DNA of 64,000 nt from assembly GCF_000334455.1 (NCBI RefSeq), contig NZ_BANX01000011.1:393186-457185 (forward strand), given 5' to 3'. This DNA is from Gordonia soli NBRC 108243 (GTDB lineage Bacteria; Actinomycetota; Actinomycetes; Mycobacteriales; Mycobacteriaceae). The translations under genes were made by a program, and so were the position numbers. Below the pieces are notes generated by a model that saw nothing but the letters and a program-made list of their open reading frames with translations, did not search any database and was not told where the DNA came from. This document shows, in pieces, positions 1-64,000 of the stretch (position 1 is the first letter of the stretch; every line of letters starts with the position of its first letter).

Positions 1-1305
1 CACGATCATGTCCTTGGTGCGGTCGACGATGTACCAGAAGCCGTCGGCGTCCTCACGTGCCACGTCACCGGTGCGGAGCCATCCGTCCTTGAAGGTGTCC
101 GCGGTCTGCTCGGGCAGACCCCAGTAACCGCCTGCGAGCAATGGACCGGCGACGCAGATCTCACCGGGCTCGCCCTGCGCCACCGGCTTGTCGTCGGGCC
201 CGAGCAGCGCAGTCCGCAGGAACGCCGACGGTCGACCGCAGCTGCTGAGTCGTCGATGGTCGTCGTCACCGGTCGGATGGTCGCGCTTGGCGAGATAGCT
301 GATCACCATCGGCGCCTCGGACTGTCCGTAGTACTGCGCGAAGATCGGGCCGAATCGCTCGATGGCCTCGGCCAGCCGCACCGGGTTGATTGCCGATGCC
401 CCGTAGTAGACGGTCTCCAGCGACGACAGGTCGCGAGTGCGCGAGTCCGGATGGTCCATCAGGGCGTAGAGCATCGACGGGACCAGCATGGTCGCGGTGA
501 TGCGCTCTTCCTCGATGGTGCGCAGGACCTCGGCCGGGTCGAACTTGCCGAGCACCACCATCGAGCCGCCCTTGATCAGCGTCGGCACGAAGAAGGCCGC
601 GCCCGCATGCGAGAGCGGGGTACACATCAGGAACCGCGGATTCTCCGGCCATTCCCATTCCGACAGCTGTATCTGCGTCATGGTCGACATCGCCCGAGCC
701 GTGCCGATGACGCCCTTGGGCTTACCGGTGGTGCCGCCGGTGTAAGTGATCGACACGACGTGATCCGGCGAGAGTTCCGCTGCCACCAAGGGTTTCGGCT
801 CGAAGAGGTCGGCTTCGGCGATGACGTCGCGGCCGTGTGCCGACAGTTCGTCGGGCACCGGGCCCAGCGTCAGGACCTGCTTGAGGCTCGGGACCTTGTC
901 GAGCAACGCCACCGCCCGCTCCACGAACATCGGCACGGGGTCGATGACGAGCGTCGTCACGCCGGCGTCGGAGAGCACGTAGGCGTGGTCGTCGAGTGAT
1001 CCGAGCGGGTGCAGCGCGGTGCGCCGCCAGCCCTGTGTCTGACCGGCGCCGATCACCAGCAGGACCTCCGGCCGGTTCAGCGACAACAGGCCGACTGCGG
1101 TGCCCGAGCCGGCCCCGAGGGACTCGAACGCCTGGATGTAGCGACTGATGGCGGCGGCCATCTCGCCACCGGTCAGCTCTGCGTCACCGAGGACGAGGAC
1201 GTTGCGCTCGGCGTGCCGCTTGAGCGCGGCCACCATCAGGTCGCCCAGGTGGGTGCCGCCGCGCAGATGATCGAACTCGGACTGACTCTGGAGTGCATCG
1301 GTCAT
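1..1305 (-). CDS. acyl-CoA ligase (FadD8-like), 3' end cut by window
   Basis: An AMP-forming acyl/aryl-CoA synthetase of the ANL superfamily that should couple a carboxylate to CoA through an acyl-AMP. The 435 codons visible run off the window edge without a stop. They include the P-loop-like ATP motif TYTGGTTGKPKG (about residue 188), the YYGQSEAP motif, and the GEICVAGP and WLRTGDVA motifs near the C-terminus. ATG at 1303-1305 begins MTDALQSQSEF. Composition resembles the mycobacterial FadD8 group; that subfamily label is recognition only. The gene lies beside the KstR2 steroid cluster, and a palindrome about 100 bp upstream (1407-1420) resembles a KstR operator, so a role in sterol or side-chain catabolism is plausible but inferred. 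Confidence 0.85.
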   Translation of the reverse strand, partial: MTDALQSQSEFDHLRGGTHLGDLMVAALKRHAERNVLVLGDAELTGGEMAAAISRYIQAFESLGAGSGTAVGLLSLNRPEVLLVIGAGQTQGWRRTALHPLGSLDDHAYVLSDAGVTTLVIDPVPMFVERAVALLDKVPSLKQVLTLGPVPDELSAHGRDVIAEADLFEPKPLVAAELSPDHVVSITYTGGTTGKPKGVIGTARAMSTMTQIQLSEWEWPENPRFLMCTPLSHAGAAFFVPTLIKGGSMVVLGKFDPAEVLRTIEEERITATMLVPSMLYALMDHPDSRTRDLSSLETVYYGASAINPVRLAEAIERFGPIFAQYYGQSEAPMVISYLAKRDHPTGDDDHRRLSSCGRPSAFLRTALLGPDDKPVAQGEPGEICVAGPLLAGGYWGLPEQTADTFKDGWLRTGDVAREDADGFWYIVDRTKDMIV

Positions 1306-1406
1306 GCTCTACAGACTAGGACGTGTTACAGAAGTACGGAAGACATACCCCCGAAATGGCGTCGTTGACATGCTGTTTCTATCCACAGGCCGCCATCAGC
1401 GCATGT

Positions 1407-1420
1407 AAGAACATGTTCTA
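1407..1420. promoter_or_regulatory. palindromic operator, KstR-like
   Basis: A perfect 12-bp palindrome AGAACATGTTCT lies at 1408-1419 in the 227-bp gap between the divergent acyl-CoA ligase and GNAT-fusion genes. It fits the KstR (cholesterol regulon) pattern TnnAACnnGTTnnA except for the first T. The spacing GAAC-AT-GTTC is too short for an actinobacterial LexA box. Assignment to KstR is inference from the motif and from the neighbouring steroid genes. Confidence 0.45.
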
Positions 1421-1532
1421 ATTATATGCAGCGGCCGTCGGCAAGAGCCGTGAGCCGGGAGCCCCGCGGACCGGCGTCGCGTTTCCCGTCGAGCACACGC
1501 GGACATCGTCGCGCTCCATTAGGATTCGGAGC

Positions 1533-2189
1533 ATGACCGATCTCGACCGCACGGCCCAGCGCCGCGACATCACCGACGCCCTCCTCACCGCCCTCGAGCG
1601 CCGCCACGAGGTCCTCGACGCCATCGTCGAGGCCGACGACCGGACCGCAGCAGTCGCCGCCATCGCCACCCTCCTGGGCAAGTCGCAGCTCGGCGCCGAA
1701 GCCGTGCTCGGCATGTCCCTGGACCAGCTGACCAAGGACGAGCGCCGCAAGAACCAGGCCGAACTCGACGACCTGAACTCGTCGATCACCTTCACGCTCG
1801 CCGAGCGTCCCGCTAGCAGTGGCGACAATCTCGACCTGCGTCCGTTCTCCGCCGATGCCGACGCCGACCTGTTCGGGGTCCGCACCCAGGAACTGGGTGT
1901 CGCGGGCGACGGATCGGGTCAACCGGCCGGCGACCTCGGCGACGAGCTGACCAAGGCAACCGACCGGGTGGCCGCAGAGGAGGCCGTGTGGCTGGTCGCC
2001 CTCGAGGGACCGACCAAGGTCGGCTTCGTCTTCGGCGAACTGACCGACGGCGAGATCGACGTCCGGATCTGGATTCATCCCGACCATCGCAAGCACGGTT
2101 ACGGTACTGCCGCACTGCGGAAGTCGCGCTCGGAGATGGCCGCGTACTTCCCCGGTGTACCGATGGTGGTGCGCGCGCCCGGCGCCTGA
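1533..2189 (+). CDS. GyrA-tip-like coiled domain fused to GNAT acetyltransferase domain
   Basis: A 218-aa protein of unknown substrate. Residues about 8-85 read like the coiled-coil tip of the GyrA/ParC breakage-reunion domain: a helix LLTALERRHEVLDAIVEAD, then GKSQLGAEAVLGMSLDQLT, then ERRKNQAEL. This corresponds to the LSExQAQAILxMRLxxLT-LE segment of topoisomerases. Residues about 150-215 look like a GNAT fold: WLVALEG, GFVFGEL, IDVRIWIHPDHRKHGYGTAAL, where the last segment matches the acetyl-CoA-binding R/Q-x-x-G-x-G/A loop. ATG at 1533 follows a purine-rich stretch. A perfect hairpin at 2231-2265 ends it. No gyrase active site is present, so topoisomerase activity is not expected. The fusion reading is from motif recognition. 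Confidence 0.7.
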   Translation: MTDLDRTAQRRDITDALLTALERRHEVLDAIVEADDRTAAVAAIATLLGKSQLGAEAVLGMSLDQLTKDERRKNQAELDDLNSSITFTLAERPASSGDNLDLRPFSADADADLFGVRTQELGVAGDGSGQPAGDLGDELTKATDRVAAEEAVWLVALEGPTKVGFVFGELTDGEIDVRIWIHPDHRKHGYGTAALRKSRSEMAAYFPGVPMVVRAPGA

Positions 2190-2230
2190 CCGCGAGGTCG
2201 CCACGTCAGGAGGTCGGCCGAACAGCGACG

Positions 2231-2265
2231 AATGCGCCCGGATGCTCTGAGCATCCGGGCGCATT
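2231..2265. terminator. bidirectional hairpin terminator
   Basis: A perfect 16-bp stem (2231-2246 with 2250-2265) closes a 3-nt loop. It sits between the convergent GNAT-fusion gene and the NTF2-like gene and can serve both strands. No clear T-run follows, as is usual in high-GC actinobacteria. Confidence 0.75.
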
Positions 2266-2290
2266 CCCCTTCTCAAGGCCATGCGTCTAC

Positions 2291-2674
2291 TCAGGGCACG
2301 CGACGCGGGGGGCCGAAACGCGCGACGATGGCGCGGATGCGATCGTCCTCGTCCACCACGAACGTCTCCCTGACCTCCGCGGCCAGGGACAGGGCCTTCG
2401 GTCGGACGTGCACCAGGTACCGCGTCGCGACCGAATGACCGTCGACGGTCGCGCTGAACTCGCTGATCCGATGGATCAGCCGGAACTGCGGCCCCCGCGC
2501 GAGACTGCGGAGGATGTGCGGACCGTTGCGGCCGGTCTTGAGACCGAACTCGACCCTGGTGCAGTCCGGATGCACCGAGACATCGCCGGCGTCGTGACTG
2601 ACCAGCGCGTCCACGTAGGCGCGCGCCGCGGCCACCCGTCGGTCGGCGGATGCCGAGCCGTGATCAGCGGGCAC
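2291..2674 (-). CDS. SnoaL/NTF2-like small protein
   Basis: A 127-aa protein with the look of a DUF8021/SnoaL-like NTF2 fold: an N-terminal helix ADRRVAAARAYVDALVSHDAGDVSVHPDCTR (residues about 10-40) and later beta strands ending in FVVDEDDRIRAIVARFG. Some members are isomerases or hydrolases and others only bind ligands, so the reaction is not assignable. Its start overlaps the 3' end of the upstream SDR gene by 11 bp, so it is the last gene of the minus-strand KstR2 operon (SDR, SDR, this gene). A role in ring C/D catabolism is inferred from that position. Confidence 0.65.
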   Translation of the reverse strand: MPADHGSASADRRVAAARAYVDALVSHDAGDVSVHPDCTRVEFGLKTGRNGPHILRSLARGPQFRLIHRISEFSATVDGHSVATRYLVHVRPKALSLAAEVRETFVVDEDDRIRAIVARFGPPRRVP

Positions 2675-3560
2675 CGTAGACCGGCATCGGAACCGGCGCC
2701 TTCGTCAGGATCTCCTCGACCACTGGTCCGAGCTCACTCGGCTCCCACCGGGAACCCTTGTCGCTCTCCGCGCTTCGTTGCCACCCGTCGGCGACGGAGA
2801 TCTTGCCGCCCTCCACCTCGAACACCCGGCCGGTCACCGACCCCGATTCGAGAGACCCGAGCCAGACGACCAGCGGTGAGACGTTGGCCGGGTCCATCGC
2901 GTCGAAGGAACCGTCGGCGGGTGCTGCCATCTGGGCCGCCATGGCCTCGCCGGCACCCATCGTCATCTGCGTCCGGGCGGCGGGGGCGATCGCGTTCACG
3001 GTGACACCGTAGCCGCCCAACTCGGCGGCCGCCTGGACCGTCAGCGCCGCGATCCCGGCCTTCGCCGACGCATAGTTGCCCTGGCCGACCGAGCCGTACA
3101 GTCCCGCACCGGAACTGGTGTTCACGATCCGCGCCTGTGGCTGGTCACCCGCCTTGGACTGCGCACGCCAGTACGCTCCGGCATGCCGGAGCGTCGCGAA
3201 ATGTCCCTTGAGGTGCACGCGGATCACCGCATCCCATTCGTCCTCCGACATCGACACCAGCATCCGGTCACGCACGAAACCCGCGTTGTTGACCAGGATG
3301 TCGAGTCGGCCGAACTCGCGGACCGCGGTGTCGACCAGTCGGGCCGCGCCGTCCCAGTCGGCGACGTCGGCGGAGTCGACCACCGCCGAGCCCCCGGCCG
3401 CGACGATCTCCTCGACGACCGCGCCGGCCGCGTCGGCCGCGAAATCGTTGACGACCACCCGGGCGCCGTCGGCGGCGAAGGCCAGCGCGTGCGCGCGCCC
3501 GATCCCCTGCCCGGCGCCGGTCACGATCGCGACGCGTCCCTCGTTCAGCTTGGTACCCAA
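2664..3560 (-). CDS. SDR-family dehydrogenase, Rv3548c-like
   Basis: A short-chain dehydrogenase/reductase of 298 aa, similar in layout to M. tuberculosis Rv3548c of the KstR2 regulon and to the 17-beta-HSD type 4 dehydrogenase domain. The NAD(P)-binding motif TGAGQGIG lies at about residues 15-22, NNAG at about 91-94, and the catalytic Ser (NTSSGAG) and Tyr/Lys (YASAK) near 147-166. It probably oxidises a hydroxyacyl-CoA intermediate of HIP breakdown; the exact substrate is not shown by the sequence. It is second in a three-gene minus-strand operon, 29 bp after the first SDR and overlapping the small NTF2-like gene. Confidence 0.85.
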   Translation of the reverse strand: MGTKLNEGRVAIVTGAGQGIGRAHALAFAADGARVVVNDFAADAAGAVVEEIVAAGGSAVVDSADVADWDGAARLVDTAVREFGRLDILVNNAGFVRDRMLVSMSEDEWDAVIRVHLKGHFATLRHAGAYWRAQSKAGDQPQARIVNTSSGAGLYGSVGQGNYASAKAGIAALTVQAAAELGGYGVTVNAIAPAARTQMTMGAGEAMAAQMAAPADGSFDAMDPANVSPLVVWLGSLESGSVTGRVFEVEGGKISVADGWQRSAESDKGSRWEPSELGPVVEEILTKAPVPMPVYGAR

Positions 3561-3589
3561 CGTTTCTCCTCTTCCGACTCCGGATGGTC

Positions 3590-4366
3590 CTAGACGTCGT
3601 TGCCTGCGGTGGCCGCCTGCAGGAAGGCGGGCTTCTCACCACCACCGTGCACGGTCAGGGTGGAGCCGCTGACGTACGCGGCCAGTGGCGAGAGCAGGAA
3701 GGCGACCGCGTTCCCGACGTCCACCGGCGACGCCAGCCGCCCCATCGGGATGGTGCTGCCGACTGCTGCGATGCCGTCGGCGTCGCCGTAGTGCAACTGC
3801 GACTGTTCGGTCTCGACGGGTCCGGCCACCACGGAGTTGACCCGCACCCGAGGCGCCCACTCGACGGCCAGCGACCCCATCAGGTTGTCCAGACCGGCCT
3901 TGGCCGCGCCATAGGCGGAGGTCCCCGGCGACGGCCGGTGGCCGCTCACGCTGGACACGTTGACGATGACCCCGCCGTCGTCCTGGGTCTGCATCACCGC
4001 GTTGGCCGCCCGCGCGACGATCAACGGCGCCAACAGGTTCAGCTCGACGATCTTGCCCGCGAACCGGTTGGATGCGTCCGCGGCCAGGGCGAAGGGCGAG
4101 CCGCCCGCGTTGTTCACCACACCGTCCAGCCGACCGTGGCGCGCCACGATGCCCTCGACCATCGCGGCGACGGCATCTTCGTCACGCACGTCGCAGGCGA
4201 CGACATCGACGTCGGCACCATCGGCGGGCGTGCGTGCGCAGACCACGGGGACCGCGCCGAGACCCGCGAGCACCGCACTGATTCCGGCTCCGACGCCGCG
4301 GACACCACCCGTGACCAGGACGACCTTCTTCTCCAGGCCGAGATCGATGCCACCGTCGCCGTACAT
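3590..4366 (-). CDS. SDR-family dehydrogenase, Rv3549c-like
   Basis: A 258-aa short-chain dehydrogenase matching Rv3549c in position and layout. It has TGGVRGVG near the N-terminus, NNAGG, the catalytic NVSSVSG Ser and the YGAAK Tyr/Lys. The reading frame stays open to 4387, but ATG 4364-4366 is chosen because a TAGGGT -10 hexamer (4374-4379) lies exactly 7 nt upstream, which implies a leaderless mRNA, and because the longer start would place the KstR2 operator (4386-4405) against the coding region. First gene of the minus-strand arm, divergent from echA20; expected to be derepressed when KstR2 binds HIP-CoA. Confidence 0.85.
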   Translation of the reverse strand: MYGDGGIDLGLEKKVVLVTGGVRGVGAGISAVLAGLGAVPVVCARTPADGADVDVVACDVRDEDAVAAMVEGIVARHGRLDGVVNNAGGSPFALAADASNRFAGKIVELNLLAPLIVARAANAVMQTQDDGGVIVNVSSVSGHRPSPGTSAYGAAKAGLDNLMGSLAVEWAPRVRVNSVVAGPVETEQSQLHYGDADGIAAVGSTIPMGRLASPVDVGNAVAFLLSPLAAYVSGSTLTVHGGGEKPAFLQAATAGNDV

Positions 4367-4373
4367 GGGTGCT

Positions 4374-4405
4374 ACCCTACCAAACAACCAAGCACTTGCT
4401 TGGTT
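4374..4405. promoter_or_regulatory. KstR2 operator and divergent promoter, Rv3549c-like/echA20
   Basis: The operator AACCAAGCACTTGCTTGGTT lies at 4386-4405. Its core matches the published KstR2 pattern AnCAAGnnCTTGnT at every fixed base. On the minus strand a -10 element TAGGGT (4374-4379) follows, so the operator covers roughly -20 to -39 of a leaderless transcript starting at the SDR start codon. On the plus strand echA20 begins 24 nt downstream with its own ribosome binding site. One site can therefore repress both arms. Confidence 0.9.
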
Positions 4406-4428
4406 GAGCCACGAGGAAAGGGGCTGGT

Positions 4429-5211
4429 GTGCCCATCACCACGACACGATCCGACACCGGGATCGTGACCGTCACCGTGGACTTCCCGCCGGTCAACGCC
4501 TTGCCGTCGGCGGCGTGGTTCGAGCTGGGCGAGACCATCCTGAGCGTGGGCGCCGACCCCGGCACCCGGGTCGTGATCCTCCGAGCCGAGGGTCGGGGGT
4601 TCAATGCGGGCGTCGACATCAAAGAGATGCAGGCCACCGAGGGCTTCGACGCGCTCATCGGCGCGAACCGCGGCTGCGCGGTCGCGTTCGGCGCCGTCTA
4701 CGACTGCGCGGTCCCGGTCATCGTGGCCGTCAACGGATTCTGCGTCGGTGGCGGAATCGGCCTGGTCGGCAACGCCGACGTCATCGTCGCCTCCGACGAC
4801 GCCGTCTTCGGCCTACCGGAGGTCGACCGCGGCGCGTTGGGTGCCGCAACACATCTCGCTCGCCTGGTGCCTCAGCATCTGATGCGGACGCTGTACTACA
4901 CGGCGCAGAACGTCACCGCGCAGCAGCTCGAGCACTTCGGCTCCGTCTACCGTGTCGTGCCGCGCGAGGAGCTGCTCGATGCGGCCCTCGACATCGCCGA
5001 GAAGATCGCCGCCAAGGACACCCGTGTGATCCGGGCGGCCAAGGAAGCGATCAACGGCATCGATCCGGTCGACGTCAAGACCAGCTACCGACTCGAGCAG
5101 GGCTACACCTTCGAACTCAACCTGGCCGGGGTGTCCGACGAGCACCGGGACGCATTCGTGACCACCGGCAAACCTGCCACCACCGGCACCGGCGCGAGAG
5201 GAGAGGCCTGA
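4429..5211 (+). CDS. echA20: EchA20, steroid ring-opening crotonase-family hydrolase
   Basis: A crotonase-superfamily enzyme of 260 aa. In M. tuberculosis EchA20 hydrolytically opens the last cyclopentane ring (ring D) of the HIP-derived CoA thioester, giving COCHEA-CoA, the substrate of IpdAB (established for the family). The crotonase oxyanion-hole segments are visible as RAEGRGFNAGVDIKEM (about residues 50-65) and VNGFCVGGGIGLVGNADV (about 103-120). GTG at 4429 is preceded by a purine-rich ribosome binding site at 4413-4423. Its TGA overlaps the ATG of ipdA, so the four genes echA20-ipdA-ipdB-ipdC form one translationally coupled operon behind a KstR2 operator. Confidence 0.92.
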   Translation: MPITTTRSDTGIVTVTVDFPPVNALPSAAWFELGETILSVGADPGTRVVILRAEGRGFNAGVDIKEMQATEGFDALIGANRGCAVAFGAVYDCAVPVIVAVNGFCVGGGIGLVGNADVIVASDDAVFGLPEVDRGALGAATHLARLVPQHLMRTLYYTAQNVTAQQLEHFGSVYRVVPREELLDAALDIAEKIAAKDTRVIRAAKEAINGIDPVDVKTSYRLEQGYTFELNLAGVSDEHRDAFVTTGKPATTGTGARGEA

Positions 5212-6146
5212 TGCCCGCTGCCCCCAAGGACAAGACCAGCACGCTCGACGACGTGATCGGCGAGCTGCGTGACGGGATGACGATCGGGATCGGCGGCTGG
5301 GGTTCACGCCGCAAACCGATGGCACTCGTCCGCGCACTCGCGCGGTCGGACGTCAAGGACCTGACCGTGGTCACCTACGGCGGCCCCGACCTCGGGTTGC
5401 TCTGCGCCGCAGGCAAGGTGAGCAAGGCCTACTACGGGTTCGTCTCACTGGACTCGCCACCGTTCTACGATCCGTGGTTCGCCCGTGCGCGCACCACCGG
5501 GACCATCACGGTCCGCGAGATGGACGAGGGAATGGTCAAGTGCGGACTCGAGGCGGCAGCGGCCCGGTTGCCGTTCCTGCCGATCCGTGCGGGCCTCGGC
5601 TCCGACGTCGTCGAGTTCTGGGAGGGCGAGCTCCAGACCGTCACCTCGCCGTACCCGGACGCCGACGGACGCACGCAGACGTTGATCGCCATGCCGGCAT
5701 TGAGACTCGACGCGGCCTTCGTCCATCTCGACCTCGCCGACAGTCGCGGCAACGCCGCTTACACCGGCGTCGACCCCTACTTCGACGACCTCTTCTGTGC
5801 TGCCGCCGATCGCCGCTACCTCGAGACCGACCAGCTGGTCTCCACCGAGGTGCTGGTGAAGTCGGTTCCGACACAACGTCTGCTGCTGAACCGGATGAAC
5901 GTCGACCGCGTGGTGCACGCCCCCAACGGCGCGCACTTCACCTTCGCCGGCGCCGCGAACAATGCAGCCGGTGCGAACGTCACGGCCGACTACGGGCGGG
6001 ACGAGGCATTCCAGCGCTTTTATGTCGAGTCGACGAAGGACGCCGAGACCTGGACGGCGTTCTCCGAACGGTTCCTGGTCGTCGACGAGGAGACCTACCA
6101 ACGCGAGATCGAGGCCTGGCGCACCGAGCAGGAGGAGGCCAAGTGA
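5211..6146 (+). CDS. ipdA: IpdA, ring-C-opening hydrolase subunit alpha
   Basis: The alpha subunit (311 aa) of the heteromeric IpdAB enzyme, which has a class I CoA-transferase fold but acts as a hydrolase that opens ring C of COCHEA-CoA. The N-terminal glycine segment GMTIGIGGWGSRRKP (about 22-36) is typical of the CoA-transferase alpha fold, and the acidic segment VREMDEGM at about 101-108 lies where a functionally essential glutamate has been reported for IpdA. ATG 5211 overlaps the echA20 stop and GTG of ipdB overlaps this stop (GTGA). The frame is open far upstream, but that region is antisense to other genes. Confidence 0.93.
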   Translation: MPAAPKDKTSTLDDVIGELRDGMTIGIGGWGSRRKPMALVRALARSDVKDLTVVTYGGPDLGLLCAAGKVSKAYYGFVSLDSPPFYDPWFARARTTGTITVREMDEGMVKCGLEAAAARLPFLPIRAGLGSDVVEFWEGELQTVTSPYPDADGRTQTLIAMPALRLDAAFVHLDLADSRGNAAYTGVDPYFDDLFCAAADRRYLETDQLVSTEVLVKSVPTQRLLLNRMNVDRVVHAPNGAHFTFAGAANNAAGANVTADYGRDEAFQRFYVESTKDAETWTAFSERFLVVDEETYQREIEAWRTEQEEAK

Positions 6147-6907
6147 CCGACACCGTCACCGACACCGACATCACGCGCGCCGAGGTGTGCGTCGTCGCCT
6201 GTGCCGAGATCTTCTCCGGCGCAGGCGAGATCATGGCATCCCCGATGGCGCCGACCCCACTCATCGGCGCACGGCTGGCGCGCCTGACCACGGAGCCGGA
6301 TCTGCTCATCACCGACGGCGAGGCACTGATCTTCGCCGACACCCCGGCCGTCGGCGCATCCGGCCCCATCGAGGGATGGATGCCGTTCCGCAAGGTCTTC
6401 GATGTCGTCGCCTCCGGCCGACGGCACGTGGTGATGGGTGCCAACCAGATCGACCGGCACGGCAACCAGAACCTGTCGGCCTTCGGTCCGCTGCAGCAAC
6501 CCACCCGACAGATGTTCGGTGTCCGGGGGGCTCCCGGCAACACCGTGAACCATCCGACCAGCTACTGGGTGGCGCGGCACTCGACCCGCGTCTTCGGCGA
6601 CTCCGTCGACATCGTCTCGGGCGTCGGCTACGACCAGATCGACCCGGAGAACCCCGCTTTCGACGATCTCGACATCCATCGGGTGGTCACCAACCTCGGC
6701 GTCTTCGACTTCGGCGGCCCCGACCACACGTTCCGGGCGCTCTCCCTGCATCCGGGTGTGACCGTCGCCGAGGTCGCCGAGAACACCGGCTTCGAGGTCG
6801 CCGATCTCGACAAGGCGCCGCACACCCGGCTGCCCACCGACGAAGAACTGACCCTGATCCGAGAGGTCTTGGATCCCAAGGGTGTCCGGAATCGAGAAGT
6901 GAGATGA
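6143..6907 (+). CDS. ipdB: IpdB, ring-C-opening hydrolase subunit beta
   Basis: The beta subunit (254 aa) partnering IpdA. CoA-transferase beta-fold signatures are visible as the N-terminal EVCVVACAEIFSGAGEIMASPM segment (residues about 12-33) and the central VVMGANQIDRHGNQNLS segment (about 94-110). The usual acyl-glutamyl thioester glutamate of true CoA transferases is not evident, which agrees with the hydrolase role known for IpdAB. GTG at 6143-6145 overlaps the ipdA stop in GTGA, and the stop overlaps ATGA of ipdC. Confidence 0.93.
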   Translation: MTDTVTDTDITRAEVCVVACAEIFSGAGEIMASPMAPTPLIGARLARLTTEPDLLITDGEALIFADTPAVGASGPIEGWMPFRKVFDVVASGRRHVVMGANQIDRHGNQNLSAFGPLQQPTRQMFGVRGAPGNTVNHPTSYWVARHSTRVFGDSVDIVSGVGYDQIDPENPAFDDLDIHRVVTNLGVFDFGGPDHTFRALSLHPGVTVAEVAENTGFEVADLDKAPHTRLPTDEELTLIREVLDPKGVRNREVR

Positions 6908-8100
6908 CCTCCGTCGACTCGACCGCGTCCTCATCCCCGGCGACCGGGACACCCTCGACCACCTCGACTGCGACCACTACGACGGCGACCACCTCGACTG
7001 CGGCGCCGAGCCGGGCGGCAGCGCTGTCGACGAGGTTCACCGAGCTCGTCGGGATCGAGTACCCGATCGTCCAGACCGGCATGGGGTGGGTTTCGGGGCC
7101 GTCGCTGACCGCGGCGACCTCCAATGCCGGCGGGCTGGGCATCCTGGCGTCGGCAACCATGACCTACGACGAACTCGAAGCCGCGATCGCCAAGACGAAG
7201 TCGGCGACCGACAAACCGTTCGGTGTGAACATCCGCGCGGACGCCACCGACGCCGACGAACGGATCGACCTGCTGATCCGCGAGCAGGTCCGGGTCGCAT
7301 CCTTCGCGCTGGCACCCAAGCAAGAGCTGATCGCCAAGCTCAAGGACCACGGAGTGGTCGTCATCCCGTCCATCGGTGCGGCCAAACACGCGGTCAAGGT
7401 GGCCTCCTGGGGTGCCGACGCGGTGATCGTGCAGGGTGGCGAGGGCGGTGGCCACACCGGCCCGGTCGCGACCACGCTGCTGCTGCCGTCCGTGCTGGAC
7501 GCCCTGTCGGCCAAGGGCATCGACATGCCGGTGGTCGCAGCAGGCGGCTTCTTCGACGGCCGGGGCCTGACCGCGGCACTCGCCTACGGCGCCGAGGGGG
7601 TCGCGATGGGTACCCGGTTCCTGCTGACCTCCGACAGCGCCGTCCCGGACTCGGTCAAACAGGAGTACATCCAGCGCGGCCTCGGTGACACCGTGGTGTC
7701 GACGAAGGTCGACGGCATGCCGCATCGCGTGCTGCGGACCCGACTCGTCGACGCGCTCGAGAGCGGGAGTCGGGTGCGGGCGCTGACCGCGGCGGCCCGC
7801 AACGCCAACGAGTTCAAGCAGATGACCGGCATGAAGTGGACAACCATGCTGCGCGACGGTCGGTCGATGAGGAAGTCCGGTGACCGGACCTGGCAGCAGA
7901 TCATCATGGCGGGCAACACTCCGATGCTGCTCCGCGCGGGCCTCGTCGAGGGTGACACGGGCGCCGGCGTGCTGGCGTCGGGTCAGGTGGTCGGGATGAT
8001 CGACGACCTACCCAGCTGCGACGACCTGATCCAGTCGATCATGACCGGCGCCCACGACCGTCTGGCCGCACTCGGCGCCCTCTCCCAGCCGAATCCGTAG
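6904..8100 (+). CDS. ipdC: IpdC, NMO-like flavin oxidoreductase of steroid ring catabolism
   Basis: A 398-aa FMN-binding TIM-barrel protein of the nitronate monooxygenase-like family. IpdC is required for the last steps of steroid ring C/D breakdown between FadE30-type dehydrogenation and ring opening. It shows YPIVQTGMGWVSGPSLTAA at about residues 52-70, the GADAVIVQGGEGGGHTG phosphate-binding loop and AAGGFFDGRGLTAALAYGAEGVAMGTRF. Residues 2-40 are an unusual Ser/Thr/Ala run, mostly TTT/TST, that is not part of the fold; a 16-bp direct repeat (6957-6972 and 6987-7002) lies in its coding DNA. ATG 6904 overlaps the ipdB stop; a later start would still leave the fold intact. Confidence 0.92.
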   Translation: MTSVDSTASSSPATGTPSTTSTATTTTATTSTAAPSRAAALSTRFTELVGIEYPIVQTGMGWVSGPSLTAATSNAGGLGILASATMTYDELEAAIAKTKSATDKPFGVNIRADATDADERIDLLIREQVRVASFALAPKQELIAKLKDHGVVVIPSIGAAKHAVKVASWGADAVIVQGGEGGGHTGPVATTLLLPSVLDALSAKGIDMPVVAAGGFFDGRGLTAALAYGAEGVAMGTRFLLTSDSAVPDSVKQEYIQRGLGDTVVSTKVDGMPHRVLRTRLVDALESGSRVRALTAAARNANEFKQMTGMKWTTMLRDGRSMRKSGDRTWQQIIMAGNTPMLLRAGLVEGDTGAGVLASGQVVGMIDDLPSCDDLIQSIMTGAHDRLAALGALSQPNP

Positions 8101-8106
8101 CAGTTC

Positions 8107-8123
8107 TTCCCGGAATCCGGGAA
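8107..8123. terminator. short hairpin between convergent ipdC and acyl-CoA ligase
   Basis: Stem TTCCCGG/CCGGGAA (8107-8113 with 8117-8123) with a 3-nt loop in the 49-bp gap between convergent genes. It is short and lacks a T-run, so it may be only a weak terminator. Confidence 0.45.
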
Positions 8124-8149
8124 CATCTTCTACGGAATCGGTTGTCGGG

Positions 8150-9742
8150 TCAGGTGTTCGCGATGTCGACGTGCGCGACGCGGAGGTCCTTCTTCAGGAT
8201 CTTGCCGCTCGGGTTCTTGGGCAGCGCGTCGGCGATGACGACGTATTTGGGACGCTTGTAGCCCGCCAGGACCGTCGCCACATGCGCGTCGACGTCGGCA
8301 ACCGTGACGGTGACGTCGGGCTTGGGCACGACCACAGCCGTCACCGCTTCGATCCACTTGGGGTGCGGCACGGCGAAGACCGCGACCTCGGCCACCCCGT
8401 CGAGCTGATAGATCGCCTCCTCGACCTCTCGTGAGGCCACGTTCTCCCCACCGGTCTTGATCATGTCCTTCTTGCGGTCGACCACCGACAGATAGCCGTC
8501 GGAGTCGATGACGCCGAGGTCGCCGGAGTGGAACCAGCCACCGTCGAACGCCTGGGCCGTCTTGTCCTCGTCGCCGTAATACCCCAGCGCCGCATGCGGA
8601 CTGCGGTGCACGATCTCCCCGACCTCGCCGATCGGCACCGACTCCCCCGTCTCGTCGACGACGCGTGTCTCGACGTTCAGCGCCGGGCGACCGGCCGAAC
8701 CGGCCCGACTCATCTGCTCATGCGGCTGCAGGATGGTCGCGAGTGGCGACATCTCCGTCTGACCGTAAAAATTCCACAGCGAGACGTCGGGGAGTCGGCG
8801 CCCCATCTCGCGCAGGACCTCGACCGGCATCGCCGACGCGCCGTAATACCCCTTGCGCAGCGACGACAGGTCGCGGGTCTCGAAGTCGGGATGCCGCAGC
8901 AGGGAGATCCAGACCGTCGGCGGCGCAAAGAACTTGGTCACCTGCTCGGACTCGATCGTCGCGAGCACGGTCGCCGGATCCGGTGCGCGGAGGATGATCC
9001 CCGTCGCGCCGAGGTAGACGTCGACCGAGAAGAAACAGTCCATCTGCGCGCAGTGGAACATCGGCAGCGAGTGGATCTCGATGTCGTCGCCGGTCATCCC
9101 GCCGTCGACGATGCACGAGACGTACTGCGTGATGAGCGACTTGGAGGACAGGAGCACTCCCTTGGGCCGCGACTCGGTGCCGGAGGTGTACATCAGCCGC
9201 AGCGGGTCGTCGTCACCGACTGCCGTGGTGGGCGGGGTCGGATCGCCGTCGCGCGCCCAGTCGTCGACCGTTTCCCAACCGTCGGGGGCCGCGCCTGAGC
9301 CGAGCGCGATCCATCCGCGGGCGACGATCTCGTTGCCGGCGAGGTCGAGCGCCTCGGTGACCGTCGGAGCCAATGCGTCCTCGGTGACCACGGCGCGGGC
9401 GCCTGAGTGCTCGAGGATGAACGCGATCTCGCCGGCGCCCAGGCCGAAGTTGACAGGGACGAGCACGACGCCGAGGCGCGCGGTGGCGAAGGCCAGAACC
9501 CCGTACTGCCACGAGTTGTGACTCACCAGCGCGAGCCGGTCGCCGTGACGGAGTCCGTGCGCCGACAGCGCATTCGCCGTCCGGTTCACTGCCGCGTCGA
9601 ACTCGGCATAGGTCAACCGGGTGTCGCCGTCGATGATCGCGGTCTTGGCGGGTACCCGGAGCGCTGTTCGTCGGAGCAGGTCGCCGAAGGTCTGACTGCG
9701 CGCGGAGGCAACGGTGGCGGTGGTCTGGGGTGTGAAGCTCAT
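8150..9742 (-). CDS. fatty-acyl-CoA synthetase (FadD family)
   Basis: A complete 530-aa ANL-superfamily acyl-CoA ligase. The ATP/AMP motif is LMYTSGTESRPKGV (about residues 188-201; Glu takes the place usually held by Thr), followed by NFYGQTEMSP (about 325-334), WFHSGDLGVIDSDGYLSVVDRKKDMI (about 405-430) and the C-terminal catalytic lysine segment PKNPSGKILKKDLR. It should activate fatty or branched acids. It ends convergently with ipdC and is not preceded by a KstR2 box, so it belongs to the insertion between the two halves of the steroid cluster. The exact FadD subgroup is not resolved. Confidence 0.88.
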   Translation of the reverse strand: MSFTPQTTATVASARSQTFGDLLRRTALRVPAKTAIIDGDTRLTYAEFDAAVNRTANALSAHGLRHGDRLALVSHNSWQYGVLAFATARLGVVLVPVNFGLGAGEIAFILEHSGARAVVTEDALAPTVTEALDLAGNEIVARGWIALGSGAAPDGWETVDDWARDGDPTPPTTAVGDDDPLRLMYTSGTESRPKGVLLSSKSLITQYVSCIVDGGMTGDDIEIHSLPMFHCAQMDCFFSVDVYLGATGIILRAPDPATVLATIESEQVTKFFAPPTVWISLLRHPDFETRDLSSLRKGYYGASAMPVEVLREMGRRLPDVSLWNFYGQTEMSPLATILQPHEQMSRAGSAGRPALNVETRVVDETGESVPIGEVGEIVHRSPHAALGYYGDEDKTAQAFDGGWFHSGDLGVIDSDGYLSVVDRKKDMIKTGGENVASREVEEAIYQLDGVAEVAVFAVPHPKWIEAVTAVVVPKPDVTVTVADVDAHVATVLAGYKRPKYVVIADALPKNPSGKILKKDLRVAHVDIANT

Positions 9743-9826
9743 GGCGCTTTTCTAGCAGTCGCACCGCGCCCGCGGACCCTACCCACGAGTAGTCGCGACG
9801 AGCGGCGGTAGCCGGCCCATGAACGG

Positions 9827-10447
9827 TCAGTTCTCCGGCCGCAGCACACGATCGACGATCGGGCGCAGCGTTGCCGGAGTCGACGGACGGTCGGCGTCGA
9901 GGCCCATCGAACGAGTGAAGAGCACGCCTTCGAGTGTCGTGATCAGGTCGCGGGCGGCCGAGTCCGGATCGCGTGCGTTCATCGTGGTCATCAGCGATGT
10001 GGCCGCCGGCAGCGAGAAGAAGCACGCCGTGAGGTCGCGGTCCCCGGAGTCGGTCATGAGCGCGTAGCGAGCCCGCACATCGCGGCGACGGTCGGTGACG
10101 AGGGTGGTGAGGTATCCGACGATCACCTCGGTCGGGTCCGCATCGTGTCCTGACTGCGAGTCCGACTGCGCCCTCGACTCCGGCTGCGCCCTCGACTCCG
10201 GCTGCGACTCCGACCTCGACTGCGAGTGCGCGACGGCAGCGGCGAATGCGTCGCGTGATCGGTCGGTGAGCCGGTCGAGCGCGGCGTCGACGAGAGCGGC
10301 CCGCGTCCGGAAGTAGTAGGACGTGGAGCCCTTCGACAACTCCAGGGCGCGGTCGACGGCGGTGTGTGTGATCGCGTGGTTGCCACCGGCGGCGGCGAGG
10401 TCGAGGCATGCCTCGGCGATCAAGACGCGGCGATCGGTGCGCTCCAT
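9827..10447 (-). CDS. TetR-family regulator with Ser/Gln/Glu/Arg-repeat linker
   Basis: A 206-aa TetR-type repressor. The N-terminal HTH is visible as ITHTAVDRALELSKGSTSYYFRTRAALVDAAL (about residues 26-57). Residues about 74-100 are a low-complexity linker of repeated SQSRSES/PESRAQ units, encoded by an 18-bp tandem repeat at 10166-10201. ATG 10445-10447 is chosen over the GTG one codon upstream because a TAGCCT -10 lies 6 nt before it. It shares the short divergent promoter region, with an imperfect inverted repeat, with the ZapE-type gene, and likely represses itself and perhaps that gene or the adjacent fadD. The ligand is unknown. Confidence 0.85.
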   Translation of the reverse strand: MERTDRRVLIAEACLDLAAAGGNHAITHTAVDRALELSKGSTSYYFRTRAALVDAALDRLTDRSRDAFAAAVAHSQSRSESQPESRAQPESRAQSDSQSGHDADPTEVIVGYLTTLVTDRRRDVRARYALMTDSGDRDLTACFFSLPAATSLMTTMNARDPDSAARDLITTLEGVLFTRSMGLDADRPSTPATLRPIVDRVLRPEN

Positions 10448-10465
10448 CACGTCAGGCTACCAGCA

Positions 10466-10485
10466 CCCTCTACGATGATAGAGTG
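10466..10485. promoter_or_regulatory. divergent promoter with inverted repeat, tetR/zapE-like
   Basis: CCCTCTA (10466-10472) and TAGAGTG (10479-10485) are inverted with one mismatch around a 6-nt spacer. TAGAGT at 10479-10484 is also a -10 hexamer 6 nt upstream of the ATG at 10491, suggesting a leaderless zapE-like transcript that the TetR protein could block. This is inference from position and symmetry. Confidence 0.5.
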
Positions 10486-10490
10486 CGGTC

Positions 10491-11486
10491 ATGTGGCCCC
10501 GTCTGCGTCGCACCCAAAAATCGGTTCTGCCATCACATTCGGACTTCGTCGTCGCGGCCGCTTCGGTCGGCTTCACACTGGACGTCGGTCAGCGGGCCGC
10601 AGTCGAGGTGCTGACGACCGGCGAGAACGTCTATCTCCACGGCCCACCGGGCCGCGGGAAGTCGTGGCTGATGGACGTGGTCGCCACCACGGCGCCGACA
10701 GATTCGACGCTCCGGCTGCACTCGCACGAGTTCGCCGACGCGCTGCACGCCGCCATCGTCGTCAACGGTTCCCTCGCCACCGGCCTCGAGGCCATGCTCG
10801 GCACGGTTCGGACCCTCTGTTTCGACGAGCTGGTCGTCGACGACCCGGCCGACGGCATCTTCCTCGCCCGCCTCTTCGCCGCGGCGGTCGACCGCGACGT
10901 GACCATCGTGATCACCAGCAACAGCGCACCCGACGAGCTGATGCCCAACCCGCTCTTCCACGACACCTTCGTGCCGACCATCGAACTGCTCCGAACGCAC
11001 TGTCAGGTCGTCGAACTCGATGGTGGCACGGACTATCGGTCGCGAGCCGAGCACGGCGCGGGCTTCGCCTCGGGACGCTGGATCGCGGACACCACCGGCC
11101 GCGCACTGGAAGCACCATCGCCGGACGAGCGGACGGAGGTCCGTCCCGCGGGGCATCCGATCACCGCCCGCGCGGCGACACCTGGACGCGTCTGGTTCAC
11201 CTTCGACGACCTCTGCGGCTCCCCCACCGGAGTCCGCGACTACCTGCGCCTCGTCGCCGACCACCGGACCTGGGTGATCGACGACATCCCGCCCCTCGGC
11301 ACCACCGACCGCGAGTCGGCCCGACGGTTCGCGCATGTCGTCGACGTCCTGTACGACCGCGACGTGCCCACCACTTTCCGCGCCGCGGGCGATCGGGACA
11401 CCTGCGTGCCCGCGGACCTCGACCTCGCCGGGGTCGCACGCCTCCGCAGTCGGCTCACCGAGCTGCGTTCCCACCAGATCTCGTAG
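10491..11486 (+). CDS. zapE: AFG1/ZapE-family ATPase
   Basis: A 331-aa P-loop ATPase of the AFG1/ZapE family, whose characterised bacterial members associate with the division ring. Walker A is GPPGRGKS at residues 51-58, and Walker B is LCFDELVVDDPADGIFLARLF (about 105-125), the family signature in which Asp-Glu is followed by V-x-D. VTIVITSN then P-LFHDTFVPTIELL corresponds to the sensor region. The C-terminal segment WFTFDDLCGSPTGVRDYL is also family-typical. Apparently leaderless start at 10491. It is unrelated to the steroid pathway and is part of the inserted block. Confidence 0.85.
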   Translation: MWPRLRRTQKSVLPSHSDFVVAAASVGFTLDVGQRAAVEVLTTGENVYLHGPPGRGKSWLMDVVATTAPTDSTLRLHSHEFADALHAAIVVNGSLATGLEAMLGTVRTLCFDELVVDDPADGIFLARLFAAAVDRDVTIVITSNSAPDELMPNPLFHDTFVPTIELLRTHCQVVELDGGTDYRSRAEHGAGFASGRWIADTTGRALEAPSPDERTEVRPAGHPITARAATPGRVWFTFDDLCGSPTGVRDYLRLVADHRTWVIDDIPPLGTTDRESARRFAHVVDVLYDRDVPTTFRAAGDRDTCVPADLDLAGVARLRSRLTELRSHQIS

Positions 11487-11521
11487 CGCGAACACGTGAT
11501 ATCCGCGTGTTCGCGCTACGA
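11481..11521. terminator. bidirectional hairpin terminator
   Basis: A perfect 16-bp stem (11481-11496 with 11506-11521) and a 9-nt loop between convergent zapE-like and ABC exporter genes. The zapE stop codon TAG lies inside the left arm. A short A-run follows on the plus strand, giving a T-run for minus-strand readers before the stem rather than after it. Confidence 0.75.
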
Positions 11522-11532
11522 AAACGGCAGTG

Positions 11533-13263
11533 TCAGTGGGCCATCGCCCATCCGGCCGCCGCAGTGCGCTCATGCCAGAAGCGCGCGTACTGGCCGCCTC
11601 GACCGATCAGCTCTGCATGGGTACCGACATCGTCGACGCCGCCCTCGTCGTCCAACACGACGATCTGGTCGGCGGCCACCACCGTCGACAGCTTGTGGGC
11701 GATCACGATCACCGTGCTGTTGTCGGCGAGCTCCCGGATCGAGGCCGCGACGTGTGCCTCGTTCTCCGGATCGAGCGCACTCGTCGCCTCGTCGAAGAGG
11801 ACGATCGGCGCACCCTTCAGCAGGGCCCGCGCGATCGAGACACGCTGACGCTCACCGCCGGACAAGGCCGAGCCGCCCTCCCCCACCGGGGTGTCCCAAC
11901 CGTTGTGCAGCCGGTCGACGATCCGCCCGACCCCGGCGGTCTCGGCAGCCGCCGCGATCTCTTCGTCGGTGGCGTCCGGACGGCCGATACGGATGTTCTC
12001 CCGCAACGTGTCGTCGAAGAGATAGACGTCCTGGAACACCTGGGACAGCTGGCCCATCAGTGTCGCGGTGTCCTGGTCACGGACATCCACACCGCCGACC
12101 CGCACCACGCCGCCGTCGACGTCGTAGAAGCGCGCGAGCAACCGGAACAACGTCGTCTTGCCCGACCCGGACGGACCGACCAGTGCCGTCATCGTGCCGG
12201 GCTCGGCCCGGAAGCTGATGTCCCGCGCCACCGGCTCGCCGTCGACGTATCCGAATCGGACGTGCTCGACCTCGACCGAACCCGGCATCGACACCGGCTG
12301 CGGCTCGGCGGGCTGGGCGATCGACTCCGTCTCGAGCACGTCGGTGATGCGCTTGATCTCGTCACGCGCCATCCGGAGCGTCGACCCGAGGTCGGCGAGT
12401 TCACCCACCGGGCCGGTGAACCGGGCCGCGAGCCCGAAGACCGCGATCAGCAAGGCGGGCTCGATCCGATCGGTCACCGCCAGCCACGCACCGAAGGCCA
12501 GGATCGCGGTGAAGACCGCCTGCACCGCGACGCCGTTGAGCGAGATGCCCGCCACCGATCGCCACATCATCCGACGGCCGGTGCGGTACTGGGTGTCGAG
12601 CACCTCCGCCAGCGGCTCGTACGACGTCCCGGCTCGACCGAATGCGCGCAGGACCGGCTGACAGCGGGCGAACTCGAGGACTCGGTTGTTCACGGCGATG
12701 GAGACGCGATGATTGGCCTCCTCCGCACTCGCGATGACCGAACTGGACACGATTGCGGCGACGTACAGGAGGACCGCGCCGGCGGCTGCGACGAGACCGA
12801 TCCGCCAGTCGAAGAACAACAGTCCGACGACCACCACCAACGAACTGGTGGTGTTGGCGATCACCGGCGTGAAGAAGTGTGCGCTGGTGCTGCCGACGAA
12901 CATCGTGCCCTTGACCGCGATCTGCGAGACCTCGCCGGTGCGCCGACGGGTGAACCATCCGAGCGGGAGCGTCACCAGATGCTCGCCGAGGCGGTGGTGC
13001 AGGGTGCGCATGGTGAACAGCGCCAACCGCATCCCGCGGATCGACTGCACGTAGAAGGTGATGCAGCAGATGGCGACGAGGAGCAGAAGCCAGAGCAGCC
13101 AGCGCACGGCAGCCGAGCCATCGAGGTCCAGGAGTGCCTGGACGAAGGGCACCAGCACCAACATCGCCAGCCCCTGCGCAACACCGAAGGTGGTCGCCCA
13201 GAGCAGGAAGCCGAACATCTGTCGACGCTGGCTGCCGAGAATGGTCAGGAATCCGCGGATCAT
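11533..13263 (-). CDS. ABC exporter-type half-transporter B (IrtB-like, iron-box linked)
   Basis: A 576-aa fusion of a six-helix ABC type I exporter membrane domain (first about 310 residues) and a nucleotide-binding domain. Walker A is GPSGSGKTTL, the signature is LSGGERQRVSIARAL, and Walker B with catalytic Glu is IVLFDEATSALDPENE, so the site looks active. The frame is open 35 codons further upstream, but ATG 13261-13263 overlaps the stop of the partner gene (ATGA), fixing the start. It forms a heterodimer with the product of the upstream gene. The iron box before the pair suggests siderophore transport as in IrtAB; direction (import or export) cannot be read from sequence. Confidence 0.85.
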   Translation of the reverse strand: MIRGFLTILGSQRRQMFGFLLWATTFGVAQGLAMLVLVPFVQALLDLDGSAAVRWLLWLLLLVAICCITFYVQSIRGMRLALFTMRTLHHRLGEHLVTLPLGWFTRRRTGEVSQIAVKGTMFVGSTSAHFFTPVIANTTSSLVVVVGLLFFDWRIGLVAAAGAVLLYVAAIVSSSVIASAEEANHRVSIAVNNRVLEFARCQPVLRAFGRAGTSYEPLAEVLDTQYRTGRRMMWRSVAGISLNGVAVQAVFTAILAFGAWLAVTDRIEPALLIAVFGLAARFTGPVGELADLGSTLRMARDEIKRITDVLETESIAQPAEPQPVSMPGSVEVEHVRFGYVDGEPVARDISFRAEPGTMTALVGPSGSGKTTLFRLLARFYDVDGGVVRVGGVDVRDQDTATLMGQLSQVFQDVYLFDDTLRENIRIGRPDATDEEIAAAAETAGVGRIVDRLHNGWDTPVGEGGSALSGGERQRVSIARALLKGAPIVLFDEATSALDPENEAHVAASIRELADNSTVIVIAHKLSTVVAADQIVVLDDEGGVDDVGTHAELIGRGGQYARFWHERTAAAGWAMAH

Positions 13264-15128
13264 CGCACAGCTCCGGTGTTCTCGAGTTCGGACCGGTCGA
13301 CGACGTCGGCCGGTTCTGAGGTCCGGTCCCGACCGATGTCGAGTCCTCCCTCGGTGTAGGACCGCCACATGGCGGCGTAGGTCCCCTGCGCTGCGACGAG
13401 ATCGTCGTGGCGGCCCTGCTCGACGACCCGCCCGCCGTCCAGCACGACGATGTTGTCGGCGTGTGTGATGGTTCCCAGCCGGTGGGCGATGACGAGGACG
13501 GTGCGGCCGTCGATCAGCGTCGAGATCGCCTGCTGTATCTGCGCTTCCGACTCCGGGTCGGCGAAGGCGGTCGCCTCGTCGAGCACCAGGATCGGGGTGT
13601 CGGCCAGCAGCGCACGCGCGATGCTCACCCGCTGCGACTCACCACCGGAGAAGTGGGCGTCGTCGCCGATCACCGCGTCGTAGCCGCGCGGCAGCGCGAC
13701 GATCCGATCGTGGATCCGTGCGGCGCGGGCGGCATCGGCGACCTCCTCTTCGGTCGCGTCCGGGCGTCCGAGCCGGATGTTGTCGCGGATGCTGATGCCC
13801 AGCAACTGCACGTCTTGCAGCACGAATCCGACCGTGCGATAGAGCGTTTCCGGATCGATCTCCCGGACATCGACCCCACCGATCCGGACCGAACCGGTGT
13901 CGGCGTCGTGGAAGCGCGGCACGAGGGTGGCCAACGTCGACTTGCCACTGCCGGACTCACCGACGAGTGCCGTGAGCGACCCCGCCGGCAGCACCAGATC
14001 CACTCCGTCGAGGGCCTTCGATCGCCCGTTCTCCCCGACGCTCGCCGGGGCAGTGGTCTGATACGAGAAGCTCACATCCTCGAGTTCGACCCCGTTGCCC
14101 TGGGGCACAGCGGGATCGGCACTGACCGGCAGCTCGGGGAGGGCGAACAGATCCACCAGGCGGCGGGCAGCCCCGCCGGCCTGCTGCCGGCTGTGGAGCG
14201 CCATGGTGATCGCCATCAGCGACGTGGGGAGGACCAGGGCGATCAGCGTGGCACCGACCACCTCGATCGGCTGCACCCACCCGCTGCTGGTGAACCAATA
14301 TCCGCCGGCGAGGTTGACCAGCAACACCAGCGGAGCCGACAGCATCATCGCCGCGATGGCCTCGATACGCAGCATCGGACCGACGTATCCGGCGAAATCG
14401 TCGTTGAAATCGTCTGCGGCATCGATGAATCGGCGATGCGCCCGGCCGACCTGACCGAAGGTCTTGACGACTGCGACGCCGGAGACGAACTCGACGATCG
14501 TCGCACTGATCCGTTCGATCCCGGTGTTCATCCGTGCCATCTGCTCGGTCATGTCGCGGATCATCCACGCGTAGCCGGCGGCGTAGAGCGGCAGCGTCGC
14601 CATCGCCAGGAGCCCGAGACGCCAGTCCAGGACGAAGCAGTAGATCAGCGCGAAGACCGGGGTGACCACCGCGGCGGTGGTCTCGACGTCGGCGTGCGCG
14701 ACGAGATAGTGCAGTTCGTGGACGTCGTTCTGAGCAGACTTGCGCACCTCGCCGGAGGACGTCCGGGTGAACCACCCCAACGGGAGGCGACCGAGCTTGG
14801 TGACGATCCGTCGACGCAGGTGCGACTGGAAGTCGACATCCGCGAAGTGGCTGATGCCGAGGGCGAGTGCACCGAAGAACGCACGCGCACCCAGCCCGAC
14901 GATCACCAGCCAGACGATCGGCCAGATGTCGCCCGCGGTCGTCTGGCCGGCCAGTAGGCGGCGCCCGAGTTCGACGATCCCGATGAAGGGGAGCACCGTC
15001 GCCGCCGAACCGATGAGTTGGACGCCCTGCGCGAGGCGGAGGCGCCCGCGCACGGGTTGCAGCATGTCCTTGAGTGCCGCGGACTCGGCGCGTGCCGACG
15101 CGGCAGGGTCATCGCCAGGTGTTGTCAT
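13260..15128 (-). CDS. ABC exporter-type half-transporter A (IrtA-like without SIP domain)
   Basis: A 622-aa half-transporter: membrane domain to about residue 345, then an NBD with Walker A GESGSGKSTL, signature FSGGESQRVSIARAL and Walker B ILVLDEATAFADPESE. Unlike M. tuberculosis IrtA it has no N-terminal FAD-binding siderophore-interaction domain; the N-terminus is a short polar tail before the first membrane helix. It is translationally coupled to the second half-transporter. An IdeR-type box lies at 15161-15179, 33 bp upstream of the ATG at 15126-15128, so iron repression is likely. Alternative: a general lipid or drug exporter pair. Confidence 0.85.
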   Translation of the reverse strand: MTTPGDDPAASARAESAALKDMLQPVRGRLRLAQGVQLIGSAATVLPFIGIVELGRRLLAGQTTAGDIWPIVWLVIVGLGARAFFGALALGISHFADVDFQSHLRRRIVTKLGRLPLGWFTRTSSGEVRKSAQNDVHELHYLVAHADVETTAAVVTPVFALIYCFVLDWRLGLLAMATLPLYAAGYAWMIRDMTEQMARMNTGIERISATIVEFVSGVAVVKTFGQVGRAHRRFIDAADDFNDDFAGYVGPMLRIEAIAAMMLSAPLVLLVNLAGGYWFTSSGWVQPIEVVGATLIALVLPTSLMAITMALHSRQQAGGAARRLVDLFALPELPVSADPAVPQGNGVELEDVSFSYQTTAPASVGENGRSKALDGVDLVLPAGSLTALVGESGSGKSTLATLVPRFHDADTGSVRIGGVDVREIDPETLYRTVGFVLQDVQLLGISIRDNIRLGRPDATEEEVADAARAARIHDRIVALPRGYDAVIGDDAHFSGGESQRVSIARALLADTPILVLDEATAFADPESEAQIQQAISTLIDGRTVLVIAHRLGTITHADNIVVLDGGRVVEQGRHDDLVAAQGTYAAMWRSYTEGGLDIGRDRTSEPADVVDRSELENTGAVR

Positions 15129-15160
15129 ACGCGTACGATAACCCTGCCGACGAGAAAAAG

Positions 15161-15179
15161 AAAGGTAAGCCTAACTTCG
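15161..15179 (-). promoter_or_regulatory. candidate IdeR/DtxR iron box
   Basis: Read on the minus strand, CGAAGTTAGGCTTACCTTT matches the 19-bp IdeR consensus TTAGGTTAGSCTAACCTAA at about 13 positions, with an intact GTTAGGCT-ACCT core. It lies in the 52-bp gap between kstR2 and the ABC half-transporter pair and so separates iron control from steroid control. Confidence 0.65.
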
Positions 15180-15180
15180 C

Positions 15181-15798
15181 TTAGCGACGTGGGACGATGC
15201 CGTCGAGGACAACCGAGAGGTATTGGTCGGCGATCGCGGACACCGGCCGCGAGCCGCCGGGCCGGTACCAGCGGACCGCGACCCAGACGGTGTCGCGCAT
15301 GAACCGGTAGACCAGCTCGATGTCGAGGTCGGAACGGAACTCGCCACTCGCGACGCCACTCTGTAGGACCGAGTGCCACAGCGACCGGAACTCGGTGTTG
15401 CGATCGTTGATGTAGCCGAACCGCTCTTGGGCGGCCAGACGCTTCGCCTCGTCCTGGTAGATCGCGACGGCGTGATGATCGGCGTCGATGGACTCGAAGG
15501 ACGCCACGACCAGTTGCCGCAACGTCTCCGTCGCCGACGAGCCGGTCGCGACGATCTCGCGATAGCGGGCGAAGAGCTGGTCGAGGAATCCGCGCAGCAG
15601 CTCGTCGACCATCGACTCCTTCGAGTCGAAGTGGTGATACAGACTGCCGGACAGGATTCCGGCGGCGTCGGCGATGTCACGTACGGTTGTCGAACGCAAG
15701 CCCTGTTCGGCGAACATCTGTCCGGCGGTGGCCAGCAACTCGTCACGACGTGACGAACCGGCCCGCTTCTCTCCGACGCTGCTGTTCCGTGGCGCCAT
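15181..15798 (-). CDS. kstR2: KstR2, TetR-family repressor of HIP catabolism
   Basis: A 205-aa TetR repressor recognised as KstR2. The HTH reads LRSTTVRDIADAAGILSGSLYHHFDSKESMVDELLRGFLDQLFARYR (residues about 34-78), and the C-terminal ligand domain has AIYQDEAKRLAAQERFGYINDRN and YRFMRDTVWVAVRWYRPGG, all characteristic of KstR2. The known effector is HIP-CoA, made by FadD3. ATG 15796-15798 has a GAGGAG ribosome binding site. A KstR2 operator 42 bp upstream indicates autoregulation. It lies between the iron-regulated ABC genes and an aldehyde dehydrogenase rather than beside ipd genes, as the cluster is split. Confidence 0.95.
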   Translation of the reverse strand: MAPRNSSVGEKRAGSSRRDELLATAGQMFAEQGLRSTTVRDIADAAGILSGSLYHHFDSKESMVDELLRGFLDQLFARYREIVATGSSATETLRQLVVASFESIDADHHAVAIYQDEAKRLAAQERFGYINDRNTEFRSLWHSVLQSGVASGEFRSDLDIELVYRFMRDTVWVAVRWYRPGGSRPVSAIADQYLSVVLDGIVPRR

Positions 15799-15834
15799 CG
15801 GGATCTCCTCGCACTCGCCGTGGCCTTCTCCGTG

Positions 15835-15853
15835 ACCCTAGCAAGCGCTTGGC
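15835..15853 (-). promoter_or_regulatory. KstR2 operator and kstR2 promoter
   Basis: AGCAAGCGCTTGGC at 15840-15853 fits AnCAAGnnCTTGnT except for the last base. Its edge overlaps a minus-strand -10 TAGGGT (15835-15840). Unlike the other KstR2 promoters in the window, it gives a leader of about 35 nt with a ribosome binding site before kstR2. Confidence 0.8.
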
Positions 15854-15881
15854 CGGGCCCGTCGGTGACGGACCCGGCCAA
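15849..15881 (-). terminator. hairpin after aldehyde dehydrogenase
   Basis: TTGGCCGGG (15849-15857) pairs perfectly with CCCGGCCAA (15873-15881), with further pairing CCGTC/GACGG inside. It lies 14 bp beyond the aldehyde dehydrogenase stop and overlaps the kstR2 operator region by five bases. Confidence 0.65.
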
Positions 15882-15894
15882 GACAGAACTCTCG

Positions 15895-17403
15895 TCAGCG
15901 CTTCTTGAGCTTCTTGATCGCGCGGTTGTTCAGGCGCGTCCACAGTTTCAGCTGACCGTCGGTCATCTTCTTGTCGCGTGCGGTGAACGGAGGCGACATC
16001 AACTCCGCGACCGACAGCGGCAGCCGCGAGACCGTGACCGCGCGCGCGTGGCTGAAGGTCTCGAAGCCGAAGCGGCCGTGGTAGTTGCCCATCCCGCTCT
16101 TGCCGACGCCGCCGAACGGCAGGCCGCCGCTGAAGAGGTGGGTGGCGAAGTCGTTGGCGTTGATCGAACCGCTGCGGGTGCGATCCGCGAGTTCGGCGAG
16201 CCGCTCGTTGTCGTCGCCGGCCCAGTACAGCGTCAGCGGATGCGGATGACTGGAGATGTGGCTGATCGCCTCGGACAGTTCGCGATACGGGTACACGGTG
16301 AGGACCGGACCGAAGACCTCGTCCTCCTCGATCTTCATCCCCGCCTTGACCCCGGTGAGCAGCGTCGGCGGGATCTTGCGCTCGGCATCACTGGGCAGCG
16401 TCTCCCCCACCGGGACCACCTGATGCTTGGTCGCGCCCAGCTGCTCGGCATCGTCGATCAGCCCGACGATGCGTGTGTAGTTCTTCTCGTTGATGGTCGA
16501 CGTGTACTCACGGTTGCCGACGATGGTGGGGAATTTGGCCTTCCATCGCGCGACCACCTTGTCGGTGAACTCGCCGAGCTTGGCCTCCGGCACGAAGACG
16601 TAATCGGGACAGAGGCAGACCTGCCCGCCGTTGACGAGTCGGGCGTCGGCCAGGAACTTGGCGGCCTTGTCGATGTCTGCGTCGACGTCCACGACGGCTG
16701 GGTTCTTGCCACCGAGCTCGAGCGTGACGGGCACGAGGTTCTTGGCCGCCTCACCGGCGACCGACGCTCCGACCTCGGGCGAGCCGGTGAAGAACATGTG
16801 GTCGACCTTGAGCTTGGCGAAGTCCGAGCCCGAGCCGTGCTCACTGGTGACGATCGCGAGCTCTTCGATGGAGAAGTAGTCGGGAGCGTGTGCGGCGATC
16901 ACGTCGGTGGTGCGCTTGGTGATCGACGACGGGCGCATCAGCACCCGGTTACCCGCCGCGAAGGCCGAACCGGCCGGCACGAAGGTCAGCTGCAGCGGGA
17001 AGTTCCAGGGACCCATGATCCCGACCACGCCGAGCGGATCGTGTCGCAGTCGCTGCGTGAAGCCGGCGATGCCCTGCCCGCGCGCGACGTTGACCTCCTT
17101 CATCCACTTCTCGGCATGCCGACGCTGATGGGTGAGGTCGATGAGACACCCCACGACATCGGCGGCCACCGACAGCTCACGCGGACGCGTACCGAAGTCG
17201 GCGTCGAGCGCCTCGGCGATCTCGTCCGCGTTGTCGAGCAGCAGCGCGGACAGCCGCGTGATGCGGTCGATCCGCGTCTTCGCGTCGGGGATGCCGTCCC
17301 GGAGGAATGCCGCCCGCTGGATCTCCAGCAGTTCGGCGAGAGTGTGTTCGCGCGATGACGTGCGGTCGGCGCCGCCCGTCGTCACCTCTGCGGGCTTGGT
17401 CAT
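15895..17403 (-). CDS. aldehyde dehydrogenase (coniferyl-aldehyde dehydrogenase type)
   Basis: A 502-aa NAD(P)-dependent aldehyde dehydrogenase. GIMGPWNFPLQL (about residues 135-146) is the cofactor-binding motif. The catalytic Glu is in VTLELGGKNP (about 229-238), the catalytic Cys in NGGQVCLCPD (about 264-273), and the late motif is FGPVLTVYPY. The FGGVGKSGMGNYHGRFGFETFSHARAV ending is typical of the short-hydrophobic-tail ALDH3/CALDH group. Substrate unknown; the position between kstR2 and fadA6 suggests steroid or fatty aldehyde oxidation (inference). It has its own promoter with nested inverted repeats at 17427-17452, so it is probably not driven only from fadA6. Confidence 0.88.
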   Translation of the reverse strand: MTKPAEVTTGGADRTSSREHTLAELLEIQRAAFLRDGIPDAKTRIDRITRLSALLLDNADEIAEALDADFGTRPRELSVAADVVGCLIDLTHQRRHAEKWMKEVNVARGQGIAGFTQRLRHDPLGVVGIMGPWNFPLQLTFVPAGSAFAAGNRVLMRPSSITKRTTDVIAAHAPDYFSIEELAIVTSEHGSGSDFAKLKVDHMFFTGSPEVGASVAGEAAKNLVPVTLELGGKNPAVVDVDADIDKAAKFLADARLVNGGQVCLCPDYVFVPEAKLGEFTDKVVARWKAKFPTIVGNREYTSTINEKNYTRIVGLIDDAEQLGATKHQVVPVGETLPSDAERKIPPTLLTGVKAGMKIEEDEVFGPVLTVYPYRELSEAISHISSHPHPLTLYWAGDDNERLAELADRTRSGSINANDFATHLFSGGLPFGGVGKSGMGNYHGRFGFETFSHARAVTVSRLPLSVAELMSPPFTARDKKMTDGQLKLWTRLNNRAIKKLKKR

Positions 17404-17426
17404 CAGGTCCTCCGTGGGGCTCGCGT

Positions 17427-17463
17427 TGGAACGGATGTCTCCGTTTGTTCCAGCATAGTATGC
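17427..17463. promoter_or_regulatory. nested inverted-repeat operator before the aldehyde dehydrogenase
   Basis: Inner arms AACGGA/TCCGTT (17430-17435, 17440-17445) lie inside outer arms TGGAAC/GTTCCA (17427-17432, 17447-17452). An 11-bp palindrome GCATAGTATGC (17453-17463), which contains a minus-strand TACTAT -10, follows. It differs from the KstR2 motif, so another regulator is expected. The remaining gap up to 17655 holds the 72-bp repeats. Confidence 0.5.
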
Positions 17464-17510
17464 CCCACGTCACATCGAAACTGGCGACGGGTGTTGTCAG
17501 AAGTTCAGAG

Positions 17511-17707
17511 CTCAGCCCAGCCGCTCGATGATCGTGACGTTGGCGGTCCCGCCGCCTTCACACCCGCGGCTGACCGCCGGAGCTCAGCCCAGTCGCTCGA
17601 TGATCGTGACGTTGGCGGTCCCGCGCCCTTCACACCCGCGGCTGACCGCCGCGGCTCAGCCCAGTCGCTCGATGATCGTGACGTTGGCGGTCCCGCCGCC
17701 TTCACAC
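17511..17707. repeat. 72-bp tandem repeat copied from the 3' end of fadA6
   Basis: Three copies start at 17511, 17583 and 17655 with an exact 72-bp period. The third copy is the true end of fadA6 (its last about 17 codons and stop) and diverges after 17707. The two downstream copies repeat those codons, including the in-frame stop, plus about 21 bp that are absent from the gene copy. The middle copy has a local CCGCGCCC/CCGCCGCC difference with length kept. Since 72 is a multiple of 3, reading frame is conserved. Confidence 0.9.
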
Positions 17708-18813
17708 ATCGTCTGCAGCCCGTAGCGGCCGCCGGTGCGTTCGAGTTCGTTGAGCAGGGTGGCGAACAGCTTGGCGCCGGTCGCGCCGAGCGGATGTCCG
17801 AGCGCGATGGCCCCGCCGTTGCGGTTGACCTTCTCCGGATCGGTGCCGGTCTCCTTGAGCCAGGCCAGGACCACCGGCGCGAACGCCTCGTTGATCTCGA
17901 CGACGTCGATGTCGTCGATCGAGAGCCCCGTCTTCTCGAGTGCGTACCTCGTGGCCGGGATGGGTGCCGAGAGCATCATCACCGGGTCGTCACCGCGGAC
18001 ACTCATGTGGTGGATGCGGGCCCGCGGGGTGAGGCCGTGGTCGGCGAGCGCCTTCTCGGACACGACCAGCGTCGCCGATGATCCGTCGGCGATCTGCGAG
18101 GCGACGGCCGCGGTGAGTCGCGATCCCTCGGAGAGCGGCTGCAGTCCGGCCATCTTCTCCAGCGAGGTCTCGCGCGGGCATTCGTCGACGACGCAGTCGC
18201 CGATCACGACGTTCTCCTTGTCGAACCGGCCGGCGTCGATGGCGGCTCGCGCTCGTTGGTGCGACCGCAGCGCCCACTCCTCCATGTCCTCGCGGGAGAT
18301 GTCCCAGCGCTTGGCCATCAGGTCGGCACCATTGAACTGGGAGATGAAGGCATCGCCGAAGCGGTCGCGCCAACCGACGGATTCGGCCGTGGGCGTGCTG
18401 AAACCGAACTCCTTGCCGGCGATCATGGCCTGCGAGATCGGGATCGCGCTCATGTTCTGCAGTCCGCCGGCGACGACGACGTCCTGGGTGCCGCTCATCA
18501 CGCCCTGTGCGGCGAAGTGGATCGCCTGCTGCGATGATCCGCACTGCCGGTCGACCGTGGTCCCCGGGATCTCGAGCGGCAGGCCGGCGGCGAGCCATGC
18601 GGTCCGGGCGACGTTGCCCGCCTGACCACCGATCGTGTCGAGGCATCCGAACACCACGTCGTCGACGACGGACGGGTCGATGCCGGTGCGCTCGACGAGC
18701 GCGGAGAGGATGTGGGCGCCGAGGTCGGCGGGGTGGGTCTTGGCCAGCGACCCGTTGCGCTTGCCGACCGGGGTACGGATGGCGTCGACGATGTAGGCCT
18801 GGGGTGTGCTCAT
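17656..18813 (-). CDS. fadA6: FadA6, steroid-catabolic thiolase
   Basis: A 385-aa acetyl-CoA acetyltransferase-type thiolase recognised as FadA6 (Rv3556c). The nucleophilic Cys is in VDRQCGSSQQAIHFAAQGVMSG (about residue 91), with INEAFAPVVLAWL (about 335), GGAIALGHPLGATGAKLF with the catalytic His (about 345) and the last motif TMCEGGGTANVTIIERLG containing the second Cys. It performs thiolytic cleavage of the beta-ketoacyl-CoAs left after IpdAB opens ring C. Third gene of fadE30-SDR-fadA6, 46 bp after the SDR. Its last codons are duplicated twice downstream. Confidence 0.93.
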   Translation of the reverse strand: MSTPQAYIVDAIRTPVGKRNGSLAKTHPADLGAHILSALVERTGIDPSVVDDVVFGCLDTIGGQAGNVARTAWLAAGLPLEIPGTTVDRQCGSSQQAIHFAAQGVMSGTQDVVVAGGLQNMSAIPISQAMIAGKEFGFSTPTAESVGWRDRFGDAFISQFNGADLMAKRWDISREDMEEWALRSHQRARAAIDAGRFDKENVVIGDCVVDECPRETSLEKMAGLQPLSEGSRLTAAVASQIADGSSATLVVSEKALADHGLTPRARIHHMSVRGDDPVMMLSAPIPATRYALEKTGLSIDDIDVVEINEAFAPVVLAWLKETGTDPEKVNRNGGAIALGHPLGATGAKLFATLLNELERTGGRYGLQTMCEGGGTANVTIIERLG

Positions 18814-18859
18814 CGGATTCTCCTGTGGTGTCGGATGTCTGGTGCGGCCACGATGTCGG

Positions 18860-19693
18860 TCAGGCGCGCTGGCTGGAGATCGAGACGACCTCGCCGGTCA
18901 GATATGTGGTGTAGTCGCTGGCGAGCATCGCGATGGTGGCGGCGACCTCCCATACCTCGGCGGCACGGCCGTAGGCCTCTCGCGAGGCGAGTTCGTCGAG
19001 GAGGTCGTCGCTGGTGACCTTGGCCAGGAACGGATGCTTCGCGATGGACGGTGCGACGGCGTTGATACGCACGCCGTGGTCGGCGGCTTCGACTGCGGCA
19101 CATCGGGTCAGGGCCATCACACCGGCCTTGGCCGCGGCGTAGTGTGCCTGACCCCGCTGTGCGCGCCACCCGAGCACCGACGCATTGTTCACGATGACCC
19201 CGTTGTGCGGCACCGACCGGAAGTAGCGCAGGGCGGCACGCGTCGCCCGGAACGTGCCGTTCAGGGTGATGTCGAGGACACGGTCCCACTCCTCGTCGGT
19301 CATGTCCACGACCGGGGTCTCACCACCGAGACCCGCATTGTTGACGAGTACGTCGATGCGGCCGAGTTGCGCTGCGGCACTCTCGAAGAGCGCATCGACA
19401 TCGGCGGTCTCCTGGACGTTGCAGGTGGCCTGCAGCACCTGCTGGTCGGCGAACTCCTCGCCCAGCCGCTCACATGCCTCGCCGAGGCGGCGTTCGTGCC
19501 AGTCGCTGATCAGGACGTCGGCGCCCTCCAACAACGCGCGGCGTGCGGTCGCGAAGCCGATACCGGTGCCCGCCGCGGCCGTCACCACCACCTTGCGTCC
19601 GGCCAGCAGTCCGTGGCCCGGCGTCTCGTCGGGCGGGGTCGCCAACGGCGATGTGCTCGGTCCGGTCCCGTTCTCGGTTGCCGACGTGGTCAC
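18860..19693 (-). CDS. SDR-family dehydrogenase, Rv3559c-like
   Basis: A 277-aa short-chain dehydrogenase corresponding to Rv3559c in the KstR2 regulon. The cofactor loop is TAAAGTGIG (about residues 36-44), a variant of TGxxxGxG; NNAGL, NNASVLG and YAAAKAG follow in the usual places. GTG at 19691-19693 overlaps the fadE30 stop (GTGA), so the longer open frame to 19807 is rejected. It probably oxidises a hydroxyacyl-CoA derived from HIP; the sequence does not fix the substrate. Confidence 0.88.
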   Translation of the reverse strand: MTTSATENGTGPSTSPLATPPDETPGHGLLAGRKVVVTAAAGTGIGFATARRALLEGADVLISDWHERRLGEACERLGEEFADQQVLQATCNVQETADVDALFESAAAQLGRIDVLVNNAGLGGETPVVDMTDEEWDRVLDITLNGTFRATRAALRYFRSVPHNGVIVNNASVLGWRAQRGQAHYAAAKAGVMALTRCAAVEAADHGVRINAVAPSIAKHPFLAKVTSDDLLDELASREAYGRAAEVWEVAATIAMLASDYTTYLTGEVVSISSQRA

Positions 19694-20952
19694 TGGCGGG
19701 CCTCTCTTGGTAGGCCGAGCACACGCTCGGCGATGATGTTGCGCTGCACCTCGTTCGAGCCGCCGTAGATGGTGTCGGCGCGGGTGAACAGGAAGAGCCG
19801 CTGCCATTCGTCGAGTTCGACGTGCTCGGCGTCGGTGATGTCGTTGACGGCACCCTCGGCAGTCACGTCGGGTCCGATCAGCGACGCCGCCCCGACCACC
19901 GCCATCGCGAGTTCTCCGAGATCACGATGCCAGTTGGCCCACAGCAGTTTCAGCACCGACGCCGCGCCAGCCTGGGAGACGATCTCACCTGCCAGGGTGC
20001 GCTGCGCCTGCGCACGCATCACCTTGAGGCCGATCCACGCCCTGGTGATCCGGGAGGCGATCTCGGGGTCGTCGGCCGCGCCGTTGGACTTGGCGATGGC
20101 GACGATGTTCTCGAGTTCCCGTGCGAAGCCGACCTGCTGGCCGAGCGTCGAGACCCCGCGCTCGAACTGCAGCAGGCCCATCGCCACGCCCCAGCCCTCG
20201 CCCGGCTCGCCGACGATCAGATCGGAGTCGGTGACGGCGTCGTCGAAGAAGACCTCGTTGAACTCCGATGTGCCGGTGAGCTGTTGGATCGGCCGGACCG
20301 TGATGCCGTCCTGGTCGAGCGGGACGAGTAAGAAGCTCAGTCCCTTGTGCCGGGAGCTGCCCTTCTCCGACCGGGCGATCACGAACACCCACTGCGCGAC
20401 ATGGGCGAGTGAGGTCCAGATCTTCTGTCCGTTCACGATCCAACGGTCGTCGTCGAGACGGGCGGTGGTCGAGACGTTAGCGAGGTCGGAACCGGCACCG
20501 GGCTCGGAGTACCCCTGCGCCCAGAGCTCGGTGACGTCGACGATCCGCGGCAGGAACCGCTCCTTCTGCGCATCGGACCCGAACTCGATCAGCGTCGGTC
20601 CGAGGAGCTCCTCTCCGAGGTGATTCACCCGCGCGGGAGCGTTCGCGCGGGCATACTCCTGGTGGAAGATGATCCGCTGCTCGAGTGTCGCGCCCCGCCC
20701 GCCGTATCGGGTGGGCCATCCGAGGCACGTCCACCCGGCGGAGGCGAGATGACGATCCCACGCGAGACGTTCGGCGAAGAACTCGTGCTCACTCCCCGGT
20801 CCGCCTCGACCCCTCAGCGCGGCGAACTCCCCGACCAGGTTCTCGTCGAGCCATGCGCGCACGGCGTCGGCGAAGACCTCGGCGGCATCCGGGGTCGAAG
20901 CCGCCCATTCGCCGAGGTCGACCCCGCGATCGGCAAGGTTGATCGAGGTCAT
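19690..20952 (-). CDS. fadE30: FadE30, HIP-CoA dehydrogenase
   Basis: A 420-aa acyl-CoA dehydrogenase recognised as FadE30 (Rv3560c), which catalyses the first dehydrogenation of HIP-CoA. FAD-binding segments YSEPGAGSDLANVSTTA (about 156-172) and WIVNGQKIWTSLAH (about 180-193) are clear. The C-terminal IYGGSNEVQRNIIAERVLG has Gly where MCAD-type enzymes keep the catalytic Glu, so the base must be elsewhere, as in several ACAD subgroups. ATG 20950-20952 is chosen because a TATGCT -10 lies 7 nt upstream (leaderless). Heads the operon fadE30-SDR-fadA6, divergent from fadD3. Confidence 0.92.
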   Translation of the reverse strand: MTSINLADRGVDLGEWAASTPDAAEVFADAVRAWLDENLVGEFAALRGRGGPGSEHEFFAERLAWDRHLASAGWTCLGWPTRYGGRGATLEQRIIFHQEYARANAPARVNHLGEELLGPTLIEFGSDAQKERFLPRIVDVTELWAQGYSEPGAGSDLANVSTTARLDDDRWIVNGQKIWTSLAHVAQWVFVIARSEKGSSRHKGLSFLLVPLDQDGITVRPIQQLTGTSEFNEVFFDDAVTDSDLIVGEPGEGWGVAMGLLQFERGVSTLGQQVGFARELENIVAIAKSNGAADDPEIASRITRAWIGLKVMRAQAQRTLAGEIVSQAGAASVLKLLWANWHRDLGELAMAVVGAASLIGPDVTAEGAVNDITDAEHVELDEWQRLFLFTRADTIYGGSNEVQRNIIAERVLGLPREARQ

Positions 20953-20959
20953 GGCAGCT

Positions 20960-20988
20960 AGCATAACGCACCAAGCAAGTGCTAGGTT
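20960..20988. promoter_or_regulatory. KstR2 operator and divergent leaderless promoters, fadE30/fadD3
   Basis: ACCAAGCAAGTGCTAGGT at 20970-20987 is a KstR2 site; its reverse strand fits the motif with one change (CTAG for CAAG). A plus-strand -10 TAGGTT (20983-20988) is 7 nt from the fadD3 ATG, and a minus-strand -10 TATGCT (20960-20965) is 7 nt from the fadE30 ATG. Both transcripts therefore look leaderless, and one operator covers both promoters. Confidence 0.85.
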
Positions 20989-20995
20989 GGGCGCC

Positions 20996-22582
20996 ATGGA
21001 GTCGCCGCGGACCTCGCCGTCCGCCCTACGCCGTGCAGCCCGTTCGTGGCCCGAGGGCATCGCCCTCGTCGACCGCCAATGGGGTACCGACGTCGAGCTG
21101 ACATGGTCGGAGCTGCTGACTGATGTCCGTTCCTTCGCCGCGACCCTGATCGGTGCCGGAATCCGCCCTGGTGACCGGGTGGTCATCTGGTCACCGAACA
21201 GCCACCACTGGCCGGTCGCCGCGCTGGGCGTCCACTACGCCGGCGGTGTACTCGTCCCACTGAACACGCGCTACACCGCGGTCGAGGCCGTCGATCCCAT
21301 CGAGCGGTCGGGAGCGCGCGCCGTGGTCGTCTCGGGTGCGTTCCTGGGCACCGATCACCTCGCTGACCTGCTCGCCGACCATCGGGACGCGCTGCCCGAC
21401 CTGGTCATCAGGGTGCCGCTGGACGATTCGCCGATCGCCGACGACGCACCGGGCGGAGTGGTCGACTGGTCGGACTTCCTGGCCACCGCAACCGACGATC
21501 TGCGCGCCGAAGCCGAGCGTCGGGCAGATGCGGTCGCACCCGACGACCTCTCCGACATCCTCTTCACCTCCGGCACCACCGGCAGGTCGAAAGGTGTTCT
21601 GGCCGAGCATCGTCAGACGATGGCGGGATCGCAGGCCTGGGGGGCCAACGGTGGACTCTCCCCGGACGACCGCTATCTGATGGTCAACCCGTACTTCCAC
21701 ACCTTCGGGTACAAGGCGGGCATCCTGCCGAGTGTGCTGTTCGGCGTGACGATGCTGCCGCTCGCGGTGTACTCGCCGAGCGAGGCGATGCGACTGGTGG
21801 CGGCCGAGCGCGCGACGGTGTTCCCCGGTGCGCCGACCATCTTCCAGACCATCCTCGACGCCCCCGAACGCGCCGATCACGACCTCTCGTCACTGCGACT
21901 GGTGGTGACCGGCGCCGCGATCGTGCCGGTGGTGCTCATCGAACGGCTGCAGACCGACCTGGGCGTCGAGACCGTGGTGACCGCCTACGGTCTCACCGAG
22001 TCGAGTGGATTCGTGTCGACGTGTACCCCCGATGACGACGATGTCACCGTCGCGACCACCTGCGGACGTGCATTCGCGGGCATGGAGATCGCGTTGTCGG
22101 AGCAGGGTGAGGTGCTGGCCCGCGGCGACATGGTGATGCGCGGCTACCTCGACGATCCCGACGCCACCGCCGCGACCATCGACGCCGACGGCTGGCTGCA
22201 CACCGGGGACATCGGCACCATCGACGACCACGGCAACCTCCGCATCACCGACCGCCTCAAGGACATGTACATCTGCGGCGGCTTCAACGTGTACCCGGCC
22301 GAGGTCGAGCAGGTGATCGCACGGATCGACGGCGTGACCGAGTCGGCGGTGATCGGGGTGCCCGACGACCGTCTCGGCGAGGTCGGGAAGGCGTTCGTGA
22401 CGCTGCGGGACGGTACCGACGTCGGTGGCGCGGACGACCTCGAGCACCATGACTTCGAGTACCGCGTCGTCGAGCACTGCAAACAACAGCTGGCGAACTT
22501 CAAGGTCCCTCGGTCGGTCGTGATCGTCGACGCCTTCCCGCGTAATCCGGCCGGGAAGATCCTCAAACGCGAACTCTCCTAG
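20996..22582 (+). CDS. fadD3: FadD3, HIP-CoA synthetase
   Basis: A 528-aa acyl-CoA ligase recognised as FadD3 (Rv3561), which activates the C/D-ring steroid fragment HIP with ATP and CoA. Its product is also the inducer of KstR2. Motifs: ILFTSGTTGRSKGVL (about 183-197), TAYGLTESSGF (about 327-337), WLHTGDIGTIDDHGNLRITDRLKDMYICGGFNVYP (about 399-433) and the C-terminal NPAGKILKREL lysine. ATG 20996 follows a -10 at 7 nt; an in-frame extension to 20939 is rejected because it would run through the operator. It ends 3 bp before the convergent lysS. Confidence 0.93.
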   Translation: MESPRTSPSALRRAARSWPEGIALVDRQWGTDVELTWSELLTDVRSFAATLIGAGIRPGDRVVIWSPNSHHWPVAALGVHYAGGVLVPLNTRYTAVEAVDPIERSGARAVVVSGAFLGTDHLADLLADHRDALPDLVIRVPLDDSPIADDAPGGVVDWSDFLATATDDLRAEAERRADAVAPDDLSDILFTSGTTGRSKGVLAEHRQTMAGSQAWGANGGLSPDDRYLMVNPYFHTFGYKAGILPSVLFGVTMLPLAVYSPSEAMRLVAAERATVFPGAPTIFQTILDAPERADHDLSSLRLVVTGAAIVPVVLIERLQTDLGVETVVTAYGLTESSGFVSTCTPDDDDVTVATTCGRAFAGMEIALSEQGEVLARGDMVMRGYLDDPDATAATIDADGWLHTGDIGTIDDHGNLRITDRLKDMYICGGFNVYPAEVEQVIARIDGVTESAVIGVPDDRLGEVGKAFVTLRDGTDVGGADDLEHHDFEYRVVEHCKQQLANFKVPRSVVIVDAFPRNPAGKILKRELS

Positions 22583-22585
22583 CCG

Positions 22586-24118
22586 TTAGCGGGGCTTCAC
22601 GATCGGGAACAGGATGGTCTCGCGGATGCCGAGGCCGGTGAGGGCCATCAGCAGGCGGTCGATGCCCATGCCGGTGCCGGCGGTCGGGGGCATGCCGTAC
22701 TCCATCGCGGCGAGGAAGTCCTCGTCGAGGGCCATCGCCTCATCGTCGCCGGCCGCGGCCAGACGCGCCTGGTCGACGAACCGCTCACGCTGGATGACGG
22801 GGTCGACGAGCTCGGAATAGCCGGTGGCCAACTCGAATCCGCGGATGTAGAGGTCCCACTTCTCGACGACACCGGGCACCGACCGATGCGACCGCACCAG
22901 CGGCGACGTCTCGACCGGGAAGTCGCGGATGAACACCGGCTCCGAGAGGTGCTGTCCGACAGTGTGTTCCCACAGTTCCTCGACCAGCTTGCCGTGGCCG
23001 TAGCCCTTCCCTGCGGGCACCTCGAGTCCGACGCGCGCGGCGATCGCCAGCAACTCGTCGACACTCGTCTCGACCGGCACGATCTCCTGACCGAGCGCCT
23101 CCGACAGCGAGGGGTACATCTGCAGCGAGGTCCACTCCCCCGACAGATCGTAGGCGCTGCCGTCGGGCATCGTCGGCGCGAGCGTCCCGAGTGCGGCCTG
23201 CGAGACCTCCTGCACGAGTTCACGGGTCATCGCCGCGGCGTCGTCGTAGGTGCCGTAGGCCTGATACGTCTCCAGCATCGCGAACTCGGGCGAGTGGGTG
23301 GAGTCGGCACCCTCGTTGCGGAAGTTGCGGTTGACCTCGAAGACCCGCTCGATGCCACCGACCACGCAGCGCTTGAGGAAGAGCTCCGGCGCGATCCGCA
23401 GGTAGAGGTCGATGTCGAAGGCGTTGGAATGGGTGACGAACGGTCGGGCCGCCGCGCCGCCGTGCAGCGTCTGCAGCATGGGCGTCTCGACCTCGAGGAA
23501 GCCCCGACGGACCAGTGCGGCACGGAGTTCGGCGATCACGGCCACGCGGGTACGGGCGATCTCGCGCGCCTCGGGCCGCACGATGAGGTCGACATACCGC
23601 TGCCGGACCCGCGACTCCTCGTTCATGTCCTTGTGCGCGACGGGCAACGGCCGCAACGCCTTCGACGCCATCTGCCAGGCATCGGCCATCACACTGAGCT
23701 CACCGGTCCGCGAACTGATCACCTGGCCGCCGACGTAGACGATGTCACCGAGGTCGACCTCGGCCTTCCACCGTGCCAGCGACTCCTCACCGACACCGTT
23801 GAAGCTGACCATCGCCTGCAGCTGGGTACCGTCCCCCTCCTGCAGCGTCGCGAAGCAGAGCTTGCCCTTGTTGCGCAGGAAGATGACACGTCCCGCGACA
23901 CCGACGTGCTCACCGGTCTCGGTGTCCGCCTCGAGGTCGGGGTGCGCGTCGCGGATCTCGCGGAGCGAATGGGTACGCGGGATCGACACCGGGTAGGCCT
24001 CGTGGCCCTCGGCGAGGATCCGCTCACGCTTCTCCTGGCGGATCCGGATCTGCTCGGGCGTGTGGTCGGCGGCCTGGTCCGGGACGGAGTCTGCAGGTGA
24101 GGTGGGGCTGTCGGTCAC
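22586..24118 (-). CDS. lysS: lysyl-tRNA synthetase, class II
   Basis: A 510-aa class II aminoacyl-tRNA synthetase charging tRNA-Lys. After an N-terminal tail, the OB-fold anticodon-binding domain (about 60-175) includes [20 protein letters not shown]. Motif 1 is near [13 protein letters not shown], motif 2 reads [23 protein letters not shown], and motif 3 is [15 protein letters not shown] near the C-terminus. GTG at 24116-24118 gives [11 protein letters not shown] and lies 9 bp after the stop of the LAL regulator. In M. tuberculosis lysS is followed by lsr2 and clpC1; here it converges on fadD3 instead. Confidence 0.95.
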
Positions 24119-24127
24119 CTGTCGACC

Positions 24128-26875
24128 CTATCGAACCAGCCGGGGCTCCCGACCGGAGGCGGCTGCCGCCAGCTCGACGCGGGTGCGCAGACCGAGCTTG
24201 CCGAGGACGTGTGACACGTGGGTCTGGACGGTACGCGGTGACATGAACAGCCGACCGGCGATGTCGGGACCCGAGAGCCCCAATGCGACAAGCTCGGTGA
24301 CCTGCGCTTCCGTGGGCGTGAGGCTGTCCCAGCCGGTGTCCGGCCGACGGCGGGTCCCGCTGGTGGTGACCCGCACCCCGGCGCCCCGCATCCGCGACAG
24401 GATGCGCGACCGCCATCCGTCGGCGCCCGCGTCCTCGACGGTTCGCAGTGCCGCACGGGCGTGATCGATCGCCTCCGTCTTCCGTCCGTCGACCGCTGCG
24501 GCGACCGCTGCCTCCTCCCATCCGCTGACGATGAGGGCGAAGTCCTCTGTCCGGGTGGCTCGGCGCGCGACATCGGATGCGACCTCGACGACCGCCGACG
24601 GCTCGGCCGACGCCATCGCCTCGGCCAGCCGGACCGCGTCCGTGGTCGCCGGTCCCAGTGGCCGGGGCAGGGTGGCGAGGTCGGCGGCAACCTGGGTCAC
24701 CAGGTCCTCGTCGACGGCCCGGATCGCGATCCGGACGATCTCCGGGGCGACCATCGCCGCCCACGAGAAGCAGTGCTGTGACATCGCGCCCGACCACACC
24801 TCCCCGGCCAGGTGTGCGGCCGTGCGATGGCTGCGCCGGGCCTCGGCGGTCAGCATCCGCACCCGCGCGATCTGCGGGATGCCGAACTGGTGCAGCAGGT
24901 GCCCGTAACCGATACGGTCGTCGTCCCACAACTGGACGCGATGTTCGGCGCCGGCCAGGTCACCGGTCATCACGTCGATCATCGCCCGACCGCCGTAGGC
25001 CAGCGACGACACGGCCTCCTCCCCGGTCGCCACCTTCTCGAAGGCGGCGTCGTAGATCGCGACGGAGTCGGCGAGGTTGCCGCGGAGGAGTTCGATGGAG
25101 CCGGAGATCAGCTGGTGATACGTTCCCTGCCAACCGGTTCCGCGGTCGGCCTGTCGGCGTGCCATCTCCAGTCGCGACTCGGCGGCCGCCTTGGGTCCGC
25201 GGTGGTACATCTCGATGAAGGGCGGCCAGAGGTCGGCCGACGCGCCCTCACTCGAATCCGATGCCTCCTCGGTCATGAAGCGCCGCGACGCCTCGGCGGC
25301 GTACTCGACCGCGGCGAAGGTCGCGCCGGTCAGACAGCTGCGTAGGGCCTCGGCCACCAGCCCCGTCAGTGACAGTTCACCGACGGTGTCGACATACGGT
25401 TCGAGCGGTATCGGACCGGCGCCGCCGAGAAGCCGCACGTACGACCGATGGTCGGTGATGATCCGACGGCTCACCTCCGGCAGCGGGAAGGTCAAGGTCT
25501 CCTCGATCATCTCGAGTACCTCGTCGCGCGCGCCGCGGACGGTCAGCGCGAACATCCGGACCCGGATCAACCGGGCGATGGCGTCGACGTCACCGGCGAC
25601 ACTCAACGCGTCGCGGGCCACCTCGTCGGCCTGGGCGAGCTGCCCGGACCGGGCGAGTGCGAGGGCGCGCTCCACCGACAACGCCGTCGCCTCCGCGGCC
25701 ACTCCCGCGCCCCCGAACGGTCCCGCGCCGCCGGCCAGGACGTCGGCGGCCACCGCGGGGACGGTCTCCAGCCGTCGCGCAGCTGCCTGCACTGCGACGA
25801 CGGTCTCGCCGGGCTCGGCGCCCGCTGCCCGCAGATGGTGCGCGCGCGCCACCGGGTCGGACTCACCGACGAAGTCGGCGATCGCCCGGTGCACCACGTC
25901 TCGGAGTGGACGAGCGGTCCGCTCACAGACCGCGTCGGCGATGGTGTCGTGGGTGACCTCGAGTCTGCCGTGGTCGTCGAAGGCGACCAGGTCGGCTTCC
26001 AGGAGTTCCTGTACCGGCGCCACCACCGCGGCGGCAGGCACCGCGACCAGCGCGGCGAGATCTTCGAGGGCGGCCGGACCACCCCACACCGCGAGCCTCA
26101 GCAGCACATCGCGTGCACCGCTGCCGACGGGGTCCAGGCGGGCCTCGACGGATTCTGCGAGCGTCGGCGCCGATGCGGCGTCCACCCCCATCGGGATGTC
26201 GACGCCGTCTGCGTCGCGGATCAGCAGTTCGCGCCGACCGAGGTCGTCGAGCATGGTCTGCGCGGACAGCGGGTGGCCGCCGGTCGTCGCCAGCGCCGAT
26301 CTGAGTCGCGTTCCCGGCCAGGCGGCGAGGCGCTCGTGCACCAGTACGTCGACGTCCATCCCGTCCAACGGCGGGACCACCACGGTCTCGACGTCGGGTC
26401 GGGCGGCGAGCCGGACCAGGTACTCGCGCACGGGTTCCGGCCGCCGGGCGACGATCAGCGCAACCGGCAGCATCCGCGCGACGTCGGCGATCAGCGCCAT
26501 CGTCGCAAGGCTCGCAGCGTCGGCGTGATGGGCGTCGTCGACCACGAAGACATGCGGCCCCAGCGCGACGAGGCGGTCGAGCCGCTCCAGGAACAGCCGA
26601 TCGGCATCCGGCGGAAGGGGATCGGGGACCTCGACGCCGAGCAGGTCGCCGACCACGGAATATGGCTTACGCCATGACAATTCCGAAGCGGTGGCCCACG
26701 AGACGGTGACCGGCGACTCGGCAGCGGCGGCCCGTAAGGAGTGACTCTTTCCACCGCCCGCCTCAGCGGTGACGACCACGCAACCGCCGCCGCCGCCCGT
26801 CGCGGCGACCGCATCGACGCGACGACGCAACGCGGAGACGAACTCTCGTCGCCGACCGGCCAGCACCGCGCTCAT
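24128..26875 (-). CDS. LAL-type LuxR-family ATPase regulator
   Basis: A 915-aa transcriptional regulator of the LAL (large ATP-binding LuxR) class. The N-terminal STAND/AAA ATPase has Walker A AEAGGGKS (37-44) and Walker B HVFVVDDAHHADAAS (about 109-123). A long alpha-helical middle of TPR character follows. The last about 65 residues form a LuxR HTH: LTPTEAQVTELVALGLSGPDIAGRLFMSPRTVQTHVSHVLGKLGLRTR. Target and signal unknown. It lies upstream of lysS by 9 bp, so it may be cotranscribed with that essential gene, and 59 bp after the rhodanese-like gene. Confidence 0.9.
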   Translation of the reverse strand: MSAVLAGRRREFVSALRRRVDAVAATGGGGGCVVVTAEAGGGKSHSLRAAAAESPVTVSWATASELSWRKPYSVVGDLLGVEVPDPLPPDADRLFLERLDRLVALGPHVFVVDDAHHADAASLATMALIADVARMLPVALIVARRPEPVREYLVRLAARPDVETVVVPPLDGMDVDVLVHERLAAWPGTRLRSALATTGGHPLSAQTMLDDLGRRELLIRDADGVDIPMGVDAASAPTLAESVEARLDPVGSGARDVLLRLAVWGGPAALEDLAALVAVPAAAVVAPVQELLEADLVAFDDHGRLEVTHDTIADAVCERTARPLRDVVHRAIADFVGESDPVARAHHLRAAGAEPGETVVAVQAAARRLETVPAVAADVLAGGAGPFGGAGVAAEATALSVERALALARSGQLAQADEVARDALSVAGDVDAIARLIRVRMFALTVRGARDEVLEMIEETLTFPLPEVSRRIITDHRSYVRLLGGAGPIPLEPYVDTVGELSLTGLVAEALRSCLTGATFAAVEYAAEASRRFMTEEASDSSEGASADLWPPFIEMYHRGPKAAAESRLEMARRQADRGTGWQGTYHQLISGSIELLRGNLADSVAIYDAAFEKVATGEEAVSSLAYGGRAMIDVMTGDLAGAEHRVQLWDDDRIGYGHLLHQFGIPQIARVRMLTAEARRSHRTAAHLAGEVWSGAMSQHCFSWAAMVAPEIVRIAIRAVDEDLVTQVAADLATLPRPLGPATTDAVRLAEAMASAEPSAVVEVASDVARRATRTEDFALIVSGWEEAAVAAAVDGRKTEAIDHARAALRTVEDAGADGWRSRILSRMRGAGVRVTTSGTRRRPDTGWDSLTPTEAQVTELVALGLSGPDIAGRLFMSPRTVQTHVSHVLGKLGLRTRVELAAAASGREPRLVR

Positions 26876-26934
26876 GCGCAGAGCCTACTGCGGACAAAAC
26901 CGGCATGCGCGCCTTCTGAACGGCGCAGTGCGGG

Positions 26935-27366
26935 TCAGTGTGCGGAGATCATCGCCAGCTCGCCGGGGGCGACCCGACCGCGTATCCCGGCGCGATGCAG
27001 GGCACGGAACCCACCGCGCACGAAACGCGCGCCGTGGACACCGCGCGCCTGCAGGTGCCAGGTGAGCCACTCGGCCTCATGGCCGTCGTCGCTGACCAGC
27101 AGCCAGCGCGCCCCGGTGTCGGCGGTACGCAAGGCGCCGGGGAGGCCGGGGGTGAGTCGGTTGAGCAGGTCGGCAGCGTCGATGGCCAGCGCACCGGAGA
27201 GGACGCCGTCGGCGGCCCGTCGGTGCTGGCTGCGGACATCTACCGCGACGACACCCGAATCGATCTCGTCGAGGAACTGCGCGACCGAGACGGACAGCGG
27301 CGCGTCCGATGCCACGGCGACGACGGGACGGATGGGAGCAACAGGAGAGAGCACGGAGGCAGTCAT
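26935..27366 (-). CDS. rhodanese-like domain protein without catalytic Cys
   Basis: A 143-aa single rhodanese-like domain. The fold signatures VVAVDVRSQHRRAADGVLSGALAIDA (residues about 38-63) and WLTWHLQARGVHGARFVRGGFRAL (about 98-121) are present. The active-site loop, however, reads LLVSDDGHEAE with Ser in place of the usual Cys, so sulfurtransferase activity is doubtful and a binding or sensing role is possible. A GAGGA ribosome binding site precedes the ATG at 27366. A nine-codon cysteine-rich leader lies 68 bp upstream, which argues for sulfur-responsive expression. Confidence 0.8.
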   Translation of the reverse strand: MTASVLSPVAPIRPVVAVASDAPLSVSVAQFLDEIDSGVVAVDVRSQHRRAADGVLSGALAIDAADLLNRLTPGLPGALRTADTGARWLLVSDDGHEAEWLTWHLQARGVHGARFVRGGFRALHRAGIRGRVAPGELAMISAH

Positions 27367-27434
27367 GAGAGTCCTCGGGAAATGATCGAGCTACGAGCGG
27401 GGTGGTCGACGCGAGGGCGGCCGCAGATGCGGAC

Positions 27435-27464
27435 TCAGCCCTGACAACACTCCCGACAGCTCAT
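27435..27464 (-). CDS. cysteine-rich leader peptide MSCRECCQG
   Basis: A nine-codon ORF ATG-AGC-TGT-CGG-GAG-TGT-TGT-CAG-GGC-TGA lies upstream of the rhodanese-like gene and 2 bp after the hydrolase stop. Three of nine residues are Cys, two adjacent. Polycysteine leader ORFs upstream of sulfur genes are known in mycobacteria as cysteine-responsive attenuators: stalling at the Cys codons when Cys-tRNA is scarce opens the downstream gene. The 68-nt gap to the rhodanese gene could hold alternative structures. The leader assignment rests on composition and position. Confidence 0.7.
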   Translation of the reverse strand: MSCRECCQG

Positions 27465-27466
27465 GA

Positions 27467-28417
27467 TCACGCGGTGGATTCTGCCACACCTCCGATGTCA
27501 CGCGCCAGACCAGCCGCGATCTCGGCCAGCCGGTCGATGCCGGGGCGTTCGATCGGGTAGTGCCCACAGCCGTCCAGCAGGTGCATCGAGGTCGGGCCCG
27601 CGATGCGGTCGAGGAAGCGACGACTCAGCGCGGGCGGAGTCCACGCGTCCTCGGCGGGGTGGACGAGCGTGACCGCAGGCCCGGCGTACTCCTCCGGCGG
27701 TGTGTGCGCGAAGGTCATCGCGTCGGCGAGGAACCCGATGGGCACCCTGCCGCCCCCGCCACGCCGATCGGTCGCACACAGTCGCGACAGACGCGAGTCG
27801 GCGCTCATCCGGTCGAGCGGTGCGATCCAGCCGATCGGAATGCGCACATCGCCGACGAACCGAGCGATGGTCGGCAGCGTCGTCGGCGCGAACTGTCCGA
27901 TCAGCGGCCAGCGGGTGGCCGCCCGAACGGCTGCACGATCGCCGGAGAGGTCCAGCAAACAGGTGGCCACGGCGGCTGCGACCCGGCCGGTCCGGGCCGC
28001 CACCTCGTAGGCCAGCATCCCGCCCATGCTGGCACCGAAGACGATCAGAGGGCGCGGGTCGCGATCGGTCTCGGCGATCACCAGGTCGGTGAGCAGGTCC
28101 ACCCAGTCGGCGTAGCGCACCCGTCCCGGCTCGTCGAGGCGGGTCCGTCCGTAGAGCGGCAGGTCGGGAGCCAACGGCTCGGCGCCGTTGTCGGCGAGCA
28201 CGGCGGCCGCCGGCCAGAGCGCCCCCGAATGTCCACCGGCTCCGTGGATGACCATCACCCGCACCCGCGCGTCGGGCCGTGGCGCCCGTGCGATCTGGAC
28301 ATCGACCGGTCGGCCGTGCAGCTCCCAACGCCACCACGACTCCTGCGGCGGGGTGGCCGACGCCCGCGAACGCCACGGCTCAGGAAGAAGATCGGCGTAT
28401 TCTGTCCAGGTGGTCAT
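27467..28417 (-). CDS. alpha/beta hydrolase
   Basis: A 316-aa alpha/beta-hydrolase fold protein. The oxyanion segment VIHGAGGHSGALWPAA (about residues 56-71), the nucleophile elbow VFGASMGGMLAYEVAA (Ser about 129), the acid region VHPAEDAWTPP (about 265) and the catalytic His in LLDGCGHYPIERPG (about 295) are all in order. Substrate unknown; it could be an esterase, lactonase or thioesterase. It is divergent from a TetR gene with a perfect operator-like repeat between them, the usual arrangement of a repressor controlling a neighbouring enzyme. Confidence 0.83.
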   Translation of the reverse strand: MTTWTEYADLLPEPWRSRASATPPQESWWRWELHGRPVDVQIARAPRPDARVRVMVIHGAGGHSGALWPAAAVLADNGAEPLAPDLPLYGRTRLDEPGRVRYADWVDLLTDLVIAETDRDPRPLIVFGASMGGMLAYEVAARTGRVAAAVATCLLDLSGDRAAVRAATRWPLIGQFAPTTLPTIARFVGDVRIPIGWIAPLDRMSADSRLSRLCATDRRGGGGRVPIGFLADAMTFAHTPPEEYAGPAVTLVHPAEDAWTPPALSRRFLDRIAGPTSMHLLDGCGHYPIERPGIDRLAEIAAGLARDIGGVAESTA

Positions 28418-28433
28418 CCATCAATTGTCGAAA

Positions 28434-28450
28434 GTGCTGGCCGCCAGCAC
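28434..28450. promoter_or_regulatory. TetR operator between hydrolase and regulator
   Basis: GTGCTGG (28434-28440) and CCAGCAC (28444-28450) are perfect inverted arms around CCG, in the 60-bp divergent gap. The likely ligand is the adjacent TetR protein. On the minus strand a GACAAT element lies 6 nt before the hydrolase ATG. Confidence 0.7.
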
Positions 28451-28477
28451 AACTCGCATTCTGGCGCCCACCTTTTG

Positions 28478-29113
28478 ATGCGCAAACAGCCTGCGCAACA
28501 ACGGTCCCGGTTCACCGTCGACGTGATCCTGGAAGCAGCGACTCGCATTCTGGATCGGCCGGGCACCACGCTGGACGGCATCGGCGACGACGGGTTCACC
28601 ACCAATCGCGTCGCCGAGGAGGCCGGCGTCTCGGTCGGCTCGCTCTACCAGTACTTCCCCGACAAACAGTCGATCATCGAGGAGATCGCTCGTCGACACC
28701 TGGCATCGGCATCGGCCCGGATGATCGACCTGCTCGACGACGTGTCGACGAGCACCGAGGACCTGCTGGCCGGGCTGATCACGATCGTGGTGTCGGAGAA
28801 CGCATCCCACCCGCGCGCATTCGCCCTGATCCGCGAGCGAACTGTCTCGCCGGAGGTGGCCGACGAGTACCTCTCCTTCGTGCGGGATCTCGTCGACCGG
28901 CTCGCACCGCGGCTCGTCACCACGGACGACGGCGGGGACATCGACGGGACCGTCGACGCGGCCGAGGCGCGGTCGCGTGCCCGGCTGGCGATCGCGGCCA
29001 TCGACGGACAGGTACACCAGTTGGTCGAGCAGGTCCGCGGCCCCGAGGACGAGCGGCGGCTGGTCGAGCGCATCCTACGGTTCACCCGAGCGGCGCTGTC
29101 CGACGCGGGATGA
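28478..29113 (+). CDS. TetR-family regulator
   Basis: A 211-aa TetR repressor. The HTH is FTTNRVAEEAGVSVGSLYQYFPDKQSIIEEIARRHL (about residues 39-73), typical of the family; the C-terminal domain is helical and has the TetR_C-like LIRERTVSPEVADEYLSFVRDLVDRLAPRL. ATG at 28478 begins MRKQPAQQRSRFTVDVILEAA; an open frame far upstream is antisense to the hydrolase. It probably represses itself and the divergent hydrolase through the 28434-28450 repeat. Confidence 0.88.
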   Translation: MRKQPAQQRSRFTVDVILEAATRILDRPGTTLDGIGDDGFTTNRVAEEAGVSVGSLYQYFPDKQSIIEEIARRHLASASARMIDLLDDVSTSTEDLLAGLITIVVSENASHPRAFALIRERTVSPEVADEYLSFVRDLVDRLAPRLVTTDDGGDIDGTVDAAEARSRARLAIAAIDGQVHQLVEQVRGPEDERRLVERILRFTRAALSDAG

Positions 29114-29123
29114 AGCGACGTCG

Positions 29124-29190
29124 GTGCACGGTCGACGAGTCCGAGCGCACGATCAACGGGCTGGAGCGCACGATCGACGGGCTCAGCGAG
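29124..29190. repeat. 21-bp tandem repeat related to the 63.2-kb intergenic repeat
   Basis: GAGCGCACGATCAACGGGCTG (29143-29163) is followed by a copy from 29164 with one change in the first 20 bases; an additional related GTGCACGGTCGACGAG lies just upstream. On the minus strand the unit reads GTCGATCGTGCGCTC and sits directly after the coaX stop. The same 15-mer core recurs at 63.2-63.4 kb. It fills most of the gap between convergent tetR and coaX. Confidence 0.6.
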
Positions 29191-29989
29191 CGCGGGATCG
29201 GGCGTTCTGCTTGGCACGCTCGTGGACCAGCCGGAGCCCCTCGAGCGTCAGGTGCGGGTTCTGAGTGCCGACGGTGCGGCATTCGTCGAACATCAGCGGC
29301 GCGAGGAACCCGGTGGCGACGACCGTCACGTCGTCGGCGTCGAAGCCCGGCACCTCTCGACGGACCCGGTCGACCAACGCGTCGACCTGGCCGGCGAATC
29401 CGTAGAGGATGCCCGACTGCAGGGCCTCCGCCGTGTTCTTGCCGAGCACGCTGCGCGGCGGCATCAACTCGATCTTCCGGAGTGTGACCGTGTGCTCCGA
29501 CAGCGCCTCCACCGCCAGGTTGACGCCGGGGGCGATTGCACCGCCCAGGAACTCCCCCCTCGCTGACACCGCATCCACCACGGTTGCGGTACCGAAGGCG
29601 ACGACGATACATGGTCCAGGGTACTTCTCGTGCGCGGCAACGCAGTTGGCGACACGGTCGGCGCCGACCTCTTTGGGGTTGTCGACCAGCAGGGGCACCC
29701 CCGTCCGCACGCCCGGTTCCAGCAGGATGTGCGGACCCGCCCCGTGGTAGCGATCGACCATGGCACGGAGTTCACGCAGCAGCGAAGGGACCGTCGACAG
29801 GGCGGCGACCGAGGTGACCTGCTCGATGTCGGGTCCGAGCAGGCCGCGGATGGCCAGCGCCAGTTCGTCTGCGGTGAGGGCCGGATCGGTGTGAATCCGC
29901 CAGTCGCGCACCAGTGTCGCGTGGTCGCCGGACCCCGCGAACACCCCGAGATGGATGTTGGTGTTACCGACGTCGACGGTGAGCAGCAT
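29183..29989 (-). CDS. coaX: type III pantothenate kinase
   Basis: A 268-aa CoaX, the first enzyme of CoA synthesis from pantothenate. The phosphate motif DVGNTNIHLGVF is at residues 5-16, with PKEVGADRVANCVAAHEKY (about 105-123), VVAFGTATVVDAVS (about 128-141) and LGGAIAPGVNLAVEAL. It is 4 bp downstream of panD, matching the panC-panD-coaX order of M. tuberculosis, so one operon makes pantothenate and phosphorylates it. Confidence 0.95.
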   Translation of the reverse strand: MLLTVDVGNTNIHLGVFAGSGDHATLVRDWRIHTDPALTADELALAIRGLLGPDIEQVTSVAALSTVPSLLRELRAMVDRYHGAGPHILLEPGVRTGVPLLVDNPKEVGADRVANCVAAHEKYPGPCIVVAFGTATVVDAVSARGEFLGGAIAPGVNLAVEALSEHTVTLRKIELMPPRSVLGKNTAEALQSGILYGFAGQVDALVDRVRREVPGFDADDVTVVATGFLAPLMFDECRTVGTQNPHLTLEGLRLVHERAKQNARSRAR

Positions 29990-29993
29990 CGGG

Positions 29994-30419
29994 TCAGACC
30001 GACACGAAGTCGGCCCCGCGCGGGTCCTTCAGACCCGAGCCGGCCGGTGCGTAAGCGGGATCGGTACCCGCCTGCGACACCCGGTTGTGCTCGTCGACGA
30101 ACACGACATGCGGTGCGTAGTCACGGACCTCCTGCTCGTTGAGCATGCCGTAGGCGATGATGATCACGAGGTCGCCGGGATGGACGAGATGTGCAGCGGC
30201 ACCGTTGATCCCGATGACACCGCTGCCGCGCTCACCCGCGATCGCGTAGGTCTCCAGGCGGGCGCCGTTGGTGATGTCGACGATGGCGACCTGCTCACCC
30301 TCGAGCAGATCGGCGGCGTCGAGGAGGTCTTGGTCGATGGTGACCGAACCGACGTAGTGCAGGTCGGCCTGGGTCACCGTGGCGCGGTGGATCTTGGAGG
30401 TCATCATGGTGCGGAACAT
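29994..30419 (-). CDS. panD: aspartate 1-decarboxylase
   Basis: PanD (141 aa) makes beta-alanine for pantothenate. It is a pyruvoyl enzyme produced by self-cleavage at Gly-Ser, visible as [10 protein letters not shown] (cleavage at residues 24-25). ATG 30417-30419 ([15 protein letters not shown]) is chosen because the family begins with MxRTM-SKIHRA; the frame is open upstream into panC. The [30 protein letters not shown] core is conserved. Confidence 0.95.
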
Positions 30420-30462
30420 GGTGGATGCGTTCCCTTCTGGGCCGGGTCCGAGGTGGGCTGTC

Positions 30463-31368
30463 TCAGGCGTGCGGTTGATCGGTGAAGCCGGTGCCGATTG
30501 CGACGCCGACGTTGTCGATGAGTCGCGCGGCGCCGATGCGCGCCGCGACCAGCAGTCGGCCCTCACCGAGTTCGGGTGGCTCCTCGAGCTGTCGACCACG
30601 GAGGGCCAGGTAATCGACGTCGATGTCGGGAGAGGTGTCCAGTACCGCCTGGGCGGCCGCGAGTATCGCGGCCGGCCCGCCTGCCGCGGCGTGCGCCCCC
30701 GCGACGAGGGCCGCCGACAGGGTGGTGGCGAGTTCACGTTGGGCGGGATCGAGGTAGCGGTTGCGCGAGGACATCGCGAGGCCGTCCGGTTCGCGGACGG
30801 TGGGCACGCCGACGATCTCGACATCGAGATCGAGGTCGGTGGCCATCTGCTTGATGAGCACCAACTGCTGGTAGTCCTTCTCGCCGAAGTAGGCCGCATG
30901 CGGACCGGCGATGTTGAACAGCTTGGCGACGACGGTCAGCATGCCGGAGAAATGGCCGGGACGACTCCGGCCGTCGAGGAGTTCACCCGCCGGACCGGGG
31001 TGGATGGTGGTGCGCGGTCCGTCGGGGTACATCGCCGATACAGTCGGGGCGAAGACGAGTTCGACACCGAGCGGGCGCAGCAGGTCGAGATCGGCCTCGA
31101 AGGTGCGCGGGTAGGCGTCGAGATCCTCCCCCGCGCCGAACTGCAGCGGGTTGACGAAGATCGACACGATCACCACGGCATCGCCCTTGGCCTTGGCCGC
31201 GCGGACGAGTTGCAGGTGACCCGCGTGCAACGCACCCATCGTCGGGACCAGCACGATGCGCTTGCCGGTGGCCCGCAGCGCACGGCTGACGCGCCGCAGG
31301 GTCGCAGGGTCGCGATGCACGGTGAGTTGGCCGCGGGTGAAGTGGTCGGGGCCGATGGTCGTCGTCAT
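30463..31368 (-). CDS. panC: pantothenate synthetase
   Basis: PanC (301 aa) condenses pantoate and beta-alanine with ATP. The HIGH-like motif is in [18 protein letters not shown] (about residues 41-58), followed by [26 protein letters not shown] (about 70-95), the [13 protein letters not shown] segment and the [12 protein letters not shown] motif (about 193-204). Its ATG overlaps the upstream gene stop (ATGA). It is followed by panD after 43 bp. Confidence 0.95.
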
Positions 31369-32384
31369 GGTGCCGCCAGGGTGTCGAGGAGGTCGTCGGG
31401 CGCGTCGGTGCGCGCCGCCGCACGGCGCGCAAGGGTTCGGTAGGCCTCGGCTATGCCGTCGCGGCCGGGACCGTCGGGGATGTCACGCAGAGCGGCCAGG
31501 TGTGCGGCCACCGCATCGGCGTCGCCGCGGGCGACCGGACCGGTCAACGCAGACGGTCCGAGTTCGAGGACGTTCTGCAGCGACGCGGTGACCAGCGGGC
31601 CGAGGATGCGCTCGGCCAGCAGGACGGAGTTGCCGTCGACGGTCGCATCGCGTCCGTCGTCACCGGCCGGCGCGATCGCTGCGTTCAGCGCCGCGACGGC
31701 GTCGGAGACCAGCGCGATCAGATGGTTGGCGCCGTGGGCCAGGGCAGCGTGGTAGAGCGTGCGATGCTCCTCGGCGATCCGCACCGGCTCGCCGCCCATC
31801 TCGAGGACGAGTGCCTGGGCGATGGCGAAGCCGACCTCGTCGGCCGCGGTCACCCCGAAGCAGCAGTGGCGCAGCCGTGCGGTGTCGTCACCGGTACCGA
31901 CGAAGGTCATCGCGGGATGGAGTGCGAGCGGCAGGGCGCCGAGGGTGATCAGCGGCTCGAGCGCGGAGATGCCCCGTGCACCCGCGGTGTGCGCGACCAG
32001 GGTGTTCGGCCGGAGCGACCCGGTCGCGGCGATGTCGGCGACCACGGAGTCGAGTCGGGCGTCGGGGACGCTGATGATCAGGAGCTCCGACCGTGCGACC
32101 ACTGCGTCGAGCTCGAGAATCTCGGATTCGGGGAGTCGGAGCGTCGCACGGGCCCGGGACTCCGCGGAGCGCGCGACGACGGCGCCGACCACGTGTCCGG
32201 CCTGTTCGAGTGCTGCGCCGAGGGCGGTTCCGACTCGGCCGGCGGAGACGATGCCGACGGTCAGACGAGCGGGCGCGGGAAGGTTGGACAGCCCGTCGAG
32301 ATATGCGGGATCACCGGACTCCGTGCCATGGGCATCGGGGCGACCCGCGTGCGCAGGGTCGGACCCACCGGTGGGTGAGGTCAC
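31365..32384 (-). CDS. Rossmann/DUF2520 protein, Rv3603c-like
   Basis: A 339-aa protein with an N-terminal Rossmann domain ([23 protein letters not shown], about residues 42-64 counted from the chosen start) and a C-terminal DUF2520 helical domain ([23 protein letters not shown]). The family is described as NADP-oxidoreductase-like. Constant linkage to panC suggests a ketopantoate reductase-like role, which is inference. GTG 32382-32384 is chosen because a GAGAGG ribosome binding site lies 6 nt upstream; one codon earlier is also GTG. Confidence 0.85.
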
Positions 32385-32525
32385 CACTGTCCTCTCGTCG
32401 TTCCAGTCCCGGCCAGCGGGTACCAGACGTTGCAGCACGAGGATAGGCGTCCGACGACGCCGGTGGCCAACGCTGTGATGCGCCTCACCGGGCGGGTGTC
32501 GGCGACCTCGGAGATCGTGGGGTGG

Positions 32526-33818
32526 TCAGTCGTCGCGCCGGCGACGCCCACCGCCGGCGCCACCGGACTGCCGCAGCTGACTCAGCAGTTCGGAGACGGG
32601 CAGTCCTGCCGAGTGCGCGCTGTCGACGTCCTCGTCCCGCCGCCGCCGGCGACCGGCCACCGAGGCATCGACGCTGCTCTCGTGCCTGCCGGGAGCGAAG
32701 GGGGTGGGGGTCTGATCCGGAGCCGCGTCGCCGGCGCCGGGCACGTCCGCGGCGTCATCGCCCGTCGCGACCCCGTTGGCGTCGCCACCGACCGCCGAAG
32801 GGGGTGCGGCCCACTGGTCGGTCGGGGCATCCTCGACCCACGGCTGGCGCGGTGCCTGCGGATACGGTCCGGCGTCGGGACGCTCGTGTTGACCCGACTG
32901 GCCCGACTGTGCCTGACCCGCGTGCGTGTGCCCCGCCTGCCCGGGAGCCGAATAGGCCACCCCGCCGTATTCGGGAGGGGTGAACGGTACCGATCCGGGA
33001 GCCGGCTCCACCGTCTCCACATCGGCCGGCGCCTGGTCGGCCGGAAGATCGCCTCGCTCGTCTGCAGCCGGATCCTCGGTGACGGTCGCGTCGATCGTGT
33101 CGTCAGCGGGCTGGGCGGCGGCTTGCGTTCCGTAGGGCCGGTAGCCGGGGTCGGGCACCTGGGCCGCGATCCGACCGGAGATCGGGACGTCGTCGGTGAC
33201 GATCGGGATGACCTCGGTCATCTCGTTGGGGTCCACACCTGCCGGGATGTGCCGACCGTTGTCGGCCGAGGGGGCGGTGGCGGCGAAATCGCGTGCGGCC
33301 AGGGTGCCGTCGTCGGGCGCGTCGAGGTGCTGACCGAGTCCGGAGGCGAGTTCCCGCAGCTTCTCATTGGGAAGTGCGGCGCGCTGCTCCGGAAGTGATT
33401 CTCCGAGAAGCAGTTCCAGGCTCGACCGAAGGGCGAGCACCTGTTGCTTCAGTTCCGCCAGTTGCTCGTTCGCCTCGGCGCCGACCTCTTTGCGGATGGT
33501 CGCCTCGACATCGAGTTCGTACTGACGCCGTGCGGCGATCTCGCGTTCGAGCTGTAATTCGTAGACCAGACGCAGATCCCGACTCTTGGCCTCCGCGCTG
33601 TCGGCCTGCCGACGGAAGCGCGTCACCAGGATCGCGCCGATCACCGCCGCCCACAGCGCGGCGATCACCGCCAGCGATCCGACGATCGAGAGCTTGTCGG
33701 TGAAGACCATCAGAATGCTGGCCACGAGGGCCAGCACGATCAGCAGCCCCAGCAACCACTGACCCACCGACCGACCGGCACGCCGACCTTCGGTGGAGCG
33801 GCCATTCGGGGTCGTCAT
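32526..33818 (-). CDS. membrane protein with long acidic/Pro-rich tail, Rv3604c-like
   Basis: A 430-aa protein equivalent in place to Rv3604c. Two membrane helices (about residues 19-40 and 43-66), then a charged coiled-coil-like stretch EAKSRDLRLVYELQLEREIAARRQYELDVEATIRKEVG (about 75-112), then about 250 residues of disordered Pro/Ala/Gln/Asp-rich sequence ending GGGRRRRDD. No enzymatic motif. It sits in the conserved panC-to-folK interval, so a cell-envelope or cytoplasmic scaffold role is possible but unknown. Confidence 0.8.
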   Translation of the reverse strand: MTTPNGRSTEGRRAGRSVGQWLLGLLIVLALVASILMVFTDKLSIVGSLAVIAALWAAVIGAILVTRFRRQADSAEAKSRDLRLVYELQLEREIAARRQYELDVEATIRKEVGAEANEQLAELKQQVLALRSSLELLLGESLPEQRAALPNEKLRELASGLGQHLDAPDDGTLAARDFAATAPSADNGRHIPAGVDPNEMTEVIPIVTDDVPISGRIAAQVPDPGYRPYGTQAAAQPADDTIDATVTEDPAADERGDLPADQAPADVETVEPAPGSVPFTPPEYGGVAYSAPGQAGHTHAGQAQSGQSGQHERPDAGPYPQAPRQPWVEDAPTDQWAAPPSAVGGDANGVATGDDAADVPGAGDAAPDQTPTPFAPGRHESSVDASVAGRRRRRDEDVDSAHSAGLPVSELLSQLRQSGGAGGGRRRRDD

Positions 33819-33884
33819 GTCCGTGAAGATACCTGCTGATGCACCAGGCGTCGGCCAACCGGGGACGGAGAGTCACGATTCGCC

Positions 33885-34409
33885 CTATGCATGTCCCGGA
33901 TGCCGTCCCCCGTTGTCGTCCGTCGGATCGTCGGGTGCGCGGCAGCAGTACTCCAGCCAGAGCGCCGCGCCGACGAGCAGCAACCCGCCGACGAGACCGA
34001 GGACGGCACCCGGCTTGTCGTGGTCGGCGGCGGCGAGATCCCGTTGGCTCCAGAGGAACAGCGCGAGCCCTGCCCACACACCGGTACCGAGCGCGCCGAG
34101 GATCGCCGACGCCTTCGCCAGCGCCAGCACGCGCGCAGCGGTGAGCGGATGCAATTGTCCGCGTGCCCGTCCGACATCTCGGGAGTCGACGCGCGAGCGG
34201 ACGATGAATGCGATGACCACCTCGAGGGCCGCCAATACATAGAGCACGAGACCGGCGAGGAGTGGCAGCGGCGGCAGATCACCGTAGTTGTACCGGACCA
34301 GGATCCATGCGATGACCGCGGTCACGACTGCGACGATCGCAAGGTCGCGCGGACGACTCGGGCCGAGTCCGGGCTTCTCGTCGTCCGACGGGGACCGTGA
34401 CGGTGTCAT
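33885..34409 (-). CDS. DUF3180 membrane protein
   Basis: A 174-aa protein of the DUF3180 family (Rv3605c in M. tuberculosis). Four membrane helices are evident at about residues 23-40, 49-68, 99-118 and 132-152, with a conserved [21 protein letters not shown] loop between the second pair. Function unknown; it is always linked to folK in this lineage and here overlaps folK (ATGA). Confidence 0.88.
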
Positions 34410-34954
34410 GGGGTGTCCCGGTCGGACGACGAGTCCGCGGCAACGCCGGATCGGGTGGGGCCGAGTTCGGTCACCCCGTCGCGTTCATCCTCATCGAGGG
34501 CCGCGAGGAGGGCACTCACGCTGCGTACCCCGTCCGGCGTCCACAGCGTTGCGTCGGGATCTGCGGCCAGCCACGGGATCAGGACGAAGGCGCGCTGCGC
34601 GGCCCGGGGGTGCGGCAGCGTGAGCTCGGGATCGTCGTCGACGACCGTGGTCTGATCGATGTCGACGCTGATCACGTCGACGTCCAGAGTGCGTGGCCCC
34701 CAGCGGATCTCACGGGTCCGCTCGGCCTCGCGCTCGAGTTCGCGGCCGATGTCGAGCCAGTCACGCGGCGTGCGGTCCGCCTCGACGACGAGGGTGATGT
34801 TGTAGAAGTCGTCCTGTTCGACACCGCCCCACGGCGCGGTGACGTGAATCGGCGAGACCGCCACCACCTCGTCGCCGAACCGATCGACCACCGCGCGCAG
34901 ATGTGCGGCGCGATCTCCGACGTTTGAGCCGGCCGACAGCACGGCGCGACTCAT
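34406..34954 (-). CDS. folK: HPPK, folate biosynthesis pyrophosphokinase
   Basis: FolK (182 aa) transfers pyrophosphate from ATP to 6-hydroxymethyl-dihydropterin. [14 protein letters not shown] (about residues 7-20), [15 protein letters not shown] (about 80-94) and the signature [20 protein letters not shown] (about 110-129) are present. It overlaps folB upstream by 4 bp and DUF3180 downstream by 4 bp. Confidence 0.94.
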
Positions 34955-35328
34955 CGGGCGCCCATCGACTTGCGCGACCGTCGGGTGACGACGGCGACGT
35001 CACCGAACGTCAGCGGGATGGGCGCAGACGGTTTGTGAAGGGTCACCTCGCAGGCGACGATCCGCTCGTCGCCCATCACCGCATCGGCGATCTCTGCGCC
35101 GACGGTCTCGATGAGATCGCGCGGTTCACCGGCCACGATGTCGTGTGCGGTCTGGGCGAGGGTGCCGTAGTCGACGGTGTCGGCCAGATCGTCGCTGGCG
35201 GCGGCCGCCCGCAGGTCGAGCCAGAGCGTGACGTCGACGACGAAGTCCTGGCCGTCACGACGTTCGTGATCGAAGACGCCGTGATTGCCACGGACCACCA
35301 GTCCGCGCAGTTCGATGCGATCGGTCAT
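34951..35328 (-). CDS. folB: dihydroneopterin aldolase
   Basis: FolB (125 aa) converts dihydroneopterin to hydroxymethyl-dihydropterin. The typical start [29 protein letters not shown] contains the catalytic/binding Glu-Arg region, and [31 protein letters not shown] follows. Overlaps folP and folK by 4 bp each, so the whole fol segment is translationally coupled. Confidence 0.94.
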
Positions 35329-36269
35329 CGGCGATCACCGCCTCCATGGGCCGGGGTCGGGAGTGGGGCCGGTTGGTCGACGAGGCCGCGGGAGCCGCCC
35401 GCGCGCCAGGCGGATGCCACGGCGACCGCGTCCCGGCTGGCGGCCACGTCGTGGACGCGCACCCCCCACGCGCCGTTGATCGCCGACAACGCCGAGATCG
35501 CGGCGGTCGCGGTCTCCCGCCCCGCAGGTGGTCGGACCTCGTCGCCCTCGGCGAGCAGCGAGCCGAGGAACCGCTTGCGCGACGCACCCACCAGCACCGG
35601 GAACCCCAGTCCCACCAGGGTCGGCAGCGCGTGCAACAGCGCCCAGTTGTGCTCGGCGGTCTTCGCGAAGCCCAGGCCCGGGTCGAGGATGATCGCGTCG
35701 GGGTCGACCCCGGCGCGAACCGCGGCATCCACCTGCGCCAATAACTCGCCACTGACCTCGGCGACGACATCGCGATAACCGCCGACGTCGTCGACCCGAT
35801 GCGTGAACCGGGTGTCGGCGGACGGCGCCGCGACCGGCCGCCAGTGCATGAGAATCCAAGGCACGCGGGCTTCGGCGACGACGCGACCCATGTCGGGGTC
35901 GGCGCGCCCGCCCGAGACGTCGTTGACGATCTGCGCACCTGCGGCGATGGCTGCCGCGGCGACACTCGCTCGCATCGTGTCCACCGAGATGGTCGCGCCC
36001 GCGGCGGCCAATTCGGCGATCACCGGGGTGACTCGTTGCGCCTCGAGATCGGGATCGACGCGATCGGCACCCGGGCGGGTCGACTCGCCGCCGACGTCGA
36101 TGAGGTCGGCGCCGGCCGCGATCAGCTGCTGCCCGTGGGCGATGGCCGCATCTGGATCGAGATAGCGCCCACCGTCGGAGAACGAGTCGGCGGTGACGTT
36201 GATGACCCCCATCACCCGGGTCCGACCGGGGGCGGGAGGTGATGCGTACGTAGCGTTCTCGTCGCTCAC
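35325..36269 (-). CDS. folP: dihydropteroate synthase
   Basis: FolP (314 aa) condenses p-aminobenzoate with the pterin pyrophosphate and is the sulfonamide target. [25 protein letters not shown] (about residues 19-43), [17 protein letters not shown] (about 53-69), IVNDVSGG and [17 protein letters not shown] (about 195-211) are the standard motifs. GTG 36267-36269 lies 4 bp after the folE stop. The order folE-folP-folB-folK equals M. tuberculosis. Confidence 0.95.
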
Positions 36270-36273
36270 CGGG

Positions 36274-36897
36274 TCAGGGTCGCGAGATCAGGTCGAGGGC
36301 CTCGCCGCGCGAGACCGCGCTCGTCTTGAACAGCCCGCGCACCGCCGACGTGGTGGTCCGGGCCCCCGGCTTGCGGATGCCGCGCATCGCCATGCACAGG
36401 TGCTCTGCCTCGATCACGACGATCACGCCGCGCGGCTCGAGCCTGCGGACGATCGCGTCGGCGATCTGACTGGTGAGGCGCTCCTGCACCTGCGGTCGCT
36501 TGGCATACAGGTCGACCAGACGCGCCAGCTTCGACAACCCGGTGACCCGGCCGGACACACCGGGGATGTAGCCGACGTGCGCGACCCCGTGGAACGAGAC
36601 CAGGTGATGTTCGCAGGTCGAGTACATCGGGATGTCCTTGACCAGCACCAATTCGTCGTGGTTCTCGTCGAAGGTCGTCGCCAGGACGTCGTCGGGGTCG
36701 GTGTAGAGACCCGCGAAGACCTCACGGTAAGCGTTCGCGACGCGACTCGGGGTCCGGCGCAGACCCTCGCGGTCGGGGTCCTCGCCGACTGCGAGCAGCA
36801 GCTCACGGACCGCGGCCTCGGCACGTGCCTGGTCGAATCCCGACTCTTCGGTGTCCACGGCGGACTCACCGTCGTGGTCGGTCTCGCTGATGGTCAT
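36274..36897 (-). CDS. folE: GTP cyclohydrolase I
   Basis: FolE (207 aa) starts folate synthesis from GTP. The zinc and active-site motif [22 protein letters not shown] (about residues 95-116) and the later [17 protein letters not shown] with the third zinc Cys are intact. The N-terminus has about 25 extra acidic residues. 17 bp after the ftsH stop and 4 bp before folP. Confidence 0.95.
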
Positions 36898-36914
36898 CGT
36901 CTCCCGATCTGCTC

Positions 36915-39359
<2,445 letters not shown>

Positions 39360-39586
39360 CCCAGTTTGGTGCGCACGGCCGATGGCGGAGCCCCCGCCGG
39401 TGCCGTGTCCACTGTCCTTCCCATCGACTTACTTGTAGAGGCTACCGGTCAACGTTCCGCCGGGTGAAACCGTTCCGATGGAGCCGGATGCGCAGGTCGC
39501 GCCCGGTGCGGACCCCGTCCCGCCGGGCCCGTGGTGGCGAGGTCGGCTGCGGGGGTTCGGCGGCGGCGAGGTCGGCGGCCGGCGGT

Positions 39587-40162
39587 TCAGTCGGAGTAGA
39601 CCGATGCGTGCAGCCTGCCGATGTAGGGCAGGTCGCGGTAACGCTCGGCGTAGTCGAGGCCGTATCCGACGACGAACTCGTTGGGGATGTCGAACCCGAC
39701 GTCGGCGACATCGACCGGGGATCGGACCGCCTCGGGCTTGCGCAGCAACGTGCACACCTGCAGCGACCGCGGCGACCGGGTGGCCAGGTTGCGCATCAGC
39801 CACGACAGGGTGAGTCCGGAGTCGATGATGTCCTCGACGATCAGCACATCGCGGTCGGCGATGTCGCGGTCGAGGTCCTTGAGGATGCGGACCACGCCCG
39901 ACGACGATGTGGCCGAGCCGTAGCTGGAGACCGCCATGAACTCCATCTGCGAGGGGATCGGCAGGGCGCGGGCGAAGTCGGTCATGAACATCACCGCCCC
40001 CTTGAGCACGCCGATCAACACGAGGTCGTCCTCGATGTCGGCGTAGCGGGCTGCGGCGGAATCGGCGAGCTCACGGATCCGGGTCTGGATCTGGTCCTGG
40101 GTGATCAGGACTGCCTCGATGTCGTCGCCGTAGGGGTCGGTGCGATCACTGTGGGGCTGCAC
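39587..40162 (-). CDS. hpt: hypoxanthine phosphoribosyltransferase
   Basis: A purine-salvage phosphoribosyltransferase of about 191 aa. [47 protein letters not shown] and the PRPP motif [17 protein letters not shown] are diagnostic, and the C-terminal [20 protein letters not shown] is family-typical. The frame is open to 40258, but the extra 32 residues do not resemble family N-termini. GTG 40160-40162 ([12 protein letters not shown]) is preferred, although its spacing to a GAGG is only 2 nt, so the start is uncertain. The 227-bp gap to ftsH has no gene I can support. Confidence 0.9.
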
Positions 40163-40507
40163 GACCTCAAGCTTGTCACGTCCTCCCGACTGCGGGCAGC
40201 GGTGCCCCGATTCCAGCAATTCCCGCGCATAATCGCAGGTCGAAGCATTGCGCAACAATCGTTGTGGAGATTGCCCGCCGAATGATCACAAAAATGGAAT
40301 TCGCCCGGTTTGTTGAGTCTATAACACTCCGGTCACGAATGACGCCAGGTCGTCACACGCGTAACACAATTTGCTGATATCTATTCTTTTCTGTGAAACT
40401 CTGAGCATCCGGAACGCTGGGATCGGGATCGGCGGCACCTTCCGGAATCCTCTCCTGTCCAAATCGCATCCAGCCCCCTCTGTGATGCCGGTTCCGAAAG
40501 AGACTTC
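40163..40507. other. 345-bp intergenic region of lowered GC
   Basis: The gap between divergent hpt and the exported-protein gene. From about 40262 to 40420 the GC content is visibly lower than anywhere else in the window (for example ATAACACTCC, ACACAATTTGC, ATCTATTCTTTTCTGTG). No ORF with homology or strong hairpin was found. It probably carries the promoter of the exported protein and may be acquired or under nucleoid-protein control. Confidence 0.6.
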
Positions 40508-41212
40508 ATGCCTCCTGTCTCCCCCCGATTCGCACGCCGTTTTCGTGCTCTGACCTTTGTTTCCGTTGCAACCGCAGCGATCACGGCCTTTGCCGGCGTG
40601 GCCAATGCGGCGCCGGCACAGCCGGTCGAGGTCGGCCCGGTCCACTATTCCGTCACACAAACCGGCAGCGGCGTCAACCTGTCGGTATCGAATGGATCCA
40701 TCAGCCATAACGGACAGACACTGTCGATTCGCAATGCCGCGGGCGCCGAGGTCTATCGGATGCCGCTGAACTACCGGCTCGAAGATCGCCAGTTCCCGAT
40801 TGCGGCACGCGGTGCCAGTAATTCCGTTTCGTTGACCCCGGTTCGCGACGTTTCCCAGTCGACCACTGTCGACCGCGGAGAAGTCGAGCGCCTGCGCGGA
40901 ATTGCACGCACCCAGGTGGCTGCCCCGCAGACCCGCCAGGAGCGCGACGACCAGGCGCTCGGACGGCTGCAGCAGCAGTTGAGCCTCGGGATCACGGTGT
41001 CGACACTCATCGGTACAGGTCTCGGCGCCCTGGTCGGTGCAGTTGCCGGATGTGTCTTGGGAGTCGCACTGGGTTGCTTGCCCACCATCCCTATCGGGGC
41101 AACGATCGGTGGAATTGTCGGAACCAGCTTGGGTGGAGGTGGCACGCTCATCGCCGCGGCGATCCAGTACTTCAACACGATCAACTCGCCCTTCAAGCCG
41201 CCTCGCAGGTAG
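40508..41212 (+). CDS. exported protein with C-terminal glycine-rich membrane hairpin
   Basis: A 234-aa secreted or surface protein of unknown function. A signal peptide (residues 1-34) ends ANA-AP. A beta-rich region GPVHYSVTQTGSGVNLSVSNGSISHNGQTLSIRN follows (about 42-75), then a charged helix QTRQERDDQALGRLQQQLSLG, then two glycine-zipper hydrophobic segments (about 160-182 and 190-218). The last part could insert into a membrane or assemble. The layout resembles hypothetical exported proteins of Rhodococcus and Gordonia. Upstream DNA is AT-richer than its surroundings. Confidence 0.75.
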   Translation: MPPVSPRFARRFRALTFVSVATAAITAFAGVANAAPAQPVEVGPVHYSVTQTGSGVNLSVSNGSISHNGQTLSIRNAAGAEVYRMPLNYRLEDRQFPIAARGASNSVSLTPVRDVSQSTTVDRGEVERLRGIARTQVAAPQTRQERDDQALGRLQQQLSLGITVSTLIGTGLGALVGAVAGCVLGVALGCLPTIPIGATIGGIVGTSLGGGGTLIAAAIQYFNTINSPFKPPRR

Positions 41213-41235
41213 CCGACAGGCACGAGCAACTCACG

Positions 41236-41269
41236 ACGAGCCCGCCGACCATCTGGTCGGCGGGCTCGT
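41236..41269. terminator. bidirectional hairpin terminator
   Basis: A perfect 16-bp stem (41236-41251 with 41254-41269), about 24 bp after the exported-protein stop; loop effectively ATCT. It can also stop transcripts from the convergent tilS, which ends at 41399. Confidence 0.75.
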
Positions 41270-41398
41270 TGCCGTGGTGGCACGCCCGCCACCACGACCA
41301 AGTACTGCCGCCCAGCGCGATGCCGCGTGCACTATCCACACGACACCCCGCTCAGGTGCAGATTTTCGCCACCGCGGACCCCTCAGAGCAGATTGTGG

Positions 41399-42346
41399 TC
41401 AGCGCCCCCGCGGCCGACTGTCGACGACCAGCCGACCGTCGACGACCCGGACGACCAGCCGATGAGTCGGGTCGCCGCCGATCGCGACCTCTCCCCGACC
41501 GCCGGCCGTCAACGCGTCGACCGCGCCGACCACCGCCGACGTGGGTTCCGTCGCCCCGACCTCGCGCAGCCATCGCCGCAGCACCCGTGTCCAGATCGCC
41601 CGTGGCGCCGACATCAGATCGCCGACCGCGAGCGCCGACCCCGCTACCGCCTGTGTGAAGAGTTCCTCGGCGATCGCATCCAGCGCATCCAGGTCGTCGC
41701 GGAGTGCGTCTCCGGTTCGCGCCAGCGCCTCGGCGACACCACCGGCCAGGACGTCCTCGAGCAGCGGCAACGCCTCGGTGCGCACACGGACGCGGGTGAA
41801 GCGCAGATCGTCGTTGTGTGGATCGTGATGGGCCTCGATGCCCCAGGCCGCGCATGCTGCGCGGGTCGCCGACCGTCGGGTTCCCAGCAGGGGCCGACCC
41901 CACGGGGCGTTCCATCCGCGCATCCCGACGATCGATCGTCCGCCCGACCCCCGCGCCAGCCCGAGCAGCACGGTCTCGGCCTGGTCGTCGAGGGTGTGAC
42001 CGAGCAACACCGGCCGGTCGCCGCGCGCCGCCTCCAGTGCCGCGTAGCGGGCATCGCGCGCTGCCGCCTCCGGTCCGCCCGCATCCCCGACCACCACGCG
42101 GAGCACCTGTGCGCTCGCTCCGAGGGAACGCGCCCACTCCGCGGCGCGCGCGGCGACGTCGGCCGAGCCCTGCTGGAGACCGTGGTCGACGACGAGCGCC
42201 TCGACGGTCAGTCCCGCCCGCACGGCCGCGGCTGCCAGGGCCGACGAATCAGGGCCGCCGGACAGTCCGACGCAGACGTCGCGAGCGGTGAGATGACGGT
42301 CGGCGAAGTCGCCGACGGCCGCGATCAGAGCACGCGTCGGATCCAT
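41399..42346 (-). CDS. tilS: tRNA(Ile)-lysidine synthase
   Basis: TilS (315 aa) converts the wobble C of tRNA-Ile(CAU) to lysidine. The PP-loop motif LSGGPDSSALAA is at about residues 28-39, LLGHTLDDQAETVLLGLARGSG (about 114-135) and GWNAPWGRPLLGTRRS (about 142-157) follow. It lacks the extended C-terminal domains of E. coli TilS, as is normal for actinobacteria. Its start overlaps the metalloprotease gene by 22 bp. Confidence 0.93.
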   Translation of the reverse strand: MDPTRALIAAVGDFADRHLTARDVCVGLSGGPDSSALAAAAVRAGLTVEALVVDHGLQQGSADVAARAAEWARSLGASAQVLRVVVGDAGGPEAAARDARYAALEAARGDRPVLLGHTLDDQAETVLLGLARGSGGRSIVGMRGWNAPWGRPLLGTRRSATRAACAAWGIEAHHDPHNDDLRFTRVRVRTEALPLLEDVLAGGVAEALARTGDALRDDLDALDAIAEELFTQAVAGSALAVGDLMSAPRAIWTRVLRRWLREVGATEPTSAVVGAVDALTAGGRGEVAIGGDPTHRLVVRVVDGRLVVDSRPRGR

Positions 42347-43494
42347 GCGCGCGGCTCGTCGATCTCGGCGGGTCGCGGCATGGTGTCCGGCGACGACCAG
42401 ATGGCGTTGAACGACTCCATCCCGACGGTCGACACCACCTCGTCGACGAATGCCTTGCCTCGGATGTACTGCGCCAGTTTGGCATCCATACCGATGAGAG
42501 CACGGATGATGCGCTGCACCGGGTTACGCGGGCCGGTGCGCCGACGGTCGAAGGCGGCGCGGATGTTCTCGACGGTCGGCACGTGCGCCGGCCCGACCGC
42601 GTCCATCACGTGGTCGGCGTGACCCTCGAGCAGGGTGCCGAGCATCATCATGCGGGTCAACGCCTCGTACTGCTCCGGCGACTGCAGCAGCTGCATCGCG
42701 CCGATCACGCCCTTCTCGCGCGGACGGTCACCGTCGGGTCCCTTGATGGTGCCCTCACGCAACGCTCCGGTGATCCGACCGAGCATCTCGGAGGTCGACT
42801 CGTCGGCTTCGGCGGTCAGGACGGCGATGTTGTCGAGCATGTACTGCCGCAGCCAGGGGTTCGCGGAGAACTGCACGCGATGGGTGACCTCATGCAGGCA
42901 GACCCACAGGCGAAAGTCCGACGGAACCACCTTCAGGGCGCGCTCGACGGAGATGATGTTCGGCGCGACCACCATCAGCACGCCCGGGTCGCCGGTCTCC
43001 GGGTCGGGGGTGAACGGGTCGTACTGACCGAGGATCGCCGTGGACAGGAACGCGAGCAGCCCCCCGGCCTGCAGACCGCCGATCTTTCCCGAGATGCCCT
43101 GGCCGCCGTCGGCATCGCCTGCGCCGAGCATCGAACTCATCGACGTCGCCGCGGCATCGATCCATTCACGCCGGTCGAGGATGCGGGTGGTCGGGACGCG
43201 GAGACCGTCGGCCAGGCCGGTCACCTCGCGCACGGGCGCCTCCGCGCGGGACGCGGCGTCGGCGAGTTCGGCATGGGTGGCGCGCAGGGTGTAGGCGGTG
43301 GTCAGCGGCCCGGGTCGGCTGAGGCGCTTGCCGGTGGTCGCCGCCAGCGACCAGTCGATGCGCGCGCCGATGAGTTCCTGGTCGGCCCTGGCTTCGTCGG
43401 TTGCAGCCTCGTCGGTTGCGGCCCCGTCGTTTGCAGTCTCGTCGGTTGCAGTCTCGTCGATTGCAGACTGGTCGGTTGCAGGCTGATGGCTCAT
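42325..43494 (-). CDS. zinc-dependent metalloprotease, Rv3626c-like
   Basis: A 389-aa protein of the actinobacterial family annotated as zinc-dependent metalloprotease/hydrolase. The zinc motif is LHEVTHRVQF (HExxH, about residue 200), with a downstream LEGHADHVMDAVG that may supply the third ligand. ATG 43492-43494 overlaps the stop of the carboxypeptidase gene (ATGA), which decides among three in-frame ATGs. Residues about 5-35 are a TDE/ATD-rich tail encoded by a 15-bp tandem repeat (43394-43483), so this tail is probably variable between strains. Substrate unknown. Confidence 0.87.
   Translation of the reverse strand: MSHQPATDQSAIDETATDETANDGAATDEAATDEARADQELIGARIDWSLAATTGKRLSRPGPLTTAYTLRATHAELADAASRAEAPVREVTGLADGLRVPTTRILDRREWIDAAATSMSSMLGAGDADGGQGISGKIGGLQAGGLLAFLSTAILGQYDPFTPDPETGDPGVLMVVAPNIISVERALKVVPSDFRLWVCLHEVTHRVQFSANPWLRQYMLDNIAVLTAEADESTSEMLGRITGALREGTIKGPDGDRPREKGVIGAMQLLQSPEQYEALTRMMMLGTLLEGHADHVMDAVGPAHVPTVENIRAAFDRRRTGPRNPVQRIIRALIGMDAKLAQYIRGKAFVDEVVSTVGMESFNAIWSSPDTMPRPAEIDEPRAWIRRVL
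43394..43483. repeat. six 15-bp tandem repeats in the metalloprotease N-terminus
   Basis: Six units of the form TCGTCGGTTGCAGTC run without gaps from 43394 to 43483; units differ at one to four bases. They encode a repeated E/D-T/A-A-T/N-D pentapeptide on the minus strand. The 15-bp period keeps the frame. Confidence 0.88.
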
Positions 43495-44876
43495 CGACAT
43501 CCGCACTCCCTGAGTTCGCCCGCGACCGCATCCAGGGCGGTACGGGCATCCGCGGGCGAGGTGCCGCCGGACATCAGGGCGAAGGACAGCACCCGACCGT
43601 CGATGGTCTGGACTATCCCGGTCAACGAACTCACCCCGGTGAGGGTTCCCGTCTTGGCGCGGACCCAGCCGGCCCCCGGATTGGTCTTCGGATCGAAACG
43701 GTCGGCGAGTGTGCCGGTGCCACCCGCGATCGGCAGCCCGTCGAGCATCGGCCGCAACTTGGGTTGCGACGGTCCGCTGACACCGGCCATCAGTTTGTCG
43801 AGGACACCGGCGGGCACCTTGTTGGCATACGAGATGCCCGATGCGTCACGCATGGTGACGCCGGTGAGGTCCACTCCCGCGGTGCGCAGGGTCTGCTGAA
43901 TCGCATCGACGCCACCGGCCAGGGTGGCCGGACCTCCGCGTGCGATGGACAACTCCACCGACAGCGTCTCGGCCAGCACGTTGTCGCTGAACCGCATCAT
44001 GTCGTTCACGCGCGTCACCAACGGCGCCGACTCGACACTCGCGATCTGTCGCGCGCCGGCGGGAGTGCGTTCCTCGGTGACCGCGGTGTCGACGCCGAGC
44101 GCGGTCGCGAGCGCCCGGCCGGCGGCCAGCGCCGGTTCGTCGGTCCGCGGCGAGTACTCGTCGAGCGGTTCGAGTCGCGCGCCGTCGACCATCAGGGAGT
44201 CGATCGGTGCGATGTCGCCGCCGGCGATGTCCCGACGATCCCAGGTGCGGTCCATCGATGGTCCGGGGAAGGCGCTCGTGTCGACGGCCACCGATCGCAC
44301 CGGGACGCCCGAGCGCCGGATCTGGTCGACGAGGTCGGAGATCCGCGCCGGATCGGTGTAGAACGTCTCGGTGCCGGCCGGTTGCGCCGACAACGTGGGG
44401 TCACCCGCTCCCCTGATGATGATCTGACCGTCGGCGCCCTCGGCGACCGTGGTCGTCAGGCGTTTGTCGTGCGGCAGTGCGAGCAGAGCCGCCGACGCGG
44501 TGAGAATCTTGTCGTTGGATGCCGGGGTCCGGGGGGTCGATGCGTCGTCGGACCACAGGATCTGGCCGGTCAGCGAATCGGACACCTGGCCGCTGAGCTG
44601 ACCCAACGCCGGATTGCGCACCGATGCCGCGATGGCGCGGCGCACACCGGCCGCAGTCGGGGTCGGGGCATTGCCGACGACCGGCGCGATCTCCGGCGAG
44701 TAGCTGATGGCCGCCGGCCGCTCCGGGATTCCCGGCGGCAACTCGTCGGACTTGTCGAGGCGGAGCGCCACGACCACCGCGGCGACCGCCACGACGGCCA
44801 CCGTCAGGACCGACACGAGCGTCCACAGGATCAGTCGACGGGTCGGCCGGCGGCCAGATCTGCGCGTGGCGCCCAC
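43491..44876 (-). CDS. dacB: D-alanyl-D-alanine carboxypeptidase/endopeptidase (PBP4 family)
   Basis: A 461-aa peptidoglycan carboxypeptidase of class C (S13), equivalent to Rv3627c. An N-terminal membrane anchor covers about residues 15-38 after an Arg-rich start. The active-site motifs are SNDK (Ser-x-x-Lys) in [22 protein letters not shown] in [12 protein letters not shown] and KTG in [14 protein letters not shown] 44874-44876 with GGAGGT just upstream. First gene of the dac-metalloprotease-tilS chain, divergent from ppa. Confidence 0.92.
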
Positions 44877-45007
44877 AGGACCTCCGGGTCAGTGTCTTAG
44901 GGGTTGTCCCCCTGACAGTATCGTTGAGGCGATCCGCGGCGCCGATGCAAGGTCGGTGCCGCATCACGAGCACCGCAGTACGTACCGACATCTCCCAGGA
45001 GGAACCC

Positions 45008-45520
45008 GTGGAATTCGACGTGACCATCGAGATCCCCAAGGGCGCACGCAACAAGTACGAGGTCGACCACGAGACCGGCAAGGTCTACCTGGATCGCTAC
45101 CTCTACACCGCGTTCGGCTACCCCGCCGACTACGGCTACATCGACGGCACCCTCGGCGAAGACGGGGATCCGCTGGACGCGCTCGTGCTCCTGCCGGAGT
45201 CGGTGTACCCGGGCGTCATCGTCCGCACCCGCATCGTCGGCATGTACACGATGACCGACGAGGCCGGCGGTGACGACAAGCTGCTCGGCGTCCCGGCCGG
45301 CGACCCGCGCTGGGATCACATCCAGGACGTGGACGACGTCCCCGAGTTCGAGTTGAAGGCCATCGCGCACTTCTTCGAGCACTACAAGGACCTCGAGCCG
45401 GGCAAGTCGGTCCAGCCGGGCGGCTGGGTCGGTACCGAGCAGGCGTTCAAGGTCGCCCAGGAGGCCATCGACCGCCTTGCACAGCAGCCCGAGCACGCCA
45501 ACGAGCCGTCGCGCGGCTGA
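45008..45520 (+). CDS. ppa: inorganic pyrophosphatase
   Basis: A 170-aa family I soluble pyrophosphatase. [23 protein letters not shown] opens the protein, [25 protein letters not shown] holds the signature D-x-D-P-x-D metal site, and [15 protein letters not shown] follows. GTG 45008-45010 has AGGAGGAA at 44997-45004; an upstream ATG in frame is not used by the family. Followed by a strong hairpin. Confidence 0.95.
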
Positions 45521-45537
45521 CCCCCCACCGACATACG

Positions 45538-45573
45538 TCGACGCCCCGTCCCTCTGCAGGGACGGGGCGTCGA
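45538..45573. terminator. bidirectional hairpin terminator
   Basis: A perfect 16-bp GC-rich stem (45538-45553 with 45558-45573) and CTGC loop between the convergent ppa and MFS genes. Confidence 0.8.
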
Positions 45574-45593
45574 TGCTGTGGAGGGCCGTCGGC

Positions 45594-47303
45594 TCAGGCG
45601 TCGACGGTCGCCTCCGGGTTGCCGATCGGCTTGCCCTGACGTAGTGGCAGTTCGCGCCAGGTGACGGTGCCGACGATCGCGATCAGCGAGAGGATCGAGA
45701 CCGTCAGGAACACGCGGTCCATCGAGTTCGCGAACCCCTCCTTGATCGGGGCCGACAGCGCATCCGGCAACTTCTCGATGACCGAGGTGTCACTCATGAC
45801 GCTGCTCGACGAGGACGCACCCCCGCGCTCGGGATGTGCCGTCGCCTCCACCAGCGACTTACCGAAGGCACTGACCTGCGGGTCGGAACTCTGCGATGCC
45901 TCGACGACCGCGGTGCGGTACTCGGGCTTCGATGCGGCGGAGACCATCTCGTCCTTGATGTTCGGCCCCATCAGCGAGAACAGCAGGGAGAAGAACACCG
46001 CCACGCCGAGCGTTCCACCGATCTGCCGGAAGAAGGTCGCGGTGCCCGTCGAGAGGCCCATGTCCTTGGGCGGCAGGATGTTCTGCATCGCGAGGGTGAT
46101 CGGCTGCATCAGGTTGCCCAGACCGAAACCGAGCAGCAACGCGTACAGCATCACCACGTAGACGTGGGTGTCGGTGCCGACCGTGTGCAGCAGGAACGTA
46201 CCCACCGCGATCAGCACCGATCCGAGGATGGTGAAGACCTTGTATCGGCCTGTGCGCGAGATCATCTGACCCGAGACGACCGAACCGGCCATGAGTCCCA
46301 GCACCATCGGCAGCATCTGCAGCCCGGCGATCATCGGACTCGAACCGCGCAGCACCTGGTAGTACTGCGGCAACATCGAGATCCCGCCGAACATCACCGC
46401 ACCGACGACCACCGAGACCACGATGCCCTGACTGAACACTCGATTCTTGAAGACCCGCAACGGGATCAGGGCATCGTCGCCCATCCGGTGTTCGATGGCG
46501 ACGAACACCCCGAGGCCGACCACACCGATCGCGTAGCAGAGCAACGAGAGCCCGGAGGTCCAGCCCCACTCGCGTCCCTGCTCCGCGACGATCAGCAGCG
46601 GCGCGACCGTGACGGCGAGAGCCGCTGCGCCCCAATAATCGGTGCGCTGGCCGGTGCCCTTGTTCTGGTCGTAGTTGAGGACCCGGTAGACCACCGCGAG
46701 CGCGATGATGCCGATCGGCACGTTGACGAGGAACACCCAGCGCCACCCGGAGATGAACAGGATCGAGGCCTGGCCGGCGAACAGGCCGCCGAGAACCGGA
46801 CCGAGCACGCTGGACGTGCCGAACACGGCCAGGAAGTAGCCCTGGTACTTGGCGCGCTCGCGAGGCGGCACGATGTCGCCGATCGTGGTGAGCGCCAACG
46901 TGAACAGACCGCCGGCGCCGAGTCCCTGCAGCGCTCGGAAGGCGGCAAGCTCGTACATCGATGTCGCCATACTGCACAGCAGTGAGCCGATGACGAAGAT
47001 GGTGATCGCCAGCAGGAAGAACGGTTTGCGACCGTAGATGTCGGAGAGCTTGCCGTACAACGGCGTCACGATGGTCGAGGTGACGAGGTAGGCGGTGGTC
47101 ACCCAGGCCTGCAGGTCGTAGCCCTGCAGGTCGTCGGCGATGGTGCGGATGGCGGTCGACACGATCGTCTGGTCGAGTGCGGCCAGGAACATGCCGATCA
47201 TCAGGCCACCGAGGATGGTCAGGATCTGACGGTGTGTCAGGCCTGCCCCCGCGATGTCGTCCGGTGGCGCGGAGGCGCCGGCTGCGGTGGAGTCGGTCAT
47301 CAT
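45594..47303 (-). CDS. MFS drug efflux transporter, DHA2 (EmrB/QacA) type
   Basis: A 569-aa, 14-helix major facilitator. LDQTIVSTAIRTIADDLQ (about residues 43-60) is the DHA2 motif after TM1, GKLSDIYGRKPFF (about 84-96) is MFS motif A, and FRALQGLGAGGLFTLAL is motif C-like. A large extracytoplasmic loop (about 455-525) lies before the last helix. ATG 47303 or the next ATG overlaps the marR stop. Probably exports lipophilic toxic compounds under control of the MarR protein encoded immediately upstream. Confidence 0.9.
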   Translation of the reverse strand: MMTDSTAAGASAPPDDIAGAGLTHRQILTILGGLMIGMFLAALDQTIVSTAIRTIADDLQGYDLQAWVTTAYLVTSTIVTPLYGKLSDIYGRKPFFLLAITIFVIGSLLCSMATSMYELAAFRALQGLGAGGLFTLALTTIGDIVPPRERAKYQGYFLAVFGTSSVLGPVLGGLFAGQASILFISGWRWVFLVNVPIGIIALAVVYRVLNYDQNKGTGQRTDYWGAAALAVTVAPLLIVAEQGREWGWTSGLSLLCYAIGVVGLGVFVAIEHRMGDDALIPLRVFKNRVFSQGIVVSVVVGAVMFGGISMLPQYYQVLRGSSPMIAGLQMLPMVLGLMAGSVVSGQMISRTGRYKVFTILGSVLIAVGTFLLHTVGTDTHVYVVMLYALLLGFGLGNLMQPITLAMQNILPPKDMGLSTGTATFFRQIGGTLGVAVFFSLLFSLMGPNIKDEMVSAASKPEYRTAVVEASQSSDPQVSAFGKSLVEATAHPERGGASSSSSVMSDTSVIEKLPDALSAPIKEGFANSMDRVFLTVSILSLIAIVGTVTWRELPLRQGKPIGNPEATVDA

Positions 47304-47812
47304 CGTCCTTTCACGAGATCGTCGGCGCGCGGGCTGTCGGCGCCGGACAGAACCGGTGGTTTGAGGGGCATCGCCGTCTCGGCCGCGTCCACGAAGCGGC
47401 TGAACAGCGTCACCAGGGTGTGGACCTCGTGATCGGTCCAGTCGGCCATCGCCTCGTCGAGCGCGGCCCGGCGGACCCGACGCATCGATTCGACGCGCTC
47501 GCGGCCGGCGTCGGTGATCACCAGCAGGGTCGCGCGACCGTCATCGGGGTCGGCTTCGCGGCGGAGCAGACCGAGGTCGACGAGTTGCGCGACGTGTCGG
47601 CTCACGGTCGAGGGGTCGGCGTTGAGGCAGTCCGCGAGGGCGCGCGACCGCATGGGCTGCCGCGCCAGGTGGAACAGGCCCTTGAAGGCGGCGATCTCGA
47701 TCTCGACCTCGCCGTCGGCGGACCGGAACGTGGTGTGCGCCGCGCGGTCGCGCAGGCGCATGAAGCGGTTGAGCGAGTCGAACAGCTCGTCGATCGCCGT
47801 GTGTTCGATCAT
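47300..47812 (-). CDS. MarR-family regulator
   Basis: A 170-aa winged-helix MarR repressor. The DNA-binding part reads MRSRALADCLNADPSTVSRHVAQLVDLGLLRREADPDDGRATLLVITDAGRE (about residues 52-103), including the DDGR wing. ATG 47812 has a GAGAGGTGG ribosome binding site; an in-frame GTG 8 codons upstream is less likely. It overlaps the pump gene by 4 bp. Repeats at 47871-47897 are its probable operator. Confidence 0.87.
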   Translation of the reverse strand: MIEHTAIDELFDSLNRFMRLRDRAAHTTFRSADGEVEIEIAAFKGLFHLARQPMRSRALADCLNADPSTVSRHVAQLVDLGLLRREADPDDGRATLLVITDAGRERVESMRRVRRAALDEAMADWTDHEVHTLVTLFSRFVDAAETAMPLKPPVLSGADSPRADDLVKGR

Positions 47813-47870
47813 CGGCCACCTCTCCCGCTTCGCCACCGGCCATGCAGCGCCGGTCTTTACGTTCTCTTTA

Positions 47871-47897
47871 CAACTAGTTGCGGTCTACATCTAGTTG
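47871..47897. promoter_or_regulatory. candidate MarR operator
   Basis: A perfect palindrome CAACTAGTTG (47871-47880) is followed 10 bp later by the half-site CTAGTTG (47891-47897), about 60 bp upstream of the marR start. The surrounding TTTACG and CTTTAC sequence is AT-richer and may be the promoter. Confidence 0.6.
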
Positions 47898-47951
47898 GAC
47901 TGCGCAAGTATGCGCGCGGGATCGGACGATGACAAGTCGGACATAAACAAA

Positions 47952-48030
47952 ACGACTGAGATCGTCCCCCTCAGCGGGTACCGAGGGGAATGTTCCCTCG
48001 GCGACCCGCCACGGGGTAGATCTCAGTCGT
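47952..48030 (-). terminator. 79-nt four-stem hairpin with U-tract
   Basis: A long near-continuous hairpin. Stem 1 is 12 bp (47952-47963 with 48019-48030), then CCCC/GGGG (47966-47969, 48013-48016), then GCGGGT/ACCCGC (47974-47979, 48004-48009), then CCGAGGG/CCCTCGG (47981-47987, 47995-48001) and a 7-nt loop. On the minus strand stem 1 ends CGTTTTGTTTATG, a U-tract, so it reads as an intrinsic terminator 24 bp beyond the stop of the LLM-like gene. It is far more elaborate than other terminators here. Confidence 0.75.
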
Positions 48031-48053
48031 CTGTCGCTGAAAGAGTGACGCGC

Positions 48054-48536
48054 TCAGGCCACCCGACGCCGCTGGTCGCGGAGCAGCGGGAGGACCTCCT
48101 CGCGGACGCGGGCGGCGGTCGCCGACCCGTCCAGCGGGGTGATGATCACGGCATCGGCGACCTCGGCGGCGTAGATGTCCTTGATCAGGGTGACCAGCCC
48201 CTCCGGGGTGCCCACGTACCGCACCGTCTCGGCCTCCCCCGCCTCGACGGGTCGGGCGGACGCACGCGCCGAAGCCGGATGCGGGGCGATGGCCGCCTCG
48301 ATCTCGAGGGCCACCACGAAGTTCACCGGGTCGTGGTTGCCCGCGCGGAGCACCCACCGCTTGCGTTGCGCATCACGGAGATTCGACTGGCGCACCACGA
48401 TCGGGAACGCGGCGTCGGCGTCGCCGGTCAGAGCGACCTGCAATCCGGGACGGCCGATGCTGATGGTCGCCTGGGGTGCGATCGCCGTATGGGCGACGAC
48501 CGGACGGGTGGCGACAGGGGTAACACTCGCGGTCAT
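48054..48536 (-). CDS. stand-alone C-terminal half of an LLM-type flavin oxidoreductase
   Basis: A 160-aa protein that reads like only the C-terminal half of luciferase-like (LLM) FMN monooxygenases: RQSNLRDAQRKRWVLRAGNHDPVNFVVALEIEAAI (about residues 49-83), then ETVRYVGTPEGLVTLIKDIYAAEVADAVIITPLDGSATAARVREEVLPLLRD (about 102-153). The N-terminal half of the barrel, with most of the flavin site, is absent, and the first 45 residues do not look like it. ATG 48536 overlaps the desulfurase stop (ATGA), so it shares the SAM-IV-controlled operon. It could be a decayed remnant or a repurposed half-barrel. Confidence 0.65.
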   Translation of the reverse strand: MTASVTPVATRPVVAHTAIAPQATISIGRPGLQVALTGDADAAFPIVVRQSNLRDAQRKRWVLRAGNHDPVNFVVALEIEAAIAPHPASARASARPVEAGEAETVRYVGTPEGLVTLIKDIYAAEVADAVIITPLDGSATAARVREEVLPLLRDQRRRVA

Positions 48537-49861
48537 GACTTACCTGCTTTCGTACGGAGTCCGGTCAAGGCGTCGATGAGTCGATCGATGTCGGCCGTCG
48601 AGGTCCCCAGTCCGAAACTCGCCCGGACGGCTCCCTCTGGATGTCCCAACGTGGTCAACAGCGGATGCGCGCAGAACTTCCCGTCCCGCACCCCGATCCC
48701 GTGCTGATCGTTGAGATACTCGGCCACGTCTCGCGGACGACAGCTCTCGACCACGAAGGTCACGATCCCCACCCGGTCGCGGACGTCGCCGAAGATGTCC
48801 AGTCGCCGCACCCCGTCGATGCCGTCGAGACCGCGTACGAGTCGGGCACGGAGCGCTTCCTCGTGCCAGCCGATCTCCTCGTAACCGAACTCGGCGATGG
48901 CATCGCAGGCCGCGGCGATGGCCAGCACGCCGAGCACGTTCGGGCTGCCGGCCTCGTGCCGCGCCGGACCCTCGTACCAGTCCACCGACGAGCCGTCGTC
49001 GGTGAGCGTGACCGCAGCGGTCGCGCCGCCGCCGGCAAGGTACGGCGTCGCCGCGTCCAGCCAGTCGGAACGGCCGACCAACACTCCCGCGCCGAATGGC
49101 GCGTACAGCTTGTGGCCGGAGAAGACCAGGTAGTCGACACCGCTGCCGACGATCGAGAGAGCACGATGCGGGACCAACTGCGCCCCGTCGACCAGGATGC
49201 GGGCGCCGTGTCGGTGGGCCAGCGATGCCAGCCGTCCGATCGGCAGCACCTCGCCGGTCACGTTCGATGCCGCGGTGACCGCGAGCAGGGCCGCAGGCGC
49301 CGCCGACAACTCGGCCTCGAGCGCATCGAAGGTCTCGGCGAACGTCGGTGCGGCTGCGACCACGCGGGCCCTGGCGACGCCGTCGCGCGGTGCGCACCAG
49401 GTCACCAGGTTGGCGTGATGCTCGATGTCGAGGACCACCACCTCCCCCGGCGTGATGTGTGCGGCGAGGTTGATCGCATCGGTGGTGTTGCGGGTGAAGA
49501 CGACCGAGTCGTCGGCGCGCCCGCGGACGAAGGCCCGCACGGTCTCGCGAGCGCTCTCGTAGCGGGCGGTGGTGATCTGCGACAGCGCACCCGCGCCGCG
49601 GTGCACGCTCGCGTACTGGCCCAGTGCGTCTGCGATCTGGTCTGCGACGTACTGCAGAGCCGGCGCGCTGGCCGCGTAGTCCAGGTTGACGTACCCGACC
49701 TCGGAACCGTCCGCGACGGTCACGGTCTGGTCGGCGCCGACGACGTCGGCGAGTGCCCCGACCTCGACAGCGGCGAGGCGATCGGCGACCGACGTGCGGC
49801 CAGGGGAGGTCGACCGGATGGTCGTGGGATGTGGTGGTGTCGTGTCGACGACAGCGGTCAT
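48533..49861 (-). CDS. class V aminotransferase, cysteine desulfurase-like
   Basis: A 442-aa PLP enzyme of the SufS/CsdA group. NLDYAASAPALQYVADQIADAL (about residues 51-72), FTRNTTDAINLAAH (about 111-124), the PLP Lys in YLVFSGHKLYAPFGAGVLVG (about 238), and the catalytic Cys loop GVRDGKFCAHPLLTTLG (about 395-411) match SufS-type desulfurases with the Cys conserved. ATG 49859-49861 follows GAGGAG (49870-49875); a longer frame would run into the riboswitch. Sulfur mobilisation is therefore likely, under SAM control, which differs from the usual SUF operon setting. Confidence 0.87.
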   Translation of the reverse strand: MTAVVDTTPPHPTTIRSTSPGRTSVADRLAAVEVGALADVVGADQTVTVADGSEVGYVNLDYAASAPALQYVADQIADALGQYASVHRGAGALSQITTARYESARETVRAFVRGRADDSVVFTRNTTDAINLAAHITPGEVVVLDIEHHANLVTWCAPRDGVARARVVAAAPTFAETFDALEAELSAAPAALLAVTAASNVTGEVLPIGRLASLAHRHGARILVDGAQLVPHRALSIVGSGVDYLVFSGHKLYAPFGAGVLVGRSDWLDAATPYLAGGGATAAVTLTDDGSSVDWYEGPARHEAGSPNVLGVLAIAAACDAIAEFGYEEIGWHEEALRARLVRGLDGIDGVRRLDIFGDVRDRVGIVTFVVESCRPRDVAEYLNDQHGIGVRDGKFCAHPLLTTLGHPEGAVRASFGLGTSTADIDRLIDALTGLRTKAGKS

Positions 49862-49877
49862 GACGAATACTCCTCGA

Positions 49878-49991
49878 GGATCCACGCTTGCCGTGTCCGG
49901 GCGGACACGGCCGGGTCGTCACCCGGAGCACCCCACCGTGGAGGAGGGTTGCCGACCAGCGAGCCGGGGCTTGTCACTGGCACTCATGACC
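49878..49991 (-). ncRNA. SAM-IV riboswitch
   Basis: Read on the minus strand from 49991, the RNA follows the SAM-IV aptamer almost base for base: GGTCATGAGTGCCAGTGACA, then CCCCGG, GCTGGTCGGCAACCCTCC, CGGTGGGGTGC and GGGTGACGACC, closing the basal stem with GGTCATGA. A hairpin CCGTGTCCG/CGGACACGG follows (49892-49912 region), then CAAGCGTGG. The 3' end lies next to the GAGGAG ribosome binding site of the desulfurase-like gene, so SAM binding probably blocks translation or extends transcription arrest. Identification rests on recognised conserved segments. Confidence 0.88.
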
Positions 49992-50072
49992 CGATCCCAG
50001 GTTCGCCCAGGCGCTTCGCCGAAGTCAATTTCCACTCAGGGTGGGCGCAACTACTTCTGCGACGGACCGCAG

Positions 50073-50078
50073 TAGCGT
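50073..50078 (+). promoter_or_regulatory. leaderless -10 element of the isochorismate synthase gene
   Basis: TAGCGT lies 7 nt upstream of GTG 50086, the same geometry seen at fadD3, fadE30 and the Rv3549c-like gene. It decides the start among several in-frame GTG codons. Confidence 0.55.
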
Positions 50079-50085
50079 GGACGGA

Positions 50086-51237
50086 GTGCCCCCGGTTCCC
50101 ACCGATCCCGACCGTCACCCCGTCGCCGACGCAGATCCCGACGTCCACGCCGAACTCGATCCCGACACCGTGTTCGTGCTGTCGCGACCGCACGGGACCG
50201 TCGTGGCGCGTGGGGTCGCCGCGGGTTTCTCCGATGTCGGCGCGGCGCAGGCCGCACTCGCCGACGGTTCGGCCTCGGCCGTGGTGGGCGCCCTCCCCTT
50301 CGACACCGCCGATGCGCCGACGCTCATCGCGCCGGAGTCCGTCGCCGTCACCGACACACCGCTGCCCGGCATCACCCCGACCCCGCACGGGATCGTCACC
50401 GAGTCGACCCATCCGTCACCCGACGAGCACCGACGTCGGGTGGCCGAGGTGGTCGAGCGGATCCGGCGCGGCGATGCCGAGAAGGTCGTGCTGGCACGAT
50501 CGGTCGACGTCAGGGTCACCCCGCGGGTCGAGATCGGCGAACTGCTCGGCGCTCTCGCAGGAGGCAATCCCGAACACAATGCCTTCGCCGTCGACCTGGA
50601 CCGCGACGGCAGTCGCTGGCTACTGGGCGCCAGCCCGGAACTGTTGGTACGCAAGCGAGGTCGCGAGGTCACCTGTCATCCGTACGCCGGGACAGCCGCC
50701 CGGGGCGCGGATTCGGCATCCGACGACGCCGCCGCGGCTGCGCTCACCGCGTCGACGAAGGACCGCGTCGAGCACGCTCACGTGGTCGATCATCTACGAG
50801 ATCGACTGGCGCGCTGGTGCACCGACGTCGAGGCGCCGACCGAGCCGCAACTCACCGCGACCGGCGAACTGTGGCACCTCGCGACACCGATTCGGGCGAC
50901 CGTCCGCGACGAGGCGACCACCGTCCTCGACCTCGCTCTCGACCTCGGCCCGACCCCTGCGGTGGGCGGTACGCCACGCGACGCCGCGGTCGACATCATC
51001 GCGGAGACGGAGGAGCCGCGCCGGTTCTACGCGGGTGCCGTCGGATGGTGCGACGCGAACGGCGACGGCGAGTGGATGGTGGCCATCCGATGCGTCGAGG
51101 TCGCCGCGGATCGCGAGCAGTTGCGGATGTGGGCCGGCGGCGGCCTGGTCGCGGCTTCTGATCCGGACGCCGAACTGGCAGAGACCACGGCGAAACTCCG
51201 CACCGTTCGCAGCGCGCTCGGCATCACCGACGTCTGA
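50086..51237 (+). CDS. isochorismate synthase (EntC/MenF/DhbC family)
   Basis: A 383-aa chorismate-utilising enzyme converting chorismate to isochorismate. The C-terminal ADC-synthase-like domain has EKVVLARSVDVRVTP (about 133-147), LLGASPELLVRKRGREVTCHPYAGTAARG (about 179-207), STKDRVEHAHVVDHLRDRL (about 225-243), GLGPTPAVGG-like LDLGPTPAVGGTPRDAAV and EEPRRFYAGAVGWCDANGDGEWMVAIRCVEV. Salicylate or dihydroxybenzoate siderophore precursor synthesis (EntC) is favoured over menaquinone because of the iron genes nearby, but no other siderophore gene flanks it. Start chosen by the leaderless promoter. Confidence 0.88.
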   Translation: MPPVPTDPDRHPVADADPDVHAELDPDTVFVLSRPHGTVVARGVAAGFSDVGAAQAALADGSASAVVGALPFDTADAPTLIAPESVAVTDTPLPGITPTPHGIVTESTHPSPDEHRRRVAEVVERIRRGDAEKVVLARSVDVRVTPRVEIGELLGALAGGNPEHNAFAVDLDRDGSRWLLGASPELLVRKRGREVTCHPYAGTAARGADSASDDAAAAALTASTKDRVEHAHVVDHLRDRLARWCTDVEAPTEPQLTATGELWHLATPIRATVRDEATTVLDLALDLGPTPAVGGTPRDAAVDIIAETEEPRRFYAGAVGWCDANGDGEWMVAIRCVEVAADREQLRMWAGGGLVAASDPDAELAETTAKLRTVRSALGITDV

Positions 51238-51281
51238 GCATCAGCTCCGACGCTGCGGGCGATCGGCCACGCCTGATCATC

Positions 51282-52481
51282 TCAGCCCAGCGCGCGGTCG
51301 AGGTCGGCCAGCAGGTCGTCGATGCCCTCGAGCCCCACCGACAGTCGGACGACGGAATCGCTCAACCCGATGGCGGCGCGACCCTCCGGCCCCATGGCGC
51401 GGTGCGTCGTGGTCGCCGGGTGGGTGATCAGCGACTTCGAGTCACCGAGGTTGTTCGAGATGTCGATCACCCGAAGGCCGTTGAGCACCTCGAACGCCCG
51501 CTCCTTGCCGTCGACGCCGGCGCGGTCGTTGAGTTCGAAGGTCACCACCGTGCCGCCGCCGGACATCTGTCGCTTCGCGAGTTCGTACTGCGGATGCGAT
51601 GTGAGGAAGGGGTACTTGACCCACCGGACCCGCGGGTCGGCCTCGAGGAACTCGGCGATCCGCAGTGCGGACGCCACCGACGCATCCACCCGCAGCTTGA
51701 GGGTCTCCAGACCCTTCACCAGGGTCCAGGCGTTGAACGGACTCAACGCAGGTCCTGTGTGTCGCATCAGCTTCTGCACCGGACCGTCGATGTACTCCTT
51801 GTCACCGAGCACGGCGCCACCCATCACGCGCCCCTGGCCGTCGATGTGCTTGGTACCCGAGTAGACGATGACATCGGCGCCGAGGTCGAACCCACGCTGC
51901 AGCAGCGGGGTGGCGAACACGTTGTCCAGCACCACCTTTGCACCAGCCGCATGCGCCAGTTCCGACACCCGCTCGACGTCGACCAACGACTGCATGGGGT
52001 TCGACGGGGTCTCGAAGAACACGGCGTCGGTCGGTCGCGAGAGCGCACGCTCCCACTGCTCCAGGTCCTCACCGTCGACGAACTCCGTCTCGATCCCCCA
52101 CCGCGGCAGGATCTCGTTGCAGACCACGAAGCACGAGCCGAACAGGCTGCGCGCGGCGACCAACCGGTCGCCTGCCTTCAGCAGAGCGCCGAGCGACACG
52201 AACACCGCAGCCATCCCGCTGGCGGTGGCGAAACAGGCCTCGGCGCCGTCGATCAGCCGCAGGCGCTCCTGGAACATCTCCACGGTCGGGTTGCCGTACC
52301 GCGAGTAGACGAAGCGTTCGTCCTCACCGGTGAAAGCACGCTCGGCCGCCTCCGCCGAGTCGTACACGTAACCACTCGTCAGGTACAGCCCCTCGGCGGT
52401 CTCGTGGAATCCCGACCGCGCCAGACCGCCGCGAACGGAGAGCGTCTCGGGCGACAGCCCTTCGGGCAGACCGTCGCTCAC
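51282..52481 (-). CDS. metZ: O-succinylhomoserine sulfhydrylase
   Basis: A 399-aa Cys/Met-metabolism PLP enzyme recognised as MetZ (Rv0391), which makes homocysteine from O-succinylhomoserine and sulfide. Motifs: RYGNPTVEMFQERLRLIDGAEACFATASGMAA (about 60-91) and the PLP lysine in VIVYSGTKHIDGQGRVMGG. GTG 52479-52481 overlaps the rhodanese stop (GTGA); an ATG 11 codons upstream is in frame but less likely. It forms a two-gene unit with the rhodanese, as in M. tuberculosis Rv0390-Rv0391. Confidence 0.93.
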   Translation of the reverse strand: MSDGLPEGLSPETLSVRGGLARSGFHETAEGLYLTSGYVYDSAEAAERAFTGEDERFVYSRYGNPTVEMFQERLRLIDGAEACFATASGMAAVFVSLGALLKAGDRLVAARSLFGSCFVVCNEILPRWGIETEFVDGEDLEQWERALSRPTDAVFFETPSNPMQSLVDVERVSELAHAAGAKVVLDNVFATPLLQRGFDLGADVIVYSGTKHIDGQGRVMGGAVLGDKEYIDGPVQKLMRHTGPALSPFNAWTLVKGLETLKLRVDASVASALRIAEFLEADPRVRWVKYPFLTSHPQYELAKRQMSGGGTVVTFELNDRAGVDGKERAFEVLNGLRVIDISNNLGDSKSLITHPATTTHRAMGPEGRAAIGLSDSVVRLSVGLEGIDDLLADLDRALG

Positions 52482-52900
52482 GACTGACGCCAGGGCAGGT
52501 TCAGCGCCTTCCACCCGGTGCCGCCGCGGTGGTCGTTCTCGTCGAGGTTACCCTCGAATCCGTCGAGCACGTTGTAGGCCTTCGCGACCCCCGCGCCGGT
52601 CGCGGCCTCCGCAGCGCCGATCGAGCGGTTACCCGAACGGCACAGGAAGATGACCTCGTCGGTGTCGGTCACGCCGGCCTCACGCAGCTGGTCGACGAAC
52701 TGCTCGTTGCGCCGACCTTCCGGAAACGTCGACCACTCCACGAAGACGGTGCGCTTGCCGAGGATCTCGAGGTCGGGGACCCCGACGAAGTTCCATTCCG
52801 CGCGAGTACGACAGTCGACGAGGACAGCTGCCGGATTGGTCTCCAAGGCCTCCCAGGCCTGCTGTGGCGTCAGATCTCCCGCGTAGCTCACGACGTGCAC
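52478..52900 (-). CDS. rhodanese-like protein, Rv0390-like
   Basis: A 140-aa single-domain rhodanese. AVLVDCRTRAEWNFVGVPDL (about residues 25-44) and the active-site loop IFLCRSGNRSIGAAEAATGAG (Cys about 87) are intact, unlike the 26.9-kb rhodanese-like protein. The C-terminal FEGNLDENDHRGGTGWKALNLPW is typical of the Rv0390 group. Constant pairing with metZ suggests it delivers or detoxifies sulfide/persulfide for homocysteine synthesis (inference). Its start overlaps the end of the membrane-protein gene by 13 bp. Confidence 0.9.
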   Translation of the reverse strand: MHVVSYAGDLTPQQAWEALETNPAAVLVDCRTRAEWNFVGVPDLEILGKRTVFVEWSTFPEGRRNEQFVDQLREAGVTDTDEVIFLCRSGNRSIGAAEAATGAGVAKAYNVLDGFEGNLDENDHRGGTGWKALNLPWRQS

Positions 52901-53394
52901 ACCTTCCAGTCGCCGTTCTCTCTCACCACGACCACCCGCTCGGACTTCTTGTCGTCCGGGTGATCATCGAAATGCCAATGTACCTGCGCAGACCCACGAT
53001 CACCCGTCACGGTGATCTGATCGATCTCCGGGATGACGATGTGACCGTTGGCCTCCCGCGACCGCAGGTTGTCGTCGACGAACGCCTGCTCGGTGGGGAA
53101 TGCTGCGCGATCGTGGTCGGCTGCGCAGGTGGCCTCGCGGTAGTCGCCGTAGTTCAACTCGTTGCGGGCGGTGTAGGCATCGTTTATCGCGTGCTGCACC
53201 TGGGCACTCTCGGTGAGACGGTCGTCGACCGGTCGGACCAGATACGAGATCACGATGGCGCCGACCGCGATCACCACGACCACGAGCGCCACCACGAACG
53301 GCCATACGGCCCGGAATCCGCGCGGGGTGCCCGGATCATCCGGCCCCCCGGCATCTCCCGGGCTCACGGCTCGATCGGAACGGTCGGTCGGCAT
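52888..53394 (-). CDS. membrane-anchored protein with NTF2-like extracellular domain
   Basis: A 168-aa protein: cytoplasmic Pro/Gly/Asp-rich tail (1-30), one membrane helix VWPFVVALVVVVIAVGAIVISYLV (about 30-53), then an extracytoplasmic domain with AINDAYTARNELNYGDYREATCAADHDRAAF and a C-terminal Cys (DWKVCTS), which may form a disulfide with the first. It resembles Mce-associated or DUF4878-like proteins. Unknown role. ATG 53394 is preferred over an in-frame ATG at 53466, which lies in the iron box. Confidence 0.7.
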   Translation of the reverse strand: MPTDRSDRAVSPGDAGGPDDPGTPRGFRAVWPFVVALVVVVIAVGAIVISYLVRPVDDRLTESAQVQHAINDAYTARNELNYGDYREATCAADHDRAAFPTEQAFVDDNLRSREANGHIVIPEIDQITVTGDRGSAQVHWHFDDHPDDKKSERVVVVRENGDWKVCTS

Positions 53395-53448
53395 GTCGGC
53401 AGAGTCTATCGGGGGTGCGATCGGAGGCGGACGGCGACCGTCGGCGTG

Positions 53449-53467
53449 TAAGTTGAGCCTAACCACA
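53449..53467 (+). promoter_or_regulatory. candidate IdeR/DtxR iron box
   Basis: TAAGTTGAGCCTAACCACA matches the IdeR consensus TTAGGTTAGSCTAACCTAA at about 14 of 19 positions, with the AGCCTAACC half fully kept. It lies 26 bp before the siderophore-binding lipoprotein gene. Confidence 0.7.
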
Positions 53468-53492
53468 CCAAACTCAACGGAGAGGTTGGTCC

Positions 53493-54512
53493 ATGAGACC
53501 CCAACGATGGCGCACCCTGGGCGCCGCCACCGCCGCGGTGGCCGCGCTCACCATCACCGCCTGCTCGGCACCCGACGAATCCGGATCGGATTCCGACAGT
53601 GCGAGTGTGCCCACCGCGGAGGCCGGCGCGTACCCGGTCACCATCGACCACGTGTTCGGCAAGACGACCATCGACAGCCAGCGCAAGCGGGTCGCGGCGA
53701 TGGGCGTGGGTGACGCCGACAACCTGCTGGCACTCGGGGTCAAGCCGGTGACGATCGCGACGTTCGCGGATCCGGACGCCACGAGTTCGCCGTGGAACGC
53801 CGACCTGATCGGTGACACCAGCCCGACGGTCCTCCCGAACACGTCGTCGGAGTTCGGTGGGCAGATCGCCAAGGCGTTGTCGACCAACCCGGACCTCATC
53901 ACCGCGGTCGGCGCGGTGCCGACGCGCGAGCAGTACGACACGCTCGCCAAGACCACGCCGACCATCCTGCGGCCCACCGGCGCGACCGCCTGGGAGACGC
54001 CCTGGGACGTCCAGGTCACCGAGATCGGCAAGGCCGTCGGCCTGCCGAAGGCGGCCGAGGCGAAGGTCGCCGAGACCAAGAAGTACCTCACCGACGTGCA
54101 GAATCAGCATCCGCAGTTCGCCGGCAAGACCGGCGTCGTGGTCACCGGGGCCCCCAACGGCGGCGTCTCGATCTACAGCGAGGGCGACGGCCGCGGCCAG
54201 ACCCTGACCGGCTACGGGCTGAAATTCCCCGAGCAACTGCGGTCGGCCATCACCAACGGCTTCTACGGCGAGCTGGCGGCGGAGAGCCTGAACCGACTCG
54301 ACAGCGCCGACGTCGTGGTCGCGGTCGACTGGGCCGGCTCCAACGACAAGCTACGCGCCGACCCGGCCTTCCAGCGGACCGCCGCCGCACGTGAGGGTCG
54401 CGTGGTCTACCTCGATCAGGAAGTGGGCAGCGCGATGTCGGTGCCCACAGTGCTGACGATCCCCTGGGTCGGCAGCCGAGCAGTGGGTCCGATCGCCGAC
54501 GCGATCAAGTGA
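53493..54512 (+). CDS. Fe-siderophore-binding lipoprotein (FecB/FepB type)
   Basis: A 339-aa periplasmic-binding protein of the class III (TroA/FecB) fold. A signal peptide with lipobox ITAC (Cys at residue 24) anchors it outside the membrane. IDSQRKRVAAMGVGDADNLLALGVKPVTIATF (about 61-92) and the NPDLITAVGAVPTREQYDTLAKTTPTI segment (about 131-157) are typical. A GGAGAGG ribosome binding site precedes ATG 53493. The iron box upstream indicates Fe repression. Its transporter genes lie 2.3 kb downstream, separated by fprA and a small exported-protein gene. Confidence 0.9.
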   Translation: MRPQRWRTLGAATAAVAALTITACSAPDESGSDSDSASVPTAEAGAYPVTIDHVFGKTTIDSQRKRVAAMGVGDADNLLALGVKPVTIATFADPDATSSPWNADLIGDTSPTVLPNTSSEFGGQIAKALSTNPDLITAVGAVPTREQYDTLAKTTPTILRPTGATAWETPWDVQVTEIGKAVGLPKAAEAKVAETKKYLTDVQNQHPQFAGKTGVVVTGAPNGGVSIYSEGDGRGQTLTGYGLKFPEQLRSAITNGFYGELAAESLNRLDSADVVVAVDWAGSNDKLRADPAFQRTAAAREGRVVYLDQEVGSAMSVPTVLTIPWVGSRAVGPIADAIK

Positions 54513-54598
54513 CCTGCACACCCTTCAAGTGAGGTAACCCTCACACGGGATTTTGGCGCTGCCCGCCCAGCGCCTACCGTAGAGGGGATCAGGCGCGT

Positions 54599-54632
54599 GC
54601 CTGCGGGCTCTCTTCGCCGGGAGCCCGCAGGC
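54599..54632. terminator. hairpin between siderophore-binding gene and fprA
   Basis: A 12-bp stem GCCTGCGGGCTC (54599-54610) with its complement at 54621-54632, a 10-nt loop and TTT after. It may terminate the binding-protein transcript or act as an attenuator just before fprA. Confidence 0.65.
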
Positions 54633-54672
54633 TTTCGCGCGCGACGTCTACGAGTCGAGGTAGCACCACTCC

Positions 54673-56067
54673 ATGAGCGACTACAGCCGCCCGTTGCGGG
54701 TAGCGATCGTCGGCGCGGGTCCTGCTGGGATCTACGCCGCGGACGCGTTGATGAAGTCCGACACCGCCAAGGACCGTGGCGTCAGCATCGACCTCTACGA
54801 GCGGATGCCCGCACCGTTCGGACTCATCCGCTACGGCGTCGCCCCTGACCACCCCCGCATCAAGGGCATCATCACCGCCCTCCACAAGGTGCTCGACAAG
54901 CCACAGGTCCGACTCCTGGGCAACATCGACTACGGCACCGACATCACGCTCGAGGAACTGCGCGACCACTACGACGCGGTGATCTTCTCGACCGGCGCCA
55001 CCGACGACCGCGCACTCGACATCCCGGGTGTCGAGCTCGAGGGCAGCTACGGTGCCGGACAGTTCGTGGCCTGGTACGACGGCCACCCCGACTTCCCGCG
55101 CACCTGGCCGCTGGAGGCCGAGAAGGTCGCCGTCATCGGCGTCGGCAACGTGGCCCTCGACGTCGCGCGCGTGCTCGCCAAGACCGGCGACGAACTGCTG
55201 CCGACCGAGATCCCGGCCAACGTCTACGAGGGACTCAAGGCCAACAAGGCCGTCGAGGTGCACGTCTTCGGACGTCGCGGCCCGGCGCAGGCCAAGTTCA
55301 CCCCGCTCGAACTCAAGGAACTCGACCACTCCCCGACCATCGAGGTCGTCGTGGCACCCGAGGACATCGAGTACGACGAGGGTTCGGCCGTCGCCCGTCG
55401 CAGCAGCAAGATCACCGACCAGGTCGCGACGATCATCGAGAACTACGCGATCCGCGATCCCAAGCAGGGTGCGATCCACAAGCTGTTCCTGCACTTCTTC
55501 GAGAACCCCATCGAGATCCTCGGCGAGGACGGCAAGGTCGTCGGCCTGCGCACCGAGCGCACCGAACTCGACGGCACCGGCAACGTGAAGCCGACCGGCA
55601 AGACCACCGACTGGGAGCTCGGCGCCGTCTACCGGGCTGTCGGTTACCTGTCGGACAACCTGCCGCAGATCCCGTTCGACACCCAGGCCGGGGTCATCCC
55701 GAACGAGGCCGGCCGGGTCTTCGACCAGGGCCGTCACCTCACCGGCATCTACACGACGGGGTGGGTCAAGCGCGGTCCGGTCGGTCTCATCGGCCACACC
55801 AAGGGCGATGCCAACGAGACGGTCGACTGCATCATCGAGGACATGACCAACGGCACCCTGAACGAGCCGTCGGCGCCGACCGAGGACGCGGTCATCGCGC
55901 TGCTCGAGGGCAAGGGCATCCCGTTCACGACGTGGGACGGCTGGTACCGACTCGACGAGCACGAGCGCGCCCTGGGCGCCGCCGAGGGCCGTGAGCGCGT
56001 GAAGGTCGTCGAGCGCGAGGACATGCTCGCCGCATCCGAGCCGCACAAGGTCAGCGGCACCGACTGA
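54673..56067 (+). CDS. fprA: ferredoxin-NADP reductase FprA
   Basis: A 464-aa adrenodoxin-reductase-type flavoprotein recognised as FprA (Rv3106). The FAD motif VAIVGAGPAGIYAADAL is at 10-26, then RMPAPFGLIRYGVAPDHP (about 44-61), the NADP-binding VIGVGNVALDVARVLA (about 150-165), VFGRRGPAQAKFT and the C-terminal TTGWVKRGPVGLIGHTKGDANETV. It transfers electrons from NADPH to ferredoxin and so may supply P450 steroid enzymes or iron reduction. A GAGGTA ribosome binding site at 54657 precedes ATG 54673. Confidence 0.95.
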   Translation: MSDYSRPLRVAIVGAGPAGIYAADALMKSDTAKDRGVSIDLYERMPAPFGLIRYGVAPDHPRIKGIITALHKVLDKPQVRLLGNIDYGTDITLEELRDHYDAVIFSTGATDDRALDIPGVELEGSYGAGQFVAWYDGHPDFPRTWPLEAEKVAVIGVGNVALDVARVLAKTGDELLPTEIPANVYEGLKANKAVEVHVFGRRGPAQAKFTPLELKELDHSPTIEVVVAPEDIEYDEGSAVARRSSKITDQVATIIENYAIRDPKQGAIHKLFLHFFENPIEILGEDGKVVGLRTERTELDGTGNVKPTGKTTDWELGAVYRAVGYLSDNLPQIPFDTQAGVIPNEAGRVFDQGRHLTGIYTTGWVKRGPVGLIGHTKGDANETVDCIIEDMTNGTLNEPSAPTEDAVIALLEGKGIPFTTWDGWYRLDEHERALGAAEGRERVKVVEREDMLAASEPHKVSGTD

Positions 56068-56087
56068 CTCCCTACACACCACAGCAG

Positions 56088-56132
56088 ACACGAGAAGCGG
56101 CGACCGGGATCACCGGTCGCCGCTTCTCGTGT
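56088..56132. terminator. bidirectional 20-bp hairpin terminator
   Basis: A perfect 20-bp stem (56088-56107 with 56113-56132) with loop GATCA between convergent fprA and the small exported-protein gene; the strongest simple terminator in the window. Confidence 0.85.
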
Positions 56133-56151
56133 GTGAACTCGTTACTGCGTC

Positions 56152-56616
56152 TCAGCCCTGACGACGGATGTCGTTGCGCCAGTAGCCGAAGTTGTCGAAG
56201 ACGTTCTCCGCCTCGGTTGCGATGGTGTAGCCGCTGATGGAGCTCGGGAAGCAGCCGAACCAGCGCGTCTCGATCGGACGGACCCACCGGGTGCCGTTCC
56301 ACTTGGACATCGACTGTCCGGGCTTGAGCTCCTTGATGAACTTGGTCGGCCCGTTGATCTCCTGCAGCGTGACGTTGTGCAGGCTGCTGCCGCCGGTGTT
56401 GCGCACGGTCATCCATCGCTCCATGTACCAGGCCTGGTTCCAGGGCTGGCCCCACTGACCGAAGTGACATTCCACGCCGCCGAGAAGCTGGAGATTGCCT
56501 GGCGTGGCCGCCTGGGCCGGGGCCGTGGCCCCGAGCATCCCGGCACCGATCCCGACCGTCGCCAGCACTGCTGCGGCGGCGCGCGTGAGGGAAGCACGCG
56601 TGAGAGACATTGACAT
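56152..56616 (-). CDS. small exported protein of unknown function
   Basis: A 154-aa secreted protein. A signal peptide (about 1-36) ends AQA-ATPG. The mature part has two Cys (GGVECHFGQWGQPWNQAWYMERW and TRWFGCFPSS), probably disulfide-linked, and many Trp/Tyr/Asn residues, suggesting a small beta-sandwich. No family recognised. It interrupts the siderophore-uptake genes and reads against them. The start may be ATG 56616 or the ATG two codons on. Confidence 0.75.
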   Translation of the reverse strand: MSMSLTRASLTRAAAAVLATVGIGAGMLGATAPAQAATPGNLQLLGGVECHFGQWGQPWNQAWYMERWMTVRNTGGSSLHNVTLQEINGPTKFIKELKPGQSMSKWNGTRWVRPIETRWFGCFPSSISGYTIATEAENVFDNFGYWRNDIRRQG

Positions 56617-56781
56617 GTCGACCTTCCTCGATTCCGATCCGGTGTTGACTGTGTGACTGGTTGGACTATCGCGCAGCCCAGATCGAATCGTTACCCCCTC
56701 GCCGTGATCGACACGTACGATGCCGATCTTTCGTTACGCAAACTCCATGTCCGACGACGGCTTCCGTTCGCACCTTCCGTG

Positions 56782-56800
56782 GTTGGTAAGGTTTACCTTT
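56782..56800 (+). promoter_or_regulatory. candidate IdeR/DtxR iron box over a leaderless promoter
   Basis: GTTGGTAAGGTTTACCTTT matches the IdeR consensus at about 12 of 19 positions. It contains a -10 TAAGGT (56787-56792) 8 nt before GTG 56801, so repressor binding would cover the -10 and transcription start. Confidence 0.6.
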
Positions 56801-57790
56801 GTGCGTCGTTTCACCGTGTTGGTGCTGCTCATCGCAGTGCTCCTGGCCGCCATCGTGGCCTCTGTCGCCATCGGCACCCGGTCGCTCGGGGTCACCGAGG
56901 TGTGGCAGGCGCTGTTCGACAGTTCCACCGAGGGCACCGACGCCCACGGCATCGTCTGGGACCTGCGAATCCCGCGGACCGGACTCGGACTCGTCGTCGG
57001 TCTGGCCATCGGTGCCGCCGGAGCCCTGACCCAGGGCCACACCCGCAACCCACTCGCCGACCCCGGCATGCTCGGCGTCAACGCCGGTGCCGCCCTCGCG
57101 GTCGTGGCCGGTGTGTACCTCCTCGGCATCCAGAGCCCGATCGCCTACATGTTCTTCGGGCTACTCGGGGCGGTGGTCGCCGCGAGCGCGGTGTTCGGAC
57201 TCTCGGCGCTGAGCGGCACCAGCCCTCTGACCCTGGTCCTCGCAGGTACCGGACTCTCCGCCCTGCTCCTGGCCTTCACGTCGGCGATCGTGCTGACCGA
57301 CACCGACTCGCTCGAGACCTGGCGGTTCTGGAATGTCGGGGCGACCTCGGGCCGCAGTCCCGACATCTTCTGGTCGAGCCTGCCGTTCATCTGCATCGGC
57401 CTCGTCCTGGCCCTCGCGAGCGGATTCTTCCTCAACGTCCTGAGCCTGGGCGACGACATGACCAAGGCCCTCGGCTCCCGGGTCGTGGTCATCCGGATCG
57501 TCGGCGTCCTGGCGATCACCCTGCTGATCGGCGCGGCCACCGCGGCCTGCGGCCCGATCGTCTTCCTCGGTCTGGTGGTGCCCCACATCTCGCGGGCGTT
57601 CGTCGGTCCCGACTACCGCTGGATCATCCCGTATTCGGCTGTGCTGGGCGCCATCCTGCTGTTGGTGTGCGACGTGATCGGCCGCGTCGTGGCCCGTCCG
57701 GGTGAACTGCAGGTCGGCGTGGTACTCGCGCTGGTATGCGCACCGTTCCTGATCGTGATGGTCCGTCGGCGGAGGTTGGCGAGCGTATGA
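56801..57790 (+). CDS. Fe-siderophore ABC permease 1 (FecCD family)
   Basis: A 329-aa FecCD-type permease with about nine to ten membrane helices. IPRTGLGLVVGLAIGAAGALTQGHTRNPLADPGMLGVNAGAA (about residues 50-91) is the family signature, and GDDMTKALGSRVVVIR plus GPIVFLGLVVPHISRAFVGPDYR (coupling-helix region, about 247-269) are conserved. GTG 56801 is chosen because an iron box and -10 end immediately before it; the longer frame from 56720 or 56747 would put the box inside the coding sequence. It overlaps permease 2 by 4 bp. Confidence 0.9.
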   Translation: MRRFTVLVLLIAVLLAAIVASVAIGTRSLGVTEVWQALFDSSTEGTDAHGIVWDLRIPRTGLGLVVGLAIGAAGALTQGHTRNPLADPGMLGVNAGAALAVVAGVYLLGIQSPIAYMFFGLLGAVVAASAVFGLSALSGTSPLTLVLAGTGLSALLLAFTSAIVLTDTDSLETWRFWNVGATSGRSPDIFWSSLPFICIGLVLALASGFFLNVLSLGDDMTKALGSRVVVIRIVGVLAITLLIGAATAACGPIVFLGLVVPHISRAFVGPDYRWIIPYSAVLGAILLLVCDVIGRVVARPGELQVGVVLALVCAPFLIVMVRRRRLASV

Positions 57791-58884
57791 GCACTGTTCT
57801 CTCCGATCCGACCGCGACCCCCATCCGCGGGCGGCGTCCCGTCTTCCGGTTCGGCCGGGCTTCGTGGATCATCCGTCCCCGACAACTCATCGTCGTCGGC
57901 ATCGGCATCGTCGTGGCCCTGATCCTGTTCCTGTTCAGCGTCGGTGTCAGCGAGTACCCGCTCTCGCCGATCGACGTGGCCCGCATCCTGCTCGGCGGTG
58001 GTACGCGCATCGAGAACGTGGTGGTCTTCGATGTTGCGCTCCCCCGCGCGCTGGTCTCGGCACTGGTCGGCTTCGGCCTCGGGATGGCCGGCTCGCTGAC
58101 TCAGCTGATCGCCCGCAACCCGCTGGCCACCCCGGACATCCTCGGTATCACCGCGGGCGCAAGTGCCGCGGCCGTGGCCGCGATCGCCTTCGCCGGCTCC
58201 TGGGGTGCGTGGTTCGCGAGCATCGGCGTCCCGGGCGCGGCCCTCGTCGGTGGACTCGCCACCGCCATCGCGATGTACCTGCTCGCATGGAAGCGCGGCG
58301 GCGGCATCAGCATCGACCCGTTCCGCCTGGTGCTGATCGGTGTGGGGCTGACGTGGATGCTGCAGGCGTTGACGAGCTATCTGCTGACCCGCGCCAACAT
58401 CTACGACGTCGGCCGGGCGCAGACCTGGCTGGTGGGCTCCGTCGCCGACGCCGGCTGGTCCAATGTCTGGCCCGCAGCCGTCGCCATCGCGGTCGGCGTC
58501 GCCATCGTCGTGCTCACGTCGCGTCAGATCAGCACGATGAGCCTGGGCGCCGACATCGCGAAGGGCCTCGGCGTCCCGACCGGCCGGATCACGGCGGTCA
58601 TCTTGCTGGTGGCCGTCGTCGTCGCCGCGCTGTGTGTGTCGGCGGCCGGTCCCATCGCGTTCGTCGGACTGCTCGCTCCGCAGATCGCCATGCGCGTCGT
58701 CCACTCGTCGGTGCCCACCCCGCTCGCATCCGGTCTGTGCGGCGCCATCCTGGTGCTCGCCGGAGACCTGTTGTGCCGCACGCTGCTCCCCGGCGGACTC
58801 CCCGTCGGCATCGTCACCGCGGCGATCGGCGGCCCGTTCCTGATCTACCTGATGATCAGCATGTCCAGAAAGGCGACCGTATGA
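57787..58884 (+). CDS. Fe-siderophore ABC permease 2 (FecCD family)
   Basis: A 365-aa FecCD-type permease, partner of permease 1. PRALVSALVGFGLGMAGSLTQLIARNPLATPDILGITAGASA (about residues 86-127) and the GPIAFVGLLAPQIAMRVVHSSVPT coupling segment (about 289-312) are clear. A polar N-terminal tail of about 35 residues precedes the first helix. ATG overlaps the permease 1 stop; its stop overlaps the ATPase ATG. Confidence 0.92.
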   Translation: MSTVLSDPTATPIRGRRPVFRFGRASWIIRPRQLIVVGIGIVVALILFLFSVGVSEYPLSPIDVARILLGGGTRIENVVVFDVALPRALVSALVGFGLGMAGSLTQLIARNPLATPDILGITAGASAAAVAAIAFAGSWGAWFASIGVPGAALVGGLATAIAMYLLAWKRGGGISIDPFRLVLIGVGLTWMLQALTSYLLTRANIYDVGRAQTWLVGSVADAGWSNVWPAAVAIAVGVAIVVLTSRQISTMSLGADIAKGLGVPTGRITAVILLVAVVVAALCVSAAGPIAFVGLLAPQIAMRVVHSSVPTPLASGLCGAILVLAGDLLCRTLLPGGLPVGIVTAAIGGPFLIYLMISMSRKATV

Positions 58885-59705
58885 GTCGACTCCGCGCCGA
58901 AGGACTGGTCGTCGGATACGACGACCGGATCATCATCGACGACCTCGACATCGCCATCCCCGATGCGCAGATCACCACGATCATCGGCCCCAACGGCTGC
59001 GGCAAGTCGACCCTGCTGCGCTGTCTGGCCCGGCTCCTGCCGGCCAAGGCGGGCACCGTGTTCCTCGACGACCAGGACATCGCGACCATCCGACCGAAGA
59101 CGGTCGCCCGGACCCTGGGTCTGCTGCCGCAGAACCCGGTCGCACCCGAGGGGCTGACCGTCGCCGACCTGGTCTCGCGCGGTCGTCACCCGCACCAGCG
59201 CTGGTATCAGCAGGCCTCGTCGGAGGACGAGGCGGCCGTCGAGCGGGCGCTCGAGCTGACCGGTACCGCAGAACTCGCCGAGCGGCCGGTCGACGCGTTG
59301 TCGGGCGGTCAGCGACAACGCGTCTGGATTGCGCTGACGCTCGCGCAGGAGACCGACCTGTTGCTGCTGGACGAGCCGACGACGTACCTCGACCTCGCGC
59401 ATTCCGTGGAGGTGCTCGACCTCGTCCACGAACTCAAGTCCGAGCACGGCAAGACGATCGTCATGGTCTTGCACGACCTGAATCTCGCGACCCGCTACAG
59501 CGATTCGCTGTTCGTGATGCGCGACGGCGCGATCGTGCGGCACGGTTCGCCCGAGTCGGTCATCGACGTCGAACTCCTCGAGCAGGCCTTCGGCCTACGG
59601 TCCCACATCATCCCGGACCCGCTGTTCGGCCATCCGCTGATCGTGCCGGTCGGCTCACGCGGCGATCTCCGTCTGCCCGAGGAGATCCCGGACGCCGCTC
59701 ACTGA
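58881..59705 (+). CDS. Fe-siderophore ABC ATPase (FepC type)
   Basis: A 274-aa ABC ATPase of the iron-chelate uptake class. Walker A GPNGCGKSTL (about residues 37-46), Q-loop LLPQNPVAPEGLTV, signature LSGGQRQRVWIALTLAQ (about 139-155) and Walker B LLLDEPTTYLDLAH (about 159-172). Coupled to permease 2 by an ATGA overlap. Its stop overlaps the end of the convergent DUF1275 gene by 7 bp. Confidence 0.93.
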   Translation: MSRLRAEGLVVGYDDRIIIDDLDIAIPDAQITTIIGPNGCGKSTLLRCLARLLPAKAGTVFLDDQDIATIRPKTVARTLGLLPQNPVAPEGLTVADLVSRGRHPHQRWYQQASSEDEAAVERALELTGTAELAERPVDALSGGQRQRVWIALTLAQETDLLLLDEPTTYLDLAHSVEVLDLVHELKSEHGKTIVMVLHDLNLATRYSDSLFVMRDGAIVRHGSPESVIDVELLEQAFGLRSHIIPDPLFGHPLIVPVGSRGDLRLPEEIPDAAH

Positions 59706-60418
59706 CCCGTGGTCGGCGTGGGCGTCCCGGCGCGCCCGGGAGTGGCCGATGGCCGCAGGACGGCACCGAGGACCAGCACGACGAGCAGGAGCCCGAACGG
59801 GAACCACAGGGCGGGCAACCGGATCCACTGGTAGGCGAAGCCCCCTGCAACCGCACCGACCGCCAGCAGCGCCCACGACGACAGGCTGATCAGCCAGGCA
59901 CGGCGGTCGGCCGAGTGTCGGGTACTCGGGGCGAGGATGTCGGCGAGTTCGCGGCCCGCGGTGACCAGGGTGCCGGTCACGTAGGTGAGTCCGCCGCGCA
60001 CCGACCGGTCGTTCTCGAAGGTCGCGTTGATCATGCCGGTCACCACCGCGGTCACCAGCATCGCCGACAGTCCGGACACGGTGAGCGCCAACAGGAGTAC
60101 GAGTCCCATCCCCGCGGTGACGATCGCGGTGAGGCGCCACCGTGTGCCCCACGACAGTCGGTTGCACACCGATCCGGCTACGACGCCGACGAAGAACAGC
60201 GCGATGATGCCTCCGCACTCGGCCGCCTCCGACCACTGCCGGGTGCTCGGTGACGAGCCCAGCACGGTGGTGTTGCCGGACATGAACGAGACAAAGGTGC
60301 CACCGAGGTACAGAAAGGCGACGGCGTCGACGAATCCCGCGACGACGAGCAACGATCGGGCGAGGACACGCCGCTCGAGTTGGATCCGACTCACACCACT
60401 ACTGCTGTCTGCGTTCAC
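59699..60418 (-). CDS. DUF1275 (YoaK-like) membrane protein
   Basis: A 239-aa membrane protein of the DUF1275 family. GFVDAVAFLYLGGTFVSFMSGNTTVLG (about residues 28-54) is the family hallmark, and six membrane helices can be counted. Function unknown; overlaps the marR start by 4 bp, so it is probably coexpressed with that regulator. Confidence 0.88.
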   Translation of the reverse strand: MNADSSSGVSRIQLERRVLARSLLVVAGFVDAVAFLYLGGTFVSFMSGNTTVLGSSPSTRQWSEAAECGGIIALFFVGVVAGSVCNRLSWGTRWRLTAIVTAGMGLVLLLALTVSGLSAMLVTAVVTGMINATFENDRSVRGGLTYVTGTLVTAGRELADILAPSTRHSADRRAWLISLSSWALLAVGAVAGGFAYQWIRLPALWFPFGLLLVVLVLGAVLRPSATPGRAGTPTPTTGQ

Positions 60419-60843
60419 GATTCACTCCGACGCGCACGGAGCAGCTCGAGTAGCAGTTCCCGCAGGGCAGGCTCGGAATCCCCGAGCGCGGCGACCAGCG
60501 TCGGGTCGGTGCGTTCCCGTTCGAGGAGAGTCCGGTAGACGTCGAGCCCGGCGGCCGTGCCGGCCACGTGTTTACGACGTTCGTCGGCGGGGTCGGTCTG
60601 CCGGGTGACGTAGCCGACGCGTTCGAGCCGCTCGATCGTCCGGCTCGCGGTCTGATCGGTCACCCGTGCCGCCTGCGCGATCTGACGCTGCGACGCCGGA
60701 CCGGTCGACAGCACATGCAGGACGACGAGTCCGGCGCTGGACAGGTCGTATTCGCGCAGCACCCGCTCCCATGCATGCTCGACGAGCCGGGCCGCAGTCG
60801 ACAGCAGGCGGCCGGTCGGCCATCCCTCGATACCGTCGTCCAT
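60415..60843 (-). CDS. MarR-family regulator
   Basis: A 142-aa MarR winged-helix protein. SQRQIAQAARVTDQTASRTIERLERVGYVTRQTDPADERRKHVAGTAAG (about residues 53-101) carries the HTH and the D-x-R wing. ATG 60843 has a GAGGATCGGG ribosome binding site; an in-frame ATG at 60936 lies beyond the operator. It probably controls the divergent RND transporter through the 60883-60902 repeat. Confidence 0.88.
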   Translation of the reverse strand: MDDGIEGWPTGRLLSTAARLVEHAWERVLREYDLSSAGLVVLHVLSTGPASQRQIAQAARVTDQTASRTIERLERVGYVTRQTDPADERRKHVAGTAAGLDVYRTLLERERTDPTLVAALGDSEPALRELLLELLRARRSES

Positions 60844-60882
60844 CACCCGATCCTCGTTCCTCGTCCACCTCGGGACTTGCAA

Positions 60883-60902
60883 TTGCTCAGCCTGCTGAAC
60901 AA
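60883..60902. promoter_or_regulatory. MarR operator between marR and mmpL-like gene
   Basis: TTGCTCAGC (60883-60891) and GCTGAACAA (60894-60902) are inverted arms with one mismatched pair and a 2-bp centre, a 20-bp site in the divergent gap. Confidence 0.7.
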
Positions 60903-60969
60903 GATGGTCCCAGAAGCCGACGCATCGAACAATCACGCCGCGCCGGATCCCGACGAGAGACGAGGCATC

Positions 60970-63066
60970 GTGTCCGACACCTCCACCACCCGCCGACCCG
61001 TCAGCCGTCTGCGGTGGATTCTGCCAGCATTGCTGGTCATCGGATGGCTGGCGGTCGGCTCGGTCGGCGGCCCGTTCGCGGGCAAACTCGGCGATGTCCA
61101 GGCCAACGACAACACGTCGTTCCTGCCCGCATCCGCCGAGGCGACCGAGGTGTCTCAGCTCGAGGGCGCCTTCGTGGACAGCAGCGAGATCCCGGCGATC
61201 GTGGTGGTCGAGCGCAGCTCGGGGGTGACCCCGGCCGACACCGCCTTCGTCAACGCAGCGGTCGATCGCGTCGCCGGCACCGATGGCATCAGCGAGACCA
61301 CCTCACCTGCCATCCGCTCCGACGACGGCCAGGCCCTGCAGATGGTCGTGCCGGTCGACTCGTCCGGAGAGGTCGCCGACAGCGTCGAGGTCCTGCGTGA
61401 TCAGTTGGCGAACAACGCACCGGAGGGCCTGACGATCTACGTGACGGGTCCGGCCGGGAGCGCGGCCGATCTCACGTCGGCGTTCGGCGGCATCGACGGT
61501 TTGCTGCTGCTGGTCGCCGGTGCGGTGGTCATCCTGATCCTGATCGTGGTGTACCGCAGCCCGATCCTGCCGTTCGTCGTGATCATCTCGGCGGTCTTCG
61601 CACTCGGCCTGGCCAGCGGCCTGGTCTATCTGTTGGCCAAGAACGACATCATCACGCTCAACGGCCAGAGCCAGGGCATCCTGTTCATCCTTGTGTTCGG
61701 CGCAGCCACCGACTATGCACTGCTCCTCGTGTCGCGCTATCGCGAGGAACTCTCGACGACGGTCGACCGGTACTCGGCCATGCGTGTCGCCTGGCGGGCG
61801 ACACTCGAGCCGGTGGCGGCGTCGGCCGGAACGGTCATCGCGGGTGTGCTGTGTCTGCTGCTGTCCGACCTCAACTCCAACCGCGGCCTGGGGCCGGTCG
61901 CTGCCATCGGCATCGCCGCCTCCTTCCTCGCCTCGATGACCTTCCTGCCGGCGGTGTTGACCCTGTTGGGGCGCAGCGCATTCTGGCCTCGCCGCCCACA
62001 GGCGGACCCCGATCGCGAGCACACCGTCGAGGAAGGGCATCGCATCTGGGCCTCGCTGGCCGATCGCATCCGCGCCCATCCGCGGCGGTTCTGGGTCGCC
62101 TCCAGTCTGTTGCTGGTGCTGTGTGCGCTGCTGGTCCCCCAGTTCCGCGCCGACGGTGTCGCACAGTCGGACACCTTCTTGCTCACCGTCGACTCGCAGC
62201 GCGGTCAGGACGTGCTCGCCGCGCACTTCGATGCCGGCGACGGGTCGCCCGCGATGATCATCGCCGACTCCGGTGCCCTGCAGCCGGTTCAGCAGGCCGC
62301 ATCGGGTGTCGACGGGGTCGCCGAGGTGACACCGGTGGCCGGCCCAGACGGCGCACCGAAGACTGTCGACGGTCGGGTGGCGCTGCGCGCCACCCTCACC
62401 GATCCGGCCGATTCGCTTGCGGCCGAGGACACCATCGAGCGACTTCGCGGAGCGGTGCGCGGGGTCGACGGCGCCGACGCACTGGTCGGTGGGCCGACCG
62501 CAGTGGACCTCGATACGAAGACAACCGCCATCCACGACCGCAACCTGATCATCCCGGTGGTCAGTCTCGTGGTGCTGGTCATCCTGTGTCTGCTGCTGCG
62601 GTCGATCCTCGCCCCGATCCTGTTGATGGCGACGGTGATCCTCTCGTTCGCCGCGACCCTCGGAGTCTCGTCGGTCGTCTTCAATCACATACTGGGCTTC
62701 CCCGGCGCCGACCCGGTCGTCCCGTTGTTCGCCTTCGTGTTCCTGGTGGCACTCGGCATCGACTACAACATCTTCCTGATGACCAGGGTGCGCGAGGAGG
62801 CACTCGAGATCGGCACGCGCACCGGGGTTCTCCGCGGTCTCACGGTGACCGGCGGCGTGATCACCTCGGCGGGCGTGGTGCTCGCGGCCACCTTCTCTGC
62901 GCTCGCGGTGATCCCGTTGATCTTCCTCGCACAGATCGCATTCATCGTCGCCTTCGGCGTGCTGCTCGACGCGCTGTTGGTGCGCACGCTGCTCGTGCCC
63001 GCGCTCGTCTACGACATCGGCCGACCGGTCTGGTGGCCGAGTCGGTTGCGACTCGGGAAGGAGTGA
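60970..63066 (+). CDS. MmpL-like RND transporter
   Basis: A 698-aa RND-family transporter with about 12 membrane helices: TM1 (about 17-34), a first extracytoplasmic domain, TMs 2-6 (about 175-330), a second extracytoplasmic domain and TMs 7-12 (about 515-685). The proton-relay motifs FGAATDYALLLVSRYREEL (about 240-258) and LGIDYNIFLMTRVREEAL (about 595-612) each keep Asp-Tyr. Shorter than lipid-exporting MmpLs, so drug or small-lipid efflux is likely. GTG 60970 has GAGACGAGG upstream; upstream in-frame sequence is antisense to marR. Confidence 0.9.
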   Translation: MSDTSTTRRPVSRLRWILPALLVIGWLAVGSVGGPFAGKLGDVQANDNTSFLPASAEATEVSQLEGAFVDSSEIPAIVVVERSSGVTPADTAFVNAAVDRVAGTDGISETTSPAIRSDDGQALQMVVPVDSSGEVADSVEVLRDQLANNAPEGLTIYVTGPAGSAADLTSAFGGIDGLLLLVAGAVVILILIVVYRSPILPFVVIISAVFALGLASGLVYLLAKNDIITLNGQSQGILFILVFGAATDYALLLVSRYREELSTTVDRYSAMRVAWRATLEPVAASAGTVIAGVLCLLLSDLNSNRGLGPVAAIGIAASFLASMTFLPAVLTLLGRSAFWPRRPQADPDREHTVEEGHRIWASLADRIRAHPRRFWVASSLLLVLCALLVPQFRADGVAQSDTFLLTVDSQRGQDVLAAHFDAGDGSPAMIIADSGALQPVQQAASGVDGVAEVTPVAGPDGAPKTVDGRVALRATLTDPADSLAAEDTIERLRGAVRGVDGADALVGGPTAVDLDTKTTAIHDRNLIIPVVSLVVLVILCLLLRSILAPILLMATVILSFAATLGVSSVVFNHILGFPGADPVVPLFAFVFLVALGIDYNIFLMTRVREEALEIGTRTGVLRGLTVTGGVITSAGVVLAATFSALAVIPLIFLAQIAFIVAFGVLLDALLVRTLLVPALVYDIGRPVWWPSRLRLGKE

Positions 63067-63104
63067 CGGCTCCGGCCGGCCGACATCTCCGGTCAAGGAT
63101 TGGT

Positions 63105-63384
63105 CACCGGATTCCTGACACCCCAGCCGACCGCTCCGTGCAATAACCACACCGCAGCCCGCTCACGTGACAAAAATCCGACCCCCGACCGACCCCGGCC
63201 GCGCACGGTCGACGATCCAGAGCGCACGGTCGACCAAACCATCTCACCGGATTCCTGACACCCCAGCCGACCACACCCTGCAATAACCACACCGCAGCCC
63301 GCTCACGTGCCAAAAATCCGACCCCCGACCGACCCCGGCCGCGCACGGTCGACGATCCAGAGCGCACTGTCGACGCAACCGCAT
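63105..63384. repeat. two 140-bp tandem direct repeats in an intergenic gap
   Basis: Copies start near 63105 and 63245 with exact 140-bp period and roughly 90 percent identity by eye. Shared stretches include ATTCCTGACACCCCAGCCGA, ATAACCACACCGCAGCCCGC and GGTCGACGATCCAGAGCGCA. Each unit ends with TCACC, and the last TCA is the stop codon of the DUF456 gene. Units contain GAGCGCACGGTCGAC, the same core as the repeat after coaX. This fills the 317-bp gap between the RND and DUF456 genes; no gene is seen. Confidence 0.9.
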
Positions 63385-63863
63385 CACCAGACGAAGGCGG
63401 CCCCGAGCCACAGCGAGGCCGCGACGAGGGCGGCCAACAGTTCGATCAGCATGGTGAGTGCCACGGCCTTGGTGGCCGAGATCCCGCCCCGCCAGGCGCG
63501 GTTCGCGTCTCGGGTGCGAGCGAGTTCGGCCACGAAGGCGCCGAGGACGAATCCCAGGAACAGACCGATCACCGGCACCACGAAGAAGCCGACGATGCCG
63601 ACGAGACCGCCGATCACGATGGTGAGATTGGGGACGCCGTCCCCGCGGAGTCGCCGACCGGCGACCACGTACTTGATCACCTCGGCGATCACGATCAGGC
63701 CGAGTGCCACTCCGAAGACGGCCCAGGCGGTGCCTCCGACGACGAATGCCCACACCCCGATGGCGATGACCACGAGCAGGGTGCCGGGCAGGATCGGCAG
63801 GACGATGCCGAGCAAGCCGAGCAGGATGACAGCGCCGATCACCAACTCACCGACGAATGGCAT
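63384..63863 (-). CDS. DUF456 membrane protein
   Basis: A 159-aa DUF456 family membrane protein with four to five helices. VILLGLLGIVLPILPGTLLVVIAIGVWAF (about residues 13-41) with its LPxLPG motif, and VGFFVVPVIGLFLGFVLGAFVAELARTRD (about 91-119), are diagnostic. Function unknown. Its stop codon TCA (minus) is also the end of the 140-bp repeat unit. Confidence 0.88.
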   Translation of the reverse strand: MPFVGELVIGAVILLGLLGIVLPILPGTLLVVIAIGVWAFVVGGTAWAVFGVALGLIVIAEVIKYVVAGRRLRGDGVPNLTIVIGGLVGIVGFFVVPVIGLFLGFVLGAFVAELARTRDANRAWRGGISATKAVALTMLIELLAALVAASLWLGAAFVW

Positions 63864-63878
63864 GGTTGCGAGGTCGCG

Positions 63879-64000
63879 TCAGTCGACGGAGGCGCGGGAC
63901 GGCTCGTCGACGGCCCGCGGTGCCGGTCGAGGTGCCGGACGCGCCGCAGGCGGTGCCGGTGGACGTTGGGGCGCTCCAGCAGCGGGCCGCGGCGGACGAC
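63879..64000 (-). CDS. C-terminal fragment of a Pro/Ala/Arg-rich protein (5' end beyond window)
   Basis: The last 40 codons of a minus-strand frame, ending ...RAVDEPSRASVD with TGA at 63879-63881. The visible part is almost only Pro, Ala and Arg (PPAPPAARPAPRPAPRA), a disordered tail. It stops 15 bp before the DUF456 start, so the two may be cotranscribed. No family assignment is possible. Confidence 0.45.
   Translation of the reverse strand, partial: RPPRPAAGAPQRPPAPPAARPAPRPAPRAVDEPSRASVD

Follow-up and report, generated by a model that had tools for sequence, protein, structure and literature searches.

Does the short, cysteine-codon-rich reading frame that lies directly before a gene for a rhodanese-like protein in Gordonia soli sense cysteine supply, and if so, why does it precede a protein that itself has no cysteine? 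The locus lies on the minus strand of the window, by which we mean the whole 64,000-nt stretch of Gordonia soli NBRC 108243 DNA analysed here. The upstream open reading frame (uORF; 27435..27470) reads GTG ATC ATG AGC TGT CGG GAG TGT TGT CAG GGC TGA (27470-27435) and has 11 codons in a leaderless-type arrangement, with its start at 27470-27468 and its stop at 27437-27435. Since the GTG is an in-frame start, translation would give MIMSCRECCQG, with M for the GTG. Cys is first encoded at codon 5 (27456-27458), and codons 8 and 9 form a tandem TGT TGT (27444..27449). An earlier note on this DNA had described nine codons; these are present (ATG to TGA, 27464-27435) as codons 3-11 of the longer frame, and the stop does stand 68 nt 5′ of the rhodanese-like ATG (27366). 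The same note set the frame immediately after the stop of the alpha/beta hydrolase gene (27467..28417, minus strand). The hydrolase frame does end at 27467, but the true start of the uORF overlaps that gene's stop codon, with which the GTG shares bases. The ATG formerly taken as the start is codon 3, two codons downstream of the in-frame GTG, and we rejected it because only 13 of 62 related leaders have ATG there (AAG in 46, ACG in 2, CAG in 1); codon 1 is GTG in 60 leaders and ATG in 2. At codons 5, 8 and 9 of the 62 leaders, TGT is used in 184 of 186 cases, and the 38 long ORFs of the window use 30 TGT vs 88 TGC.

The bases upstream of the GTG point to a leaderless transcript. A predicted extended −10-like element, TGTGGCAGAAT (27478..27488, minus strand), lies inside the last hydrolase codons and ends 7 nt before the GTG, a spacing typical of leaderless mRNAs, and all 62 related leaders have TG-N-CANNNT 6-7 nt 5′ of codon 1. 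From this sequence we infer that the transcript begins at the GTG and that the ribosome loads on its 5′ end. In the window, the final part of the hydrolase gene holds both the putative promoter and the start of the leader.

The leader is found upstream in 58/58 Gordonia-genus genomes examined, with three Cys codons in 57. This set comprises 37 genomes identified by a protein search of 61 genomes, 20 identified by a DNA pattern, and G381, which the pattern missed. In the protein search, the rhodanese-like protein was detected in 37/37 genus genomes (E 1.5e-19 or better), only weak relatives of it were found outside the genus, and the leader precedes the gene in all 37, G013 included. Within a draw of 401 family genomes, the leader DNA pattern matched 50/53 genus genomes, and the three that it missed (G012, G013 and G381) carry the leader with a base change; in G013 (L037) the change affects the first of the three Cys codons and leaves the TGT TGT pair intact. 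Outside the genus the pattern matched one genome of g28 and three of g39, and a related pattern applied to a GTDB-based named collection returned 32 stretches, every one with a Gordonia title. The 62 leaders analysed are those of the 58 genus genomes and the four of g28 and g39 (L048-L051). All 62 have a frame of 11 codons and keep the tandem Cys pair, their stop codon is TGA or TAG, and codons 3, 6 and 10 vary without introducing stops. The uORF is conserved beyond chance in Gordonia: we checked whether any genome had kept the gene while losing the frame or its Cys codons, and 58/58 had not, apart from the one Cys codon in G013.

Alternatively, ribosomes that terminate on the leader could re-initiate at the next gene, so that the leader would mainly supply that gene with ribosomes and not sense cysteine, and the portion of PMC4833913 available to us proposes that close leader genes raise translation of the next gene in Actinobacteria. 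The distances given there are about 10-11 bp, against 68 nt here, and the spacer is inconstant among relatives (47 to 111 nt); this explanation also leaves the conserved Cys codons unaccounted for, and we consider it improbable.

The gene downstream (26935..27366, minus strand) encodes a 143-aa rhodanese-like protein (PF00581, 25.7 bits; cut-off 22.2) with Ser in place of the active-site Cys, as the earlier note had correctly read, and with no Cys elsewhere. Its predicted structure (pLDDT 84.1) matches rhodanese folds, the best Foldseek match being 2hhg (E 5.1e-6), and the orthologues L048 and L051, from two other genera, have no Pfam match at 0.001. Ser, Thr, Gly or Ala replaces the catalytic Cys in every protein of the 62 loci (61 read by script, L029 by eye), as it does in all 120 homologues listed out of 162 found, the window's own included (119 read by script, P0051 by eye). 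No Cys occurs at all in 58 of the 62 proteins and in 116 of the 120 listed homologues. Judged from these residues, the protein is likely no sulfurtransferase, and a binding or carrier role is what we infer for it. The available portion of PMC7661421 describes a low content of sulfur amino acids in proteins of sulfur acquisition, and a Cys-free protein would suit cysteine shortage. In a quick tree of rhodaneses, which included the catalytic column, one change separates the Cys from the Cys-less proteins (support 93); a single loss is therefore allowed, not proved.

What, then, could couple translation of the leader to this gene? In folds of 59 distinct leader-spacer sequences, the uORF forms the 5′ strand of one long RNA rod, in which leader bases 1-6 are at least 60% paired downstream in 58 folds, bases 8-12 in 57, bases 18-27 in 56 and bases 29-33 in all 59. 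The rod's mean energy is lower than that of whole shuffles by 2.63 SD and than that of spacer-only shuffles by 2.98 SD, and 161 of 5900 spacer shuffles reach the observed folding energy. We aligned 47 of the 59 distinct leaders (alignment A1), with 12 of unusual spacer length omitted and 3 duplicates dropped. The 5′ arm of helix A is formed by the leader's first six bases, including the start codon (27465..27470, minus strand; 98.6% of cells paired over the 47 sequences), and its 3′ arm, GATCAT (27382..27387, minus strand), supported by sequence, folds and alignment, stands 5 nt before the Shine-Dalgarno sequence (SD); in relatives the partner of these six bases is GATCAY, 5′ of the SD. Two of the six helix A pairs show changes on both sides: the two leaders that start with ATG have A-U instead of G-C as pair 1, and two other leaders, of which L031 is otherwise poorly paired in A1, have G-C instead of C-G as pair 6. 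The g39 leaders L050 and L051 pair GTGATG with CATCAC. Helix D joins AGGGC of codons 10-11 (27438..27442, minus strand; bases 29-33, at least 60% paired in every fold) to GCCCT (27414..27418, minus strand; 87.7% of cells paired in A1), and its arms vary together (AGGGC/GCCCU, UGGGC/GCCCA, GGGCC/GGCCC, AGAGC/GCUC and others). An apical hairpin, CCGCATCTGCGG (27421..27432, minus strand; 94.0% of cells paired), caps the rod.

The controls on covariation in A1 are good, not perfect, and their outcome is mixed: the 5 pairs observed to change on both sides were reached in 14/500 shuffles and the 14 such cells in 1/500, and the covariation score was 0.094 when partners were slid by +3 vs 0.106 observed. 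In longer folds, helix A falls below a probability of 0.5 in 10 of 62 sequences, one of which (L074) was wrongly cut. No U-run, as an intrinsic terminator would have, was seen by eye after the rod in the aligned spacers. The rod is conserved, with compensatory changes.

Such a rod raises the question of whether the Cys codons are kept through base pairing alone, in a structured RNA or an operator-like DNA site. Consistent with this, 20 of 36 leader columns are invariant among the 47 sequences, and bases 18-27 are among those paired in nearly all folds. The leader nevertheless behaves as a coding frame, in that its start alternates between GTG and ATG and its stop between TGA and TAG, its length is constant at 11 codons and no stop arises as codons 3, 6 and 10 vary. 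Leaders of other genera, treated below, differ in their 5′ half yet retain ECC[RQ]G-stop and an in-frame start, and the search of 26800-28000 against Rfam gave no match at or above gathering score, with two weak matches below it. Base pairing as the sole reason for the Cys codons is thus, in our judgement, quite improbable.

We modelled the cost of opening the RNA around the start of the rhodanese-like gene, for which GAGG (27373..27376, minus strand) is, from its position relative to the ATG, the probable SD. In this thermodynamic model of 61 sequences, opening −30..+12 is predicted to cost 18.2 kcal/mol in the free RNA, 14.0 with a ribosome at codon 8 and 11.4 with one at codon 5; the window's own values are 17.5 free and 10.9 with the ribosome at codon 8. 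The predicted fall on stalling is 4.11, vs 2.56 with shuffled spacers, and exceeds all six of a sequence's own shuffles in only 15 of 61. Ribosomes at the start codon (11.5 kcal/mol) and at the stop codon (14.7 kcal/mol) would open the same run-up, and a switch must therefore read dwell time. The SD core (−16..+12) behaves otherwise: whichever of the six states is modelled, opening it is predicted to cost 9.0-9.6 (9.25 in the free RNA, 9.18 with the ribosome stalled at codon 8), and the fall on stalling is 0.04 observed vs 1.61 with shuffled spacers. Its mean probability of being unpaired is 0.27 in the free RNA vs 0.26 with the leader blocked (62 sequences, one of which, L074, has a wrong gene start). 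Because the cost of the SD core is flat and shuffles change it more, the classic picture of a hidden SD is unsupported in Gordonia, and we rejected it on these modelled values. The earlier note had proposed folding 27367-27466 in search of a sequestered ribosome binding site; the model predicts that a stalled ribosome frees only the run-up 5′ of the SD, and that the rod encloses the start codon of the leader itself.

We therefore favour, with slightly better than even confidence, a leaderless-type Cys-codon uORF that acts as a cysteine-responsive attenuator, switched on by starvation and read out through the run-up to the SD. When Cys-tRNA is plentiful, the ribosome would pass quickly over the TGT codons and the rod would refold; this would bury the leader start codon, leave a helix 5 nt short of the SD and keep translation of the rhodanese-like gene low. 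When Cys-tRNA is scarce, the ribosome would stall at codon 5, 8 or 9 and hold the rod open; the stretch just 5′ of the SD would then be free, and more of the Cys-free protein would be made. The leader in 58/58 genomes, the start geometry and the frame in 62/62, the rod, and the SD release of the dioxygenase-type leaders described below support this attenuator. Of the note's cysteine attenuator, the conserved Cys-codon leader, the attenuator-like RNA and a protein without a nucleophile are supported; SD sequestration and a reach to the LAL regulator and lysS are unsupported. Having its start codon within a predicted helix, the Gordonia leader offers a clean test bed for the effect of 5′-end structure on leaderless translation.

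The unchanged SD core is the chief weakness of the attenuator model. The strongest competing explanation is a Rho-dependent switch with the sign reversed, in which stalling would expose the C-rich 3′ strand of the rod, so that the gene is on with cysteine and off without it. By eye, that strand is C-rich in the aligned spacers, and the rod masks it; a Rho switch would also be at ease with the lack of predicted SD occlusion in Gordonia, and Rho was proposed, on weak grounds, for mycobacterial cys leaders in the part of PMC1262725 available. We think such a switch unlikely, for reasons that come from related leaders in other genera and are given with them.

Polycysteine leaderless short-ORF attenuators of mycobacteria were reportedly described by Canestrari et al. 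in 2020 (Mol Microbiol 114:93). Citing papers, in the portions available, refer to these mycobacterial attenuators (PMC9031893, PMC13236596, PMC9094748), and Cys-rich leaderless uORFs are likewise on record in mycobacteria in the available text of PMC4633059, PMC9031893 and PMC13236596. The Gordonia element resembles the polycysteine attenuators in its predicted leaderless-type start, its neighbouring Cys codons, its place on the same strand directly before a putatively sulfur-related gene, and an RNA structure that overlaps the uORF. It differs in its genus, in a regulated protein without catalytic Cys, and in a structure that ends 5′ of the SD core with the leader start codon in the rod. Because sequestration of the SD is not predicted, we liken its proposed working to that of the mycobacterial attenuators without counting it as an ordinary member of their class. 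As far as the consulted parts of two further papers go, Cys-rich uORFs precede cysA2, nirA and other genes in Mycobacterium (PMC4633059), and candidate Cys leader peptides precede cys operons in Mycobacterium and Propionibacterium, for which no conserved hairpins were found (PMC1262725). The Gordonia leader is, like these, a short ORF with Cys codons close to its stop; those leaders stand before assimilation enzymes, and unlike the PMC1262725 leaders ours has a conserved rod. In the literature that we searched, which leaves most subscription papers outside, no Cys leader was reported before this rhodanese-like gene or before a cysteine dioxygenase. If the attenuator reading is true, polycysteine leaderless attenuation extends from mycobacteria to a whole neighbouring genus.

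The end of the leader recurs well beyond Gordonia. The motif GAGTGTTGTCRNGGCTGA (ECC[RQ]G-stop) was found in 167/301 family genomes and 18/31 genera, with one match listed per matching genome, and through this shared motif attenuation would, if true, extend to those 18 of the 31 genera sampled in the family. We read 38 non-Gordonia loci from 37 genomes (G074 twice; L169-L174, L193-L216, L140, L146, L148, L149 and L161-L164), and in 31 of them the leader stands before a cysteine dioxygenase. Of the remaining seven, three, from g48, precede a Ser-rhodanese and three a Cys-rhodanese, and L216 has no assigned gene. The g48 proteins (L205, L206 and L214) carry Ser for the catalytic Cys (WVVVSASG, WILVSARG, WILVSSDG), and no dioxygenase motif was found downstream of them. 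By a loose test, A....T located 5-8 nt upstream of an in-frame start, 38/38 loci qualify, most of them with a distance of 7 nt. In these genera the 5′ half of the leader differs, and ECC[RQ]G-stop and the in-frame start persist. The dioxygenase-operon leaders thus share with the Gordonia leader its end, its start geometry and a rhodanese domain of one superfamily; they differ in a predicted pairing between uORF and SD region and in having the dioxygenase as first gene.

A search with a covariance model of the leader (R1) hit 69/201 family genomes at E 0.1 or better, which is not to be taken as a count, since 20 places outside the training genus were read. Fourteen of these (in g31, g33, g34, g37 and g39, L142 included) stand before a Cys-less rhodanese-like gene, with leaders such as VITRSCQECCRG and MTQSALECCRG, and four (in g36, g43 and g44) before a cysteine dioxygenase followed by a Cys-containing rhodanese. 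The other two are L145, which carries CRQECCRG in another frame, and L147, which has no leader. The dioxygenase was confirmed by PF05995 in L146 and in the window genome's own operon.

In the dioxygenase-type set the SD itself is predicted to respond. Of 35 leaders, 32 were cut for modelling (26 of them before a dioxygenase), and L195, L213 and L216 were skipped because their start was not recognised; the leader starts used for L197-L199, L203 and L164 may be too short. Placing the ribosome on the tandem Cys codons is predicted to make the SD core cheaper to open, at 8.5 instead of 17.5 kcal/mol, with a fall of more than 1 in 32/32 leaders. The fall is 8.96 vs 3.25 with shuffled spacers, and it exceeds all 12 shuffles in 22 of 32. 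When we simply searched each leader for a word that could pair with the last 35 nt, most results fell short of significance (median shuffle frequency 0.165), and 4 of the 32 leaders had no such word. Given the release of the SD core on stalling, we predict that the dioxygenase-type element attenuates translation in the textbook manner and that scarce cysteine switches it on.

These leaders bear on the Rho-dependent switch from both sides. A related leader precedes a cysteine-destroying enzyme, for which a switch that is off in starvation would make metabolic sense. Against this, a stalled ribosome is predicted to free the SD in the dioxygenase leaders, which is the starvation-on sign, and in Gordonia sp. 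NB4-1Y a cysteine dioxygenase and four sulfurtransferases are up under sulfate limitation, according to the accessible text of PMC7661421, where the rhodanese-like gene was not identified among them. That rise of the dioxygenase agrees with the starvation-on sign of the dioxygenase-type leaders. The dioxygenase operons of Gordonia itself have no such motif in the genomes G000, G016 and G026, in each of which the single match is at the rhodanese-like gene. At L053 (minus strand) and L054 (~1760-1800), Gordonia dioxygenase operons follow other short Cys-containing frames (ending MCPGCRS and MAMRCRHVSCCR); no such frame is evident upstream of L052, the window genome's own dioxygenase copy.

We tentatively suggest, as a reading that we hold for less probable than its converse, that the family-wide leaders go back to a single ancestral switch, leaderless and with Cys codons (ECC[RQ]G-stop, present once per genome). 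Its original client would have been a dioxygenase operon; in the clade of Gordonia the switch would have stayed on the nucleophile-less rhodanese and its RNA been rebuilt into a rod that buries the start, the product serving as a Cys-free sulfur sensor or carrier. With a cysteine dioxygenase operon as the original client, a starvation sensor would drive a cysteine-destroying enzyme. Why an apparent sensor of cysteine starvation stands before a dioxygenase elsewhere and before a Cys-less rhodanese in Gordonia becomes a testable question.

How far could such control reach downstream? The earlier note had let the readout extend to the LuxR/LAL-type regulator (24128..26875, minus strand) and lysS (22586..24118, minus strand). 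Both have a TANNNT element 6 nt before their start, TAGGCT before the ATG of the regulator and TAGGGT before the GTG of lysS, and neither was taken as part of the switch; in the window these elements fall within 26876-26887 and 24119-24130, respectively. Among 41 loci in which lysS was found downstream, TANNNT stands 6-8 nt before an in-frame start in 41/41, and at a control distance in 0/41, so that lysS is likely leaderless across the genus. The regulator gene and lysS thus likely have leaderless promoters and transcripts of their own, and control of either gene by the leader is for this reason unsupported, though read-through from upstream may still occur. By eye, and uncounted, several relatives have the order coaX, leader, rhodanese-like gene, lysS; in the window this order is interrupted by a TetR-type gene and the hydrolase (27467-29113) and by the LAL gene (24128-26875). 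In L005, the stretch that separates the rhodanese-like gene from lysS contains an inverted repeat (~1340-1500; gtgtcccgt.ttggaaattcgtt with its complement) that resembles a small mobile element.
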